Notes under the pieces: generated by a model | What the model saw: the letters and a program-made list of their open reading frames with translations, nothing else | Databases searched by the model: none | Told to the model about the DNA's origin: nothing | Source of the DNA: a virus | Reading direction: 5' to 3' (one strand) | Length of the DNA: 40,590 nucleotides | IMG/VR virus record: IMGVR_UViG_3300027917_000083 | Span: 1-40,590 of that record | Shown here: one piece after another, positions 1-40,590 of the stretch | Layout of the letters: each line of letters starts with the position of its first letter | Numbering within the stretch: position 1 is the first letter of the stretch | Program-made: the position numbers and the translations under genes

Positions 1-240
1 CAGCCGGACCGCTCGCCGATGTCGGCCAGCTGACGGCCAGCTGACGGCCAGCTGACGGCCAGCTGACGGCCAGGACGGCCAGCTGACGGCCAGCCGGACC
101 GCTCGCCGATGTCGGCCAGGACGGCCAGCCGGACGATTTTGACAATCTGACGAAAAACAATTTGACCGCTCGCCGATCGTGAGCGACTATTGAGTAGTCG
201 GCCAGGACGGCCAGCTGACGGCCAGGACGGCCAGCCGGAA
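1..240. repeat. Composite short-unit tandem repeat array
   Basis: Units that all begin CAG and end GGC are strung together. An 11-base unit (CAGCTGACGGC) is repeated head to tail at 27-70 and again at 80-90. A 9-base unit (CAGGACGGC) occurs at 71-79, 117-125 and twice more after 205. A 26-base unit at 1-26 recurs at 91-116, giving a higher-order period of 90. Unit lengths are not multiples of three, so coding is unlikely. The array could be replication iterons, a packaging or terminal region, or protein-binding sites; the sequence does not decide. Confidence 0.85.
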
Positions 241-270
241 ACCACCACCGCAATCGTCAGGACCGCTACA

Positions 271-369
271 ATGCAAAACTTCGCTTTTTCCGCTATCTGC
301 CTCGGAATCACTTTTTCCTACGTGATCGCTCAATTCAGCACAATCCTTGCAAACTGCAACCCTTTCTAA
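271..369 (+). CDS. Possible 32-residue hydrophobic peptide
   Basis: A short open frame begins with ATG eight bases after an AGGA ribosome-binding site (CAGGA at about 259-263). It encodes a peptide with one hydrophobic stretch (about residues 4-27, rich in Phe, Ile, Leu and Ala) and ends Asn-Pro-Phe. It sits between the tandem array and the next small gene. It resembles a tiny phage membrane peptide, but length and lack of any recognised family make it tentative. It could also be chance, as the only support is the start site and the composition. Confidence 0.4.
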   Translation: MQNFAFSAICLGITFSYVIAQFSTILANCNPF

Positions 370-412
370 TTCGTCACAACCGTCACCACCAGCATAACCC
401 GGAGAATCCAAA

Positions 413-691
413 ATGTCGTTTCAATCCGCAAAACACTACCAAGCCACAAAATCGCTACTTTGGGCAGCGGCCCAGCCGGAAACCGATCGTAACGGTTATG
501 CCGATTTTGACTTTGATACGCTTCTTGACATCCATGACGGTTTTGTCGAAAGTGACAATTATGCTGCCGCCGACCGCGTGAAGGCCGAAATATCGGCACG
601 ACCGGAATATCCGGCACATCAGGCACTTCTCGCACGATTGGCACAGGAATTCCAATCGGCACAACCGGAAGAATCGGACGCACCCTTCTAA
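413..691 (+). CDS. Small hypothetical protein (92 aa)
   Basis: No family is recognised. The product is acidic and probably helical, with an Asp/Phe-rich segment at about residues 31-45 and an Ala-rich C-terminal half ending in acidic residues. A GGAG site about nine bases upstream supports the ATG at 413. A hairpin terminator starts 21 bases after the stop, so this looks like a short transcription unit by itself or with the preceding peptide. The antisense strand is also open here, a side effect of composition. Role unknown; position in the control region suggests an early or host-takeover gene, by inference only. Confidence 0.65.
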   Translation: MSFQSAKHYQATKSLLWAAAQPETDRNGYADFDFDTLLDIHDGFVESDNYAAADRVKAEISARPEYPAHQALLARLAQEFQSAQPEESDAPF

Positions 692-711
692 CCCTCCCCT
701 CCCCTACTATA

Positions 712-749
712 GGCATGACCGGCACAGTCCGGCCATGCCTTTTATTTTG
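712..749 (+). terminator. Rho-independent terminator
   Basis: GGCATGACCGG pairs with CCGGCCATGCC (11 positions, one mismatch) around a six-base loop CACAGT, followed directly by TTTTATTTTG. It lies 20 bases downstream of the stop codon at 691 and closes that gene. Confidence 0.85.
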
Positions 750-1400
750 CCCATACGCTCTAATCGTTACGACCCCTCCCCTCCCTACAATACACACCAC
801 CGGCACCACCACCCCACAATGTACAATGCACACACCCTGCTTATCCCCTACCACTACACCCACTGCACTAACCGGAACCACCGGAGCCACCGGCACCACC
901 GCTACTACAGGTACCACCCGCAGGACCGGTACCACCTGCACCACCCGCAGCACTGATACACGTGCTACAGGTGGTTCAGGTGCTACCACCCCCGCAGGCC
1001 GCACCACGGTCAGGGCCACGATAACCGGCATATGTTGCACAATCCACGCCACCGGAACCACCTGCACCACCCCTACACCTCCCCCAATCACTACCCCTGA
1101 TACACGTGCTACAGGTGACTCAGGTGCTACCACTGATACAGGTGACTCAGGTGCTACCACCCCTACAACCGGACCCGGTCGCGTGTGCCCCTACAACCGG
1201 TGCGACCGGAACCACCTGCACAATCGGTACAACTGTACCCACTGCTGCTGTGTAGTGGTTGTGCAGGTTGTAGTGGTTGTGTGTGTCGTGCGTGTTGTGC
1301 TGGTTGTGTGTGCTGTGAGGACTGTGCTAGTAGTAGGGGAGGGGGTGGTCGTGACAGTGGGGAGGGTTGTGACGACTGGAGGATGTGAACCGGTGGTGCC
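750..1400. other. Low-complexity AC-rich then GT-rich region
   Basis: From about 770 to 1240 the plus strand is dominated by ACC/CAC-type triplets with ACCGG and CTGCACC motifs; from about 1241 to 1385 it flips abruptly to GT-rich. G-runs at 1335-1370 (gggg, ggggg, gggg, ggg) could form a G-quadruplex or an R-loop-prone tract. Both strands are open over long stretches because the repeats lack stops: a plus frame (715-1467) would be a Thr-Gly-rich protein and a minus frame a Val-Pro-rich one. Neither has a convincing start, so I do not call a gene. Confidence 0.6.
953..1161 (+). repeat. Direct repeats in the AC-rich region
   Basis: A unit of roughly 36 bases starting CTGATACACGTG and ending GGTGCTACCAC occurs at 953-990 and 1097-1132. 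A third copy at 1133-1161 lacks nine internal bases. Spacings (144 and 36) are multiples of three, so one plus-strand frame would read the same Asp-Thr...Gly-Ala-Thr-Thr motif each time. This is the only hint that the region might encode a collagen-like repeat protein. Confidence 0.7.
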
Positions 1401-1756
1401 GGTCATAACGGCAGCCCTATCCTGTCTCGTGAGTGCCCAATTTTTCAGCCGAGTGCCCAATTTGTAGGCACCTGCGGGCGACTCCGGAACCCCTTGATAC
1501 CTCTGGACTTACGGCTTGGCACACTATTTGCAGGGGACTCCGGGTGCCCAGGAAACAGGCACCGGGTGGGTTAGAAATCTTCGGGTGTAGCCGGACACGA
1601 GGAGAGGTACCCCAGGGGAGGGGTAAAAATTTTCTCAGAAATTTTGCTTGACAGGCGTACAAGTTTAGGGTTTACCTCGAACGTCGCCAAAACAGGAGCT
1701 TTCCCCCTAGGAGAGGTATCTCTCCCCCTATTAGAGGTAGAAAATGAGGGAAGCGG

Positions 1757-1792
1757 CGGAGCAGGTTTTCTTTATAGAAAAAGTATGCTCCG
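1757..1792. other. Hairpin with CGGAGCA/TGCTCCG arms
   Basis: CGGAGCA (1757-1763) pairs with TGCTCCG (1786-1792); inside, TTTTCT (1766-1771) pairs with AGAAAA (1776-1781) around a TTAT loop. There is no T-run after it, so it is not an ordinary terminator. The same outer arms recur in the hairpin at 1911. Confidence 0.7.
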
Positions 1793-1910
1793 CGACCTCT
1801 CCGTCTGAAACTAACCCCCTACACTTTTTTCATCTTCTATTTAATCGCGGTCACTATATTTTGAAAAAAAGTTAAAATAGTTAGAGGAGTAGTTTCGGTC
1901 GAAGACCATG

Positions 1911-1946
1911 CGGAGCATGTCTTGTCTATAAACGAAACATGCTCCG
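1911..1946. other. Second hairpin with CGGAGCATGT arms
   Basis: CGGAGCATGT (1911-1920) is perfectly complementary to ACATGCTCCG (1937-1946), with a 16-base A/T-rich loop. The arm core CGGAGCA/TGCTCCG is shared with the hairpin at 1757-1792, which makes the pair look like a duplicated protein-binding or RNA element. Confidence 0.75.
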
Positions 1947-2059
1947 TCACATGCCCGAAAACCGGCCTGAGCCCTCCGCTGTGGGCTTCCAGGTGCCCAA
2001 TGGGTGTACCGAGACCCCGGAGTCCCCGGACGCGTTAGGGAGCCTCTCAGAGATTTTCC

Positions 2060-2087
2060 TTGACATCCGGCATCTATGGTGTACAGT
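2060..2087 (+). promoter_or_regulatory. Sigma70-type promoter, leaderless geometry
   Basis: A perfect -35 box TTGACA (2060-2065), a 16-base spacer ending TATGGTG, and a -10 box TACAGT (2082-2087). The ATG of the next gene starts six bases after the -10 box, where transcription should begin, so the mRNA would be leaderless. A minus-strand promoter at 39646-39673 has the same spacing, the same TATGGTG spacer end and the same TTAG after the -10 box. Confidence 0.7.
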
Positions 2088-2093
2088 TTAGAT

Positions 2094-2249
2094 ATGAACA
2101 CCTTGCCCCCAATCATCATCGCCACGATCTGCTACCTGTGGATCGCGTATGGCACGTTCCGACAAGGCGATGACCACCCGCACGCCCTGATGTGGTTCGC
2201 GTACGCGATCGCCAACGGCTCCTTCATCTGGTACGAACTGCGAAAATGA
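2094..2249 (+). CDS. Small membrane protein (51 aa)
   Basis: Encodes two predicted membrane segments: a hydrophobic N-terminal helix (about residues 4-19, Pro-Pro-Ile-Ile-Ile onward) and a second aromatic/Ala-rich one (about residues 31-47), joined by a charged Gln-Gly-Asp-Asp-His loop. It is the first gene after the promoter at 2060. The start is chosen because the ATG coincides with the expected +1, and its TGA overlaps the next ATG (ATGA at 2246-2249), which suits translational coupling. No family is recognised; small early membrane proteins of this sort are common in phages, with roles such as host inhibition or superinfection exclusion (inference). Confidence 0.65.
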   Translation: MNTLPPIIIATICYLWIAYGTFRQGDDHPHALMWFAYAIANGSFIWYELRK

Positions 2250-2641
2250 CCTCAATCTACGACTTGCGAGCCTTCAAGCTGATTCCATCGAAGCAACAGA
2301 TGGTCGAAGCGGCGATCCAACACATTTTGGACGGCGACTTCGAGTATCTGCTGGACCAACACTGCCCCGTGCCGCCCCCGCTGCCCGAAGAACTGTTCTG
2401 GGCATGGTTCGACCGCCACTTTCCGACCGGAACCCCCAGCTACACCGACATCAAGTGCAAATGGGACGCCGACTGTGCCCGACTGCTGCGAAAGTGGCTT
2501 CGATTCCGTGGCGAACACTGCACAACCCCCGACATCTGGTCCATCGACGAACAAATGCACGAGCTGTTGGACACCGACGAGCACAAGAAGTGGAAACTGA
2601 CCCGCAAACTCCTCAAAACGTACAAGTTAAAGGTGAGATGA
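2246..2641 (+). CDS. Hypothetical protein (131 aa)
   Basis: Start is the ATG in the ATGA overlap with the upstream membrane-protein gene, not the earlier in-frame GTG at 2192, which would overlap by 58 bases. The product has a helical N-terminus, a Pro-rich turn after a His-Cys pair (about residues 43-55), an aromatic stretch (Phe-Trp-Ala-Trp-Phe) and a strongly basic Lys/Leu C-terminus. No domain is recognised. The end overlaps the next gene by ATGA. The basic tail could bind nucleic acid, but that is only a composition argument. Confidence 0.7.
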   Translation: MTSIYDLRAFKLIPSKQQMVEAAIQHILDGDFEYLLDQHCPVPPPLPEELFWAWFDRHFPTGTPSYTDIKCKWDADCARLLRKWLRFRGEHCTTPDIWSIDEQMHELLDTDEHKKWKLTRKLLKTYKLKVR

Positions 2642-2982
2642 CACTACCCGACATTCCTACCGGCGTCCGATGCTACACCGTTTGGGCGGCTGGCCACGTT
2701 GTAGGCTTCACCCAACGTCTTTCGTTGGCCGAAAACCTGCGAACGTGGTGCAAAGAGAACGAAATCGAGCCGACAACGATCGACCTGATGGTGTTCCACG
2801 AGCTGCCGCCCGGAGTCGCTTACCGTGTCACCTCGACGTTGGATATCCAAGACCTGTTGCAACCGAGCCGCGTCGACTACTCGACAAAGGCCGAAGACAC
2901 CTTTCACACCCCGTTGACCAACGACACCGAGGAGTTGTTCAACGTAGCCTTTGAGATCATTCAAAATCGTGTCAAAGCCTAA
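2638..2982 (+). CDS. Hypothetical protein (114 aa)
   Basis: Coupled to the preceding gene through an ATGA overlap at 2638-2641, with AGGTGAG just upstream. The sequence looks like a compact mixed alpha/beta domain (an N-terminal strand pattern around residues 9-22, then a Glu/Asn-rich helix and a hydrophobic strand). I do not recognise a family. It sits in an operon of small genes between a leaderless promoter and the release-factor-like gene, so an accessory early role is likely. Confidence 0.7.
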   Translation: MTLPDIPTGVRCYTVWAAGHVVGFTQRLSLAENLRTWCKENEIEPTTIDLMVFHELPPGVAYRVTSTLDIQDLLQPSRVDYSTKAEDTFHTPLTNDTEELFNVAFEIIQNRVKA

Positions 2983-3241
2983 GAAATCCGTGATCGGAGC
3001 CGATATTTTGGCGAAGATCGGCGAGGAAGCGTTCCCAGACGTTGTTGAAAAGTGCCCACGGTGTGGTGGTGGCAACCACCTACCGGTGTGCTCCGTGCAT
3101 GGGCTGTGCGAAAGCTGCCCAACATGCAATGGCCACGGCTTCATCACACGTACAATGGACGCACGAGAGGAACATTACTGGATCATTCACCTCATCAAGG
3201 GCATCCAAGATGACATCCGAGCAAACTATCTTCGACGTTGA
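2969..3241 (+). CDS. DnaJ-like zinc-hook small protein (90 aa)
   Basis: Contains cysteine pairs typical of an Hsp40/DnaJ-type zinc binding hook: Cys-Pro-Arg-Cys-Gly-Gly-Gly near residue 30 and a perfect CxxCxGxG (Cys-Pro-Thr-Cys-Asn-Gly-His-Gly) about 20 residues later, with extra Cys/His between. No J domain is present, so it is a stand-alone zinc module that could bind unfolded protein or nucleic acid. The start is uncertain: GTG at 2969 gives a 14-base overlap with the upstream gene; a TTG at 2951 would extend it by six residues. The C-terminus is helical and basic. Confidence 0.65.
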   Translation: MSKPKKSVIGADILAKIGEEAFPDVVEKCPRCGGGNHLPVCSVHGLCESCPTCNGHGFITRTMDAREEHYWIIHLIKGIQDDIRANYLRR

Positions 3242-3380
3242 AGCAGAATGGCCGGAATCCCCGGTTCACGAGAACCCCGAATGGGAAGCGATGCAACACC
3301 TGGAGCTGATGCTATTGGGAAAGCAGATTGCAGGCGACTATGGTTTCTTTATCCCAGACGACGTACCAGATGAACGATGA
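3210..3380 (+). CDS. Small acidic hypothetical protein (56 aa)
   Basis: ATG at 3210 lies about eight bases after AGGG and inside the end of the previous gene (32-base overlap); the ORF ends in ATGA with the release-factor-like gene at 3377. The product is acidic (many Glu/Asp, Pro-Glu-Ser-Pro motif) with one amphipathic helix (about residues 28-42). The longer in-frame extension upstream reads through the zinc-hook gene and is not plausible. No family recognised. Confidence 0.55.
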   Translation: MTSEQTIFDVEAEWPESPVHENPEWEAMQHLELMLLGKQIAGDYGFFIPDDVPDER

Positions 3381-3772
3381 ACATTCCAAACGAACACCTG
3401 AGCATCGAACGCATCCGTGGCAGAGGCCCGGGCGGGCAGCATCGGAACAAGACCGCGAGTTGTGTCAGAGTGACACACCTACCAACTGGTATCGTGGTCC
3501 AGTCCGATACGCGTTGTCAACACACGTCCTTGCGAAAGGCGATGAAGGCATTAACCAAGGCAATCCGAGCCGCCGAGAAGCGAGAGAAGCAGGCGAAGGC
3601 GAAGGCCGAACGCGACGATCGGATTGCGAACGAAACAACCGTGCGAACGTACGATCAGCGACGGAACAAGGTGAAGGACCACCGCACCGGGCGTGAAGAC
3701 CGCTTCACCGAAGTCGTCAAGGGACGAACACTCCAAGAATTTCTGGACGAGGCACTGTGGGACAACGTGTAA
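3377..3772 (+). CDS. Release-factor-like GGQ protein (131 aa)
   Basis: Carries the peptidyl-tRNA hydrolysis domain of class I release factors: Gly-Pro-Gly-Gly-Gln at residues 17-21, followed by the family pattern Asn-Lys-Thr-x-Ser-x-Val-Arg-Val-Thr-His-x-Pro-Thr-Gly-Ile, a charged helix (about 60-85), and a C-terminal block Val-Arg-Thr-Tyr...Lys-Asp-His-Arg-Thr-Gly as in RF1/RF2 after the GGQ domain. At 131 residues it lacks the N-terminal and stop-codon-reading parts of RF1/RF2 (about 360 residues), so it resembles ArfB/ICT1-type ribosome rescue factors in content. Unlike ArfB it ends in an acidic, not basic, tail. Likely acts on ribosome-bound peptidyl-tRNA. Coupled by ATGA to the upstream gene. 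Confidence 0.85.
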   Translation: MNIPNEHLSIERIRGRGPGGQHRNKTASCVRVTHLPTGIVVQSDTRCQHTSLRKAMKALTKAIRAAEKREKQAKAKAERDDRIANETTVRTYDQRRNKVKDHRTGREDRFTEVVKGRTLQEFLDEALWDNV

Positions 3773-4080
3773 GAGACCCGAACCCCGGAATCATCCGAGA
3801 CGCGTTCCAATACGCCGCCGAGGAGGCCAAAAACGGTCGATCGGGCGTGATCGTGTTCCCAAATTCCAACTGGATGCCGTACACAGCTGAATGGAAGTGT
3901 ATGCCGCCCGGCTGGTACCTTAGATTTGCGTCTCTACGCAGCAAAATGCTCTCTATTCGTGTCGATACAGCGGTCGTGGTGGGCTGTCTCGACGTTGACC
4001 AGCTCCAGCTGACCGCGATGATGATCGGGATCAGTGCGGAGCCCAAATGGGTCGATTTTCCGGCGGAGTTGCCGGTCTAA
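3757..4080 (+). CDS. Hypothetical protein (107 aa)
   Basis: Starts at GTG 3757, four bases after GAGG, overlapping the release-factor-like gene by 16 bases. The sequence has an N-terminal helix, a strand (Ser-Gly-Val-Ile-Val-Phe at about 29-34), an aromatic Trp-rich segment (Met-Pro-Tyr-Thr-Ala-Glu-Trp, then Pro-Pro-Gly-Trp-Tyr-Leu) and a C-terminal helix. No family is recognised. Alternative in-frame starts are weaker. Its last neighbour in the operon starts 23 bases later with its own strong ribosome-binding site. Confidence 0.65.
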   Translation: MGQRVRDPNPGIIRDAFQYAAEEAKNGRSGVIVFPNSNWMPYTAEWKCMPPGWYLRFASLRSKMLSIRVDTAVVVGCLDVDQLQLTAMMIGISAEPKWVDFPAELPV

Positions 4081-4103
4081 GACCCCCAACATAGGGGACC
4101 ACC

Positions 4104-4454
4104 ATGTCAAAACCTATCGAAGTCAAGTATCTTGGCCCAGATGCACTGTCTCAACTTGAGACAGCTGTCGAAAACGCGATCAACGCCGCCCAGGCGTCCC
4201 CTCAGCCGTTTCTAACCGGCGAAGTCGCGATTCCCGCCCTGATTGCCACCCAATTGCCGGTCCAGGCATCGAGCACGGGGTTTCTTCTACGCGTAGAGGG
4301 CAACGTCTACGTGAATTCGTCGTCTGGACCCACCGGAGGGATGATCCTCTACGAGGGCGACGACATCCGCTTCGAGAACGTCACCGATCTGTCCCAGGTG
4401 TGGGTCACGACGCTGAAAAATTCTCCGACCGTTCTCCGCTGGATGACCCTGTAA
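4104..4454 (+). CDS. Hypothetical virion-associated-like protein (116 aa)
   Basis: Good AGGGG site nine bases before the ATG. N-terminal helix with Ala/Asn repeats (residues 12-32), then a beta-rich C-terminal domain (about 40-116) with the pattern Phe-Glu-Asn-Val-Thr-Asp-Leu-Ser-Gln-Val-Trp-Val and a final Arg-Trp-Met. Such small beta domains occur in phage structural and decoration proteins, so a virion or host-surface role is possible, but no family is firmly recognised. It is the last gene of the left operon; a palindrome array begins two bases after its stop. Confidence 0.65.
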   Translation: MSKPIEVKYLGPDALSQLETAVENAINAAQASPQPFLTGEVAIPALIATQLPVQASSTGFLLRVEGNVYVNSSSGPTGGMILYEGDDIRFENVTDLSQVWVTTLKNSPTVLRWMTL

Positions 4455-4456
4455 TT

Positions 4457-4494
4457 CGGACATTGTCCGGACATTGTCCGGACATAATGTCCGG
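4457..4494. promoter_or_regulatory. Tandem GGACATTGTCC palindromes (operator-like)
   Basis: CGGACATTGTC is repeated head to tail, and each repeat is itself a palindrome (CCGGACA-T-TGTCCGG). The array ends in a 17-base palindrome CCGGACAT-A-ATGTCCGG (4478-4494). A further partial copy (CCGGACATT) lies near 4540. No T-run follows, so this is more like a cluster of dimeric-repressor operators than a terminator, though it could also pause transcription from the left operon. Confidence 0.65.
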
Positions 4495-4594
4495 TCAAAT
4501 TGTTCCAAAAACCCTTCCCTGGACGATTTTTCAGACGTATCCGGACATTCACGGACAAGTTCTCAATGAAGACATACGTTTCGTGCAGGGTAGG

Positions 4595-4655
4595 GTGGAC
4601 TTCTTTCCAAGGAAGATTCGTGGTTGCGATCGCGTTCTTAACGTGCCACGTCCAC
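4595..4655 (+). promoter_or_regulatory. Possible folded leader before 4678 gene
   Basis: GTGGAC (4595-4600) can pair with GTCCAC (4650-4655), enclosing a hairpin with TCTTTCC and GGAAGA arms and a second hairpin with CGTGG (4619-4623) and CCACG (4646-4650) arms. Together they would make a three-way junction ending about 22 bases before the ATG at 4678. It resembles a structured leader, but no known riboswitch is recognised and folding was judged by eye. Confidence 0.35.
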
Positions 4656-4677
4656 TCTGCTCATTTTGGAGCCAACA

Positions 4678-5157
4678 ATGAAGTGTGCAAAGATTACAAG
4701 CCGAGGGCAGTGTAACCGTCCCGCGATGGAGGGCAGTCACTACTGCAACCTCCACGCGAAGAACGAAGACCTCATCACTGCCTACAAGCTGAGTGATCCC
4801 CAGCTCACCGAAGATGTTAAACACCACGCACGTGCGTCTTTGGCAGACATCTCACAGCAGGTGGTCCTCATGCGAGCCTTGGTTCAGCGACGTTTGAACA
4901 TGGCTGGTGATGACCCTGCTTCGCAAATCAACGCAATGAACTTCGCGGCTGGCCAGCTGGCGTCGATCGTCAAATCAACAGAGACGATGGTGAAGCTGGC
5001 ACGCGAAAGCGGAGATATGCTTTCGAGAGTCGAGGTCGAGGAGCTTGTCGACAAGGTGGTGGATATTGTCGGCGAAGAATTGAAAGCAGGAAACGTAGAC
5101 AACGCGGTTACCGATCGTATCGCACGCCGCCTCAATGAAGAACTTTCCGACGAGTAA
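4678..5157 (+). CDS. Zinc-binding protein, candidate small terminase (159 aa)
   Basis: ATG follows a GGAG site by seven bases; the in-frame TTG at 4666 lies on that site and is rejected. N-terminal Cys-x7-Cys and Tyr-Cys-Asn-Leu-His form a compact zinc-binding motif (Cys3, Cys11, then Cys/His near residues 23-26), as seen in several small phage packaging and DNA-binding proteins. The rest is helical with Ala/Glu heptads (about 45-105) and an acidic C-terminus. Size, helical make-up and a position a few genes before the large terminase make a small terminase subunit plausible, but a transcription factor is an alternative. Confidence 0.6.
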   Translation: MKCAKITSRGQCNRPAMEGSHYCNLHAKNEDLITAYKLSDPQLTEDVKHHARASLADISQQVVLMRALVQRRLNMAGDDPASQINAMNFAAGQLASIVKSTETMVKLARESGDMLSRVEVEELVDKVVDIVGEELKAGNVDNAVTDRIARRLNEELSDE

Positions 5158-5168
5158 GGGAGAAATAT

Positions 5169-5357
5169 ATGGCTAAGAGCATCTTTGCGTCGAAGACGTT
5201 TTGGTTCAACGCTTTGACTCTGGCGGGTGCTGCCGTGGCAGCTATCGCAGAGAGTCAGGTGATTGCTGACAACCCCGCTGCCGCTGGTGCAGTGTTGGTT
5301 ATCACGTCAATCGTGAACCTGGGATTGCGACTTGTCACCGACAAGCCAATCAAGTAA
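5169..5357 (+). CDS. Holin-like membrane protein (62 aa)
   Basis: GGGAG seven bases before ATG. The layout is that of small phage holins: a basic N-terminus with Ser-Lys-Thr-Phe-Trp-Phe-Asn, a first membrane helix (about residues 13-27), a short polar link with an Asp-Asn-Pro turn, a second helix (about 36-52) and a tail Arg-Leu-Val-Thr-Asp-Lys-Pro-Ile. That ending is common in a widespread family of putative holins. It would form lesions in the inner membrane to end infection. It precedes a set of secreted proteins, which fits a lysis role. Confidence 0.7.
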   Translation: MAKSIFASKTFWFNALTLAGAAVAAIAESQVIADNPAAAGAVLVITSIVNLGLRLVTDKPIK

Positions 5358-5508
5358 CCCCGCCTCGCACGCGAAAACGTGTCGCCGCTTCGGTGGTGGC
5401 ACTCATGGCGGGAACAGATTAGTACCCAAGGCCGTCGAAATCCACGGTACAAGATGGGAGCATTACCCATCCCCGCCTCTTTACTGAAAACCCTGTTTGG
5501 TGAATATC

Positions 5509-6210
5509 ATGAACAAGAACATCATGGCACTGTTGCTCACCGTTCTGTCAGCACTCGGCGGAGCTGCGACATACGACGAAGTGAAGAATGCCACGCCGCC
5601 GCCGAAGATCGAATTGATCGGTCCCACGTACGTGCAAGTCGGTGAGCTGGCAAAGTTTACCTTTCACGCTCGCAAGGTCGAATGGCTAGTACCGACCGAG
5701 GACTCCTCACCCGTATCACCTGAGTCGGTGGTCATGTCCTTCCGTCTTCCTGGCGAGTATGATCTTGTTGTGTCGGGACTTGTCGATAACACTGTGCAAC
5801 TTGTGAAGCACAAAATCCACGTCGAGGGACTCGCCCCTGTTCCCGTCCCCGACGTGGTTGAGCCAACGGACGAACCGACTCCTCAACCGGTACCCGATGA
5901 CTTGGTCGACAAGAACGAACTCACCGATCTGGTGCGACAGTGGTGCGAGGAAGCAAACGCTCCCGCTGATACTTGTCGGCAACTCGCGGACAACTTCATT
6001 AAAACCGCGAGCACTAGCAACACACTCGATGATCTTGTTCGTGACACCAGCAAAGCAAACAGCATGGTAGATCAAACCGGCGTCCGTGACGTGTTAACAA
6101 AGATCCAAGTTTGGATGATTGAAAACTTGACCGGTCAATCATTCGACGAGCACAAGTGTGCTTGGGACGCAATCGGTCAGGGTCTTCTTGAATACACGGA
6201 AAGCAAATGA
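5509..6210 (+). CDS. Secreted PKD-like domain protein (233 aa)
   Basis: Begins at ATG 5509; upstream TTG and GTG codons in frame are weaker. Residues 1-20 look like a signal peptide (Leu-Leu-Leu-Thr-Val-Leu core, Ala-rich end). Residues about 33-108 fit a PKD/immunoglobulin-like beta sandwich: Val-Gly-Glu-Leu-Ala-Lys-Phe near the start, a Trp-Leu-Val-Pro strand and Pro-Gly-Glu-Tyr-Asp-Leu-Val-Val later. A Pro/Asp-rich linker (110-135) joins a helical C-terminal domain with two Cys residues. Probably exported and binding surface polymer or protein. It is coupled by ATGA to the next gene. Exact function unknown. Confidence 0.7.
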   Translation: MNKNIMALLLTVLSALGGAATYDEVKNATPPPKIELIGPTYVQVGELAKFTFHARKVEWLVPTEDSSPVSPESVVMSFRLPGEYDLVVSGLVDNTVQLVKHKIHVEGLAPVPVPDVVEPTDEPTPQPVPDDLVDKNELTDLVRQWCEEANAPADTCRQLADNFIKTASTSNTLDDLVRDTSKANSMVDQTGVRDVLTKIQVWMIENLTGQSFDEHKCAWDAIGQGLLEYTESK

Positions 6211-6410
6211 GCCGGATTCTGAATCTTCTTGCATCGGTAGACCCGGTGCCTACTCCGAGCGACCCTGAGTTTCAGGATTACACTCTGGCAGAAAAGCGTC
6301 TTATCAATAAGTCTGGGCAGAGCAAGTTGAAACTACTCAAGTTCTATCGCCGCGTTAAAGGACGACCAATGGTGATGAGTGGGGCTCATCACGCAGCCAC
6401 TATCAATTAA
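6207..6410 (+). CDS. Small basic protein with FYRxxKGR motif (67 aa)
   Basis: Translation is coupled to the PKD-like gene by an ATGA overlap. The N-terminal half is Pro/Asp-rich; the C-terminal half is basic with Leu-Lys-Phe-Tyr-Arg-Arg-Val-Lys-Gly-Arg-Pro. A similar block (Leu-Arg-Phe-Tyr-Arg-Lys-Arg-Lys-Gly-Arg) occurs in the gene at 8067, which closes the same cassette, so the two may be partial paralogs binding the same partner. No known family. Confidence 0.65.
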   Translation: MSRILNLLASVDPVPTPSDPEFQDYTLAEKRLINKSGQSKLKLLKFYRRVKGRPMVMSGAHHAATIN

Positions 6411-6428
6411 CTGTAAAGGCCCACCACC

Positions 6429-7286
6429 ATGTTTCGAGCATTTGTGCTTGGATGGCTAATCGCCGTCCCGCTGACACCGTCGATTTACACGACTGGCACC
6501 ACCTGTGTCCCGTGTCCCGAAGAATTTAAGACTGCCGGTGAAGGCAAGGCTTACCTGCTGACGCACAACTACACCAAGATGACTGGGAAGCAACTGCAAC
6601 CTATGTCGCAAGGTGGGGCTCCGTCATGCGGTGGGGCTGCGATGGCGAAAGCTCTGGAGATTTTGCACGGCGTGCCGTTTTCGGCGGAATACTGCTACGG
6701 AAAGTCACGGACCTACATTCCGATCTGGCAGCGGCTAGGTGCAGGAACCTTCTGTGGCTTTGTCGTTCGATCAGCCGAGGAACACGGTGTGCTCCCGGCG
6801 GCGAATTACGCTGCTCTTGGCGAAGACTTGTCGGTGTACTCTGCAAAGCGAGCCGCCGACTACGGTCTACGTGGACCTCCGGAGTCGTTGGATGGGATTG
6901 CCGCACTCTACAAGTCACAAGGTTACTACCACATCCATGACTGGGCCGAGCTGAGAGGGGCGATTGCCAAGGGATATCCGGTGATTGTCGGGAGTTCCGT
7001 GAGTTATGGACCAACTACCGGACAAGTTAAAGATAGGGATGGAACACTTAGGCGACGTTGGTGGGGCCGATGGGCACACGCGATGTGCATCATTGGAGTC
7101 GACGACCGCGAAGGAAAGCAAGCCGCGTGTATCCTGAACTCATGGGGACCAGATTGGGTGAGTGGACCCAAGCGGTTCAACGAGCCGAACGGCACATTCT
7201 GGGGCAAAAAGAAAGACATCCAGAAAATGATTGACAGCGGTGACTGTTACGCCATCCGACCTGTACGAGGCTTGCGGACAAGATGA
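6429..7286 (+). CDS. Secreted papain-like cysteine peptidase (285 aa)
   Basis: Residues 1-20 form a signal-peptide-like hydrophobic start, followed by a Cys-Val-Pro-Cys pair (26-29). The core fits a papain-like (C1-type) fold: a Gln-Gly-x-x-x-Ser-Cys-Gly-Gly-Ala block with likely nucleophile Cys67, a Tyr-Pro-Val-Ile-Val strand (183-187), His217 in Trp-Ala-His-Ala-Met and Asn237 in Asn-Ser-Trp-Gly, the usual Cys/His/Asn triad order with Gln61 as oxyanion candidate. It lacks the long propeptide of cellular papains. It could cut envelope proteins or peptide cross-links during lysis, or act against host defences. The next gene, a thioredoxin-like protein, overlaps by four bases and might keep the thiol active. 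Confidence 0.8.
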   Translation: MFRAFVLGWLIAVPLTPSIYTTGTTCVPCPEEFKTAGEGKAYLLTHNYTKMTGKQLQPMSQGGAPSCGGAAMAKALEILHGVPFSAEYCYGKSRTYIPIWQRLGAGTFCGFVVRSAEEHGVLPAANYAALGEDLSVYSAKRAADYGLRGPPESLDGIAALYKSQGYYHIHDWAELRGAIAKGYPVIVGSSVSYGPTTGQVKDRDGTLRRRWWGRWAHAMCIIGVDDREGKQAACILNSWGPDWVSGPKRFNEPNGTFWGKKKDIQKMIDSGDCYAIRPVRGLRTR

Positions 7287-7822
7287 GAAGGCTGACCTAT
7301 GTTTCGATTGTATTTGCGGTTACGACGTGTGTGGCGTTCGCCCAGACCCCCGATGGAGAAGGTAACCTTGTCACTCCCGATTCTCGCGTCGTGGATCGAC
7401 AGCTTGTATATGACATCGGAATCACCGAAGCGACCGCTGAGGAACCTGCTCCGAAAGTTGCTCCCGAGGGCAAGGCGGAGAAGCTAGTCGTCGTATCGGC
7501 GACATGGTGTATCCCGTGTCGGACGTATGCGGTCGTCTGCAAGGAACTGAAAGCAGAAGGCTACGATGTCGAATACATCTACGTTGACACCAAAGTGGGC
7601 GAGGAGAAGCTGGCGAAGTACAGTAACATCAAACTCGGCAAGTCCGACAAGATCAATTACTACTCTGCCTACCCGACAAGTTTCTTCATCCGCGATGGTG
7701 TCATCATCAAGAAACTGGAAGGTGTGAAGTCACGCAAGACAGTGCTTGATACACTATGGAAAGACGAGGAGGCCAAGAACGTGATTGACAAGATTCGGGA
7801 CAGGCTTCCGTGGAACAACTGA
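7283..7822 (+). CDS. Exported thioredoxin-like protein (179 aa)
   Basis: A clear Sec signal peptide (residues 1-20, cut likely after Ala-Phe-Ala) is followed by a linker and a thioredoxin fold: strand Leu-Val-Val-Val-Ser-Ala-Thr-Trp-Cys-Ile-Pro-Cys with redox pair Cys76/Cys79, a following helix, strand Glu-Tyr-Ile-Tyr-Val-Asp, and the cis-proline motif Tyr-Pro-Thr (Pro131) before Phe-Phe-Ile. Export and the CxxC suggest a periplasmic thiol oxidoreductase. ATGA overlap with the cysteine-peptidase gene argues for joint expression. Phage thioredoxins are normally cytoplasmic, so an exported one is unusual. Confidence 0.85.
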   Translation: MRRLTYVSIVFAVTTCVAFAQTPDGEGNLVTPDSRVVDRQLVYDIGITEATAEEPAPKVAPEGKAEKLVVVSATWCIPCRTYAVVCKELKAEGYDVEYIYVDTKVGEEKLAKYSNIKLGKSDKINYYSAYPTSFFIRDGVIIKKLEGVKSRKTVLDTLWKDEEAKNVIDKIRDRLPWNN

Positions 7823-8070
7823 TTACTGACGGACTGTGGGTCGGAGCAATCACTGTTCTGCTCTGCACGTCCGAGATCGCTCAACGCCTTCGTGATTTTG
7901 TGAGACCTCGCACGAAGGTACTGGAGTGCTGCTTTTGCACTTCCTGGTGGGTCTCGCTGCTCGTCGACCCGAGCATGACATTACCCGCAACGGTCGCAGT
8001 TGGAAATATCGCAGTCTTGCTGATCCACTGGAGTTTGTCAACATACCAAACAGAGGAGGACCAAACTTGA
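7810..8070 (+). CDS. Cys-rich membrane protein, DUF1360-like (86 aa)
   Basis: Starts at GTG 7810, overlapping the thioredoxin-like gene by 13 bases. Two hydrophobic segments (about residues 8-21 and 57-78) flank a Cys-Cys-Phe-Cys-Thr-Ser-Trp-Trp motif (about 40-47) that recalls the CPFC-x-x-FW signature of small DUF1360-type membrane proteins. The neighbouring thioredoxin-like protein could act on these cysteines. Function unknown; membrane location is well supported by composition. Confidence 0.65.
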   Translation: MEQLITDGLWVGAITVLLCTSEIAQRLRDFVRPRTKVLECCFCTSWWVSLLVDPSMTLPATVAVGNIAVLLIHWSLSTYQTEEDQT

Positions 8071-8504
8071 ACCTACCAAAGCAACGAATCTATCGTGCCC
8101 TGGTCAAGAGCGGAACCTGTAAGCCCGAGCACCTGAAAGAGATCGACCGCAAGCTGAACTACGACCGTGAGGTACAGCAAGAGTTCCTACGCTTCTATCG
8201 AAAGCGAAAGGGACGGCTGTTTACCGGGCTTCGTTCGTTGGTCAATTGGGTCATCATGCACCGTGAGGAGATCATGACGATTCTCGGAATCGCTGTGATG
8301 TTCTTGGACGAGGAGCCGGACCACGCGGAGAAGCCTTCGATGACGACCGAGACTCCAAGTGTCGTCAAGCCTGTTGTGCTTCCGCCGAAGGTCGATGACC
8401 CCGAGGAAGACAGCGAGCCAACTCCTCCCGCACCTATCTTCGACGGCTGGGCCGATGAAGACGAGGACGAAGACGAAGACGAAGACGAGGACGACCAAGA
8501 GTGA
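8067..8504 (+). CDS. Acidic-tailed membrane-associated protein (145 aa)
   Basis: TTG start at 8067 is chosen because a strong GAGGAGG site lies eight bases upstream and the codon overlaps the previous stop (TTGA); the longer open frame back to 7926 reads through the preceding gene. N-terminal half is basic and helical with the Phe-Tyr-Arg-Lys-Arg-Lys-Gly-Arg motif shared with the 6207 gene. A hydrophobic helix (about 72-86) follows, then a Pro/Val linker and a long Asp/Glu tail (about 127-145) of alternating Glu-Asp. It ends GTGA-coupled to the terminase, so its dose is tied to packaging. No family recognised. Confidence 0.65.
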   Translation: MNLPKQRIYRALVKSGTCKPEHLKEIDRKLNYDREVQQEFLRFYRKRKGRLFTGLRSLVNWVIMHREEIMTILGIAVMFLDEEPDHAEKPSMTTETPSVVKPVVLPPKVDDPEEDSEPTPPAPIFDGWADEDEDEDEDEDEDDQE

Positions 8505-10159
8505 AGTTCTATCTCGGCCAGCGAATGAGCCGAGGTTTGGTGGATAAGACTCTCACATCTTGCACAAGATGGGCCGAGCACCGGATTCATATGCCGAATC
8601 CGTTTCCGGGCCTGATGACTTTCGACCGATTCCCTTGGCAGAAAGAAATCCTGAACATCGACGAAGGAATCGTGACCGTCAAAAAGGCGGCACAGATTGG
8701 CTTCTCGGTGGCAGGACTCGTACGTGCATTGTTCGTTGTGTCCGAACTGGAACGCGACGTGTTGTACGTTCTGCCTACGCAGGGACTCGCTGGAGACTTT
8801 TCAAAGGGACGCCTCGACGCGTTGGTTGAACTGTCTCCTCAACTGAATGACCTATTCAAGAAAGGCAACTCTGTCGGCTTGAAGGTCACGAACAAACGAT
8901 CCAACATTTACATCAGAGGCTCCGTGTCTTCACGGGGTCTTGTTTCCGTTCCGGTATCATCGGCGATCATCGACGAGTACGACCGGTGTGCGGACAACAC
9001 CTACGACCTTGTGACCGAACGTCTGTCCGGCCAAGAGGTCAAGTACCTGTTCTCGCTTTCGACGCCAACGCTCCCTGAGTTCGGAATCGACAAGCAGTTC
9101 AGCAACGGAACACAAGAGGAGTTTCACTTCAAATGCCCGTCGTGTGGCAGACTGGAGGCACTCCGCTGGCCCAACAATGTCATCATTCGAGGAGAGCATC
9201 ACAACGATCCCGACTGTGACTTGACCTACTACTTCTGCACGCAATGCAAGGCCGAGCTGCCTCATGCAGGTAAGCAGGAATGGCTACGGGACTCGGTCTG
9301 GGTACCCCGGGTCAAGATTCAGGGGCACCGATCCTTTCACATCAGCCAAATGTATTCGACCACTGTGTCGCCCGGGGATATGGCGAGAGCCCACTTCAAG
9401 TCCCAACTGAGCGATCTTGCGGCGGTCGAGTTCAAAAACCAGAAATTGGGCGAGCCTCACATCGTCGAAGGTGCCCGGTTGACGGACAAGTTACTGGTAG
9501 AGTGCAAAGGTGACCACAAGAGCGGAGACAACCCTCCTGCGGACGGCTCTCGGCAAATTTGTATCGGAATCGACGTTGGTACGTTCTTGGATGTCGCGAT
9601 CGTGGAATACCTCTACGACGCTGACCCGGGACGCGAACCATACGAGAAATCACGAGCAAAATTGCTCCACACGCTGCGAATCCCACAGGACGAGTGGCGA
9701 CAACTGGAAGACGTGATGCGGACGTGGCAAGTACAACACGCCTGCGTCGACTTCCAGCCCGACACCGTGAACGCCCGACGCTTTTGTCGTAGGTTCATGG
9801 GATATGCGTCGATGGTGCAATACCGCCGAGGCACAATCGGAAACGAGATCAAGGAAACAAAGGACGAACACGACGTGCCGTGTCTGACGGTTGACCGAAC
9901 GGTCTTCCTCGACATGGTGCTCCGACGCTTCCACAAGAAACGAATCACGATCCCGTACGATGTCCGTGCTGTGTACCTGGAACACATGAAGGCACCTATC
10001 CGAACATATGAATTGGACGAACTCGGACTACCACGAGGGGTCTATAAGTCGATCGCCGACGATCACTTTGCACACGCGATGGCGTACGCCGAGATCGCAC
10101 ACTTTCGAGCTTACGTCCGGTCGACAGGACGAACGATCAAACCTGGAGAGAGCTACTAA
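8501..10159 (+). CDS. Terminase large subunit, GpA family (552 aa)
   Basis: Packaging ATPase and nuclease. Visible motifs: adenine-binding Phe-Pro-Trp-Gln (44-47), a Walker A variant Lys-Lys-Ala-Ala-Gln-Ile-Gly-Phe-Ser (61-69), Walker B Ile-Ile-Asp-Glu-Tyr-Asp (156-161), coupling motif Ser-Leu-Ser-Thr-Pro-Thr (185-190), a zinc ribbon with Cys212/215 and Cys246/249 typical of lambda gpA-type terminases, the GpA-type stretch Gly-His-Arg-Ser-Phe-His-Ile and Phe-Lys-Asn-Gln-Lys-Leu-Gly-Glu-Pro, and an RNase H-like nuclease starting at Ile-Gly-Ile-Asp358-Val-Gly. GTG start overlaps the previous stop by GTGA; ATG 8525 is an alternative. Works with the portal encoded next. Confidence 0.92.
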   Translation: MKFYLGQRMSRGLVDKTLTSCTRWAEHRIHMPNPFPGLMTFDRFPWQKEILNIDEGIVTVKKAAQIGFSVAGLVRALFVVSELERDVLYVLPTQGLAGDFSKGRLDALVELSPQLNDLFKKGNSVGLKVTNKRSNIYIRGSVSSRGLVSVPVSSAIIDEYDRCADNTYDLVTERLSGQEVKYLFSLSTPTLPEFGIDKQFSNGTQEEFHFKCPSCGRLEALRWPNNVIIRGEHHNDPDCDLTYYFCTQCKAELPHAGKQEWLRDSVWVPRVKIQGHRSFHISQMYSTTVSPGDMARAHFKSQLSDLAAVEFKNQKLGEPHIVEGARLTDKLLVECKGDHKSGDNPPADGSRQICIGIDVGTFLDVAIVEYLYDADPGREPYEKSRAKLLHTLRIPQDEWRQLEDVMRTWQVQHACVDFQPDTVNARRFCRRFMGYASMVQYRRGTIGNEIKETKDEHDVPCLTVDRTVFLDMVLRRFHKKRITIPYDVRAVYLEHMKAPIRTYELDELGLPRGVYKSIADDHFAHAMAYAEIAHFRAYVRSTGRTIKPGESY

Positions 10160-11946
10160 TGAGCCTACTCGACATTCGACACCCTCAATACCTACGTGAC
10201 AGTCAGAGCTGGCAGCTTTGGAGAGACACGTTTGAAGGTGGTGAATACTACCGCAACAAGTATCTGCAAAAGTTCACAGATCGCGAAACCGATCCAGAGT
10301 TCGAGTTGCGTCGTTACATGACGCCGATCCCTACGTTCGCCAAGGCGGCAATCCTTGACGTGCGTAACTCGATCTACCAACGATTGGTCGGCGTATCGCG
10401 GGTCGGAGGTTCCCAACGCTACCAAGATGCTGTACGTGGCGTGGGAGGCGGTGTTGACGGCGAGGGTAGCACGATGGATGCGTTCATGGGCAAGGATGTG
10501 CTGACCGAGCTGCTCTTGATGGGAAAGGTTGGCGTGTACGTCGACGCCGCACCTCCGACCGGCCCTACACTTGCTGATGTCACATACCCGCCGTACTTGA
10601 CGTACTACCGGGTCGAGGATATCTTGTCTTACTCGTACGCACCACGCGGCAAAGGGGGTGAATTCCAAGCCGTACTGTTGCGAGATTGGAACGTTACTGT
10701 CAGCTCCTCAGTCAGCGGAGTTACACTGCCGAGTGGGACACAGAACCAATACAGACTCATCTGGAAAGATGACAACGGTGTGGTCTGGTACCGTATCTAC
10801 GACGACGAAGGGTCATTCCAACCACGCCCAGGTATGCTTGAAGACGGAGCCGTACGCACCAACTTGAAGCGAATCCCGTTTGTCCTATTGGACATCGACG
10901 AGTCGCTGATGAAAGACGTGTCGAGCTACCAAATCTCACTGCTCAACTTGACGAGCAGCGACGTGTACTACGCGATTCGATCGAACAGCCCGTTCTTGGC
11001 AATCCAACGCGACGGCTACGCAACCGGTGACCACTTGAAGGCTCCGGAGAGTGGAAGCAACACCAAGGAACCAGTCGAGCAGATCGGTGCGGGTAAGGGA
11101 CGCTACTACGGAATCAACGAGTCAGCACCTAGCTTCATCGCACCTCCAACTGATCCGCTTGAAGCGTCGATGAAGTTGCAAAGCAGGTTGGAGGATTCAA
11201 TCCGCAGCCTTATCAACTTGGCGGTTGCGAACAAAGCAGGATCACGAACTGAGTCTGCCGAAGCGAAGAAGATTGGCCAAGGTGGTCTCGAAGCTGGTCT
11301 GTCCTTCATTGGACTTGAGATGGAGTCAGCAGAGAAGAAGATTTCTCAAATGTGGGCCGAGTACGAAAGTGTCAATTCTCCACGTTCGGCAACCATCCAC
11401 TACCCAGACCGATACGTTCTCAAGAGTGACGAGGAGCGAATCCTTGAAGCACAAGAACGTTTGAAGTTGGTCGAGAAGCTGCCTGGGCAACAAATCAAGC
11501 GGGACGTATCGAAGCAGATCATCCTTGGCTTGCTTGGTGGTATCATTCCGCAAGACGAGTTGGAGAAGCTGAACAAAGAGATCGACAGCATCGACTACAT
11601 CTTGTCTGATCCGAACACGATCTTGCAAGCACACAAGGCCGGTCTGGTCGACGATATCACTGCGTCCGAAGCACTCGGCTTCGAGGCTAAGAAAGTTGTC
11701 GAGCAAGCTCGCGAAGACCGTGCCGAGCGAATCGCCCTCACACTTGCGGCACAGACTCCGCAGGACAACGGTGCGAGCGAGGAAGGCGGCGGAGCGGCAC
11801 CGGGTAACCCTGGAGCCAAGAGCCGTAACAGCGGAGTAGGTGCGACTAACCCTGCGTCACGCGGAGCACCTGAACTGGACACCAACCCGAACAGCGGTTC
11901 GGAAGAAAAAGAAGACGACGACGAGTCGGAGAGTGACGACGAATGA
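10159..11946 (+). CDS. Portal protein (595 aa)
   Basis: Follows the terminase with a TAATG overlap. Length and features match the dodecameric portal ring subunit: a helix-rich N-terminus with Arg-Arg-Tyr-Met-Thr-Pro, a central beta domain around Tyr-Arg-Val-Glu-Asp-Ile and Tyr-Arg-Leu-Ile-Trp-Lys, a stem-like helical section (about 335-470) and a long acidic, Gly/Ser-rich disordered C-terminus from about residue 530. It resembles the SPP1-gp6/DUF4055 group in layout. It docks the terminase during packaging and the neck afterwards. Confidence 0.85.
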   Translation: MSLLDIRHPQYLRDSQSWQLWRDTFEGGEYYRNKYLQKFTDRETDPEFELRRYMTPIPTFAKAAILDVRNSIYQRLVGVSRVGGSQRYQDAVRGVGGGVDGEGSTMDAFMGKDVLTELLLMGKVGVYVDAAPPTGPTLADVTYPPYLTYYRVEDILSYSYAPRGKGGEFQAVLLRDWNVTVSSSVSGVTLPSGTQNQYRLIWKDDNGVVWYRIYDDEGSFQPRPGMLEDGAVRTNLKRIPFVLLDIDESLMKDVSSYQISLLNLTSSDVYYAIRSNSPFLAIQRDGYATGDHLKAPESGSNTKEPVEQIGAGKGRYYGINESAPSFIAPPTDPLEASMKLQSRLEDSIRSLINLAVANKAGSRTESAEAKKIGQGGLEAGLSFIGLEMESAEKKISQMWAEYESVNSPRSATIHYPDRYVLKSDEERILEAQERLKLVEKLPGQQIKRDVSKQIILGLLGGIIPQDELEKLNKEIDSIDYILSDPNTILQAHKAGLVDDITASEALGFEAKKVVEQAREDRAERIALTLAAQTPQDNGASEEGGGAAPGNPGAKSRNSGVGATNPASRGAPELDTNPNSGSEEKEDDDESESDDE

Positions 11947-12635
11947 GCCAAACCTATCTGATCTACCCGTCCGGTGCCACCATCTACGGAAAAGCTGTAG
12001 CTGACAGCCTACCGTGGGGCGACGACGCGGTGGCACTGACCGACCTGGGCGACGACCTGTACCAAGGCGACACGGACAACCCGTATCTGTTCCTGCAAGC
12101 CGGTGGATCGCCGGATGCAGCGGACACACCGTTGGGTGACATCCGCGACCTGTACTACGGCACCGAGAATGGTGGGAACGTGTGGCTCGCCACTCGGATG
12201 CACGCGTGGGACTGGAAGCAGTCGACCGTGGCCGACCGGGTCCGTGCGTTGTATCACGCCACCTACCTGATTGACAAGTTCAACTTCATCGGGGACAAAA
12301 TCGCCACCGATCAGAATCTCCAGTTCCCACGGCAGGAGACGTGCGTCACAGCCGCAACGACCACCGTTGTGCCTCTGGAGGGCGGTGTGGTGCCCTCTGC
12401 GATCGAACAGGCCGCGTACCTGATTGCGGACAAGATGCTATCAGGACGTGATCCAGACGCCGATTTCGAGGCTCTGGCCACAAAGGTCGAAACCTTCGGA
12501 CCGGTCCGAACTGAGTACGAACGAGGCAAAGGACCGCAGGAACACTTGGCTAATTTGATCCCAAGTCCCGACGCATGGCAACGAATCAAACCTTTTTTGA
12601 AAATTTCTACCGCTTTTGACATCAGAAGGGGTTGA
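11943..12635 (+). CDS. Head-tail connector (neck) protein (230 aa)
   Basis: ATGA overlap with the portal gene. The C-terminal two thirds carry the pattern of phage connector proteins often labelled DnaT-like: Trp-Asp-Trp-Lys...Ala-Leu-Tyr-His-Ala-Thr-Tyr-Leu-Ile-Asp...Gly-Asp-Lys, then Gln-x-Leu-Gln-Phe-Pro-Arg. A longer than usual N-terminal domain (about residues 1-75, Tyr/Asp/Gly rich) is added. It would bind beneath the portal. The DnaT label in databases is a misnomer for this context. Family placement is by motif recall, so moderate. Confidence 0.7.
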   Translation: MSQTYLIYPSGATIYGKAVADSLPWGDDAVALTDLGDDLYQGDTDNPYLFLQAGGSPDAADTPLGDIRDLYYGTENGGNVWLATRMHAWDWKQSTVADRVRALYHATYLIDKFNFIGDKIATDQNLQFPRQETCVTAATTTVVPLEGGVVPSAIEQAAYLIADKMLSGRDPDADFEALATKVETFGPVRTEYERGKGPQEHLANLIPSPDAWQRIKPFLKISTAFDIRRG

Positions 12636-12736
12636 TCGCGAACAAATTTACATTGAAGGGATACAATTCCCTTTAAGCGACCGGACGCTCTCCGGGTATT
12701 TCTCGTACTCGACTTAATTCGAGGTAAGGTGGTCAG

Positions 12737-13594
12737 ATGAAGCGACGACATTTTGCATTGGCAACAGTTCTTGGTTTTCCCTATCCTGTAGCCCGTGAAA
12801 ATGAAGGCGGCGAAGGTGGAACCGGCGAAGGTGGAACCGGCGAAGGAGCAGCAGCACCCGTCAATGTTGGCGACACGAACGCAGGCACGGTAACTGATGG
12901 AGACGGAAAGGTCTTCACTCAAGCCGAAGTCAACGAATTCGTGGTCAAACGAAACAAGGCTCTAAAGGCTCAGTACGAGTCCCTGGAGAGCAACTACGAA
13001 GGACTGCTCAAGCAGCAGAACCTCACAAACGAACAACGCAGCAAGTTGGAGTCGGAACTGGAAGGCGTCCGAGCCGCTCTGCGAACCAAGGAAGAACAGG
13101 CCAAGCATGAAGCCAAGCTGGCAGCTAGTAAGCACCAGCAAGAGGTCCAATCACTGACGCAAGAACGCGATCAGTTCCGAAATATGTTTCAGTCCGGCAT
13201 CCGCGATCGTGCGATCTTGGAAGCCGCTCAGAAGCATGACGCTTTCAACCCTCAACAGTTCATTCCGTTCCTTTCACCACGCACAAAGGTGATCGACGAG
13301 TTGGACGCACAAGGTAACAAGACCGGTAACCAAGTGCCCGTGGTTGAGGTAACTGTAACGGGAGACGACGGCACTCCCAAGACTGTCCAAAAGTCAGTCG
13401 AAGACGCTGTGGCGGACTTGAAGGCTAGTGATCCTAACCTTTTCAAGAACGGCGTAGCTACTGGAATCGGTGAAGGTTCAAATCCTGGTGTTGCACAAGG
13501 CGATCTCGACTTTGCGAACATGAGCGACGAGGAATACTTCGCGAACTACGACGCGATCCAAAAGAAATTGGGTCTCGAACGTAAACGGTTCTGA
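12737..13594 (+). CDS. Capsid scaffolding protein (285 aa)
   Basis: AGGTAAGGTGG site before ATG. The product is the expected scaffold: a Gly/Glu-rich low-complexity segment (about 21-40), a long coiled coil (about 65-150, Lys/Gln/Glu heptads including Glu-Glu-Gln-Ala-Lys-His-Glu), a middle domain with Phe-Asn-Pro-Gln-Gln-Phe-Ile-Pro, and an acidic C-terminal region that ends Arg-Lys-Arg-Phe; basic C-terminal helices bind coat protein in P22-type scaffolds. Located directly before the coat gene. Residues 1-20 look weakly hydrophobic, which is odd for a scaffold. Confidence 0.8.
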   Translation: MKRRHFALATVLGFPYPVARENEGGEGGTGEGGTGEGAAAPVNVGDTNAGTVTDGDGKVFTQAEVNEFVVKRNKALKAQYESLESNYEGLLKQQNLTNEQRSKLESELEGVRAALRTKEEQAKHEAKLAASKHQQEVQSLTQERDQFRNMFQSGIRDRAILEAAQKHDAFNPQQFIPFLSPRTKVIDELDAQGNKTGNQVPVVEVTVTGDDGTPKTVQKSVEDAVADLKASDPNLFKNGVATGIGEGSNPGVAQGDLDFANMSDEEYFANYDAIQKKLGLERKRF

Positions 13595-13683
13595 ACCACC
13601 GCGTAAGCGGGTTTCTACCGGCGTGTGCCGGGCACTTTGAACTGAACCTTTCTATCCGTTTTCCATAAGGGGAAAATATCACT

Positions 13684-15108
13684 ATGTTCATGCAAGTCCT
13701 GGCCTACGTCCTGGCCGCTCCGCAGTACGTCGCTCGTGCAAACGATAACGACGCTTTGATTCCCGAGGTTTGGAGCCGCCAAGCTCTGATGACCTTGATG
13801 TCCAACACGATCATGGCTCGACTGGTCCACCGTGACTTCTCGAACCTTGTTGCCGCCGAAGGCGACATCGTGAACACCAGCCGACCGGCTGACTTCTCTG
13901 GTAAGCGTAAGACGGACGCGGACGACGTGACCGATCAAGACGCTGTCTCGCCCAACATTCCTGTGCCGTTGGACCAACACTTCCACGTTTCGTACGTCAT
14001 CAAGGACCGCGAGCGAACCCAAGCGTTGGCCGACTTGCTGGAGCGTTACGCCGAGCCTGCCGCTCGTGAGCTGGCTGAGAAGGTTGACCAAGTTCTGACC
14101 GGGCAAGCTGCTCGTCTTCTGACCAACCAAGTTGGTGTGCCCGGTGGAGTCACCGAGCTGAACGTCGACGAATACTGCTTGGACGCCGACGAGACCCTGA
14201 ACGACAACAAGTGCCCGAAGGCCGGTCGTTACCTCGTTATGTCGAGCCGCTTCAACCGAGCTGCTCTGGGTGCCGAGATCGTGACTCACGCCGACAAGCG
14301 TGGTGACGAGGGAACCGCTCTCCGCGAAGCAAGCGTTGGCCGCATCTACGGCTTCGATAGCTTCATGGACCAAAACGTTGGTCACGTGAAGGTCGACGAC
14401 GCCGAAGTCGCGACTGGTGTTACCGATGGTGCCGAAGTTGCTGGCGACACGGTCATCGAGACCACCGTTGCTTCCGCCGACGTTACCCTGGCTGGTGGCG
14501 AGTACGTTACCATCGCTGGATCGGCTTACACTCACCGAATTGCATCGGCTGCCGACTCAGCTGGTGACACCGACATCACGCTCGTCGAAGGTCTGACCGC
14601 CGACGTTGCCGGTGGTGCCGCTGTGACGGTCCACAAGGCCGCTGACACCAACGGTGCATTCGCCGCTGGTTACGCGAAGGAAATTTCGATCGACGGCTTC
14701 CCAGCCAACGACGGACCGCAAGTTGGTCAAATCCTGACCTGGGGAACTGGCGTGTCGAGCCACAGCTACACTGTGATCGCTCGCACCAAGACCACGACCA
14801 CCGAGTACGCAGTGCTCTTGGATCGTCCGCTTGACTCGGCTATCGCCAACAACGAGCTGGTCTACCCTGGACCGGTTGGAAGCCGCAACTTGGCGTTCCA
14901 CCGTGACGCGATCGCCCTGGTCAGCCGACCTCTGGCGAGCGTTGACAGCTCGATGGGTGCCCGCAGTGCGGTTGCCAACTTCGACGGACTGTCGATGCGA
15001 GTGACCATGCAGTACGACTCGAAGTCACAAGGTACCCGCGTGACCTTCGACTTGCTCTGCGGTGTCGCGATCCTCGACGAGCGGCTTGCCTGCGTCGTCA
15101 ACGGCTAA
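13684..15108 (+). CDS. Major capsid protein, P22 coat-like (474 aa)
   Basis: Position after the scaffold and the sequence match the P22 gene 5 coat family: Leu-Ile-Pro-Glu-Val-Trp-Ser (25-31), Asn-Thr-Ser-Arg-Pro (64-68) in the N-terminal part, the E-loop-like section, Lys-Asp-Arg-Glu-Arg, and a C-terminal Phe-His-Arg-Asp-Ala-Ile-Ala-Leu-Val-Ser-Arg-Pro-Leu (about 404-416). Between about residues 235 and 390 there is an Ala/Thr/Val-rich beta-type insertion, larger than would be needed for the fold and comparable to the P22 I-domain in place, though different in sequence. AAGGGG lies 11 bases before the ATG. High GTT/GCT codon use suits strong expression. Confidence 0.9.
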   Translation: MFMQVLAYVLAAPQYVARANDNDALIPEVWSRQALMTLMSNTIMARLVHRDFSNLVAAEGDIVNTSRPADFSGKRKTDADDVTDQDAVSPNIPVPLDQHFHVSYVIKDRERTQALADLLERYAEPAARELAEKVDQVLTGQAARLLTNQVGVPGGVTELNVDEYCLDADETLNDNKCPKAGRYLVMSSRFNRAALGAEIVTHADKRGDEGTALREASVGRIYGFDSFMDQNVGHVKVDDAEVATGVTDGAEVAGDTVIETTVASADVTLAGGEYVTIAGSAYTHRIASAADSAGDTDITLVEGLTADVAGGAAVTVHKAADTNGAFAAGYAKEISIDGFPANDGPQVGQILTWGTGVSSHSYTVIARTKTTTTEYAVLLDRPLDSAIANNELVYPGPVGSRNLAFHRDAIALVSRPLASVDSSMGARSAVANFDGLSMRVTMQYDSKSQGTRVTFDLLCGVAILDERLACVVNG

Positions 15109-15145
15109 TCGCCTCCAGCTGATTTAGCTGGACTCTTTTGATCCC

Positions 15146-15188
15146 AAAAGCAGGGCGGGCTATCTTCGCCCGTCCTGCTTTTCTTTTC
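15146..15188 (+). terminator. Strong rho-independent terminator after coat gene
   Basis: A 15-base stem, AAAAGCAGGGCGGGC with GCCCGTCCTGCTTTT (one G-T wobble), around a seven-base loop TATCTTC, followed by TCTTTTCCC. It begins 38 bases after the coat stop and could limit read-through into the neck and tail genes. Confidence 0.9.
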
Positions 15189-15202
15189 CCTTTGGAGCGG
15201 AC

Positions 15203-15928
15203 ATGGGAATCTTCCAAGACATTCTGGACTCGATGAAAACTGTCGGTCCACCACCTCGTGCGGCACTCGACCGCGTCTCGGCACAGACTCTCAAGAGACT
15301 CCGCGACCAGAACGACCCGCCACTGGATGCAGCACACTCTGCTGCGAACTGCCACTTCCGAATCCCGTTGCAAACTGGTGCGGGCGATTCCGACCAGTGG
15401 CGTATGCACCTAACGTTCTTCGGATCGTTGGCCGGTTACTCCGCAACAACTGGATGGGTTGACGCCGACTTCTCCGGTGACGACACCGTTGTGCAGGGAG
15501 TTATTGACTCCGCACTGAACGGATACATCCCCGGCTACTTCAACGGTGACCTTTTGGTCACCGCTGACATCGCAGGAGGAATCCAAGATACAAAGTTCGA
15601 TCTGATCGCAAGCAGCGGTGGTTCGAGCGTACTCGACAACATCCCGATCATCATCACCGTGGAAGCACAAGGCTGGACACTCAGCCCGGAACCGTTCTAC
15701 GTGACACCAGGGCAAGGTGATCGCCCCTCAATGCAAGTGCTGCGAGCTATCAATGCGATCGGCGGCGACTTGCAACCGAGCGGACTTCCCGCCTCGTACA
15801 CACGTCCGGCCTCGAATGGTCGGGCACGAAAACGACAACTGATCCTCGACATGGCGGCACAAGCTGCCGGTGAGGATGGTCGCCCCGAAACTTATGCCGA
15901 GATTTTGGCACTCTACCCACGGACGTAA
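15203..15928 (+). CDS. Hypothetical neck/head protein (241 aa)
   Basis: GGAG six bases before ATG. The product has a short helical N-terminus, a beta-rich middle (about 60-170) with Asp-Ala-Asp-Phe-Ser-Gly-Asp-Asp, and a C-terminal helix. Genes at this place between coat and tail in siphoviruses usually code neck or head-completion proteins, which is the basis for the call; no signature is firmly recognised. Confidence 0.6.
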   Translation: MGIFQDILDSMKTVGPPPRAALDRVSAQTLKRLRDQNDPPLDAAHSAANCHFRIPLQTGAGDSDQWRMHLTFFGSLAGYSATTGWVDADFSGDDTVVQGVIDSALNGYIPGYFNGDLLVTADIAGGIQDTKFDLIASSGGSSVLDNIPIIITVEAQGWTLSPEPFYVTPGQGDRPSMQVLRAINAIGGDLQPSGLPASYTRPASNGRARKRQLILDMAAQAAGEDGRPETYAEILALYPRT

Positions 15929-15932
15929 TGAC

Positions 15933-16187
15933 ATGGTCTTCGGAGACAAAGAGATCAGGTTGCCTAGCAAGATGGCGACCGGTGTTCTCACAACACTACT
16001 CGGTGCTGCTATTGCATTCAACGCATGGGCAGTCAAGGAAGTCTACGCACGACCGACGCGTATCGAAGTCAAGGAATTGATTACCGACAAATCTGATTCT
16101 CCCGTGATCTTTGAAATGTTGAAAGGCATCAGAGAGGATATTCGGGAATTGAAAGATATCATCCGGAAACAAAGTCTCAATGGATAA
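15933..16187 (+). CDS. Small membrane-anchored protein (84 aa)
   Basis: ATG 15933 lies four bases after the upstream stop; an in-frame ATG at 15870 would overlap the upstream gene deeply. One membrane helix (about 14-34, Met-Ala-Thr-Gly-Val-Leu onward) followed by a charged C-terminal heptad section (Gly-Ile-Arg-Glu-Asp-Ile-Arg-Glu-Leu-Lys-Asp-Ile) that should form a coiled coil. This N-in membrane anchor plus coiled coil resembles small phage holin-associated or i-spanin-like proteins; location between neck genes is unusual for that, so the role is open. Confidence 0.6.
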   Translation: MVFGDKEIRLPSKMATGVLTTLLGAAIAFNAWAVKEVYARPTRIEVKELITDKSDSPVIFEMLKGIREDIRELKDIIRKQSLNG

Positions 16188-16743
16188 CAACGCCAACCTA
16201 TCGAGAACGCTACGCAACGCGTTCTACTCGATGTCACGTCGCTACGGCTCACGTGCAACGATCAACAGGTTGGACTCCAACGACACGGACCTTGTGACCG
16301 GTCAGAAAACAAAAACAGTTTCGAGTGCGACCATCCGAAACTGCGTCCAGATTCCTGTGCAGATGCAACGTCAGGTGATGTTCACCGCGTCGATGATGCA
16401 GAGCCTTCGCCCGTTCGCGTGGCAAGGTGGGGCCGGACAAGATGTTGAGTCTACAATGTTCATGGTGCTCAAAACCGATCTTCGTGATTGGGGAGAGATC
16501 ACACCGTATCAGTGGATCAACTTCAAAGGTGGAAACTTCCAAATTGTGGAAGTACAAACTATGGACGGCGGTTGGGTGTTCACCGCAAAACGAACACGCG
16601 GAACGGAAAGCGGTATCACTGCTATCATCGGAGACACAACTGGTCTCGGCGATATTGCCAGTGGAACCATCACTCCAACAATTTTGGCTGGTCTGATTGT
16701 CTTCGAGGCACTCGGCGGCGGACAACTTCTTTTTGGCGTCTAA
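16180..16743 (+). CDS. Neck/head-tail joining protein candidate (187 aa)
   Basis: Starts eight bases before the previous stop. N-terminal residues are basic and Ser/Arg rich (Ser-Arg-Arg-Tyr-Gly-Ser), then a beta-rich domain with Tyr-Gln-Trp-Ile-Asn-Phe-Lys-Gly-Gly-Asn-Phe-Gln-Ile-Val-Glu-Val, a pattern common to head-closure/adaptor proteins, and a hydrophobic Gly-rich C-terminus (about 160-187). Genome position between the coat and tail genes is consistent with a stopper or adaptor. Family not identified. Confidence 0.55.
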   Translation: MDNNANLSRTLRNAFYSMSRRYGSRATINRLDSNDTDLVTGQKTKTVSSATIRNCVQIPVQMQRQVMFTASMMQSLRPFAWQGGAGQDVESTMFMVLKTDLRDWGEITPYQWINFKGGNFQIVEVQTMDGGWVFTAKRTRGTESGITAIIGDTTGLGDIASGTITPTILAGLIVFEALGGGQLLFGV

Positions 16744-16761
16744 ACAGAGGACGAATAATCT

Positions 16762-18678
16762 ATGGCTATTGGCGACGACTTCTCCGTAGCGGCAAACGGC
16801 GACATCCGCTGGACCGGTACATCCGCGACCTACACCGTGCTTCAATTGCACCGCTGGTTGCAAGACTTGGCGGACGATGCTGTCGCGTCTGGTGACGACT
16901 TGATGGACATCTCTGTTCTGACACCGTCTGATCGTTCTACGGACAACATTATCACGCTCATCAACGGGTACAACATCACCGACACAGAGGCGGAGCACCT
17001 GTACAACGGTTCTATCCGGCAGAATGGTGGGGACGACGTTTTCTCCGGTCTCGTGGTCGTGGGTGCGGTCGAAGCTGGGACCAACTTGCAGATCGTGCAG
17101 GATGGTGCGTTGCTAACCAACTACTGGGGTTCGGGATTGAACGCGGACGCCGGTGCGAACATTCTGCTTCGTCTCTGCGTGCGGACACGTGAAGCCGGTG
17201 CGGACATCGACGGTCAGCGAATTCTTGTGCAGGCTCGCGAACTAGGTGATACCTACTCCGAGTTCTCGGCGACCCTTGGCCTTGGTAACAGCACGGCGGC
17301 TATCTTCACGTCGAATGACTTGAACAACGACACCGTTGCAGGTACCATCGCGACGTGGGATCAATTCACGAACACCGAAGGGTACCAACAACTTGACATC
17401 ACTGGCGATGCGGTCACTGAGCCGTACTACGCACAGTGGACCATCACCGGCGGAGGATCAACTCCTGCCTCGCCAACGGTCAACGATCTGTATGAGTACA
17501 CCAAGTGGGTTCAACGCCGTGCAACCGCTGAGACCTTGTACGGTTTGAATGGTGAGCTGTTCCGTGGAATCACCCACGACATCACGTACGACAACGAATT
17601 GAATGGACCTTTCACCGAGTCGGCGGAAGTCTACTGGGGAACCAAGTTCGACTACGACACCGAGACTGGTGCCTCCTCTTGGACCGTTGGCGAGTACCTG
17701 TCGATTGGTACCGCAGTTGGCAAGCTGCTTGCCGTCTGGGACAACGGAACCACCGGAACAATGGTCGTGGCTGTCGAGGGTGGTGCAACTATCAGCGACG
17801 GCGAAGCGATCGCTCAGTTGGATGGTGGAGACATGACCGCATTGGTCAACGACCTGAGCGTCGAAGGCAACGGAGTCATCGGCGGAACGGGACAACTGTT
17901 GGCTGTCGACGACGATGGAACCACTGGTCGACTGTTCCTCCAGTTGAAGACTGGTGTTGCTCCGCTCGACAGCGATGTGATCTACCAAGGTACCCCGGAC
18001 TCCACCGAGACCTCGTGCGACGTTAACGTGACCATCACCAGCCGTACCATCAGCCCGGAGTTCATCGGAACCTCAACCGGTTCCGCTATCATCGGTGCGT
18101 ACGGAATTGCTGTCGATCCTACGGACACGACCGCGAGCGACCAGTTCTTCGACCTGGACAACACGCTTCGGGTTCCGCCGAACAACGTGACCTTCACGGT
18201 GTCTGGTTTGGAAAGCGGCGAAGACCGTGTGCTGGTTGGACCTGAGTCCGGTGGTCTGTTGCAGCTTGGTCAGTTCACAACTGCTGCGACGTACACCAGT
18301 GCGACACAGACGACCATCCAGATCAACACAACGATCCCGTCTGACACACCGAAGCCAAGCGGAACAATCCGTGTGGAACGTGACAGCGGAATCTACGAGC
18401 GGATTGCGTACTCGAACTACACCGGTGACACGTTCACCGTTACTTCGACCGACTTCTCGACTGATAACGCAACGTTGGGTAACAACGTGTTCATCAGCTA
18501 CATCGACAAGTTGGCCGCTGCGGCTTCCGAGTCGTTCACGAGCGTTTACTCGTCTGACCGAGCGTTGTTCATCCGCGTTCGCGACGGTGGAGTGACACCG
18601 ATCAAGACATTCGAGACGACTGGTACACTCGGCTCCGCTGGAGGATCGTCAACCGCGATCCGTACAACGGATGCGTGA
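16762..18678 (+). CDS. Virion appendage/decoration protein (638 aa)
   Basis: AGAGGA ten bases before ATG. Long, acidic, Thr/Gly/Asp-rich and beta-strand dominated with no membrane segment. N-terminus pattern Ile-Arg-Trp-Thr-Gly-Thr...Leu-His-Arg-Trp-Leu-Gln-Asp-Leu-Ala-Asp-Asp is seen in virion proteins of several environmental phages. The middle contains two similar modules (Lys-Leu-Leu-Ala-Val-Trp-Asp-Asn-Gly-Thr-Thr-Gly and Gln-Leu-Leu-Ala-Val-Asp-Asp-Asp-Gly-Thr-Thr-Gly, about residues 325 and 380), an internal duplication. C-terminal part is an Ig/fibre-like beta region. Likely on the capsid or tail surface. An imperfect transcript-level hairpin follows it. Confidence 0.65.
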   Translation: MAIGDDFSVAANGDIRWTGTSATYTVLQLHRWLQDLADDAVASGDDLMDISVLTPSDRSTDNIITLINGYNITDTEAEHLYNGSIRQNGGDDVFSGLVVVGAVEAGTNLQIVQDGALLTNYWGSGLNADAGANILLRLCVRTREAGADIDGQRILVQARELGDTYSEFSATLGLGNSTAAIFTSNDLNNDTVAGTIATWDQFTNTEGYQQLDITGDAVTEPYYAQWTITGGGSTPASPTVNDLYEYTKWVQRRATAETLYGLNGELFRGITHDITYDNELNGPFTESAEVYWGTKFDYDTETGASSWTVGEYLSIGTAVGKLLAVWDNGTTGTMVVAVEGGATISDGEAIAQLDGGDMTALVNDLSVEGNGVIGGTGQLLAVDDDGTTGRLFLQLKTGVAPLDSDVIYQGTPDSTETSCDVNVTITSRTISPEFIGTSTGSAIIGAYGIAVDPTDTTASDQFFDLDNTLRVPPNNVTFTVSGLESGEDRVLVGPESGGLLQLGQFTTAATYTSATQTTIQINTTIPSDTPKPSGTIRVERDSGIYERIAYSNYTGDTFTVTSTDFSTDNATLGNNVFISYIDKLAAAASESFTSVYSSDRALFIRVRDGGVTPIKTFETTGTLGSAGGSSTAIRTTDA

Positions 18679-18742
18679 TGTCTAAAGCCACACACATCTA
18701 TGCACTCAGTGCATAGATGTGAGCAGACATCTCTATTAGACT
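18677..18742 (+). promoter_or_regulatory. Perfect 13-base hairpin with competing outer stems
   Basis: CACATCTATGCAC (18693-18705) and GTGCATAGATGTG (18709-18721) form a perfect stem with a three-base loop. Outside it, GATGTCT (18677-18683) can pair with AGACATC (18725-18731), or GTCTAA (18680-18685) with TTAGAC (18737-18742); these are mutually exclusive. No T-run follows, so it may act as an RNA-processing or attenuation element rather than a simple terminator. It lies between two appendage genes. Confidence 0.7.
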
Positions 18743-18769
18743 TCGGGCCGGTAATCGTGGAGTTACCCT

Positions 18770-20395
18770 ATGACGCTTTCAATCAGCAGTGCGAACTACA
18801 ATACCGTTTGGGGTGTTGGTGGGGGCGGTACTTGGCAAGACTGGGGTGCCGGTGGTGGTAGTGCTGCTAACTCCGACATTTTCGTCTACGGTTCGAGCCG
18901 TGCTCGTAAGGTGTCTAATGGCATCAAGGGATTTGGGAAGGTAGCTGGTGGAGGCGGCGGTGAAGATTGGACCGGACGTGTCGTTCAACAGCTATGGCTG
19001 GTCACAGCCGGTGTTAACCTTCTGAACACCCGTGCCAACGGAGGAGTTGCCATTCGTGTCGAAGATACATCTGGTAATATCAGCGATTGGTACGTTGATG
19101 GAAGTGACACATATACCGGAGGATGGCGAAACGCAATCGTTGATTTGGACTTGCCCGAAAGTGCGAACAACGGCACGGCGGCTGACCTAACAGCTGTGTA
19201 TGCTGTTGGGATGGTCTGGGACATGACCGCCGGTGTGGGTGGTGGTGACCCTAACTGCTATGTTGACCGGTTGGCATACTGGCCGAACACAGGGATTGTT
19301 GTAACTGGAGACACTCTTGGACCGACACCTCCAACAAACAACCAGTTTATTGAACACCTTGAATTCTGGTCGGAGGATAGTTCCGGTGCGTGGCCACTGA
19401 AAGGATTGGTAACAACCGTCGACGGTGTCACGACTTGTATTCCGAAGTTCGTTTTGTCTCCTGGCTCTGGAGGGTTCTACTCGACCGATGAACGGGTTGT
19501 ATTCCGCGATCTCGTTTACGACGATGGTACGAATGTCCGTTCTGCCGTACCTGAAATTGGGTTTGAAAGTGGGGCCTCTGAGACAGACCCGATCTCTTTC
19601 ACTCGTTTGTACGTCTTGGCCGAATCGGACCCTGACATTACGGCTTCCCCTGCTGGGCGGATTTGGGACTTCTCGACCGCGAGTGACCTGACGCTCGACA
19701 CCTGTCAAATCATTGGTTTCAACGGTACGAATGGTGTGCAACTCGGAGCAGCGACCAACACTATCTCGTTCACATCTTTTGTAGAGTGCGGACAGGTTCA
19801 AGATACTGGTGCTGAAATCCGTGGCTGTACATTCAGGAACACGACGGACGCTGACGGTGCATACCAGTGGACCACCAGTACGGACATGGCTGACTGTCGA
19901 TTCTTCTCGGATGGCACCGGACACGGGATTGACATTGCGTCTGCTCCGACAGACCCTACCACCACAAACTTTGATAATATCGTCGCTGTGAGTTTCGGAG
20001 CAAACGACACTGCAAACGCATTCGTCGATAACAACACGGGACACGATGTTCTCATTGCCGCATTGAATGGATCATCAGGTATCACGGTAAACACAACCAC
20101 AAACACTGCGGTGCAAACGTCTGTAAATGTTACCTTCAACGGTATCGTGAGCGGAAGCCGGTTGTATATCGAAGCAGCGGAAACGGTTGGGACAGTTACC
20201 GTTGGTGACGAGCTAGAGAATGTTTCAGTCACCACTGATCCTTACACCTACGTCCACTCTTACGAGGGTGACCTGGATATTACATACAACGTTCGCAGAG
20301 GTACCACTGCTCCGCTCTACAAACCAGTGGAAGGCAGCGGTACGATCGGTGCCACAGGGGTGACGTTCTTTATCCAGCAAGTGGCAGATGAATAA
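18770..20395 (+). CDS. Beta-rich appendage protein, copy 1 (541 aa)
   Basis: GTGGAG seven bases before ATG. N-terminal Gly-rich jelly-roll-like section (about 1-190) with a Ser-Arg-Ala-Arg-Lys-Val-Ser-Asn-Gly-Ile-Lys-Gly motif and Val-Trp-Asp-Met-Thr-Ala-Gly-Val-Gly-Gly-Gly-Asp-Pro-Asn-Cys. A following right-handed-helix-like section has short Asn/Thr/Cys turns (about 290-440), then a C-terminal beta domain ending Phe-Ile-Gln-Gln-Val-Ala-Asp-Glu. It is a tandem paralog of the next gene, with the C-terminal 170 residues most alike. Probably a tail fibre, spike or receptor-binding protein. Confidence 0.7.
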   Translation: MTLSISSANYNTVWGVGGGGTWQDWGAGGGSAANSDIFVYGSSRARKVSNGIKGFGKVAGGGGGEDWTGRVVQQLWLVTAGVNLLNTRANGGVAIRVEDTSGNISDWYVDGSDTYTGGWRNAIVDLDLPESANNGTAADLTAVYAVGMVWDMTAGVGGGDPNCYVDRLAYWPNTGIVVTGDTLGPTPPTNNQFIEHLEFWSEDSSGAWPLKGLVTTVDGVTTCIPKFVLSPGSGGFYSTDERVVFRDLVYDDGTNVRSAVPEIGFESGASETDPISFTRLYVLAESDPDITASPAGRIWDFSTASDLTLDTCQIIGFNGTNGVQLGAATNTISFTSFVECGQVQDTGAEIRGCTFRNTTDADGAYQWTTSTDMADCRFFSDGTGHGIDIASAPTDPTTTNFDNIVAVSFGANDTANAFVDNNTGHDVLIAALNGSSGITVNTTTNTAVQTSVNVTFNGIVSGSRLYIEAAETVGTVTVGDELENVSVTTDPYTYVHSYEGDLDITYNVRRGTTAPLYKPVEGSGTIGATGVTFFIQQVADE

Positions 20396-21981
20396 TGGCA
20401 ATTACTGTATCCGGTTACACAAACGACACGGCTACCGGAGGTGGAACGTGGTTAGACTACGGTGGCGGTGGAGGTAGCGGTGCTAACACTGACGTTTTCC
20501 TGTCTTCCACAGGTTCACGTGCTCGTAAAGTCTCAAACGGTATCAAAGGATTCGCATTCGATCTAGGAGCGTCTGGAACAGACATCTCCGGAGATGTGGT
20601 TGCTGTCCGCTGGCTCGTTACCGGTGGTATTGGTTTGCTAGATACTCTTGCGAACTCAGGGGTGGTGTTGAGAGTTCAAGACACCAGCGGGAACTATAGT
20701 GATTGGGCGATTGATGGTAGTGATACATACGCCGGTGGATGGAAAGTATCGACGGTCTCTATGTCCAAGACCCCGACAAGTAACAGCGGAACAGCCGCGA
20801 CACTAACAGCTGCGAGATACATCGGAATCGTCTGGGACATGACCGCTGGTGTGGGTGGCGGTGACCCTAACTGTTACATTGACATGATTAGTCGTTGGCC
20901 CGATGCAGGTTTGACTATCAGTGGAAACTCTACCGCCTTGGTAGCCGACCTACAAGCGTGGGATGACGCGACTTCTCCAGCACCAGCTCTCAAAGGCGTG
21001 TTCGAGACCATCGCTGGATTCACCCGCTCAAACGCTCCGCTTATCCTGACACCTGACGCCTCTGGCTTCATCAGCACTGGGGAGCGTTTGGTATTCAGAG
21101 ACCCAACATACTATGATGGTACGAACACAGACTCCGCGTTGTCTGCACAAGGTATCACAAGTTCGGATGCCGACTCGATCAACTTCACTCGTATGTTGTT
21201 ACTTGCTTGGGCTACCCCGGGAGTAACAACATCGAAGCCAAGGTCGCTTGATTTTTCAAGTGCTGGTGATTTCAACTTGGACACTTGTCTAGTCTACGGA
21301 TTTGACGATACTGTTGCGATTGAACTGGGAGGCACTGGTAACACTTGTAGCTTCACCTCGTTCTTCAACTGTGGACAAATCTCAGACACCGGGTGTGTTA
21401 TCTCCGACTGCGACTTCTATAACACGACAGACGCAGATGGAGCCTACCTGTGGACTACCAGCACGGACATGGTTGACTGTCGATTCTTCTCGGATGGCAC
21501 CGGGCACGGGATCGACATGGCATCCGCCCCTACTGACCCAAGTACCACTGACTTCGATAACATCGTCGCGGTGAGCTATGGGGCAAATGACACTGCAAAC
21601 GCGTTCGTTGATAACAACACTGGGCATGACGTGTTGATTGCATCATTGAACGGATCGACCGGTATCACAGTAAACACAACCACGAACACCACCGTACAGG
21701 CTTCGGTCAACGTTGTCTTCAACGGTATTGTGAGCGGGAGCCGACTATACATCGAAGCAGCGGAGACGGTCGGATCAGTCACAATCGGTGACGAGCTACT
21801 CAACGTACAAGTTAATACGGACCCATACACCTACGTCCACTCCTACGAAGGTGAATTGGATGTCACGTACAATGTAAGAAATGCAAGTCCGCCACCTCCA
21901 TACTACAAAGCTGCTGGCGGGACGGGTACTATCTCAGCATTAGGAGTGTCCTTCAACATTCAACAGGTGCTCGATGAGTAA
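20395..21981 (+). CDS. Beta-rich appendage protein, copy 2 (528 aa)
   Basis: TAATG overlap with copy 1. Same order of blocks as the preceding gene: a Gly-rich N-terminus, the Ser-Asn-Gly-Ile-Lys-Gly and Val-Trp-Asp-Met-Thr-Ala-Gly-Val-Gly-Gly-Gly-Asp-Pro motifs, an Asn/Thr/Cys-rich repeat region, and a nearly identical C-terminus from about residue 350 (Asp-Cys-Arg-Phe-Phe-Ser-Asp-Gly-Thr-Gly-His-Gly onward). The middle (about 190-330) has diverged. The pattern suggests duplication followed by diversification of the central, possibly receptor-facing part while the shared C-terminus stays constrained or is gene-converted. Confidence 0.7.
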   Translation: MAITVSGYTNDTATGGGTWLDYGGGGGSGANTDVFLSSTGSRARKVSNGIKGFAFDLGASGTDISGDVVAVRWLVTGGIGLLDTLANSGVVLRVQDTSGNYSDWAIDGSDTYAGGWKVSTVSMSKTPTSNSGTAATLTAARYIGIVWDMTAGVGGGDPNCYIDMISRWPDAGLTISGNSTALVADLQAWDDATSPAPALKGVFETIAGFTRSNAPLILTPDASGFISTGERLVFRDPTYYDGTNTDSALSAQGITSSDADSINFTRMLLLAWATPGVTTSKPRSLDFSSAGDFNLDTCLVYGFDDTVAIELGGTGNTCSFTSFFNCGQISDTGCVISDCDFYNTTDADGAYLWTTSTDMVDCRFFSDGTGHGIDMASAPTDPSTTDFDNIVAVSYGANDTANAFVDNNTGHDVLIASLNGSTGITVNTTTNTTVQASVNVVFNGIVSGSRLYIEAAETVGSVTIGDELLNVQVNTDPYTYVHSYEGELDVTYNVRNASPPPPYYKAAGGTGTISALGVSFNIQQVLDE

Positions 21982-22186
21982 GAGAGAAACCCCGCTCAAC
22001 GACCAAATCATCATCAACAAGAAAAACGTCTACTCGTTGCATGAAGGATACAAACAGCTTGAGAAGCGGATCAGTGAACAAGGGACCACGATCCAACACC
22101 TACAAGCCACCGTATCTCAACAGCAGCGTGAACTGACAACGATCAAGCAGCAGCTTCTCGTGGCTCTGGCACAGGGGCACCGATGA
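21974..22186 (+). CDS. Short coiled-coil protein (70 aa)
   Basis: Starts eight bases before the stop of the appendage gene and ends ATGA-coupled with the next gene. Nearly all of it is a predicted coiled coil: Leu/Ile/Gln heptads from about residue 20 to 63 (Ile-Ser-Glu-Gln-Gly-Thr-Thr-Ile-Gln-His-Leu...). Basic at the N-terminus. It could be a trimeric linker or chaperone for the appendage proteins. No family recognised. Confidence 0.65.
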   Translation: MSKRETPLNDQIIINKKNVYSLHEGYKQLEKRISEQGTTIQHLQATVSQQQRELTTIKQQLLVALAQGHR

Positions 22187-22974
22187 TTACGATTGACTGG
22201 GCAACCAAGATTATTTCGATCCCGACGACGTACCTGACTCCGCTTGGAGGTAGTGCTTACGAGTTGGATACCGATCAGTTCCGCCTTGACTTGAAAGACT
22301 TGGAGGACGACGAGGAAGGTATCATCTTCGAGGACACTCACCGGCACAACACCGAAGTTGTGTTGTCTGGTGTGACCTATGCTCGTACGTTCGAGATCAT
22401 CAACGGTTACACTGTCACGTTTCAAGACGGCCAATACTCGGTCAGCTTGACAGGATCGAACAATAACATCGCTGACGTGATGAACCTGAACCAAGTGTCG
22501 CTCCGGTCGAACAACTCGGCTGGTCTGCAAACCGTAGCCACTGGTGGCGGCGGAGGCGGAGGAGCGGCAGCGTTCGCTGGGTCGACGGACGGACAAGTCT
22601 GTATCCCCGGTCAAACATACAACATGCGGATCGTGTACCCTGATGCCCAATCCAACCCGATCCACGGGTTGTATGTCAACGGCATCCTGACTGGCTCCCT
22701 GAGCCCTCAGTTCGGTACCGGCACCGTCTGGACCTTCAACTTCACGGTCCCGGCTGGAGCAGACCCGTCCGACCTGATCCAAGTCTTCGTGGAGACCGAC
22801 GACTTGCCCGAACACATGATTTTCTCCGGAGTGGTTTACATCCCAATCGCCGCCGTGAACGCCAACGTGACCGATATCCAAACATCGGCCCTGGCTAAGT
22901 TCGTGACCGAGGATACTGGGGAAACCAGCCCGGCAACAGGCTCCGTGGCCGACCTGAGTGGAGGAACACCGTAA
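22183..22974 (+). CDS. Conserved phage structural protein (263 aa)
   Basis: Ribosome-binding site AGGGG and ATGA coupling. The N-terminal 110 residues match a motif set I recall in many environmental phage virion proteins: Ile-Asp-Trp-x-Thr-Lys-Ile-Ile-Ser-Ile-Pro, Tyr-Glu-Leu-Asp-Thr-Asp-x-Phe-Arg-Leu-Asp-Leu-Lys-Asp-Leu-Glu, Thr-His-Arg-His-Asn-Thr-Glu-Val, Ile-Ile-Asn-Gly-Tyr-Thr-Val, Ser-Leu-Arg-Ser-Asn-Asn-Ser-Ala-Gly. A Gly7 linker (about 122-128) joins a C-terminal beta domain that is probably variable between phages. Function in the particle unknown; often near tail genes. Confidence 0.7.
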   Translation: MITIDWATKIISIPTTYLTPLGGSAYELDTDQFRLDLKDLEDDEEGIIFEDTHRHNTEVVLSGVTYARTFEIINGYTVTFQDGQYSVSLTGSNNNIADVMNLNQVSLRSNNSAGLQTVATGGGGGGGAAAFAGSTDGQVCIPGQTYNMRIVYPDAQSNPIHGLYVNGILTGSLSPQFGTGTVWTFNFTVPAGADPSDLIQVFVETDDLPEHMIFSGVVYIPIAAVNANVTDIQTSALAKFVTEDTGETSPATGSVADLSGGTP

Positions 22975-23444
22975 TGGACCCTAGACTACCCCGCTGGATT
23001 ACGACTTCCTTGGGAATTCTTCTAAAACCGATCGTAGAAACGGACCTAGGCGTACAATTTTATATTGAAGGGGTCCACGAGGAGTCTGAGGGCGTTTTCC
23101 AGCAGGACTCCGTGGTCATGAGGGTCAACGGCCCTTGGTTCAATAACCGGACCGGCGAGGATCGAGTCGTTATCGAAATCATGCTGATGATTACCGACCT
23201 CATCACGACCAATGAAAACGCGTACAAGATTCTGAACGAAGCTGGTACGCTCGCAAATACACTTTCTGGAAACATCGCCATCAACCGGCACGGCGATGAA
23301 GACCCTGCCACCACTTATGGCATTCTTATCCCAGATCGGAACAGCCGGGAATTTGTGCGGGTTGTCAACTACGGGATGCTGGATAAAGACATGCAAGTCA
23401 AGCAGTGTGCCGTGATCGCAAAATACGAACTCTCTATCTGTTAA
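22974..23444 (+). CDS. Tail completion/terminator candidate (156 aa)
   Basis: TAATG overlap with the preceding gene. Small mixed alpha/beta protein with hydrophobic strands (Val-Val-Ile-Glu-Ile-Met-Leu-Met-Ile, about 64-72), a Glu-Asn-Ala-Tyr helix and a terminal strand Ala-Val-Ile-Ala-Lys-Tyr-Glu-Leu-Ser-Ile. Size and its place immediately before the tail tube genes fit a tail terminator, the gene normally found there. No sequence signature confirms it. Confidence 0.55.
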   Translation: MDPRLPRWITTSLGILLKPIVETDLGVQFYIEGVHEESEGVFQQDSVVMRVNGPWFNNRTGEDRVVIEIMLMITDLITTNENAYKILNEAGTLANTLSGNIAINRHGDEDPATTYGILIPDRNSREFVRVVNYGMLDKDMQVKQCAVIAKYELSIC

Positions 23445-23457
23445 GGGATAATACCTC

Positions 23458-24192
23458 ATGGCCAGAATCCAACTTCGTGACACCACCATCTTCATTCAAG
23501 ATGGTCTGTCTGGTACCGCCCTCGTCAATGACGTGGCGGGCATCGTTATCTCGGATGTCGACATTGATATCGACGCCGTAGCTCTGAACACCGACGTGAC
23601 CGATCAGGTTCCGGTTGGTGCTCGCTTCACCGCCGGTGACGCGACCGTTCACACCGTGACCGCTCGAACTCCAGGTTCGGGGACCACAACCAACATCACC
23701 TGGACGCCTGCGGCGACCGCGATCTTGGCTGAGGATGGAACCATCAACTTCCTGCCGCAACGCATCGAGATCAAGATCGGTGACGGCGACTTGAGCTGGA
23801 CCGAGGCTCGTAACTTTGAGTACGACCTCGACCGCGATCAACTCGACACCGTTCGCCAAGGCGAAGACGTGCCGGTCTCAGTTGACATGGCGTTCACCTT
23901 CGAGTACGTCACAACCGAGAGTGGCCAAGCCATCACCCCGGTCGACGCTCTCAAGCGAACTGGCGAAGCCAGCGAGTGGGTGTCGTCTTCAAGCGACTTG
24001 TGCGAGCCGTACGCGGTTGACGTTTACGTCATCCACAACGTGCCTTGCGGTACCGACTTCGACCAAGACTTCTTGTTCCCCGACTTCCGTTGGGAGTCGC
24101 TGGAATACTCGATTGCCGACGCGGCGATCAGTGTCAGCGGTCAATGCAACGTCACCGACGTTGTGACCACACGTGCTGCGAACATCACCTGA
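23458..24192 (+). CDS. Major tail tube protein, copy 1 (244 aa)
   Basis: Begins Met-Ala-Arg-Ile-Gln-Leu-Arg-Asp-Thr-Thr-Ile-Phe-Ile-Gln-Asp-Gly as does the next gene. The N-terminal variable part (about 25-95) is Thr/Val-rich beta; the rest is nearly identical between the copies and contains Lys-Ile-Gly-Asp-Gly-Asp-Leu-Ser-Trp-Thr-Glu, Val-Asp-Met-Ala-Phe-Thr-Phe-Glu-Tyr-Val and a Cys-Glu-Pro-Tyr-Ala-Val-Asp segment with Cys residues. Position between tail terminator and tail chaperone is that of the tube subunit. A 130-base run differs from the second copy at only one position. Confidence 0.8.
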   Translation: MARIQLRDTTIFIQDGLSGTALVNDVAGIVISDVDIDIDAVALNTDVTDQVPVGARFTAGDATVHTVTARTPGSGTTTNITWTPAATAILAEDGTINFLPQRIEIKIGDGDLSWTEARNFEYDLDRDQLDTVRQGEDVPVSVDMAFTFEYVTTESGQAITPVDALKRTGEASEWVSSSSDLCEPYAVDVYVIHNVPCGTDFDQDFLFPDFRWESLEYSIADAAISVSGQCNVTDVVTTRAANIT

Positions 24193-24235
24193 TCCGTAGC
24201 TTAACCTTTCACATCCTCTCAGGAGATACTACCTA

Positions 24236-24973
24236 ATGGCACGTATTCAACTTCGTGACACAACCATCTTCATCCAAGATGGTCTCAGCGGGACGGCGGC
24301 TACCAACGGCGTTGTAGCTGACTTGGCGACAACAGGTGCGATCGACACCATTGTCCTGAACACCGACGACACCGATCTGGTGCCGGTTGGTGCTCGCTTC
24401 CAGTTTGCAGGCGACTTGACCACGACCCACACGGTCACCGGTCGTACGCCTGCTTCCACTTCGCCGACGACCAGCATCGACTTCACGCCCGCCAAGAACG
24501 GAGCGTCTGGTGCTGCCGAGGCGATCACTTTCTATCCTCAACGCATCGAGATCAAGATCGGTGACGGCGACTTGAGTTGGACCGAAGCTCGCAACTTCGA
24601 GTATGACTTGGACCGTGACCAACTTGACACTGTGCGTCAAGGCGAAGACGTGCCGGTCTCAGTTGACATGGCTTTCACCTTCGAGTACGTCACAACCGAG
24701 AGTGGCCAAGCCATCACCCCGGTCGACGCTCTCAAGCGAACTGGCGAAGCCAGCGAGTGGGTGTCGTCTTCGGATGACCTTTGTGAACCGTACGCGGTTG
24801 ACATCTACGTCATCCACAACGTCCCTTGCGGAACGGACCAGGATCAAGACTTCCTGTTCCCCGACTTCCGCTGGGAGTCGTTGGAGTATTCGATTGCCGA
24901 CGCGGCGATCAGCGTTTCCGGACAGTGCAACGTTACGGACGTGGTAACCACACGTGCGACTGACATTGTCTGA
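24236..24973 (+). CDS. Major tail tube protein, copy 2 (245 aa)
   Basis: Tandem paralog of the previous gene with AGGAG ten bases before ATG. It differs in the N-terminal third (about residues 20-95, with Asp/Thr/Ala-rich changes) and a few positions near the end, and is otherwise the same. Two tube genes may build different zones or a mixed tube, as SPP1 does with two forms of one subunit; in this case the two forms are separate genes. A strong stem-loop follows its stop. Confidence 0.8.
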   Translation: MARIQLRDTTIFIQDGLSGTAATNGVVADLATTGAIDTIVLNTDDTDLVPVGARFQFAGDLTTTHTVTGRTPASTSPTTSIDFTPAKNGASGAAEAITFYPQRIEIKIGDGDLSWTEARNFEYDLDRDQLDTVRQGEDVPVSVDMAFTFEYVTTESGQAITPVDALKRTGEASEWVSSSDDLCEPYAVDIYVIHNVPCGTDQDQDFLFPDFRWESLEYSIADAAISVSGQCNVTDVVTTRATDIV

Positions 24974-24991
24974 TCCCGGTAACATCTTTCC

Positions 24992-25022
24992 GGAACGGTA
25001 ACACCCGACGTGTTACCGTTCC
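24992..25022. terminator. Perfect 13-base stem-loop after tail tube genes
   Basis: GGAACGGTAACAC (24992-25004) pairs perfectly with GTGTTACCGTTCC (25010-25022) around CCGAC. Only a weak T-rich stretch (AATTTCCTG) follows, so it may be a bidirectional terminator, an attenuator or an mRNA stabiliser that keeps tube message separate from the tail chaperone gene. Confidence 0.75.
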
Positions 25023-25057
25023 AATTTCCTGTTACTATTTTCACGGTGGAGTGAAAT

Positions 25058-25600
25058 ATGAAAATTGGTGGTATCCCTGTAACAAGTTCTGACGAGGTTC
25101 TTGTACTTCCCAGAGCCGCTGGACCTAATATCGTAATCAAGGCCCAGTGTGTAGACATGACGGATTACGAGGATATGTGTCCTCGTCCCAGATTGCCGCA
25201 GCGAGTGGTCAAAGGCGGAGTCGAAGGCAACCCCGACTCCCCGGCGTACAAAGCGGAGCTGACAAAGTGGGGTCAGCACCGTTTCGCGTACATGGTGGTC
25301 AACAGTTTGATCCCGTCCGAGATCGAGTGGGATCAAGTAAACCCGGAAGACCCTTCAACCTGCTCTAAATGGATTGACGAGTTGAAGGCGGCTGGACTGA
25401 ATGACGCTGAGTGTACGAGAATCATCAACTGTGTGTTGACTGCAAACAGTCTGAACGAAGCCAAGTTGAAGGAAGCCCGAGATGCTTTTCTACTTGGTCA
25501 GACGGTGGAGCAGGCAAGATCCTCTGGCCAAGACACAGAACAGCCGAATACGCCATCTGGGGAGCCTGCGAGCGACTCGGAATCCGACCCCCAGGAGTAA
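25058..25600 (+). CDS. Tail assembly chaperone, short form (180 aa)
   Basis: GGTGGAG six bases before ATG. N-terminal Gly-Gly-Ile-Pro-Val-Thr, a Lys-Trp-Gly-Gln-His-Arg-Phe-Ala-Tyr-Met-Val helix (about 70-82), a Trp-Ile-Asp-Glu-Leu helix and a second helix bundle (about 118-150), then a Ser/Gln/Asp-rich tail. This alpha-helical protein upstream of a tape measure gene, with an overlapping gene in the -1 frame, is the standard G/GT arrangement. The short form ends at 25600. Confidence 0.8.
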   Translation: MKIGGIPVTSSDEVLVLPRAAGPNIVIKAQCVDMTDYEDMCPRPRLPQRVVKGGVEGNPDSPAYKAELTKWGQHRFAYMVVNSLIPSEIEWDQVNPEDPSTCSKWIDELKAAGLNDAECTRIINCVLTANSLNEAKLKEARDAFLLGQTVEQARSSGQDTEQPNTPSGEPASDSESDPQE

Positions 25601-25734
25601 AGGACTCTTGGGACGAGTGTTCCGTAAAGACTCAGGCTATGGTTCTTGCGTACCACCAAGTGCGTACGCACGATGAAAATCCTGAGCCAAAGAAAACCGC
25701 TTCCTCATCAAAGGGACGTAAAGGTAGACGTTAA
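25489..25734 (+). CDS. Tail chaperone -1 frameshift extension (about 81 aa)
   Basis: The -1 frame stays open to 25734 and codes a conserved-looking block: Ala-Glu-Tyr-Ala-Ile-Trp-Gly-Ala-Cys-Glu-Arg-Leu-Gly-Ile-Arg-Pro-Pro-Gly-Val-Lys, then Trp-Asp-Glu-Cys and Gln-Ala-Met-Val-Leu-Ala-Tyr, ending in a basic Lys/Arg/Ser tail. No ATG or plausible internal start leads into it (GTG 25411 gives an unnatural N-terminus), so a programmed -1 shift on the short form fits. The best site I see is a T TTT CTA string at 25486-25492, not a canonical heptamer; the shift point, and so the feature start, is uncertain. The fused product would be about 225 residues. Confidence 0.65.
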   Translation, partial: STWSDGGAGKILWPRHRTAEYAIWGACERLGIRPPGVKDSWDECSVKTQAMVLAYHQVRTHDENPEPKKTASSSKGRKGRR

Positions 25735-26228
25735 TGGGACTGTTCAAATTCAACCCGGGCAACTTTAGAGGCATCACGGTCAACTTCCGTGCGTGGCTTG
25801 GAAGTCTCGACGCAAAGATGCAACTTGCAACTGAGCAAGCTGCCCGGGTTTGGTTGCGAGAGGCAGTTCAAAATGTGCCTGACTGGTCCGGTGCTTCTCG
25901 TGCTACCTTTGAACAGCTCGCCGATGCTGTAGGTGAGACTGTGGAAATCAACGTCGCTGCGAACGCCCCTGACCGTATTGCACTTGGGCGTATGAACAGC
26001 CGAGGTGGAATTGAACGCATTGGAAAAGCCTCGTGGAGATTCTACTACGAGAACAATCTTCGTTACCTTGCCGCCAACGAAACGCAGAGCGTGGCTGTTG
26101 GGGAGGCAGGTGTTAGGTGGGGTCTTATTGAGCCCACTCCGTACAACTTTCGTGACGCCGCTAATCAAGCGGCGGAGTCCTTCGTGGAAAACATCACGTT
26201 GCCTCGCATTGAGATTCAAAGTCGATAA
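25734..26228 (+). CDS. Tail/neck protein, HK97 gp10-like (164 aa)
   Basis: TAATG overlap with the chaperone frame. Contains Ala-Arg-Val-Trp-Leu-Arg-Glu-Ala-Val-Gln-Asn-Val-Pro-Asp-Trp-Ser-Gly-Ala-Ser-Arg-Ala, resembling the pattern of the HK97 gp10-like tail component (helix, then Pro-x-x-(S/T)-Gly-x-(S/L)-Arg), followed by short strands (Val-Glu-Ile-Asn-Val-Ala) and a Tyr-rich loop. Such proteins sit at the head-tail interface. Here, placed after the chaperone and before the tape measure, the position is unusual for gp10-like proteins, so the family call is moderate. Confidence 0.6.
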   Translation: MGLFKFNPGNFRGITVNFRAWLGSLDAKMQLATEQAARVWLREAVQNVPDWSGASRATFEQLADAVGETVEINVAANAPDRIALGRMNSRGGIERIGKASWRFYYENNLRYLAANETQSVAVGEAGVRWGLIEPTPYNFRDAANQAAESFVENITLPRIEIQSR

Positions 26229-29200
26229 TGGCTGACCAAGTACAAACCTTTTCGCTGAACACCGACCAAGCTGTCGCTGCTATGCAAGCGTTCGTGGCAA
26301 GCACGGACAAAGCCGCAGCTTCGGTTTCGCAGTTCGTGACAACGGCGAAAGGTGTAAGTGGGGTTGACCCATTCACAGGAGCGGTCAAAGGTGCTAAGGC
26401 GTACGGAGATCAGGTCGCCGAAACCACACGCAAAGCCAGCGATGGTCTGAAAAAGACCAAAGGCGAGATCGACAAGGTGGGGTTGTCTTGGCAAGCTGTC
26501 GGTCGTATTGTCCAGACCCAACTTATCATCCGTGGTATCAACGAGCTGCGTGACCTATTCTTCGAGGCTTCCGATGCGGCGGCGGAGTTCGAGATCACGC
26601 TTGCACGTATTGCAGGTATCACCGATGGTATTGATCTATCTAGCCTTGAGACTCAGCTCAAGGAAATTGCGGTCGCCGCTGGACGCGATGTAAATGAGGT
26701 AGCCTCTGCTGCTCTCGAAGCGTTCCAGAACGACATTGGTACGACCGAAGAAACAGTCAAGTTGCTTGGTGGTGCGATCTCCGACTTGGCTATCGTTACC
26801 CAGAGTGACTTCACGTCAGCTGTGAACACGTTGACGCCAATCATTAAAGCGTATGACCAAAGCCTAGAAAAAGCGACCGAGACTACAGGTAAAATCTTCT
26901 CGGCGATCGACTCTGGTATTATTGTGTTGGAAGACTTCAACGGTAACCTTGGTACGGTTACGAACCTCGCTGCACAATTGGAACTGCCGATCGAGCAAGT
27001 GTTCGCGGCGATCGCCACCGGTACGTTGGCCGGTGTTGACGCTACCAAGTCGATGACTCAGTTGCGTAACGTCTTGGTCAAGATGACCAAGCCTACAGAC
27101 GAACTGAAAGCAGCGTTCAACAAGCTGGAAGTCGACGGGTTCACGGACCTTATCAAGCAAGGTCTGAACTTCCGTGAGGTCATCGACGCGATCTTCACTG
27201 CGTTGGACAGAGACCCCGAGCGATTCGCTAAAGCCTTCAACACTATCCGTGCCCAATTGGGAGGTGTTGCCGCGTTGTTGGACCGGGACGGAGAGTTCGA
27301 GTTCGACCGTGTGCTAGAAGCCTCCGCCGGGTCCGCCGAGCAGTTGGCTGAGGCGTTGAAGTTGGTGAAGGACACCGACGCATTTGCAGCACAGGAAAAT
27401 GCGGCGGAGTTCAGTCGTCTTATTGCTGACATCGGTAAAGACACCTTGCAGATTAAGAACGTCCTGCAAGATTTCTTCATTGAGCTTATTCCCAACGTTG
27501 AGACTGCACGTGTAGCTCTTGGAGGTGCCGCTGCTGCTGCTGGTGTGTACGCTGCCAGCCTTGCTGGCATTGTTGCACTCGGCCCAGGTCTTGCTGTTGT
27601 TGGTACAATTGTTGCCTCTGCATTGATCGGTGTGTGGATCGGTAGAAACGTTGTTCAACCTTTGATCGAATACCAAGGTCGTGTTCGTGAGTTGGAGGGC
27701 GATCTATTCCGCATCTCCAGCCGAGAATACACCTTGGAGATCATCAAAGAGGAAAACGTTACAGAGATCGAGACTCTTAGAGAGGAACTTGAAAAGGTCG
27801 AGGACGGACTGCTTGGAGTTGACAAGGCGTCAGAAAAAGCATTCAAAGAAATGGTTGACGCATCGAACGAGGCGGCGGAAGCTATCGAAGACAACTTCGC
27901 CCGAGCCTTCACTCGTTTCGCGAGTGGGATCGACAGCGTTCTGGGCAAGGCCGAAGCGAAGATCAAGAACATCCAACAAGAATTTGAGGAGGCGAACGAT
28001 TCCGTTGCTGAGATTCAGCAAGAGATTGCGGAGTTCAACTTCCAAGAATCACTCAAAGGGTTGCCAGAAGCTACTCAACTGTTGAGACAACAACAACGTG
28101 CTGTTGAAGCCCAGTTCAATGCTCGTAAAGCTATCAACGACTTGGCCGCTGGTAAGATCACGCAAGAGGAAGCGGAAGCCGTTGTGGAGCTGGCACAACA
28201 GTACACCAAGGCGGCGGACGAAGCAGAACGGCGTGCGAAGGTCGATGAGCGGTTCCAAAAGGGATCGAAGCTACGAGCAGATGCTCTCGAACTTGAACTT
28301 GACCTCGCAGTCCAAATCCGAAACAACTTGAACGAAGCCGTTGGCGAAGACCTACAAAGTGGTCTCCGCGAAGCCGTGAACCTGTTTGACACTGTCAAAG
28401 AGGGTGCGGAAGCTCTACGCAAAGAGATGGCAGAAGCTCGTAAGGATGGCGTTGTCTCTCCGGACGAACAAAAGAAAATCGACGAGCTGAGGGCGTCTTT
28501 GAAAGATAAGTTCAAAAACGCAGCCGGGGCCGAAATCTTCGACGTGCTTGCGTTGGAAAATGAAATCAATCAGCTGACTGAGAACTTCGAGACCTCACTA
28601 GAGAACATCACCGTTGACTGGTCGTTGAACGTCGAGAACTTGCGACAAGAGATCGCCAACACCGACTTCACTGCTTCCGTGGAATTGTTGGACCAGGGAG
28701 CCGCTGCTGAGTCGCCTGAAATTCAGCAGCTTCAACAAGATGCTACCTCGTCCGCTGGTGCAACTCCAGAGGCGACCGATCAGTTCGTACGTGGTCTGAA
28801 CGAGATCATCATTCAACAAGAGACGTTGAAGAACAAGATCGAGGAGAGTGAGTTCGCCTTTAGCACCTTGACCGAGAAAGTCCAAGCGGCGGCGGATCGA
28901 AACTATCCAAGCATCCTTGACAAGTTGTTCACAACACAACAACCTGGGGATCAAGCTGTCACTGATAAGATCCTCGCAGACGTGACCGCGATCGGTGAGG
29001 CGATTGACAGAGACCTCACCTACGAGGAAGGTATCACGCAGCTCCAAGAGTTGAGCCGTCAGTCGGCGTTGTTGAATGAACAGAACATCAAGAACAACAT
29101 TCCTCTCCAACGGTACAACGAAATTCAACAGCAGATCAGCTTGACTGGAGAGAAGTTGATCGCACAGCAACAACTCCTGGCGACCCAGGGTGAATTTAAC

Positions 29201-29842
29201 CCAGAGTTGCTAGAGGAGGCGAAAGAGTTTCGTGCTGAGGCCGAGGCAATCGACAAGACGGAGATTTCTCCAGAAGTCGACGCTCAACCCATTGAGAATC
29301 TGAGCACCAAACTTGAGACAGCATCAGTCAATGCTGCCAGAACGGCTGTAAGCACTGCACAAATCACCCCGGCGGCGGGTCAGGCAAATGGAGCGGTTGG
29401 GACTTTGGACTCCACCACGAATTCCCTTGCCTCATCTGCCGACTCCGCTGCCGGGTCTTTCAACAATATGGCGGAAGCCGCGATCCGGGCCGCACAAGAG
29501 GCCGCTAACGCACTTTCTGCTGGAGCCGGGCAATTTGCCTACTCTGGCGGACAAGTTAAATATAGAGCAGCAGGTGGTGACAGCCGTGGTCAAGATACAA
29601 TCTCGGCTATGCTGGCTCCCGAGGAGTTCGTGGTGAACCCTCGCTCATCCCGAAACTTCTTCTCCGAGCTACAGGCTATCAACGGCCAAGGCGGAGGAGC
29701 GTCGTCGTCCGACTCCGGTGGGACGACAATTAACGTTGGTGACATCAACATCAACAATCCATCCCAGGTGCCCACACAGACCGCACGTGAGGTCGGGCAA
29801 TCTATCCAACGCGAACTCAGACGGAGAACGTTTAAGCTATGA
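26228..29842 (+). CDS. Tail tape measure protein (1204 aa)
   Basis: TAATG overlap. Longest gene here. Domain order: N-terminal helices (1-110), a TP901-type core with Ile-Ala-Gly-Ile-Thr...Ile-Asp-Ser-Gly-Ile-Ile-Val-Leu-Glu-Asp-Phe-Asn-Gly (about 120-390), a hydrophobic Ala/Gly/Val segment (about 430-475) that could insert into the host membrane during ejection, long coiled coils (about 490-1090, Glu/Lys/Gln rich) and a C-terminal Ala/Gly-rich piece. At about 0.15 nm per residue the tail would be near 180 nm. It guides tube assembly with the chaperone encoded upstream. No lytic transglycosylase or peptidase domain is visible. Confidence 0.9.
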   Translation: MADQVQTFSLNTDQAVAAMQAFVASTDKAAASVSQFVTTAKGVSGVDPFTGAVKGAKAYGDQVAETTRKASDGLKKTKGEIDKVGLSWQAVGRIVQTQLIIRGINELRDLFFEASDAAAEFEITLARIAGITDGIDLSSLETQLKEIAVAAGRDVNEVASAALEAFQNDIGTTEETVKLLGGAISDLAIVTQSDFTSAVNTLTPIIKAYDQSLEKATETTGKIFSAIDSGIIVLEDFNGNLGTVTNLAAQLELPIEQVFAAIATGTLAGVDATKSMTQLRNVLVKMTKPTDELKAAFNKLEVDGFTDLIKQGLNFREVIDAIFTALDRDPERFAKAFNTIRAQLGGVAALLDRDGEFEFDRVLEASAGSAEQLAEALKLVKDTDAFAAQENAAEFSRLIADIGKDTLQIKNVLQDFFIELIPNVETARVALGGAAAAAGVYAASLAGIVALGPGLAVVGTIVASALIGVWIGRNVVQPLIEYQGRVRELEGDLFRISSREYTLEIIKEENVTEIETLREELEKVEDGLLGVDKASEKAFKEMVDASNEAAEAIEDNFARAFTRFASGIDSVLGKAEAKIKNIQQEFEEANDSVAEIQQEIAEFNFQESLKGLPEATQLLRQQQRAVEAQFNARKAINDLAAGKITQEEAEAVVELAQQYTKAADEAERRAKVDERFQKGSKLRADALELELDLAVQIRNNLNEAVGEDLQSGLREAVNLFDTVKEGAEALRKEMAEARKDGVVSPDEQKKIDELRASLKDKFKNAAGAEIFDVLALENEINQLTENFETSLENITVDWSLNVENLRQEIANTDFTASVELLDQGAAAESPEIQQLQQDATSSAGATPEATDQFVRGLNEIIIQQETLKNKIEESEFAFSTLTEKVQAAADRNYPSILDKLFTTQQPGDQAVTDKILADVTAIGEAIDRDLTYEEGITQLQELSRQSALLNEQNIKNNIPLQRYNEIQQQISLTGEKLIAQQQLLATQGEFNPELLEEAKEFRAEAEAIDKTEISPEVDAQPIENLSTKLETASVNAARTAVSTAQITPAAGQANGAVGTLDSTTNSLASSADSAAGSFNNMAEAAIRAAQEAANALSAGAGQFAYSGGQVKYRAAGGDSRGQDTISAMLAPEEFVVNPRSSRNFFSELQAINGQGGGASSSDSGGTTINVGDININNPSQVPTQTAREVGQSIQRELRRRTFKL

Positions 29843-30357
29843 GTACAAAAATGAAGCGACAACAGGTCGAGAACGATTTGAAGGCCCGAGGCCGATTCGT
29901 TGTCGAATGTTTCGACAAGGACGGAAACAAGAAGTGGACCGAGGAGTTTCCGAACGGCATCGTGGACGAAGGTATCGAGTACCTTCTGGACGCAGGCTTC
30001 AACGGCGGCTCCCAGGTCTCGACTTGGTACATGGGCTTGGTCGACAACAGCGGTTTCACCGCGTTCGACAACGCCGACACAATGGCGTCCCACAGTGGTT
30101 GGACTGAGTCCACCGTGTACACCGAAGGCACTCGACCTGAGTGGACCGCCGGTGCTGCGGCTACTCGTTCGGTGACCAACTCGACGACCGTCGACTTTTC
30201 GATGAACGCTTCGGCGACCATCAAGGGTATCTTCGTCACTTCGGTCAACACCAAGTCGGGAAGCACCGGTACCCTTTGGAGCACCGCTGCATTCAGCTCG
30301 AACGCGACGGTCACCAACGGCGACACCTTGAAGGTGACCTACACCGTCTCTGGCTAA
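29839..30357 (+). CDS. Conserved phage tail-associated protein (172 aa)
   Basis: ATGA overlap with the tape measure gene. Sequence pattern: Trp-x-Glu-Glu-Phe-Pro-Asn-Gly-Ile-Val-Asp-Glu-Gly-Ile-x-Tyr-Leu-Leu-Asp-Ala-Gly-Phe-Asn-Gly-Gly, then Trp-Tyr-Met-Gly-Leu-Val-Asp-Asn-Ser-Gly-Phe, His-Ser-Gly-Trp-Thr-Glu, and a final Gly-Thr-Leu-Trp-Ser-Thr-Ala...Asn-Gly-Asp-Thr-Leu-Lys-Val-Thr-Tyr-Thr. This small beta-rich protein is found in many phages of various hosts, usually next to tail or fibre genes. Its exact place in the virion is not known to me. C-terminus is Ser/Thr rich. Confidence 0.65.
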   Translation: MSTKMKRQQVENDLKARGRFVVECFDKDGNKKWTEEFPNGIVDEGIEYLLDAGFNGGSQVSTWYMGLVDNSGFTAFDNADTMASHSGWTESTVYTEGTRPEWTAGAAATRSVTNSTTVDFSMNASATIKGIFVTSVNTKSGSTGTLWSTAAFSSNATVTNGDTLKVTYTVSG

Positions 30358-30383
30358 TCCCTAAATCATGATGGGAGAAAGCC

Positions 30384-31535
30384 ATGACTGTTTTTCATTG
30401 CGACGGCTTTGAGGCGTACGGCAACAAAGCTGATACGGGTGCGAATGTCGAGACCCGTATCAACAACACCAACCGGACGCAGTTCGCCGAAATTTCAGGT
30501 GGACACTCTGGCGGTAACGTCTCGCTAATTGATGACTTCCAAGCCGAGGGTCTTGCGTTGGAGTTTCCTCTGACGCAGTCGGCTCGTGGTGAGTGGGTCA
30601 TCTATGAGCACCCTGATGGTACCGGGCGTCACGCTGATTACAAGGTACCTACCAACGCAAGTGTCCCGACACTCTGCGTGGGTTTTCGTTTCTACAACGC
30701 GGCGATTACGCCAGCGTCTACGATTACAACAACTATCTTTCAACCAATGAACGGATCTTCATCGGCTGCATTCTCTTTGAGGATTGACGCGAACGGTGTT
30801 GACTTGACGTTGGTCGATAACGATGCGAACACGTACACTGCCAGTGATGCGTTGAGTCAAGGTACGTGGCACTACATCGAAGTCGAGTGGAAGCAGACGA
30901 CCATCGGTAACAGTCCGTTCTGTAAGGTCTACGTGGATGGTACTCTTGTGATCGACGAGAGTAACATCGACTTGGCTGGCTTTACGTTCTTTGAGACGTG
31001 GGGTATGCGGATTGGTGTTGCTACGTCTGGAGGTAACCAATCCGACAACGGAGAGTTCTTCGCGATCGACGACGTGTACGAGATGGAGATCGACGGTGTA
31101 ACTCACACCGCTCCGCTTGGGTCTTGTCGCGTGATGGCGTATCGACCTAGCAGTGATGATGTGCCGAACGACTGGACACCAAGCACCGGTTCGGATAACT
31201 TCGAGATGATTAACGATACGAACTGGGGAACCGGTGACTACGTTGATGCGACTGCGACGGGCAACGATGACCACTACGGGTTGACCGCTGACGTGTCACC
31301 TGCGATCGACACTATCCACGGAGCACGTATTGATGTTGCGTGTGTAGCTGTGGATGGAACACCAACTCTCCACATTGGGTTCGATGATGGAACAGCCGAC
31401 GAACAAAGCATGGGTGTCATTGGCACCGGCACAGATGTCGGTCGGCAGGTGTTCTTTGAAGTGGACCCAAGTGATAATCCGTGGACCGAAACGAACTTCA
31501 ATGCGATCGAAGCCACTCAAAGGATGACTGAGTAA
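30384..31535 (+). CDS. LamG/concanavalin-like appendage protein (383 aa)
   Basis: GGGAG six bases before ATG. Residues about 90-235 form a jelly-roll pattern of LamG/concanavalin A type: Leu-Cys-Val-Gly-Phe-Arg-Phe, a Trp-His-Tyr-Ile-Glu-Val-Glu-Trp-Lys strand, Cys-Lys-Val-Tyr-Val-Asp-Gly-Thr-Leu-Val and Phe-Phe-Ala-Ile-Asp-Asp-Val-Tyr. C-terminal part (about 250-383) is a second beta domain. Such proteins bind host glycans or decorate the tail. Coupled by TAATG to the next gene. Confidence 0.7.
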   Translation: MTVFHCDGFEAYGNKADTGANVETRINNTNRTQFAEISGGHSGGNVSLIDDFQAEGLALEFPLTQSARGEWVIYEHPDGTGRHADYKVPTNASVPTLCVGFRFYNAAITPASTITTTIFQPMNGSSSAAFSLRIDANGVDLTLVDNDANTYTASDALSQGTWHYIEVEWKQTTIGNSPFCKVYVDGTLVIDESNIDLAGFTFFETWGMRIGVATSGGNQSDNGEFFAIDDVYEMEIDGVTHTAPLGSCRVMAYRPSSDDVPNDWTPSTGSDNFEMINDTNWGTGDYVDATATGNDDHYGLTADVSPAIDTIHGARIDVACVAVDGTPTLHIGFDDGTADEQSMGVIGTGTDVGRQVFFEVDPSDNPWTETNFNAIEATQRMTE

Positions 31536-32794
31536 TGACGATTCGTTCGTACCAATACACCGTTCAACTCCTAATCACCGCCTCGCAGCTTAACTTCTCC
31601 GTCGAGCACGCGTTGGGGCTCGTAGACGAAGCCAGCGATGGTGTTCGGCGTGTGGTTTCGGATGAACTTGTTTTCGTTGAGAACGCTGATGCCTTTGCAT
31701 TGCCGAGCGGAACAATTCAACTGACGGACGACCTGGGACTCGTCCAGACGGTGAAGGTGTTTGGTTACGAATCGGTCGATCAAGAGTTGGCTCTGACACA
31801 AGAGACAGACGCTATCTTCCCGATCGTGCGTAACTTCACGCACAACAACATCTTGTTCGACACTGTCGAATATGGGTATAAGGTTCGGACCTTTGACATC
31901 ACAGATGAACTGAACCTTGTGAGCGATGCTGGGATCGCCCGTACATTTAGTATCAACCAAGGTTTGAGCCTATCAAGCATTGCCTTCCGTTCGTTCACAC
32001 CGTCGAGTGACCTGAACCTCATCCAAACTGTTGAATGGGGTTATGGTATTGATGTCTTCGATGATTTGAATCTGGTACAAACAGCTGACAACGATTTGAT
32101 CTTGAACCAGCCAGTCAACCAAGACAATGTTGTGAGACAGGCGTTGACGTTCTACATTGAATCTCCGTGTGCCCGCTACACGTTCAACACCTTCCACGGC
32201 GAGGGTGGTGTCGAGCCTCTCGCCGCGAAGCTAAACTACAAGAGCCAGTTCGCACTGTACTCGATCGACAATGGTACCACGTTCCAACTTCGTAACCCCG
32301 AGACGGATGACCGACGACGGTACAACTACAACCGAGTCAACCGCGATTTCCTCGATGGTTCTCCCGACATCTTCACTGACGACGATTGGGTCGAAGATCA
32401 ATCTCAAATTTACACGATCGTTGCAACGAAGCGTGCCGACCTAGAGACCCTCCAAACTTTCTTGATTGACAACCTAGGACGCGAGGTTGTCTTGAAAGAT
32501 TGGAAGGGGGTCTCATGGATCGTCATCATTACTAACCCCGGGGAAATCTACACCGAAGACAGTGAAGGTTACTGGACCATCGTGTTTGAGACAACCGGTG
32601 AAGCTGTTGATGGTGAGTTGTACTACGATCGACTTGGTCTCGCGGAAGACTTGAGCCGGGCCGGTAGTATCTGGACACGTAGCGGTTCGGATGACTTGGG
32701 ACTTGAGAGCCGAGCCAACCGACACTACGATGAAGAACTGTCAGACGTTAGCATCGTGAGTGACGGTGTATCCGAAGTGGTGGAGACTCCGTAA
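31535..32794 (+). CDS. Tail protein with LxLvq-type repeats (419 aa)
   Basis: TAATG overlap both sides. Residues about 25-195 and 365-410 hold at least ten degenerate repeats built around Leu-x-Leu-Val/Ile/Ser (for example Leu-Gly-Leu-Val-Gln-Thr, Leu-Asn-Leu-Val-Ser-Asp, Leu-Asn-Leu-Ile-Gln-Thr), spaced near 20 residues. A compact domain between (about 210-355) has Phe-Asn-Thr-Phe-His-Gly-Glu-Gly-Gly-Val and Trp-Lys-Gly-Val-Ser-Trp-Ile-Val-Ile-Ile. The repeats look like a beta-solenoid arm. Its position upstream of the tip protein suggests a distal-tail or side-fibre part. Confidence 0.65.
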   Translation: MTIRSYQYTVQLLITASQLNFSVEHALGLVDEASDGVRRVVSDELVFVENADAFALPSGTIQLTDDLGLVQTVKVFGYESVDQELALTQETDAIFPIVRNFTHNNILFDTVEYGYKVRTFDITDELNLVSDAGIARTFSINQGLSLSSIAFRSFTPSSDLNLIQTVEWGYGIDVFDDLNLVQTADNDLILNQPVNQDNVVRQALTFYIESPCARYTFNTFHGEGGVEPLAAKLNYKSQFALYSIDNGTTFQLRNPETDDRRRYNYNRVNRDFLDGSPDIFTDDDWVEDQSQIYTIVATKRADLETLQTFLIDNLGREVVLKDWKGVSWIVIITNPGEIYTEDSEGYWTIVFETTGEAVDGELYYDRLGLAEDLSRAGSIWTRSGSDDLGLESRANRHYDEELSDVSIVSDGVSEVVETP

Positions 32795-33219
32795 TGGCAT
32801 CGAATGAAAATTTCAGATTGGAAGCACCCTACCCTGCACTAGCTTCCACAATGATCTTGCCTCGACCTAGAATTGGTAACAACCAAGGGTTGAACGCGAG
32901 CGTGACTGTCCTTCGTATGATGGATGGGTCAAAGCGAACGTTCGTCACTCGTGGCGATGGCAAGAAAATTCACCGTTGGGACTTCGTCATCTCACGAGAC
33001 AAGATGGAGGAGTTCGCTGACTTTATGCGACGGTACCGTGGGAACCTTATGCGTGCAACATGGCGAGGACGATCAATCGTCGGACGCGTGTCTGCTACGC
33101 CTATCGAATTCGGCGGAAACGGGCGAGCCGGTGGCTGGCCTGGAGACGAAGCCTATGGAGTGACACTTGAACTCAGGGAAGACAATCCAAGAACACGCGA
33201 TACAGTCGGTGGAGGCTGA
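32794..33219 (+). CDS. Minor tail / baseplate protein (141 aa)
   Basis: TAATG and TGATG overlaps to both sides. A small beta-rich protein: Pro-Arg-Pro near the start, Lys-Ile-His-Arg-Trp-Asp-Phe-Val-Ile-Ser, Phe-Met-Arg-Arg-Tyr-Arg, Met-Arg-Ala-Thr-Trp-Arg-Gly, and a C-terminal Val-Thr-Leu-Glu-Leu-Arg-Glu. Layout resembles the tail-tip or hub-attached proteins that sit before the large tip protein in siphoviruses. No family is firmly recognised. Confidence 0.6.
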   Translation: MASNENFRLEAPYPALASTMILPRPRIGNNQGLNASVTVLRMMDGSKRTFVTRGDGKKIHRWDFVISRDKMEEFADFMRRYRGNLMRATWRGRSIVGRVSATPIEFGGNGRAGGWPGDEAYGVTLELREDNPRTRDTVGGG

Positions 33220-36200
33220 TGGCAAGAACATTTAGCGAACCTGTGCGACGGCTTCTGGCGAAGAAGACCGGGTTGACTCCTATCATCATCATTGGTGTGA
33301 AGTGGAGAGACAACCTGGAGGTCTTCTACAGTTCCACACCGTACACCGGAGCCCAACAAACACTGTTGGAGCTTACCGGGCTCGAAACAACGACCAGCAT
33401 CACCAACAATGGTGCATCACAGTCCGTGACAGTCACGTTGTCGGATAGCGATGGCTACATGCGTCAAGTGCTCGACTCGATCGACATCCACAAACGTCCG
33501 GCCAACGTCTACCTTGGATTCGTTGACGACGATGGTTCAGACATTGCTGTGTCCCAAATGGTACCGTTGATTCAGGGAGAGATCAACAGTCAGATGATCT
33601 GGGACGAACGAGCACGCACGCTGCGTTTCTCAATCCTCAACAAGATCGAAGGTCGGTTGTTCGGCTTCGCGGTCGAAGATGGATTGATTGAGAAGGTCGA
33701 CGAAAGCGAACGCACAACACCTTGGCCTTTCCGGTTCGGTGAGACTTGTATGTACCCTGCGATCCGAATTCGCAACGGGGTCAAGGGATTGCTGCGTCTC
33801 GGACAAGGTGTGTTGGACCCAACGCTCGACGCCAAGATTTGCCAAGCACGTCAAATCAAGTGCCCGCTGATTGAAGACCCTCTATGCGAAGGTGCTCAAC
33901 CATCGAACGAGGAGAACGTTACGCTGGCCACAAACACGTGGAACGCGAACAACGTTCCTGGTACGGACCTACCATTCGCTAACGGACCAGACACATTCTT
34001 TGGTACTCGACTGGCTAACCCTGTTAACGGAGCCGGGCAGAGTGGTGGTACTGGTCTAGCAAACCCGGAGAACGGGTGTAACCTCGTGCGTGACCGTGAG
34101 TGTGAACGTGCGAAGTTTCAAACGCTATGTCAGTTGTTGCGTGATCGTGCGAACCAACTTGTGTACGTGCAGGACCAGCTGCTTATCCTAGGTGGCGATG
34201 AGTTCCCACAAAACCGTGAGACACAGATTCGGATCGACGACGTTATCTACACCGGTATCTTCACCGGGGAGTTGTTCACGATCCTCTCTACCAACCGACT
34301 TGACACACCAACCGATAACGTTGATTGTCGATCTGTTGGTCCGTACTACTCTGGTTACCGGGAGTCAACTGAGGAAGACCCTGGTAGCTTGGCAGCATGT
34401 GAACAGGCTACTCAGACCTACACCTTGCAAGCTATTGGCGGAGCTGGTGAGGCGTGGAGACTGTTGGACAACTTGGCGGACAGTGAGTTCAAATGGTTGC
34501 CAGCTGGGTCAGAGGTCTTCCTTGATGAGTCTTCGACCGAGGTTCACATCGTCTCACTTATCCCTGGTACAGTGGTGAGCGTTGCTGCGTACCGTACGCT
34601 TGGAGACACGCGGCAGTTGTCAGAACTCCCTGGTGAATACTACGAAGTCGTGGAAACCAACTACGGGGATTTGACTGCAACCGAAATCTGGTTGGACCGT
34701 CCACTCAGCTCCTACCCGGACGAGAAGTGGGATGATGAGCTGTATGTGACGTTCGAGAGTGACATCGGACCAAACCCGGTCGATGTTATCCAATGGATCG
34801 TTGAGACGTACACGAGCTTCGAGATTGACGCTACGAACTTCGCGGCGGTCAAGAGTCTACTGACCAAGTACCCATGCAACTACTACCACAACACAAAAGA
34901 TAATGTGATTAGTGTCTTGGGTCAGATTGCGTTCGAGGCTCGTTGTGCGTTGTTCATCACCGACAACACTGTGAGATTGTCATACCTGCCGAAGGAGCCG
35001 GATGCAGATGCAACCATGACCACGGCGGACATTGTTGCTGGGTCATTCAAAATGTCGTTGAGCCGAACCGAAGACCTACAAACAAACATCACCGCGAACT
35101 GGCAACCGTGGGGTGCTCCTATGTTGGACACCTCTGAGCCGGTGCGACGGTTCACAGTTCAACGTAACGTTGAGAAGTACGGCTACTTTGGAACAGAGCA
35201 CTCATACCGAACGATCAACAACGAAGCTCAAGCGTTGAAGACAGCTACGTACTGGAGCATCCGCAACAGTAACACGTGGAAGCGTGTGTCATTCCAAACC
35301 TCGTTGGAACATATGAACCTTGAGCTGTATGATTGCATCCAGCTGAACATTAACCCGACGTTCCCAAATATCAAAGTCATCATCGAGTCGATGCGTGTTG
35401 AACCTACCCAAGGGACAATCACGTTCGACTGTTGGACACCTATCCTGTCTGGGACAACTGAGGAATACTTGTGGGCATGGCCAGCTGCACAACCAGTGGA
35501 GCCATACCCCGACGACAACTTTGACATCGAGTCGCCTCTGCTTCAAGTATCACCGCCGCCAGGACACCCGTTGTACATCGACACCAACGATGATACGCCT
35601 CAAGTGTCTGTGACAGCTGGTGACCGTTTCCCAACGGACTTGGACGACGTGTTCCCAACCACGGTGTGTCAGGACTTGAACGATCCAGAGTTGTTCGACG
35701 CACTGGAGCCGATCTTCGATCGCATCGAGTTCATTGACTTCCAAGGGCAGGCTACTCGTGCCGACGAGGTCGCGTCCAACAACCCGGACTTCAACTTCGA
35801 GGAGCCGGAAGAAAACGAAGTCTGTGGACGCCCGTCGTTCGAGGATTGTGTGTGGGAGGTGTGGGTTCAATACGGATCGGCGGCGTCGATCGGTTGGGAC
35901 GCGATCAACCCAGGTCAGCTTACAATCAGTGGAACACTGGAGAGCGGATGTAAGCCAGTTCCTAACGGACCGTGTAACACAACCGGTCGCGGTCAGCGTT
36001 GCATCCCCGGTCCCGGGTTCTTCCGCTGCCGAACATTCGGATCGGAGCTTATGGCTGGAGCATTCGCGGCAGCGATCAGGGCTCAAATCAATGCGGGGTA
36101 CTGTTCTTGGAGAGTCGGTAACGTTGGACCTATTTCGGTCACGGGGCCGATCAAGCATGACAACACAGGACCAGCCGAGACTTGTGTTGGAATGGGTAAC

Positions 36201-36248
36201 ACTCAGGTAAGTAGCGGAAGCTATGGACAAACAATAGGTGGATTCTAA
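33219..36248 (+). CDS. Large tail tip / baseplate hub protein (1009 aa)
   Basis: TGATG overlap upstream. Size, order and content suit the central tip or hub protein: an N-terminal beta domain with Val-Thr-Leu-Ser-Asp-Ser-Asp-Gly-Tyr (about 70-80), a Cys-rich middle with Cys residues in Met-Tyr, Ala-Lys-Ile-Cys-Gln-Ala, Lys-Cys-Pro-Leu and Cys-Glu-Arg contexts (about 178-310), a hub-like region with Phe-Glu-Ile-Asp-Ala-Thr-Asn (about 520) and Leu-Ser-Arg-Thr-Glu-Asp-Leu-Gln-Thr-Asn, and an acidic Pro-rich then Cys-rich C-terminus (about 870-960). The many cysteines suggest disulphides in an extracellular particle. May carry host-recognition parts. Confidence 0.75.
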   Translation: MARTFSEPVRRLLAKKTGLTPIIIIGVKWRDNLEVFYSSTPYTGAQQTLLELTGLETTTSITNNGASQSVTVTLSDSDGYMRQVLDSIDIHKRPANVYLGFVDDDGSDIAVSQMVPLIQGEINSQMIWDERARTLRFSILNKIEGRLFGFAVEDGLIEKVDESERTTPWPFRFGETCMYPAIRIRNGVKGLLRLGQGVLDPTLDAKICQARQIKCPLIEDPLCEGAQPSNEENVTLATNTWNANNVPGTDLPFANGPDTFFGTRLANPVNGAGQSGGTGLANPENGCNLVRDRECERAKFQTLCQLLRDRANQLVYVQDQLLILGGDEFPQNRETQIRIDDVIYTGIFTGELFTILSTNRLDTPTDNVDCRSVGPYYSGYRESTEEDPGSLAACEQATQTYTLQAIGGAGEAWRLLDNLADSEFKWLPAGSEVFLDESSTEVHIVSLIPGTVVSVAAYRTLGDTRQLSELPGEYYEVVETNYGDLTATEIWLDRPLSSYPDEKWDDELYVTFESDIGPNPVDVIQWIVETYTSFEIDATNFAAVKSLLTKYPCNYYHNTKDNVISVLGQIAFEARCALFITDNTVRLSYLPKEPDADATMTTADIVAGSFKMSLSRTEDLQTNITANWQPWGAPMLDTSEPVRRFTVQRNVEKYGYFGTEHSYRTINNEAQALKTATYWSIRNSNTWKRVSFQTSLEHMNLELYDCIQLNINPTFPNIKVIIESMRVEPTQGTITFDCWTPILSGTTEEYLWAWPAAQPVEPYPDDNFDIESPLLQVSPPPGHPLYIDTNDDTPQVSVTAGDRFPTDLDDVFPTTVCQDLNDPELFDALEPIFDRIEFIDFQGQATRADEVASNNPDFNFEEPEENEVCGRPSFEDCVWEVWVQYGSAASIGWDAINPGQLTISGTLESGCKPVPNGPCNTTGRGQRCIPGPGFFRCRTFGSELMAGAFAAAIRAQINAGYCSWRVGNVGPISVTGPIKHDNTGPAETCVGMGNTQVSSGSYGQTIGGF

Positions 36249-36251
36249 TCA

Positions 36252-36839
36252 ATGAAAGATTGCCGGAAGCGTCAAGTGGAGAGACGACAAGGCGAGACAA
36301 TGCACAGATGTATCAACAAGCAGGCCGATCAATATCGGCAACACGTTGACGCATCTATCTGCGACTCTTGCCCCGTCCGAGTCTTCATCGAACAAAAGAA
36401 AAAGAAAGAGGCGGCGAATCCAAAGTTGGAAAACGGTCTGCCCATCGTCCAACTTGGTAACTTGCCTCCATGTGAATTCCGACACAACGGACGGACTTGT
36501 GGTGTCACCGCCCTTCCTATTGACGAGGAGATTTGCAACCGTTGTGCGGCGGATACAAAGGATGCCGTCGCCAACCTCTTGAACAAGGCAGTGAACTATG
36601 CAACCGCTATGCGGAAATGGGTAGCGGCAGGAAGCCCAGTACGCACTGACGAGGAGATCAGTGCTATCTTTGATGAGCATTGCAACAAGTGTGCGATGTT
36701 CGATAAAGTGAGAGGAGTTTGTAATTCGTGTGGTTGCCCTGCGAGCAAAGACCAACCAGCCATCCGCAACAAGTTGAAGATGGCAACGGAGGCGTGCCCG
36801 TTGGGAAGGTTCCCAGCAAAGGTAGAAACAAATGCTTGA
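36252..36839 (+). CDS. Cys-rich zinc-binding-like protein (195 aa)
   Basis: Starts four bases after the tip gene stop, with AGGTGG further upstream. Contains at least 15 Cys in paired CxxC settings: Cys-Asp-Ser-Cys, Cys-Asn-Arg-Cys, Cys-Asn-Lys-Cys, Cys-Asn-Ser-Cys-Gly-Cys, and a C-terminal Thr-Glu-Ala-Cys-Pro-Leu-Gly. The Cys-Gly-Cys plus Cys-Pro-x-Gly end is a pattern I recall from small phage-encoded zinc proteins of unknown role downstream of tail genes. N-terminal half is basic (Lys/Gln/Arg). It could be a virion or assembly factor. Overlaps the next gene by eight bases. Confidence 0.6.
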   Translation: MKDCRKRQVERRQGETMHRCINKQADQYRQHVDASICDSCPVRVFIEQKKKKEAANPKLENGLPIVQLGNLPPCEFRHNGRTCGVTALPIDEEICNRCAADTKDAVANLLNKAVNYATAMRKWVAAGSPVRTDEEISAIFDEHCNKCAMFDKVRGVCNSCGCPASKDQPAIRNKLKMATEACPLGRFPAKVETNA

Positions 36840-37350
36840 GTGGATTCCCGCCTTCTTTGATAAGGCCACTGCTTTCTGTCCCCGCTTCGCAAAGGTGCCA
36901 CCTACAGATCGGATGGTAAAGTGGTCACGTTGCAAGCAAGGGACGCTACATGGTCCTGGGATTGTGTGGTACTGGCCACTGGTCACGGATGTCCAGCCTA
37001 TCGACGTTCGATGGAAGTCGCTCGTTACGTGCGTGCAGACAATCACGTTGGCAGATGGGACCACAGTCTCAGCCCGTACCCTTACGCGGTGGAAGCCAAA
37101 GGATGCGTTGAAGTGTGTGATCGAGGAAGAAGACTTCGCAGACACGGTTGCAGAGACAGCACAGTCGGTGTTGGTTGATGTGCTAGGTCCGATTCACCGA
37201 GAGCACCTACAAAAAGGCTCCGCCCTCAATGCCACCTTGACTATGGCAATGAGGGAGGAGCTGGTTGACATTGGCGTTGACGTGAAGAAGTGCAAGTTCA
37301 CCGAGCTGTGTGTCAGCCCAGCGTTCCGACTTATCAACGACGCTAGTTGA
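36832..37350 (+). CDS. SPFH/Band-7-like protein (172 aa)
   Basis: AAGG ten bases before ATG; overlaps the Cys-rich gene. The sequence follows the SPFH (stomatin/prohibitin/flotillin/HflK-C) domain: Gly-Pro-Gly-Ile-Val-Trp-Tyr-Trp-Pro-Leu with Val-Gln-Pro-Ile-Asp-Val-Arg (41-60), Thr-Ile-Thr-Leu-Ala-Asp-Gly-Thr-Thr-Val (70-79), Leu-Thr-Arg-Trp with a following Val-Ala-Glu-Thr helix, and the end motif Gly-Val-Asp-Val-Lys-Lys-Cys-Lys-Phe-Thr-Glu (148-158). It has only a weak N-terminal hydrophobic start and no long coiled coil, so it is a short version. Cellular relatives organise membrane microdomains and modulate proteases such as FtsH. A phage copy could act on membrane protease control or lysis timing (inference). 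Confidence 0.75.
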   Translation: MLEWIPAFFDKATAFCPRFAKVPPTDRMVKWSRCKQGTLHGPGIVWYWPLVTDVQPIDVRWKSLVTCVQTITLADGTTVSARTLTRWKPKDALKCVIEEEDFADTVAETAQSVLVDVLGPIHREHLQKGSALNATLTMAMREELVDIGVDVKKCKFTELCVSPAFRLINDAS

Positions 37351-37513
37351 GGAATGGTGCGTTGCCGATCCACTCGCCTGTAAAGCACCAGTAGACGCCT
37401 GCGATGATCGCTGCAACAACGGCAATGTTGATGCAGAGTGTCAGCACGGCAAATACGGCCCAGATACAGAAGCCAGCGGAAGCGAGCAAACAACCTTCGG
37501 TTCGTGGTCTCAC
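37343..37513 (-). CDS. Small membrane protein (56 aa)
   Basis: Start GTG at 37513 is chosen because GAAGGA lies eight bases upstream on this strand; an in-frame ATG at 37555 adds 14 basic residues but lacks a ribosome-binding site. A single strong membrane helix (Ala-Val-Phe-Ala-Val-Leu-Thr-Leu-Cys-Ile-Asn...) spans most of the mature part, followed by an extracytoplasmic Tyr-Trp-Cys-Phe and Gly-Glu-Trp-Ile-Gly end. Last gene of the minus-strand unit; its stop overlaps the SPFH gene convergently by eight bases. Function unknown. Confidence 0.55.
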   Translation of the reverse strand: MRPRTEGCLLASAGFCIWAVFAVLTLCINIAVVAAIIAGVYWCFTGEWIGNAPFLN

Positions 37514-37553
37514 GTGAGGGTTCCTTCGAGTACGAGAAGCAAGGGTACGAGTC

Positions 37554-37775
37554 ATGGCAAAGGCAAAACAATGTTGTGGGAAAAAGGTAACAGGACCGGC
37601 ACACGTAACAATGGTTGCAGTGCCGGGTAAACGATCGCGTCCAAGGATTAGTTCCGCATCACAAGACCTCCCTGCTGAGGATGTGCTTGTAGAGAGCAGC
37701 ACAAGCGAGAGCGTCAGCGAGAGCGTCGTGAGCGTTGTCCAACTCGATTCCGAGTTGCTCGCAGATGACGCCTAG
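37554..37775 (+). CDS. Doubtful small protein (73 aa)
   Basis: ATG at 37554 has a fair AGGG site eight bases upstream, and the first 30 residues are basic with a Cys-Cys pair. However, the last third runs antisense to the 3' end of the DnaQ-like exonuclease gene, and its Ser/Val/Glu-rich end mirrors the Ala/Asp-rich codons of that gene. Listed only because of the start site. It is more likely chance. Confidence 0.2.
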   Translation: MAKAKQCCGKKVTGPAHVTMVAVPGKRSRPRISSASQDLPAEDVLVESSTSESVSESVVSVVQLDSELLADDA

Positions 37776-38273
37776 CCGAGCACGAGGGAACGGGCATGGT
37801 ACGCCTTTGAAGGCGGCTTTGTCCATCATCCCGGTCACCAAGGCTTGTGTGTCCCTGGTAGGGTAGCTGAAAATGTTGTCATACATATCGTGGCCGAGCC
37901 AACATTGGATGAACGGAATGTCAAACTGTGAGTTGTGACACAACGGGATCAACCGTTTCTTTGGTGGTAGGTTCAAGTCTTGAAACCACTCCCACAACAT
38001 ATCCGCACCGCTGTACGGGTCAGGGCAACCAACCAAGTCTTCCACCTGGATGCCGTGTGCAGCAATCGCATCCTTGGTCATACGTTCCGGGTATTCCGGA
38101 TTCATGTTCAAGTAGAACGGATTGCAATCTTTGACTGGCTCCACGTGACAGTTGAGCGGGATGATCGCGATCTGGATGATCTCGTTCTCCCACGGCGTGC
38201 GTCCGGTGGTCTCAACATCGAGAGCCGCCAGGACGTGTTCGTTCATCGTGTACAGGCTTGTTGTTTCAGGCAT
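37659..38273 (-). CDS. DnaQ-like 3'-5' exonuclease (204 aa)
   Basis: DEDDh exonuclease with all residues visible: Asp19 and Glu21 in Leu-Asp-Val-Glu-Thr-Thr-Gly, Asp118 in His-Asn-Ser-Gln-Phe-Asp, and His182/Asp187 in Ala-His-Asp-Ala-Leu-Ala-Asp. Removes mismatched 3' ends or trims nucleic acid. The start at 38273 overlaps the upstream stop by eight bases; the in-frame ATG at 38312 would overlap more, and 38246 lacks a ribosome-binding site. It lies behind a nucleotide pyrophosphatase in the replication unit, so proofreading or DNA degradation for nucleotides are both possible. Confidence 0.9.
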   Translation of the reverse strand: MPETTSLYTMNEHVLAALDVETTGRTPWENEIIQIAIIPLNCHVEPVKDCNPFYLNMNPEYPERMTKDAIAAHGIQVEDLVGCPDPYSGADMLWEWFQDLNLPPKKRLIPLCHNSQFDIPFIQCWLGHDMYDNIFSYPTRDTQALVTGMMDKAAFKGVPCPFPRARLGVICEQLGIELDNAHDALADALACAALYKHILSREVL

Positions 38274-39024
38274 TGTTCGGAGCCTTGCGGACGTGGTAGA
38301 TGCGGATGACATCGTGGTTGCTGGTTTTTGAGGGGTGACTATAACCGTTCACACGAGTGTACGTGAAAGCACGATTACTACAGTCACAGACGTTGATAGG
38401 AAATTCAGAATTATCAACGCTGTGGATGATCCCCATCCGACCGTTGCGTAGTACCACCTCTTTGCCTACATCGTCAGACTTCAACTCGTAGGCACCGCCC
38501 CCGGCTGGTGTGTCGGACCACACAGTGAGTGTGCCGTCTTCGTGTGTCATGCTCGACACTTTCTCTGGTGGCTCGTAGTAGCGTCCCCTACCCGCACCGG
38601 CAGGGACTTCTTGCTCCTCAGTCAGCTCACGAGGCTTGAGGTTCGACGGCACCTGCTCGTACTTCTCATGGACTTCCTTGATCTTGTCGCCAACCGCCTT
38701 GATGTTCAAGTTCTGGTTGACCAGACGATCGTCCACCGAGCAATTGTGCATCTGTGCGTCCCGTAGGATCAACAGACCGGCGATCGCCTTCGTCACGTGA
38801 GGCAGGCCCGAGTCCGGGTCGATGTCTTCGCCCGCGATGAATTGCATCAGGTGGCGGATGGCAGCGTCCGCGTAGATGGTCTCGTTGACCTGCTCGCCAC
38901 GCCAGTTCCACGGTCCGTACTTGCGTGCCCCTTCCTCCAGACCGGCAGCGGTCTCCAGCAACGGAGCTAGTGGGAGGCGGGACAGGTTTGGCTTCACGGA
39001 GGCTACTCTATCTTTTGGATTCAT
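38266..39024 (-). CDS. dATP/dGTP diphosphohydrolase-like protein (252 aa)
   Basis: N-terminal 90 residues match the dATP/dGTP diphosphohydrolase N-terminal domain (DUF5664 type, MazG-related): Met-Asn-Pro-Lys-Asp-Arg at the start, Gly-Ala-Arg-Lys-Tyr-Gly-Pro-Trp-Asn-Trp-Arg (32-42), Ala-Ala-Ile-Arg-His-Leu-Met-Gln-Phe (54-62), Gly-Glu-Asp-Ile-Asp-Pro-Asp-Ser-Gly-Leu-Pro-His (65-76). It would cleave purine dNTPs to monophosphates. The C-terminal half is a different, beta-rich addition with two Cys (about 120-252) of no known family. ATGA overlap with the preceding gene. Such enzymes occur in phages that alter nucleotide pools, including 2-aminoadenine phages, but no PurZ is present in this window. 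Confidence 0.8.
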   Translation of the reverse strand: MNPKDRVASVKPNLSRLPLAPLLETAAGLEEGARKYGPWNWRGEQVNETIYADAAIRHLMQFIAGEDIDPDSGLPHVTKAIAGLLILRDAQMHNCSVDDRLVNQNLNIKAVGDKIKEVHEKYEQVPSNLKPRELTEEQEVPAGAGRGRYYEPPEKVSSMTHEDGTLTVWSDTPAGGGAYELKSDDVGKEVVLRNGRMGIIHSVDNSEFPINVCDCSNRAFTYTRVNGYSHPSKTSNHDVIRIYHVRKAPNNA

Positions 39025-39278
39025 CTTAGTTTCTCAATATGAGATTTTAGTACGACCACGACAAACGGTGGCACATGATGGACCGCGTCACGAACGTGGT
39101 CAAATCGTAGTCTGTTGCAAACTAACATGCTGACGAACTCCCTTCCTACGGAGACAATCAGTCCGGTGTCATCGCCGCACTTTACCCAATCGCCAACATC
39201 GAGCGGCTCTACAGAAGCTACTCTATCTTTAGGATTCATCTTTGAGAGAAATTTCCGAAAGGTGCCAGCTCTTTTCAT
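39021..39278 (-). CDS. SH3/KOW-like small protein (85 aa)
   Basis: Start ATG 39278 overlaps the upstream stop by ATGA; a second in-frame ATG at 39239 would begin Met-Asn-Pro-Lys-Asp-Arg-Val-Ala-Ser-Val, the same ten residues that start the next gene. Residues about 26-75 form a small beta barrel pattern (Val-Gly-Asp-Trp-Val-Lys, Gly-Leu-Ile-Val-Ser-Val-Gly, Phe-Val-Val-Val-Val-Leu). Such folds bind nucleic acid or protein. The start is uncertain between the two ATGs. The end overlaps the dGTPase-like gene by ATGA. Confidence 0.6.
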   Translation of the reverse strand: MKRAGTFRKFLSKMNPKDRVASVEPLDVGDWVKCGDDTGLIVSVGREFVSMLVCNRLRFDHVRDAVHHVPPFVVVVLKSHIEKLR

Positions 39279-39454
39279 TGTGTTCGATCCCAGCACATCG
39301 CCCCGATCTCAGGTCCGTAGCAAATTGATACGGACGCGATAAAGAAGATACGAAAGAGCTGGATCGGCAAGAACCAGATCAAACGCCACGCGATGGTGTG
39401 GAGAGGGACGCGGTGTTCGTCGCCCCAGTAGAAGTTCAAAAGTTTGCGAATCAA
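39275..39454 (-). CDS. Small membrane protein, TTG start (59 aa)
   Basis: This gene uses TTG at 39454, with GGAG eight bases upstream and a TTGA overlap with the previous stop, the same device as the gene at 8067. The product has a basic N-terminus (Met-Ile-Arg-Lys-Leu-Leu), an aromatic turn, and one membrane segment (about residues 23-44, Trp-Arg-Leu-Ile-Trp-Phe-Leu-Pro to Ala-Ser-Val-Ser-Ile). It ends ATGA-coupled to the next gene. No family recognised. Easily missed, since there is no ATG. Confidence 0.6.
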   Translation of the reverse strand: MIRKLLNFYWGDEHRVPLHTIAWRLIWFLPIQLFRIFFIASVSICYGPEIGAMCWDRTQ

Positions 39455-39639
39455 AACGTTGGCTCCGATCTACAGATGTCGTAATAGTCAGCACCGATCT
39501 TGGCCTGCTGCTCTCGCAGCGGTTCCTCGTTGTCCGGCTTCTCGAAATACTCCTCGACGGCGATCGTCTCACCGTCTTTGATGTATCGGACGAGATAGCT
39601 GAAACCACTCGGCGGTAAACTGTCTTTCTGGTAACTCAT
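39451..39639 (-). CDS. Small hypothetical protein (62 aa)
   Basis: First gene after the minus-strand leaderless promoter: the ATG falls six bases after the -10 box, as at 2094. Sequence: a Pro/Ser-rich start, a beta-type segment (Ser-Tyr-Leu-Val-Arg-Tyr-Ile-Lys-Asp-Gly-Glu-Thr), then a Glu/Gln-rich helix and Asp-Tyr-Tyr-Asp near the end. It looks like a small compact domain. No family recognised. Coupled to the TTG gene downstream. Confidence 0.65.
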   Translation of the reverse strand: MSYQKDSLPPSGFSYLVRYIKDGETIAVEEYFEKPDNEEPLREQQAKIGADYYDICRSEPTF

Positions 39640-39645
39640 TACTAA

Positions 39646-39673
39646 AGTCTACACCATATAGGAGAAAGGTCAA
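39646..39673 (-). promoter_or_regulatory. Minus-strand leaderless-type promoter
   Basis: Read on the minus strand: -35 TTGACC (39668-39673), a 16-base spacer ending TATGGTG, -10 TAGACT (39646-39651), then TTAGTA and the ATG at 39639. Box lengths, spacer end and the distance from -10 to ATG match the plus-strand promoter at 2060-2087, so both are probably read by the same polymerase state or activator. Confidence 0.65.
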
Positions 39674-39681
39674 ATGAAAAA

Positions 39682-40590
39682 TCAGAATCTTCCGGAAGAA
39701 TTTGTCGACAAAGCCTTTTTCTGCGGCTTGGCGTGTTTGTCGAACGAATAGTTCAGGAGATATTGGTCATTCCCACGTTGGCCGATCTCATAGCGGTCAG
39801 ATCGGTTCATGATCTCCAACCCAACAGCAAACTCGGATGGGACCGGCTTGTTGTCTTTCTCTTGGTTCGCCTTGAACTTGGCGTACAGGTCGGTCAGCTT
39901 GATGGACACCCCACGCTTTGAGAATACGTTGTCACGGAGCCACGCCATCAGTGGGGTCATCGCGTTCCCTTCCATCTGACGCTTGGTCTGCGTTGACAGA
40001 GCTGGAATGCGAAGCCGGGATACCGGCGGCGGCAGCTGCGTGTTCATCAGGGTGCCGAGGAAGCTGGATGCCTCCTCCGCCAGTTTCTTCTCCATCTGTG
40101 CCTTCGGCATCGGGTTCTCCAACGCAGGCACGTCCAACGCGACGATCCGGGTATCCCCGTCTTCCATCGGCAGGTGCTTGGCGTTGTTCGCCATCTGAAC
40201 GAAGTGCAGATAGTTTGGCGTCGTGTACGGCGTCTGGAACTTCTCTTGGACAAGCAGATCGCGACCGGTGACCCATTCCTTGATCTTCTCGTACGCGTTG
40301 TACCGCTTGTCGGTCAAGTCCCGCTCCTCCACGTACACCATGAAGCAACCCGCCAGCTCGCCGTTGAATTGCGACGTGAGAGCGGAGTTGGCCGAGGTGA
40401 TCCCGTGGGTGAACAGGAACCGGGTACACTCGTGGAAGATCGACTTCCCGCTGTTCTGCGGTCCGCTGAGGAACAGGTACGGCAACGGCTGGTCGGTGTG
40501 ATAGATCAGACTGGCCAACCACGCACGCAGATAGTCCGCACCGCTGTGCAGGTTCGCACGGCGGCACCAGTCGCACGCTTGCACCGGCTC
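39682..40590 (-). CDS. SF3-type helicase/primase, C-terminal part (partial)
   Basis: Open to the window edge, so the 5' end is missing; about 302 codons are visible. Walker A Gly-Pro-Gln-Asn-Ser-Gly-Lys-Ser, a Walker B-like Phe-Met-Val-Tyr-Val-Glu-Glu, and the SF3 sensor Phe-Val-Gln-Met-Ala-Asn-Asn-Ala follow in the order of D5/SF3 helicases attached to phage primases. A Cys-Asp-Trp-Cys near the visible start may belong to a zinc site. The C-terminal part (about 200-300) is a winged-helix-like DNA-binding segment. It unwinds DNA for replication initiation. It opens the minus-strand replication unit. Confidence 0.85.
   Translation of the reverse strand, partial: EPVQACDWCRRANLHSGADYLRAWLASLIYHTDQPLPYLFLSGPQNSGKSIFHECTRFLFTHGITSANSALTSQFNGELAGCFMVYVEERDLTDKRYNAYEKIKEWVTGRDLLVQEKFQTPYTTPNYLHFVQMANNAKHLPMEDGDTRIVALDVPALENPMPKAQMEKKLAEEASSFLGTLMNTQLPPPVSRLRIPALSTQTKRQMEGNAMTPLMAWLRDNVFSKRGVSIKLTDLYAKFKANQEKDNKPVPSEFAVGLEIMNRSDRYEIGQRGNDQYLLNYSFDKHAKPQKKALSTNSSGRF

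Follow-up and report, generated by a model that had tools for sequence, protein, structure and literature searches.

A candidate envelope-attack cassette of uncultivated phages that joins a papain-like peptidase to a thioredoxin and a DUF1360-like membrane protein

Introduction

Phage lysis usually depends on a holin and a murein hydrolase, to which a spanin is added in diderm hosts. A gene cluster on the plus strand of a 40,590-nt IMG/VR record (the whole stretch of DNA analysed here, referred to as the window) raises the question of whether a different set of proteins could serve to breach a host envelope. The cluster, at positions 5169–8504 between a TerS-like gene and TerL, encodes a holin-like protein, a PKD-like protein, a papain-like cysteine peptidase, a thioredoxin (Trx) and a cysteine-bearing membrane protein. 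The original prediction saw in it a possible new lysis or envelope-attack cassette, which we consider plausible; to a late cassette for breaching the host envelope, with or without a normal endolysin elsewhere, we would give an even chance.

Results

Gene layout

All genes of the cluster, and those that flank it, lie on the plus strand. The upstream neighbor (4678–5157, 159 aa) matches no family in Pfam, PHROG or NCBIfam and is called TerS-like from its position only, a 50% identical homologue occupying the same place in one related contig (L009). The downstream boundary is formed by a gpA-type TerL (8501–10159; PF05876, 1.1e-26; phrog_675, 8.8e-75), which directly follows a 145-aa transmembrane (TM) protein (8067–8504, TTG start) with a short central hydrophobic segment, an acidic tail and homologues in the corresponding position of L002, L005, L006 and L009. 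The ORFs lie where the original prediction had placed them, and its gene list lacked one member, a 67-codon ORF (p67; 6207–6410) between the PKD-like and papain-like genes. This ORF has a homologue in none of the relatives searched and may not be a gene. All the other ORFs have homologues in other phage contigs, which places them as genes far beyond chance.

The genes had been described as coupled throughout. This is the case at five junctions, which overlap by 4–13 nt: PKD-like to p67 and papain-like to Trx (both ATGA), Trx to DUF1360-like, DUF1360-like to TM protein (TTGA), and TM protein to TerL (GTGA). It does not extend to the 151-nt gap between the holin-like and PKD-like genes or to the 18-nt gap between p67 and the papain-like gene. 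Promoter and terminator scans returned counts no greater than chance, and tRNA and Rfam searches returned no match. The record begins with short-period repeats (window 1–235, with 1–29 equal to 91–119), and positions 787–1240 are also repeat-rich; the left end may be a repeat-broken assembly.

Conservation of the block in related phages

Relatives were retrieved as uncultivated IMG/VR phage contigs using TerL, papain and DUF1360 queries; one of them, L010, starts inside TerL and is uninformative for the cassette. The order papain–Trx–DUF1360–TM is common to the window and five further contigs (L002, L005, L006, L009 and L019), with identities to the window of 36–48% for the papain-like protein, 42–55% for the DUF1360-like protein and 53–71% for TerL. 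Holin-like and PKD-like genes lie upstream in all three contigs that reach that far (L006, L009 and L019), and L009 reproduces the TerS-to-TerL order of the window without interruption. TerL directly follows the TM protein gene in four of the relatives. In L019, the most divergent (TerL 53%), four genes intervene before TerL, yet the holin–PKD–papain–Trx–DUF1360–TM block is whole, which argues that it moves as a unit; its TM protein was assigned by position and hydrophobic segment, without a significant match. A block that stays intact while its distance from TerL varies is most simply explained as a functional unit. Among the genes inserted in L019 (L019:4182–4895), a 168-aa protein looks sulfotransferase-like by eye and has no Pfam match.

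Two aspects of this conservation speak for a role in release: the gene order is kept in six phages down to 53% TerL identity, and the cassettes of the window and of L009 sit between a TerS-like gene and TerL. The same interval holds the spanin genes in T7. On the other side, L006 carries two extra genes, one of them LamG-like, between the PKD-like and papain-like genes, so the two halves of the cassette may be separate modules. The same conservation bears on the idea that the set alters the envelope during infection rather than at its end, by superinfection exclusion or surface remodeling. By hydropathy, the PKD-like, papain-like, Trx and DUF1360-like proteins are each either exported or located in a membrane, which fits such a role, and the lytic role is itself putative. 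However, all six phages carry these genes near those for packaging, and the block is conserved down to 53% TerL identity, while exclusion genes usually belong to the variable, accessory part of a genome; we therefore regard exclusion or remodeling as quite improbable.

The papain-like peptidase

The central gene (6429–7286) encodes a 285-aa papain-like cysteine peptidase, predicted to be exported by an N-terminal hydrophobic signal. The catalytic residues Cys67, His217 and Asn237 had been named in advance; these and Gln61 are invariant in an alignment of the window protein and its five homologues, with Asn237 opening an invariant NSWG motif. Profile matches comprise xylellain (3ois, 1.4e-4) and, weakly, cathepsins. 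An AF2 model built from four sequences (pLDDT 72.8) has a papain fold, with xylellain 3ois_B as its best match by Foldseek and VIA-align (Z 18.2, rmsd 3.8, 229 aligned residues) and many cathepsin structures next (Z about 16). Against a viral structure library, the model scores highest with peptidase C1 proteins from giant viruses and Caudovirales and far lower with a mycobacteriophage lysin A. The PF00112 score of 15.8 bits lies below the cut-off of 20.7, so the protein is named papain-like and not assigned to PF00112.

Neither a Pfam match to CHAP or NlpC/P60 nor a wall-binding domain was seen in the peptidase. Papain-fold murein hydrolases are absent among the PDB fold matches listed; their absence there does not argue against a common fold. 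To our knowledge, C1A peptidases cleave proteins, and we know of none that cleaves peptidoglycan; the predicted target is therefore more likely an envelope protein than murein.

Control of such an enzyme by a classical papain propeptide appears unlikely from its sequence, because the stretch before the oxyanion Gln is short (52–61 residues in five of the six homologues and 91 in L019) and no classical papain propeptide or inhibitory-propeptide family was matched. In each papain homologue another Cys follows the catalytic His by 3–5 residues, at shifting positions (window 7077–7095), and might act as a redox partner to the active site.

Thioredoxin and the DUF1360-like protein

The next gene (7283–7822, 179 aa) encodes a thioredoxin with a WCIPC motif, which scores above the PF00085 cut-off (24.4 versus 23.5 bits) and is predicted to be exported from a signal-like N terminus with a hydrophobic segment at residues 4–20, in keeping with the exported thioredoxin-like protein first proposed. 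An N-terminal hydrophobic segment is found by hydropathy on the PKD-like, papain-like and Trx proteins in every member measured. CxxC variants among the members are CIPC, CGPC, CAPC and CSWC, and the cis-Pro is kept in the relatives. The divergent L019 protein keeps the CxxC motif and matches PF13098 (E 1.6e-4); the possibility that its slot holds an unrelated, swapped-in thioredoxin was rejected, since hhalign groups it with the family (95.7%). At 19409–19603, inside a tail-like protein, tblastn gave another Trx-like match that is confined to the part before the CxxC; it was judged a chance match because low-complexity filtering was off.

The cysteine-rich membrane protein of the original prediction proves to be an 86-aa DUF1360-like protein (7810–8070) with two hydrophobic segments and three cysteines, C19 and the C40-x-x-C43 pair, that are invariant in six homologues. 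PF07098 was matched in all four members scanned (best 7.6e-4). The window protein reaches 11.3 bits, below the PF07098 cut-off of 21; the L019 homologue, 39% identical to it, reaches 24.6 bits, above that cut-off, so the window protein can be called DUF1360-like by homology.

Trx and DUF1360-like proteins could also constitute a separate redox pair, engaged in periplasmic disulfide reduction or folding and merely neighboring the peptidase. Their ORFs overlap in all six phages, by 4–112 nt, whereas the papain–Trx interval ranges between –4 and +71 nt, and the Trx of L019 is divergent. The pair nevertheless adjoins the papain-like gene in all six, and we regard a purely separate function as unlikely.

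The holin-like and PKD-like proteins

The first gene of the cassette (5169–5357) encodes a 62-aa protein with hydrophobic segments at residues 11–27 and 37–53. Homologues occupy the same place in L006 and L009 (about 52% identity) and in L019 (35%). In size, in its two TM segments and in its position beside packaging genes, the protein has the features expected of holins, which are small, have at least two TM segments and are encoded in the late region. The holin-like label is thus borne out in these respects but not by family membership, as the protein is unmatched in Pfam, PHROGs, NCBIfam and phage records, holins being very diverse.

The PKD/Ig-like protein (5509–6210, 233 aa), exported or membrane-anchored, is read from an ATG at 5509, with an alternative TTG start at 5497, and has homologues in L006, L009 and L019. 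It consists of an N-terminal hydrophobic segment, a beta-sandwich at about residues 34–107, a Pro-rich linker and a C-terminal five-helix domain. The AF2 model has a pLDDT of 66.9; for residues 28–111 the best fold matches are the PKD domains of ColG, at a weak Z of 6.7, and the C-terminal helical domain is barely covered by the fold search. Of the secreted PKD-like protein envisaged at first, the N-terminal TM or signal segment and the beta-sandwich are thus upheld, but the PKD assignment itself is weak.

Search for a conventional endolysin

No standard endolysin had been recognized in the window, and this holds by Pfam and PHROG across the 40.6-kb record, for which no completeness estimate exists; Pfam likewise finds none among 48 proteins of five relatives, whose records are probably fragments. 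Within the cassette no known murein-hydrolase family was matched, in which it departs from a canonical lysis cassette. One PHROG match carries a lysis name: PHROG 2252, ‘endolysin; inhibits RNA polymerase’ (3.2e-40), falls on the minus-strand ORF 38269–39024, which Pfam identifies as a dATP/dGTP diphosphohydrolase N-terminal domain (PF18909, 1.1e-24). We rejected it as an endolysin, the cluster being misnamed; the name is a trap for automatic lysis annotation.

This result admits two forms of a release function. In the first, the papain-like enzyme takes the place of the endolysin, opening a thin or protein-rich wall unaided, and is kept reduced by Trx. The empty endolysin searches agree with it, as does the existence of exported signal-peptide endolysins (fOg44; PMC6116005), but the records are probably fragments, no host was matched in genome contigs, and the fold is nearest to protein-cutting cathepsins and xylellain, with no wall-binding domain seen; we think replacement decidedly improbable. 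The full version, a new type of lysis in which the murein endolysin gives way to an exported cathepsin-like peptidase whose activity is maintained by Trx and the DUF1360-like protein, we consider very improbable.

In the second form, the cassette has an accessory role at the envelope, as an analogue of a spanin or LysB or in the removal of an S-layer or surface proteins, beside an ordinary endolysin in a missing part of the genome. The records all lack completeness estimates and defined ends, and the window itself ends in replication genes. Lysis of diderms usually proceeds in two steps that include an additional envelope function (PMC6116005), and a cathepsin-like fold suits protein targets. 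Set against this, lysis genes often cluster, and an endolysin is found in this cluster in none of the six contigs. An accessory module is, tentatively, a real possibility.

Elsewhere in the window, an RF-1 domain protein with a GGQ motif (3377–3772, plus strand; PF00472, 9.6e-25) is a phage-encoded peptidyl-tRNA hydrolase of the release-factor-like kind, and the tail module ends with a Band_7/SPFH protein (36832–37350, plus strand; PF01145, 4.1e-11) that is present also in relatives. The tail region contains two tandem gene duplications (23438–24970 and 18770–21978), with 300-nt stretches 90% identical and 781 nt apart and paralogous proteins of 528 and 541 aa.

Discussion

Comparison with known systems

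The cassette resembles the holin–endolysin–spanin cassettes of lambda and T7 in combining a small two-TM protein with exported, envelope-acting proteins near terminase genes; it differs in that no murein hydrolase is recognized and a C1A-like peptidase, a thioredoxin and a DUF1360-like protein are present. With the secreted or SAR endolysins fOg44 Lys44 and P1 Lyz it shares Sec-type export of a putative lytic enzyme. P1 Lyz is described as controlled by thiol-disulfide isomerization in the work of Xu et al. (2005), as cited in PMC6116005. That enzyme is a muramidase that rearranges its own disulfides, whereas here a separate exported Trx and a membrane thiol protein accompany a papain-fold enzyme. 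The same 2018 review of phage envelope breaching describes signal-peptide and SAR endolysins, and the word ‘protease’ is absent from its text (PMC6116005).

Papain-like superfamily members such as CHAP and NlpC/P60 are common in phage lysins (PMC10318531), but the present enzyme sides with the C1A peptidases, both by its NSWG motif and by its best fold matches over the whole domain. With xylellain (3OIS) and cathepsins it shares the Q-C-H-N set, the NSWG motif and the fold; it differs in being viral, in its identity of about 20% and in matching no classical propeptide. Annotated phages yielded one match below E = 1e-3, the ‘endolysin’ of Alicyclobacillus phage MMB025 (PV686781.1), whose papain-like domain is 29% identical over residues 113–258. 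Unlike the window protein, it is a 753-aa protein of a Gram-positive phage with a long further part after its N-terminal papain-like region, and no thioredoxin or DUF1360 is annotated beside it. A tblastn search of phage records with the holin-like, DUF1360-like and PKD-like proteins returned nothing, and the part of the literature searched yielded no phage lysis cassette that combines a papain peptidase with a thioredoxin. As far as could be searched, the parts each have precedents and their combination has none, in agreement with its initial description as unfamiliar.

A possible mechanism

We infer a purpose in lysis or release, within which the peptidase would be a client of Trx and the thiol relay would run as follows. 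The two-TM holin-like protein would act on the cytoplasmic membrane, and the papain-like peptidase, exported via its N-terminal signal, would cleave an envelope or periplasmic protein. The exported Trx would serve the peptidase thiol, a role suggested by the lack of a papain-type propeptide match and by action outside the cytoplasm, or else the disulfides of the peptidase’s targets. The DUF1360-like membrane protein, through its three cysteines, would recharge Trx, and the PKD-like protein probably anchors to the envelope surface or positions the attack there. Weighing against release as the function, no holin family model covers the small protein, and no murein-cutting C1A enzyme is known to us.

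The source of two relatives also bears on the redox component. They come from metagenome 3300035698, the only one found in papers among the IMG taxon numbers of four relatives, which was used in a study of bacteria from the anoxic zone of Ace Lake. Thiols may stay reduced there without difficulty, which would count against the proposed reading. Papain and TerL profile searches for a prophage or host found no relative among genome contigs.

If the proposed function is correct, the cassette would point to hosts with a protein-dependent envelope. Redox control would be added to the known means by which phages time lysis, and DUF1360, a family of unknown function, would gain a testable role.
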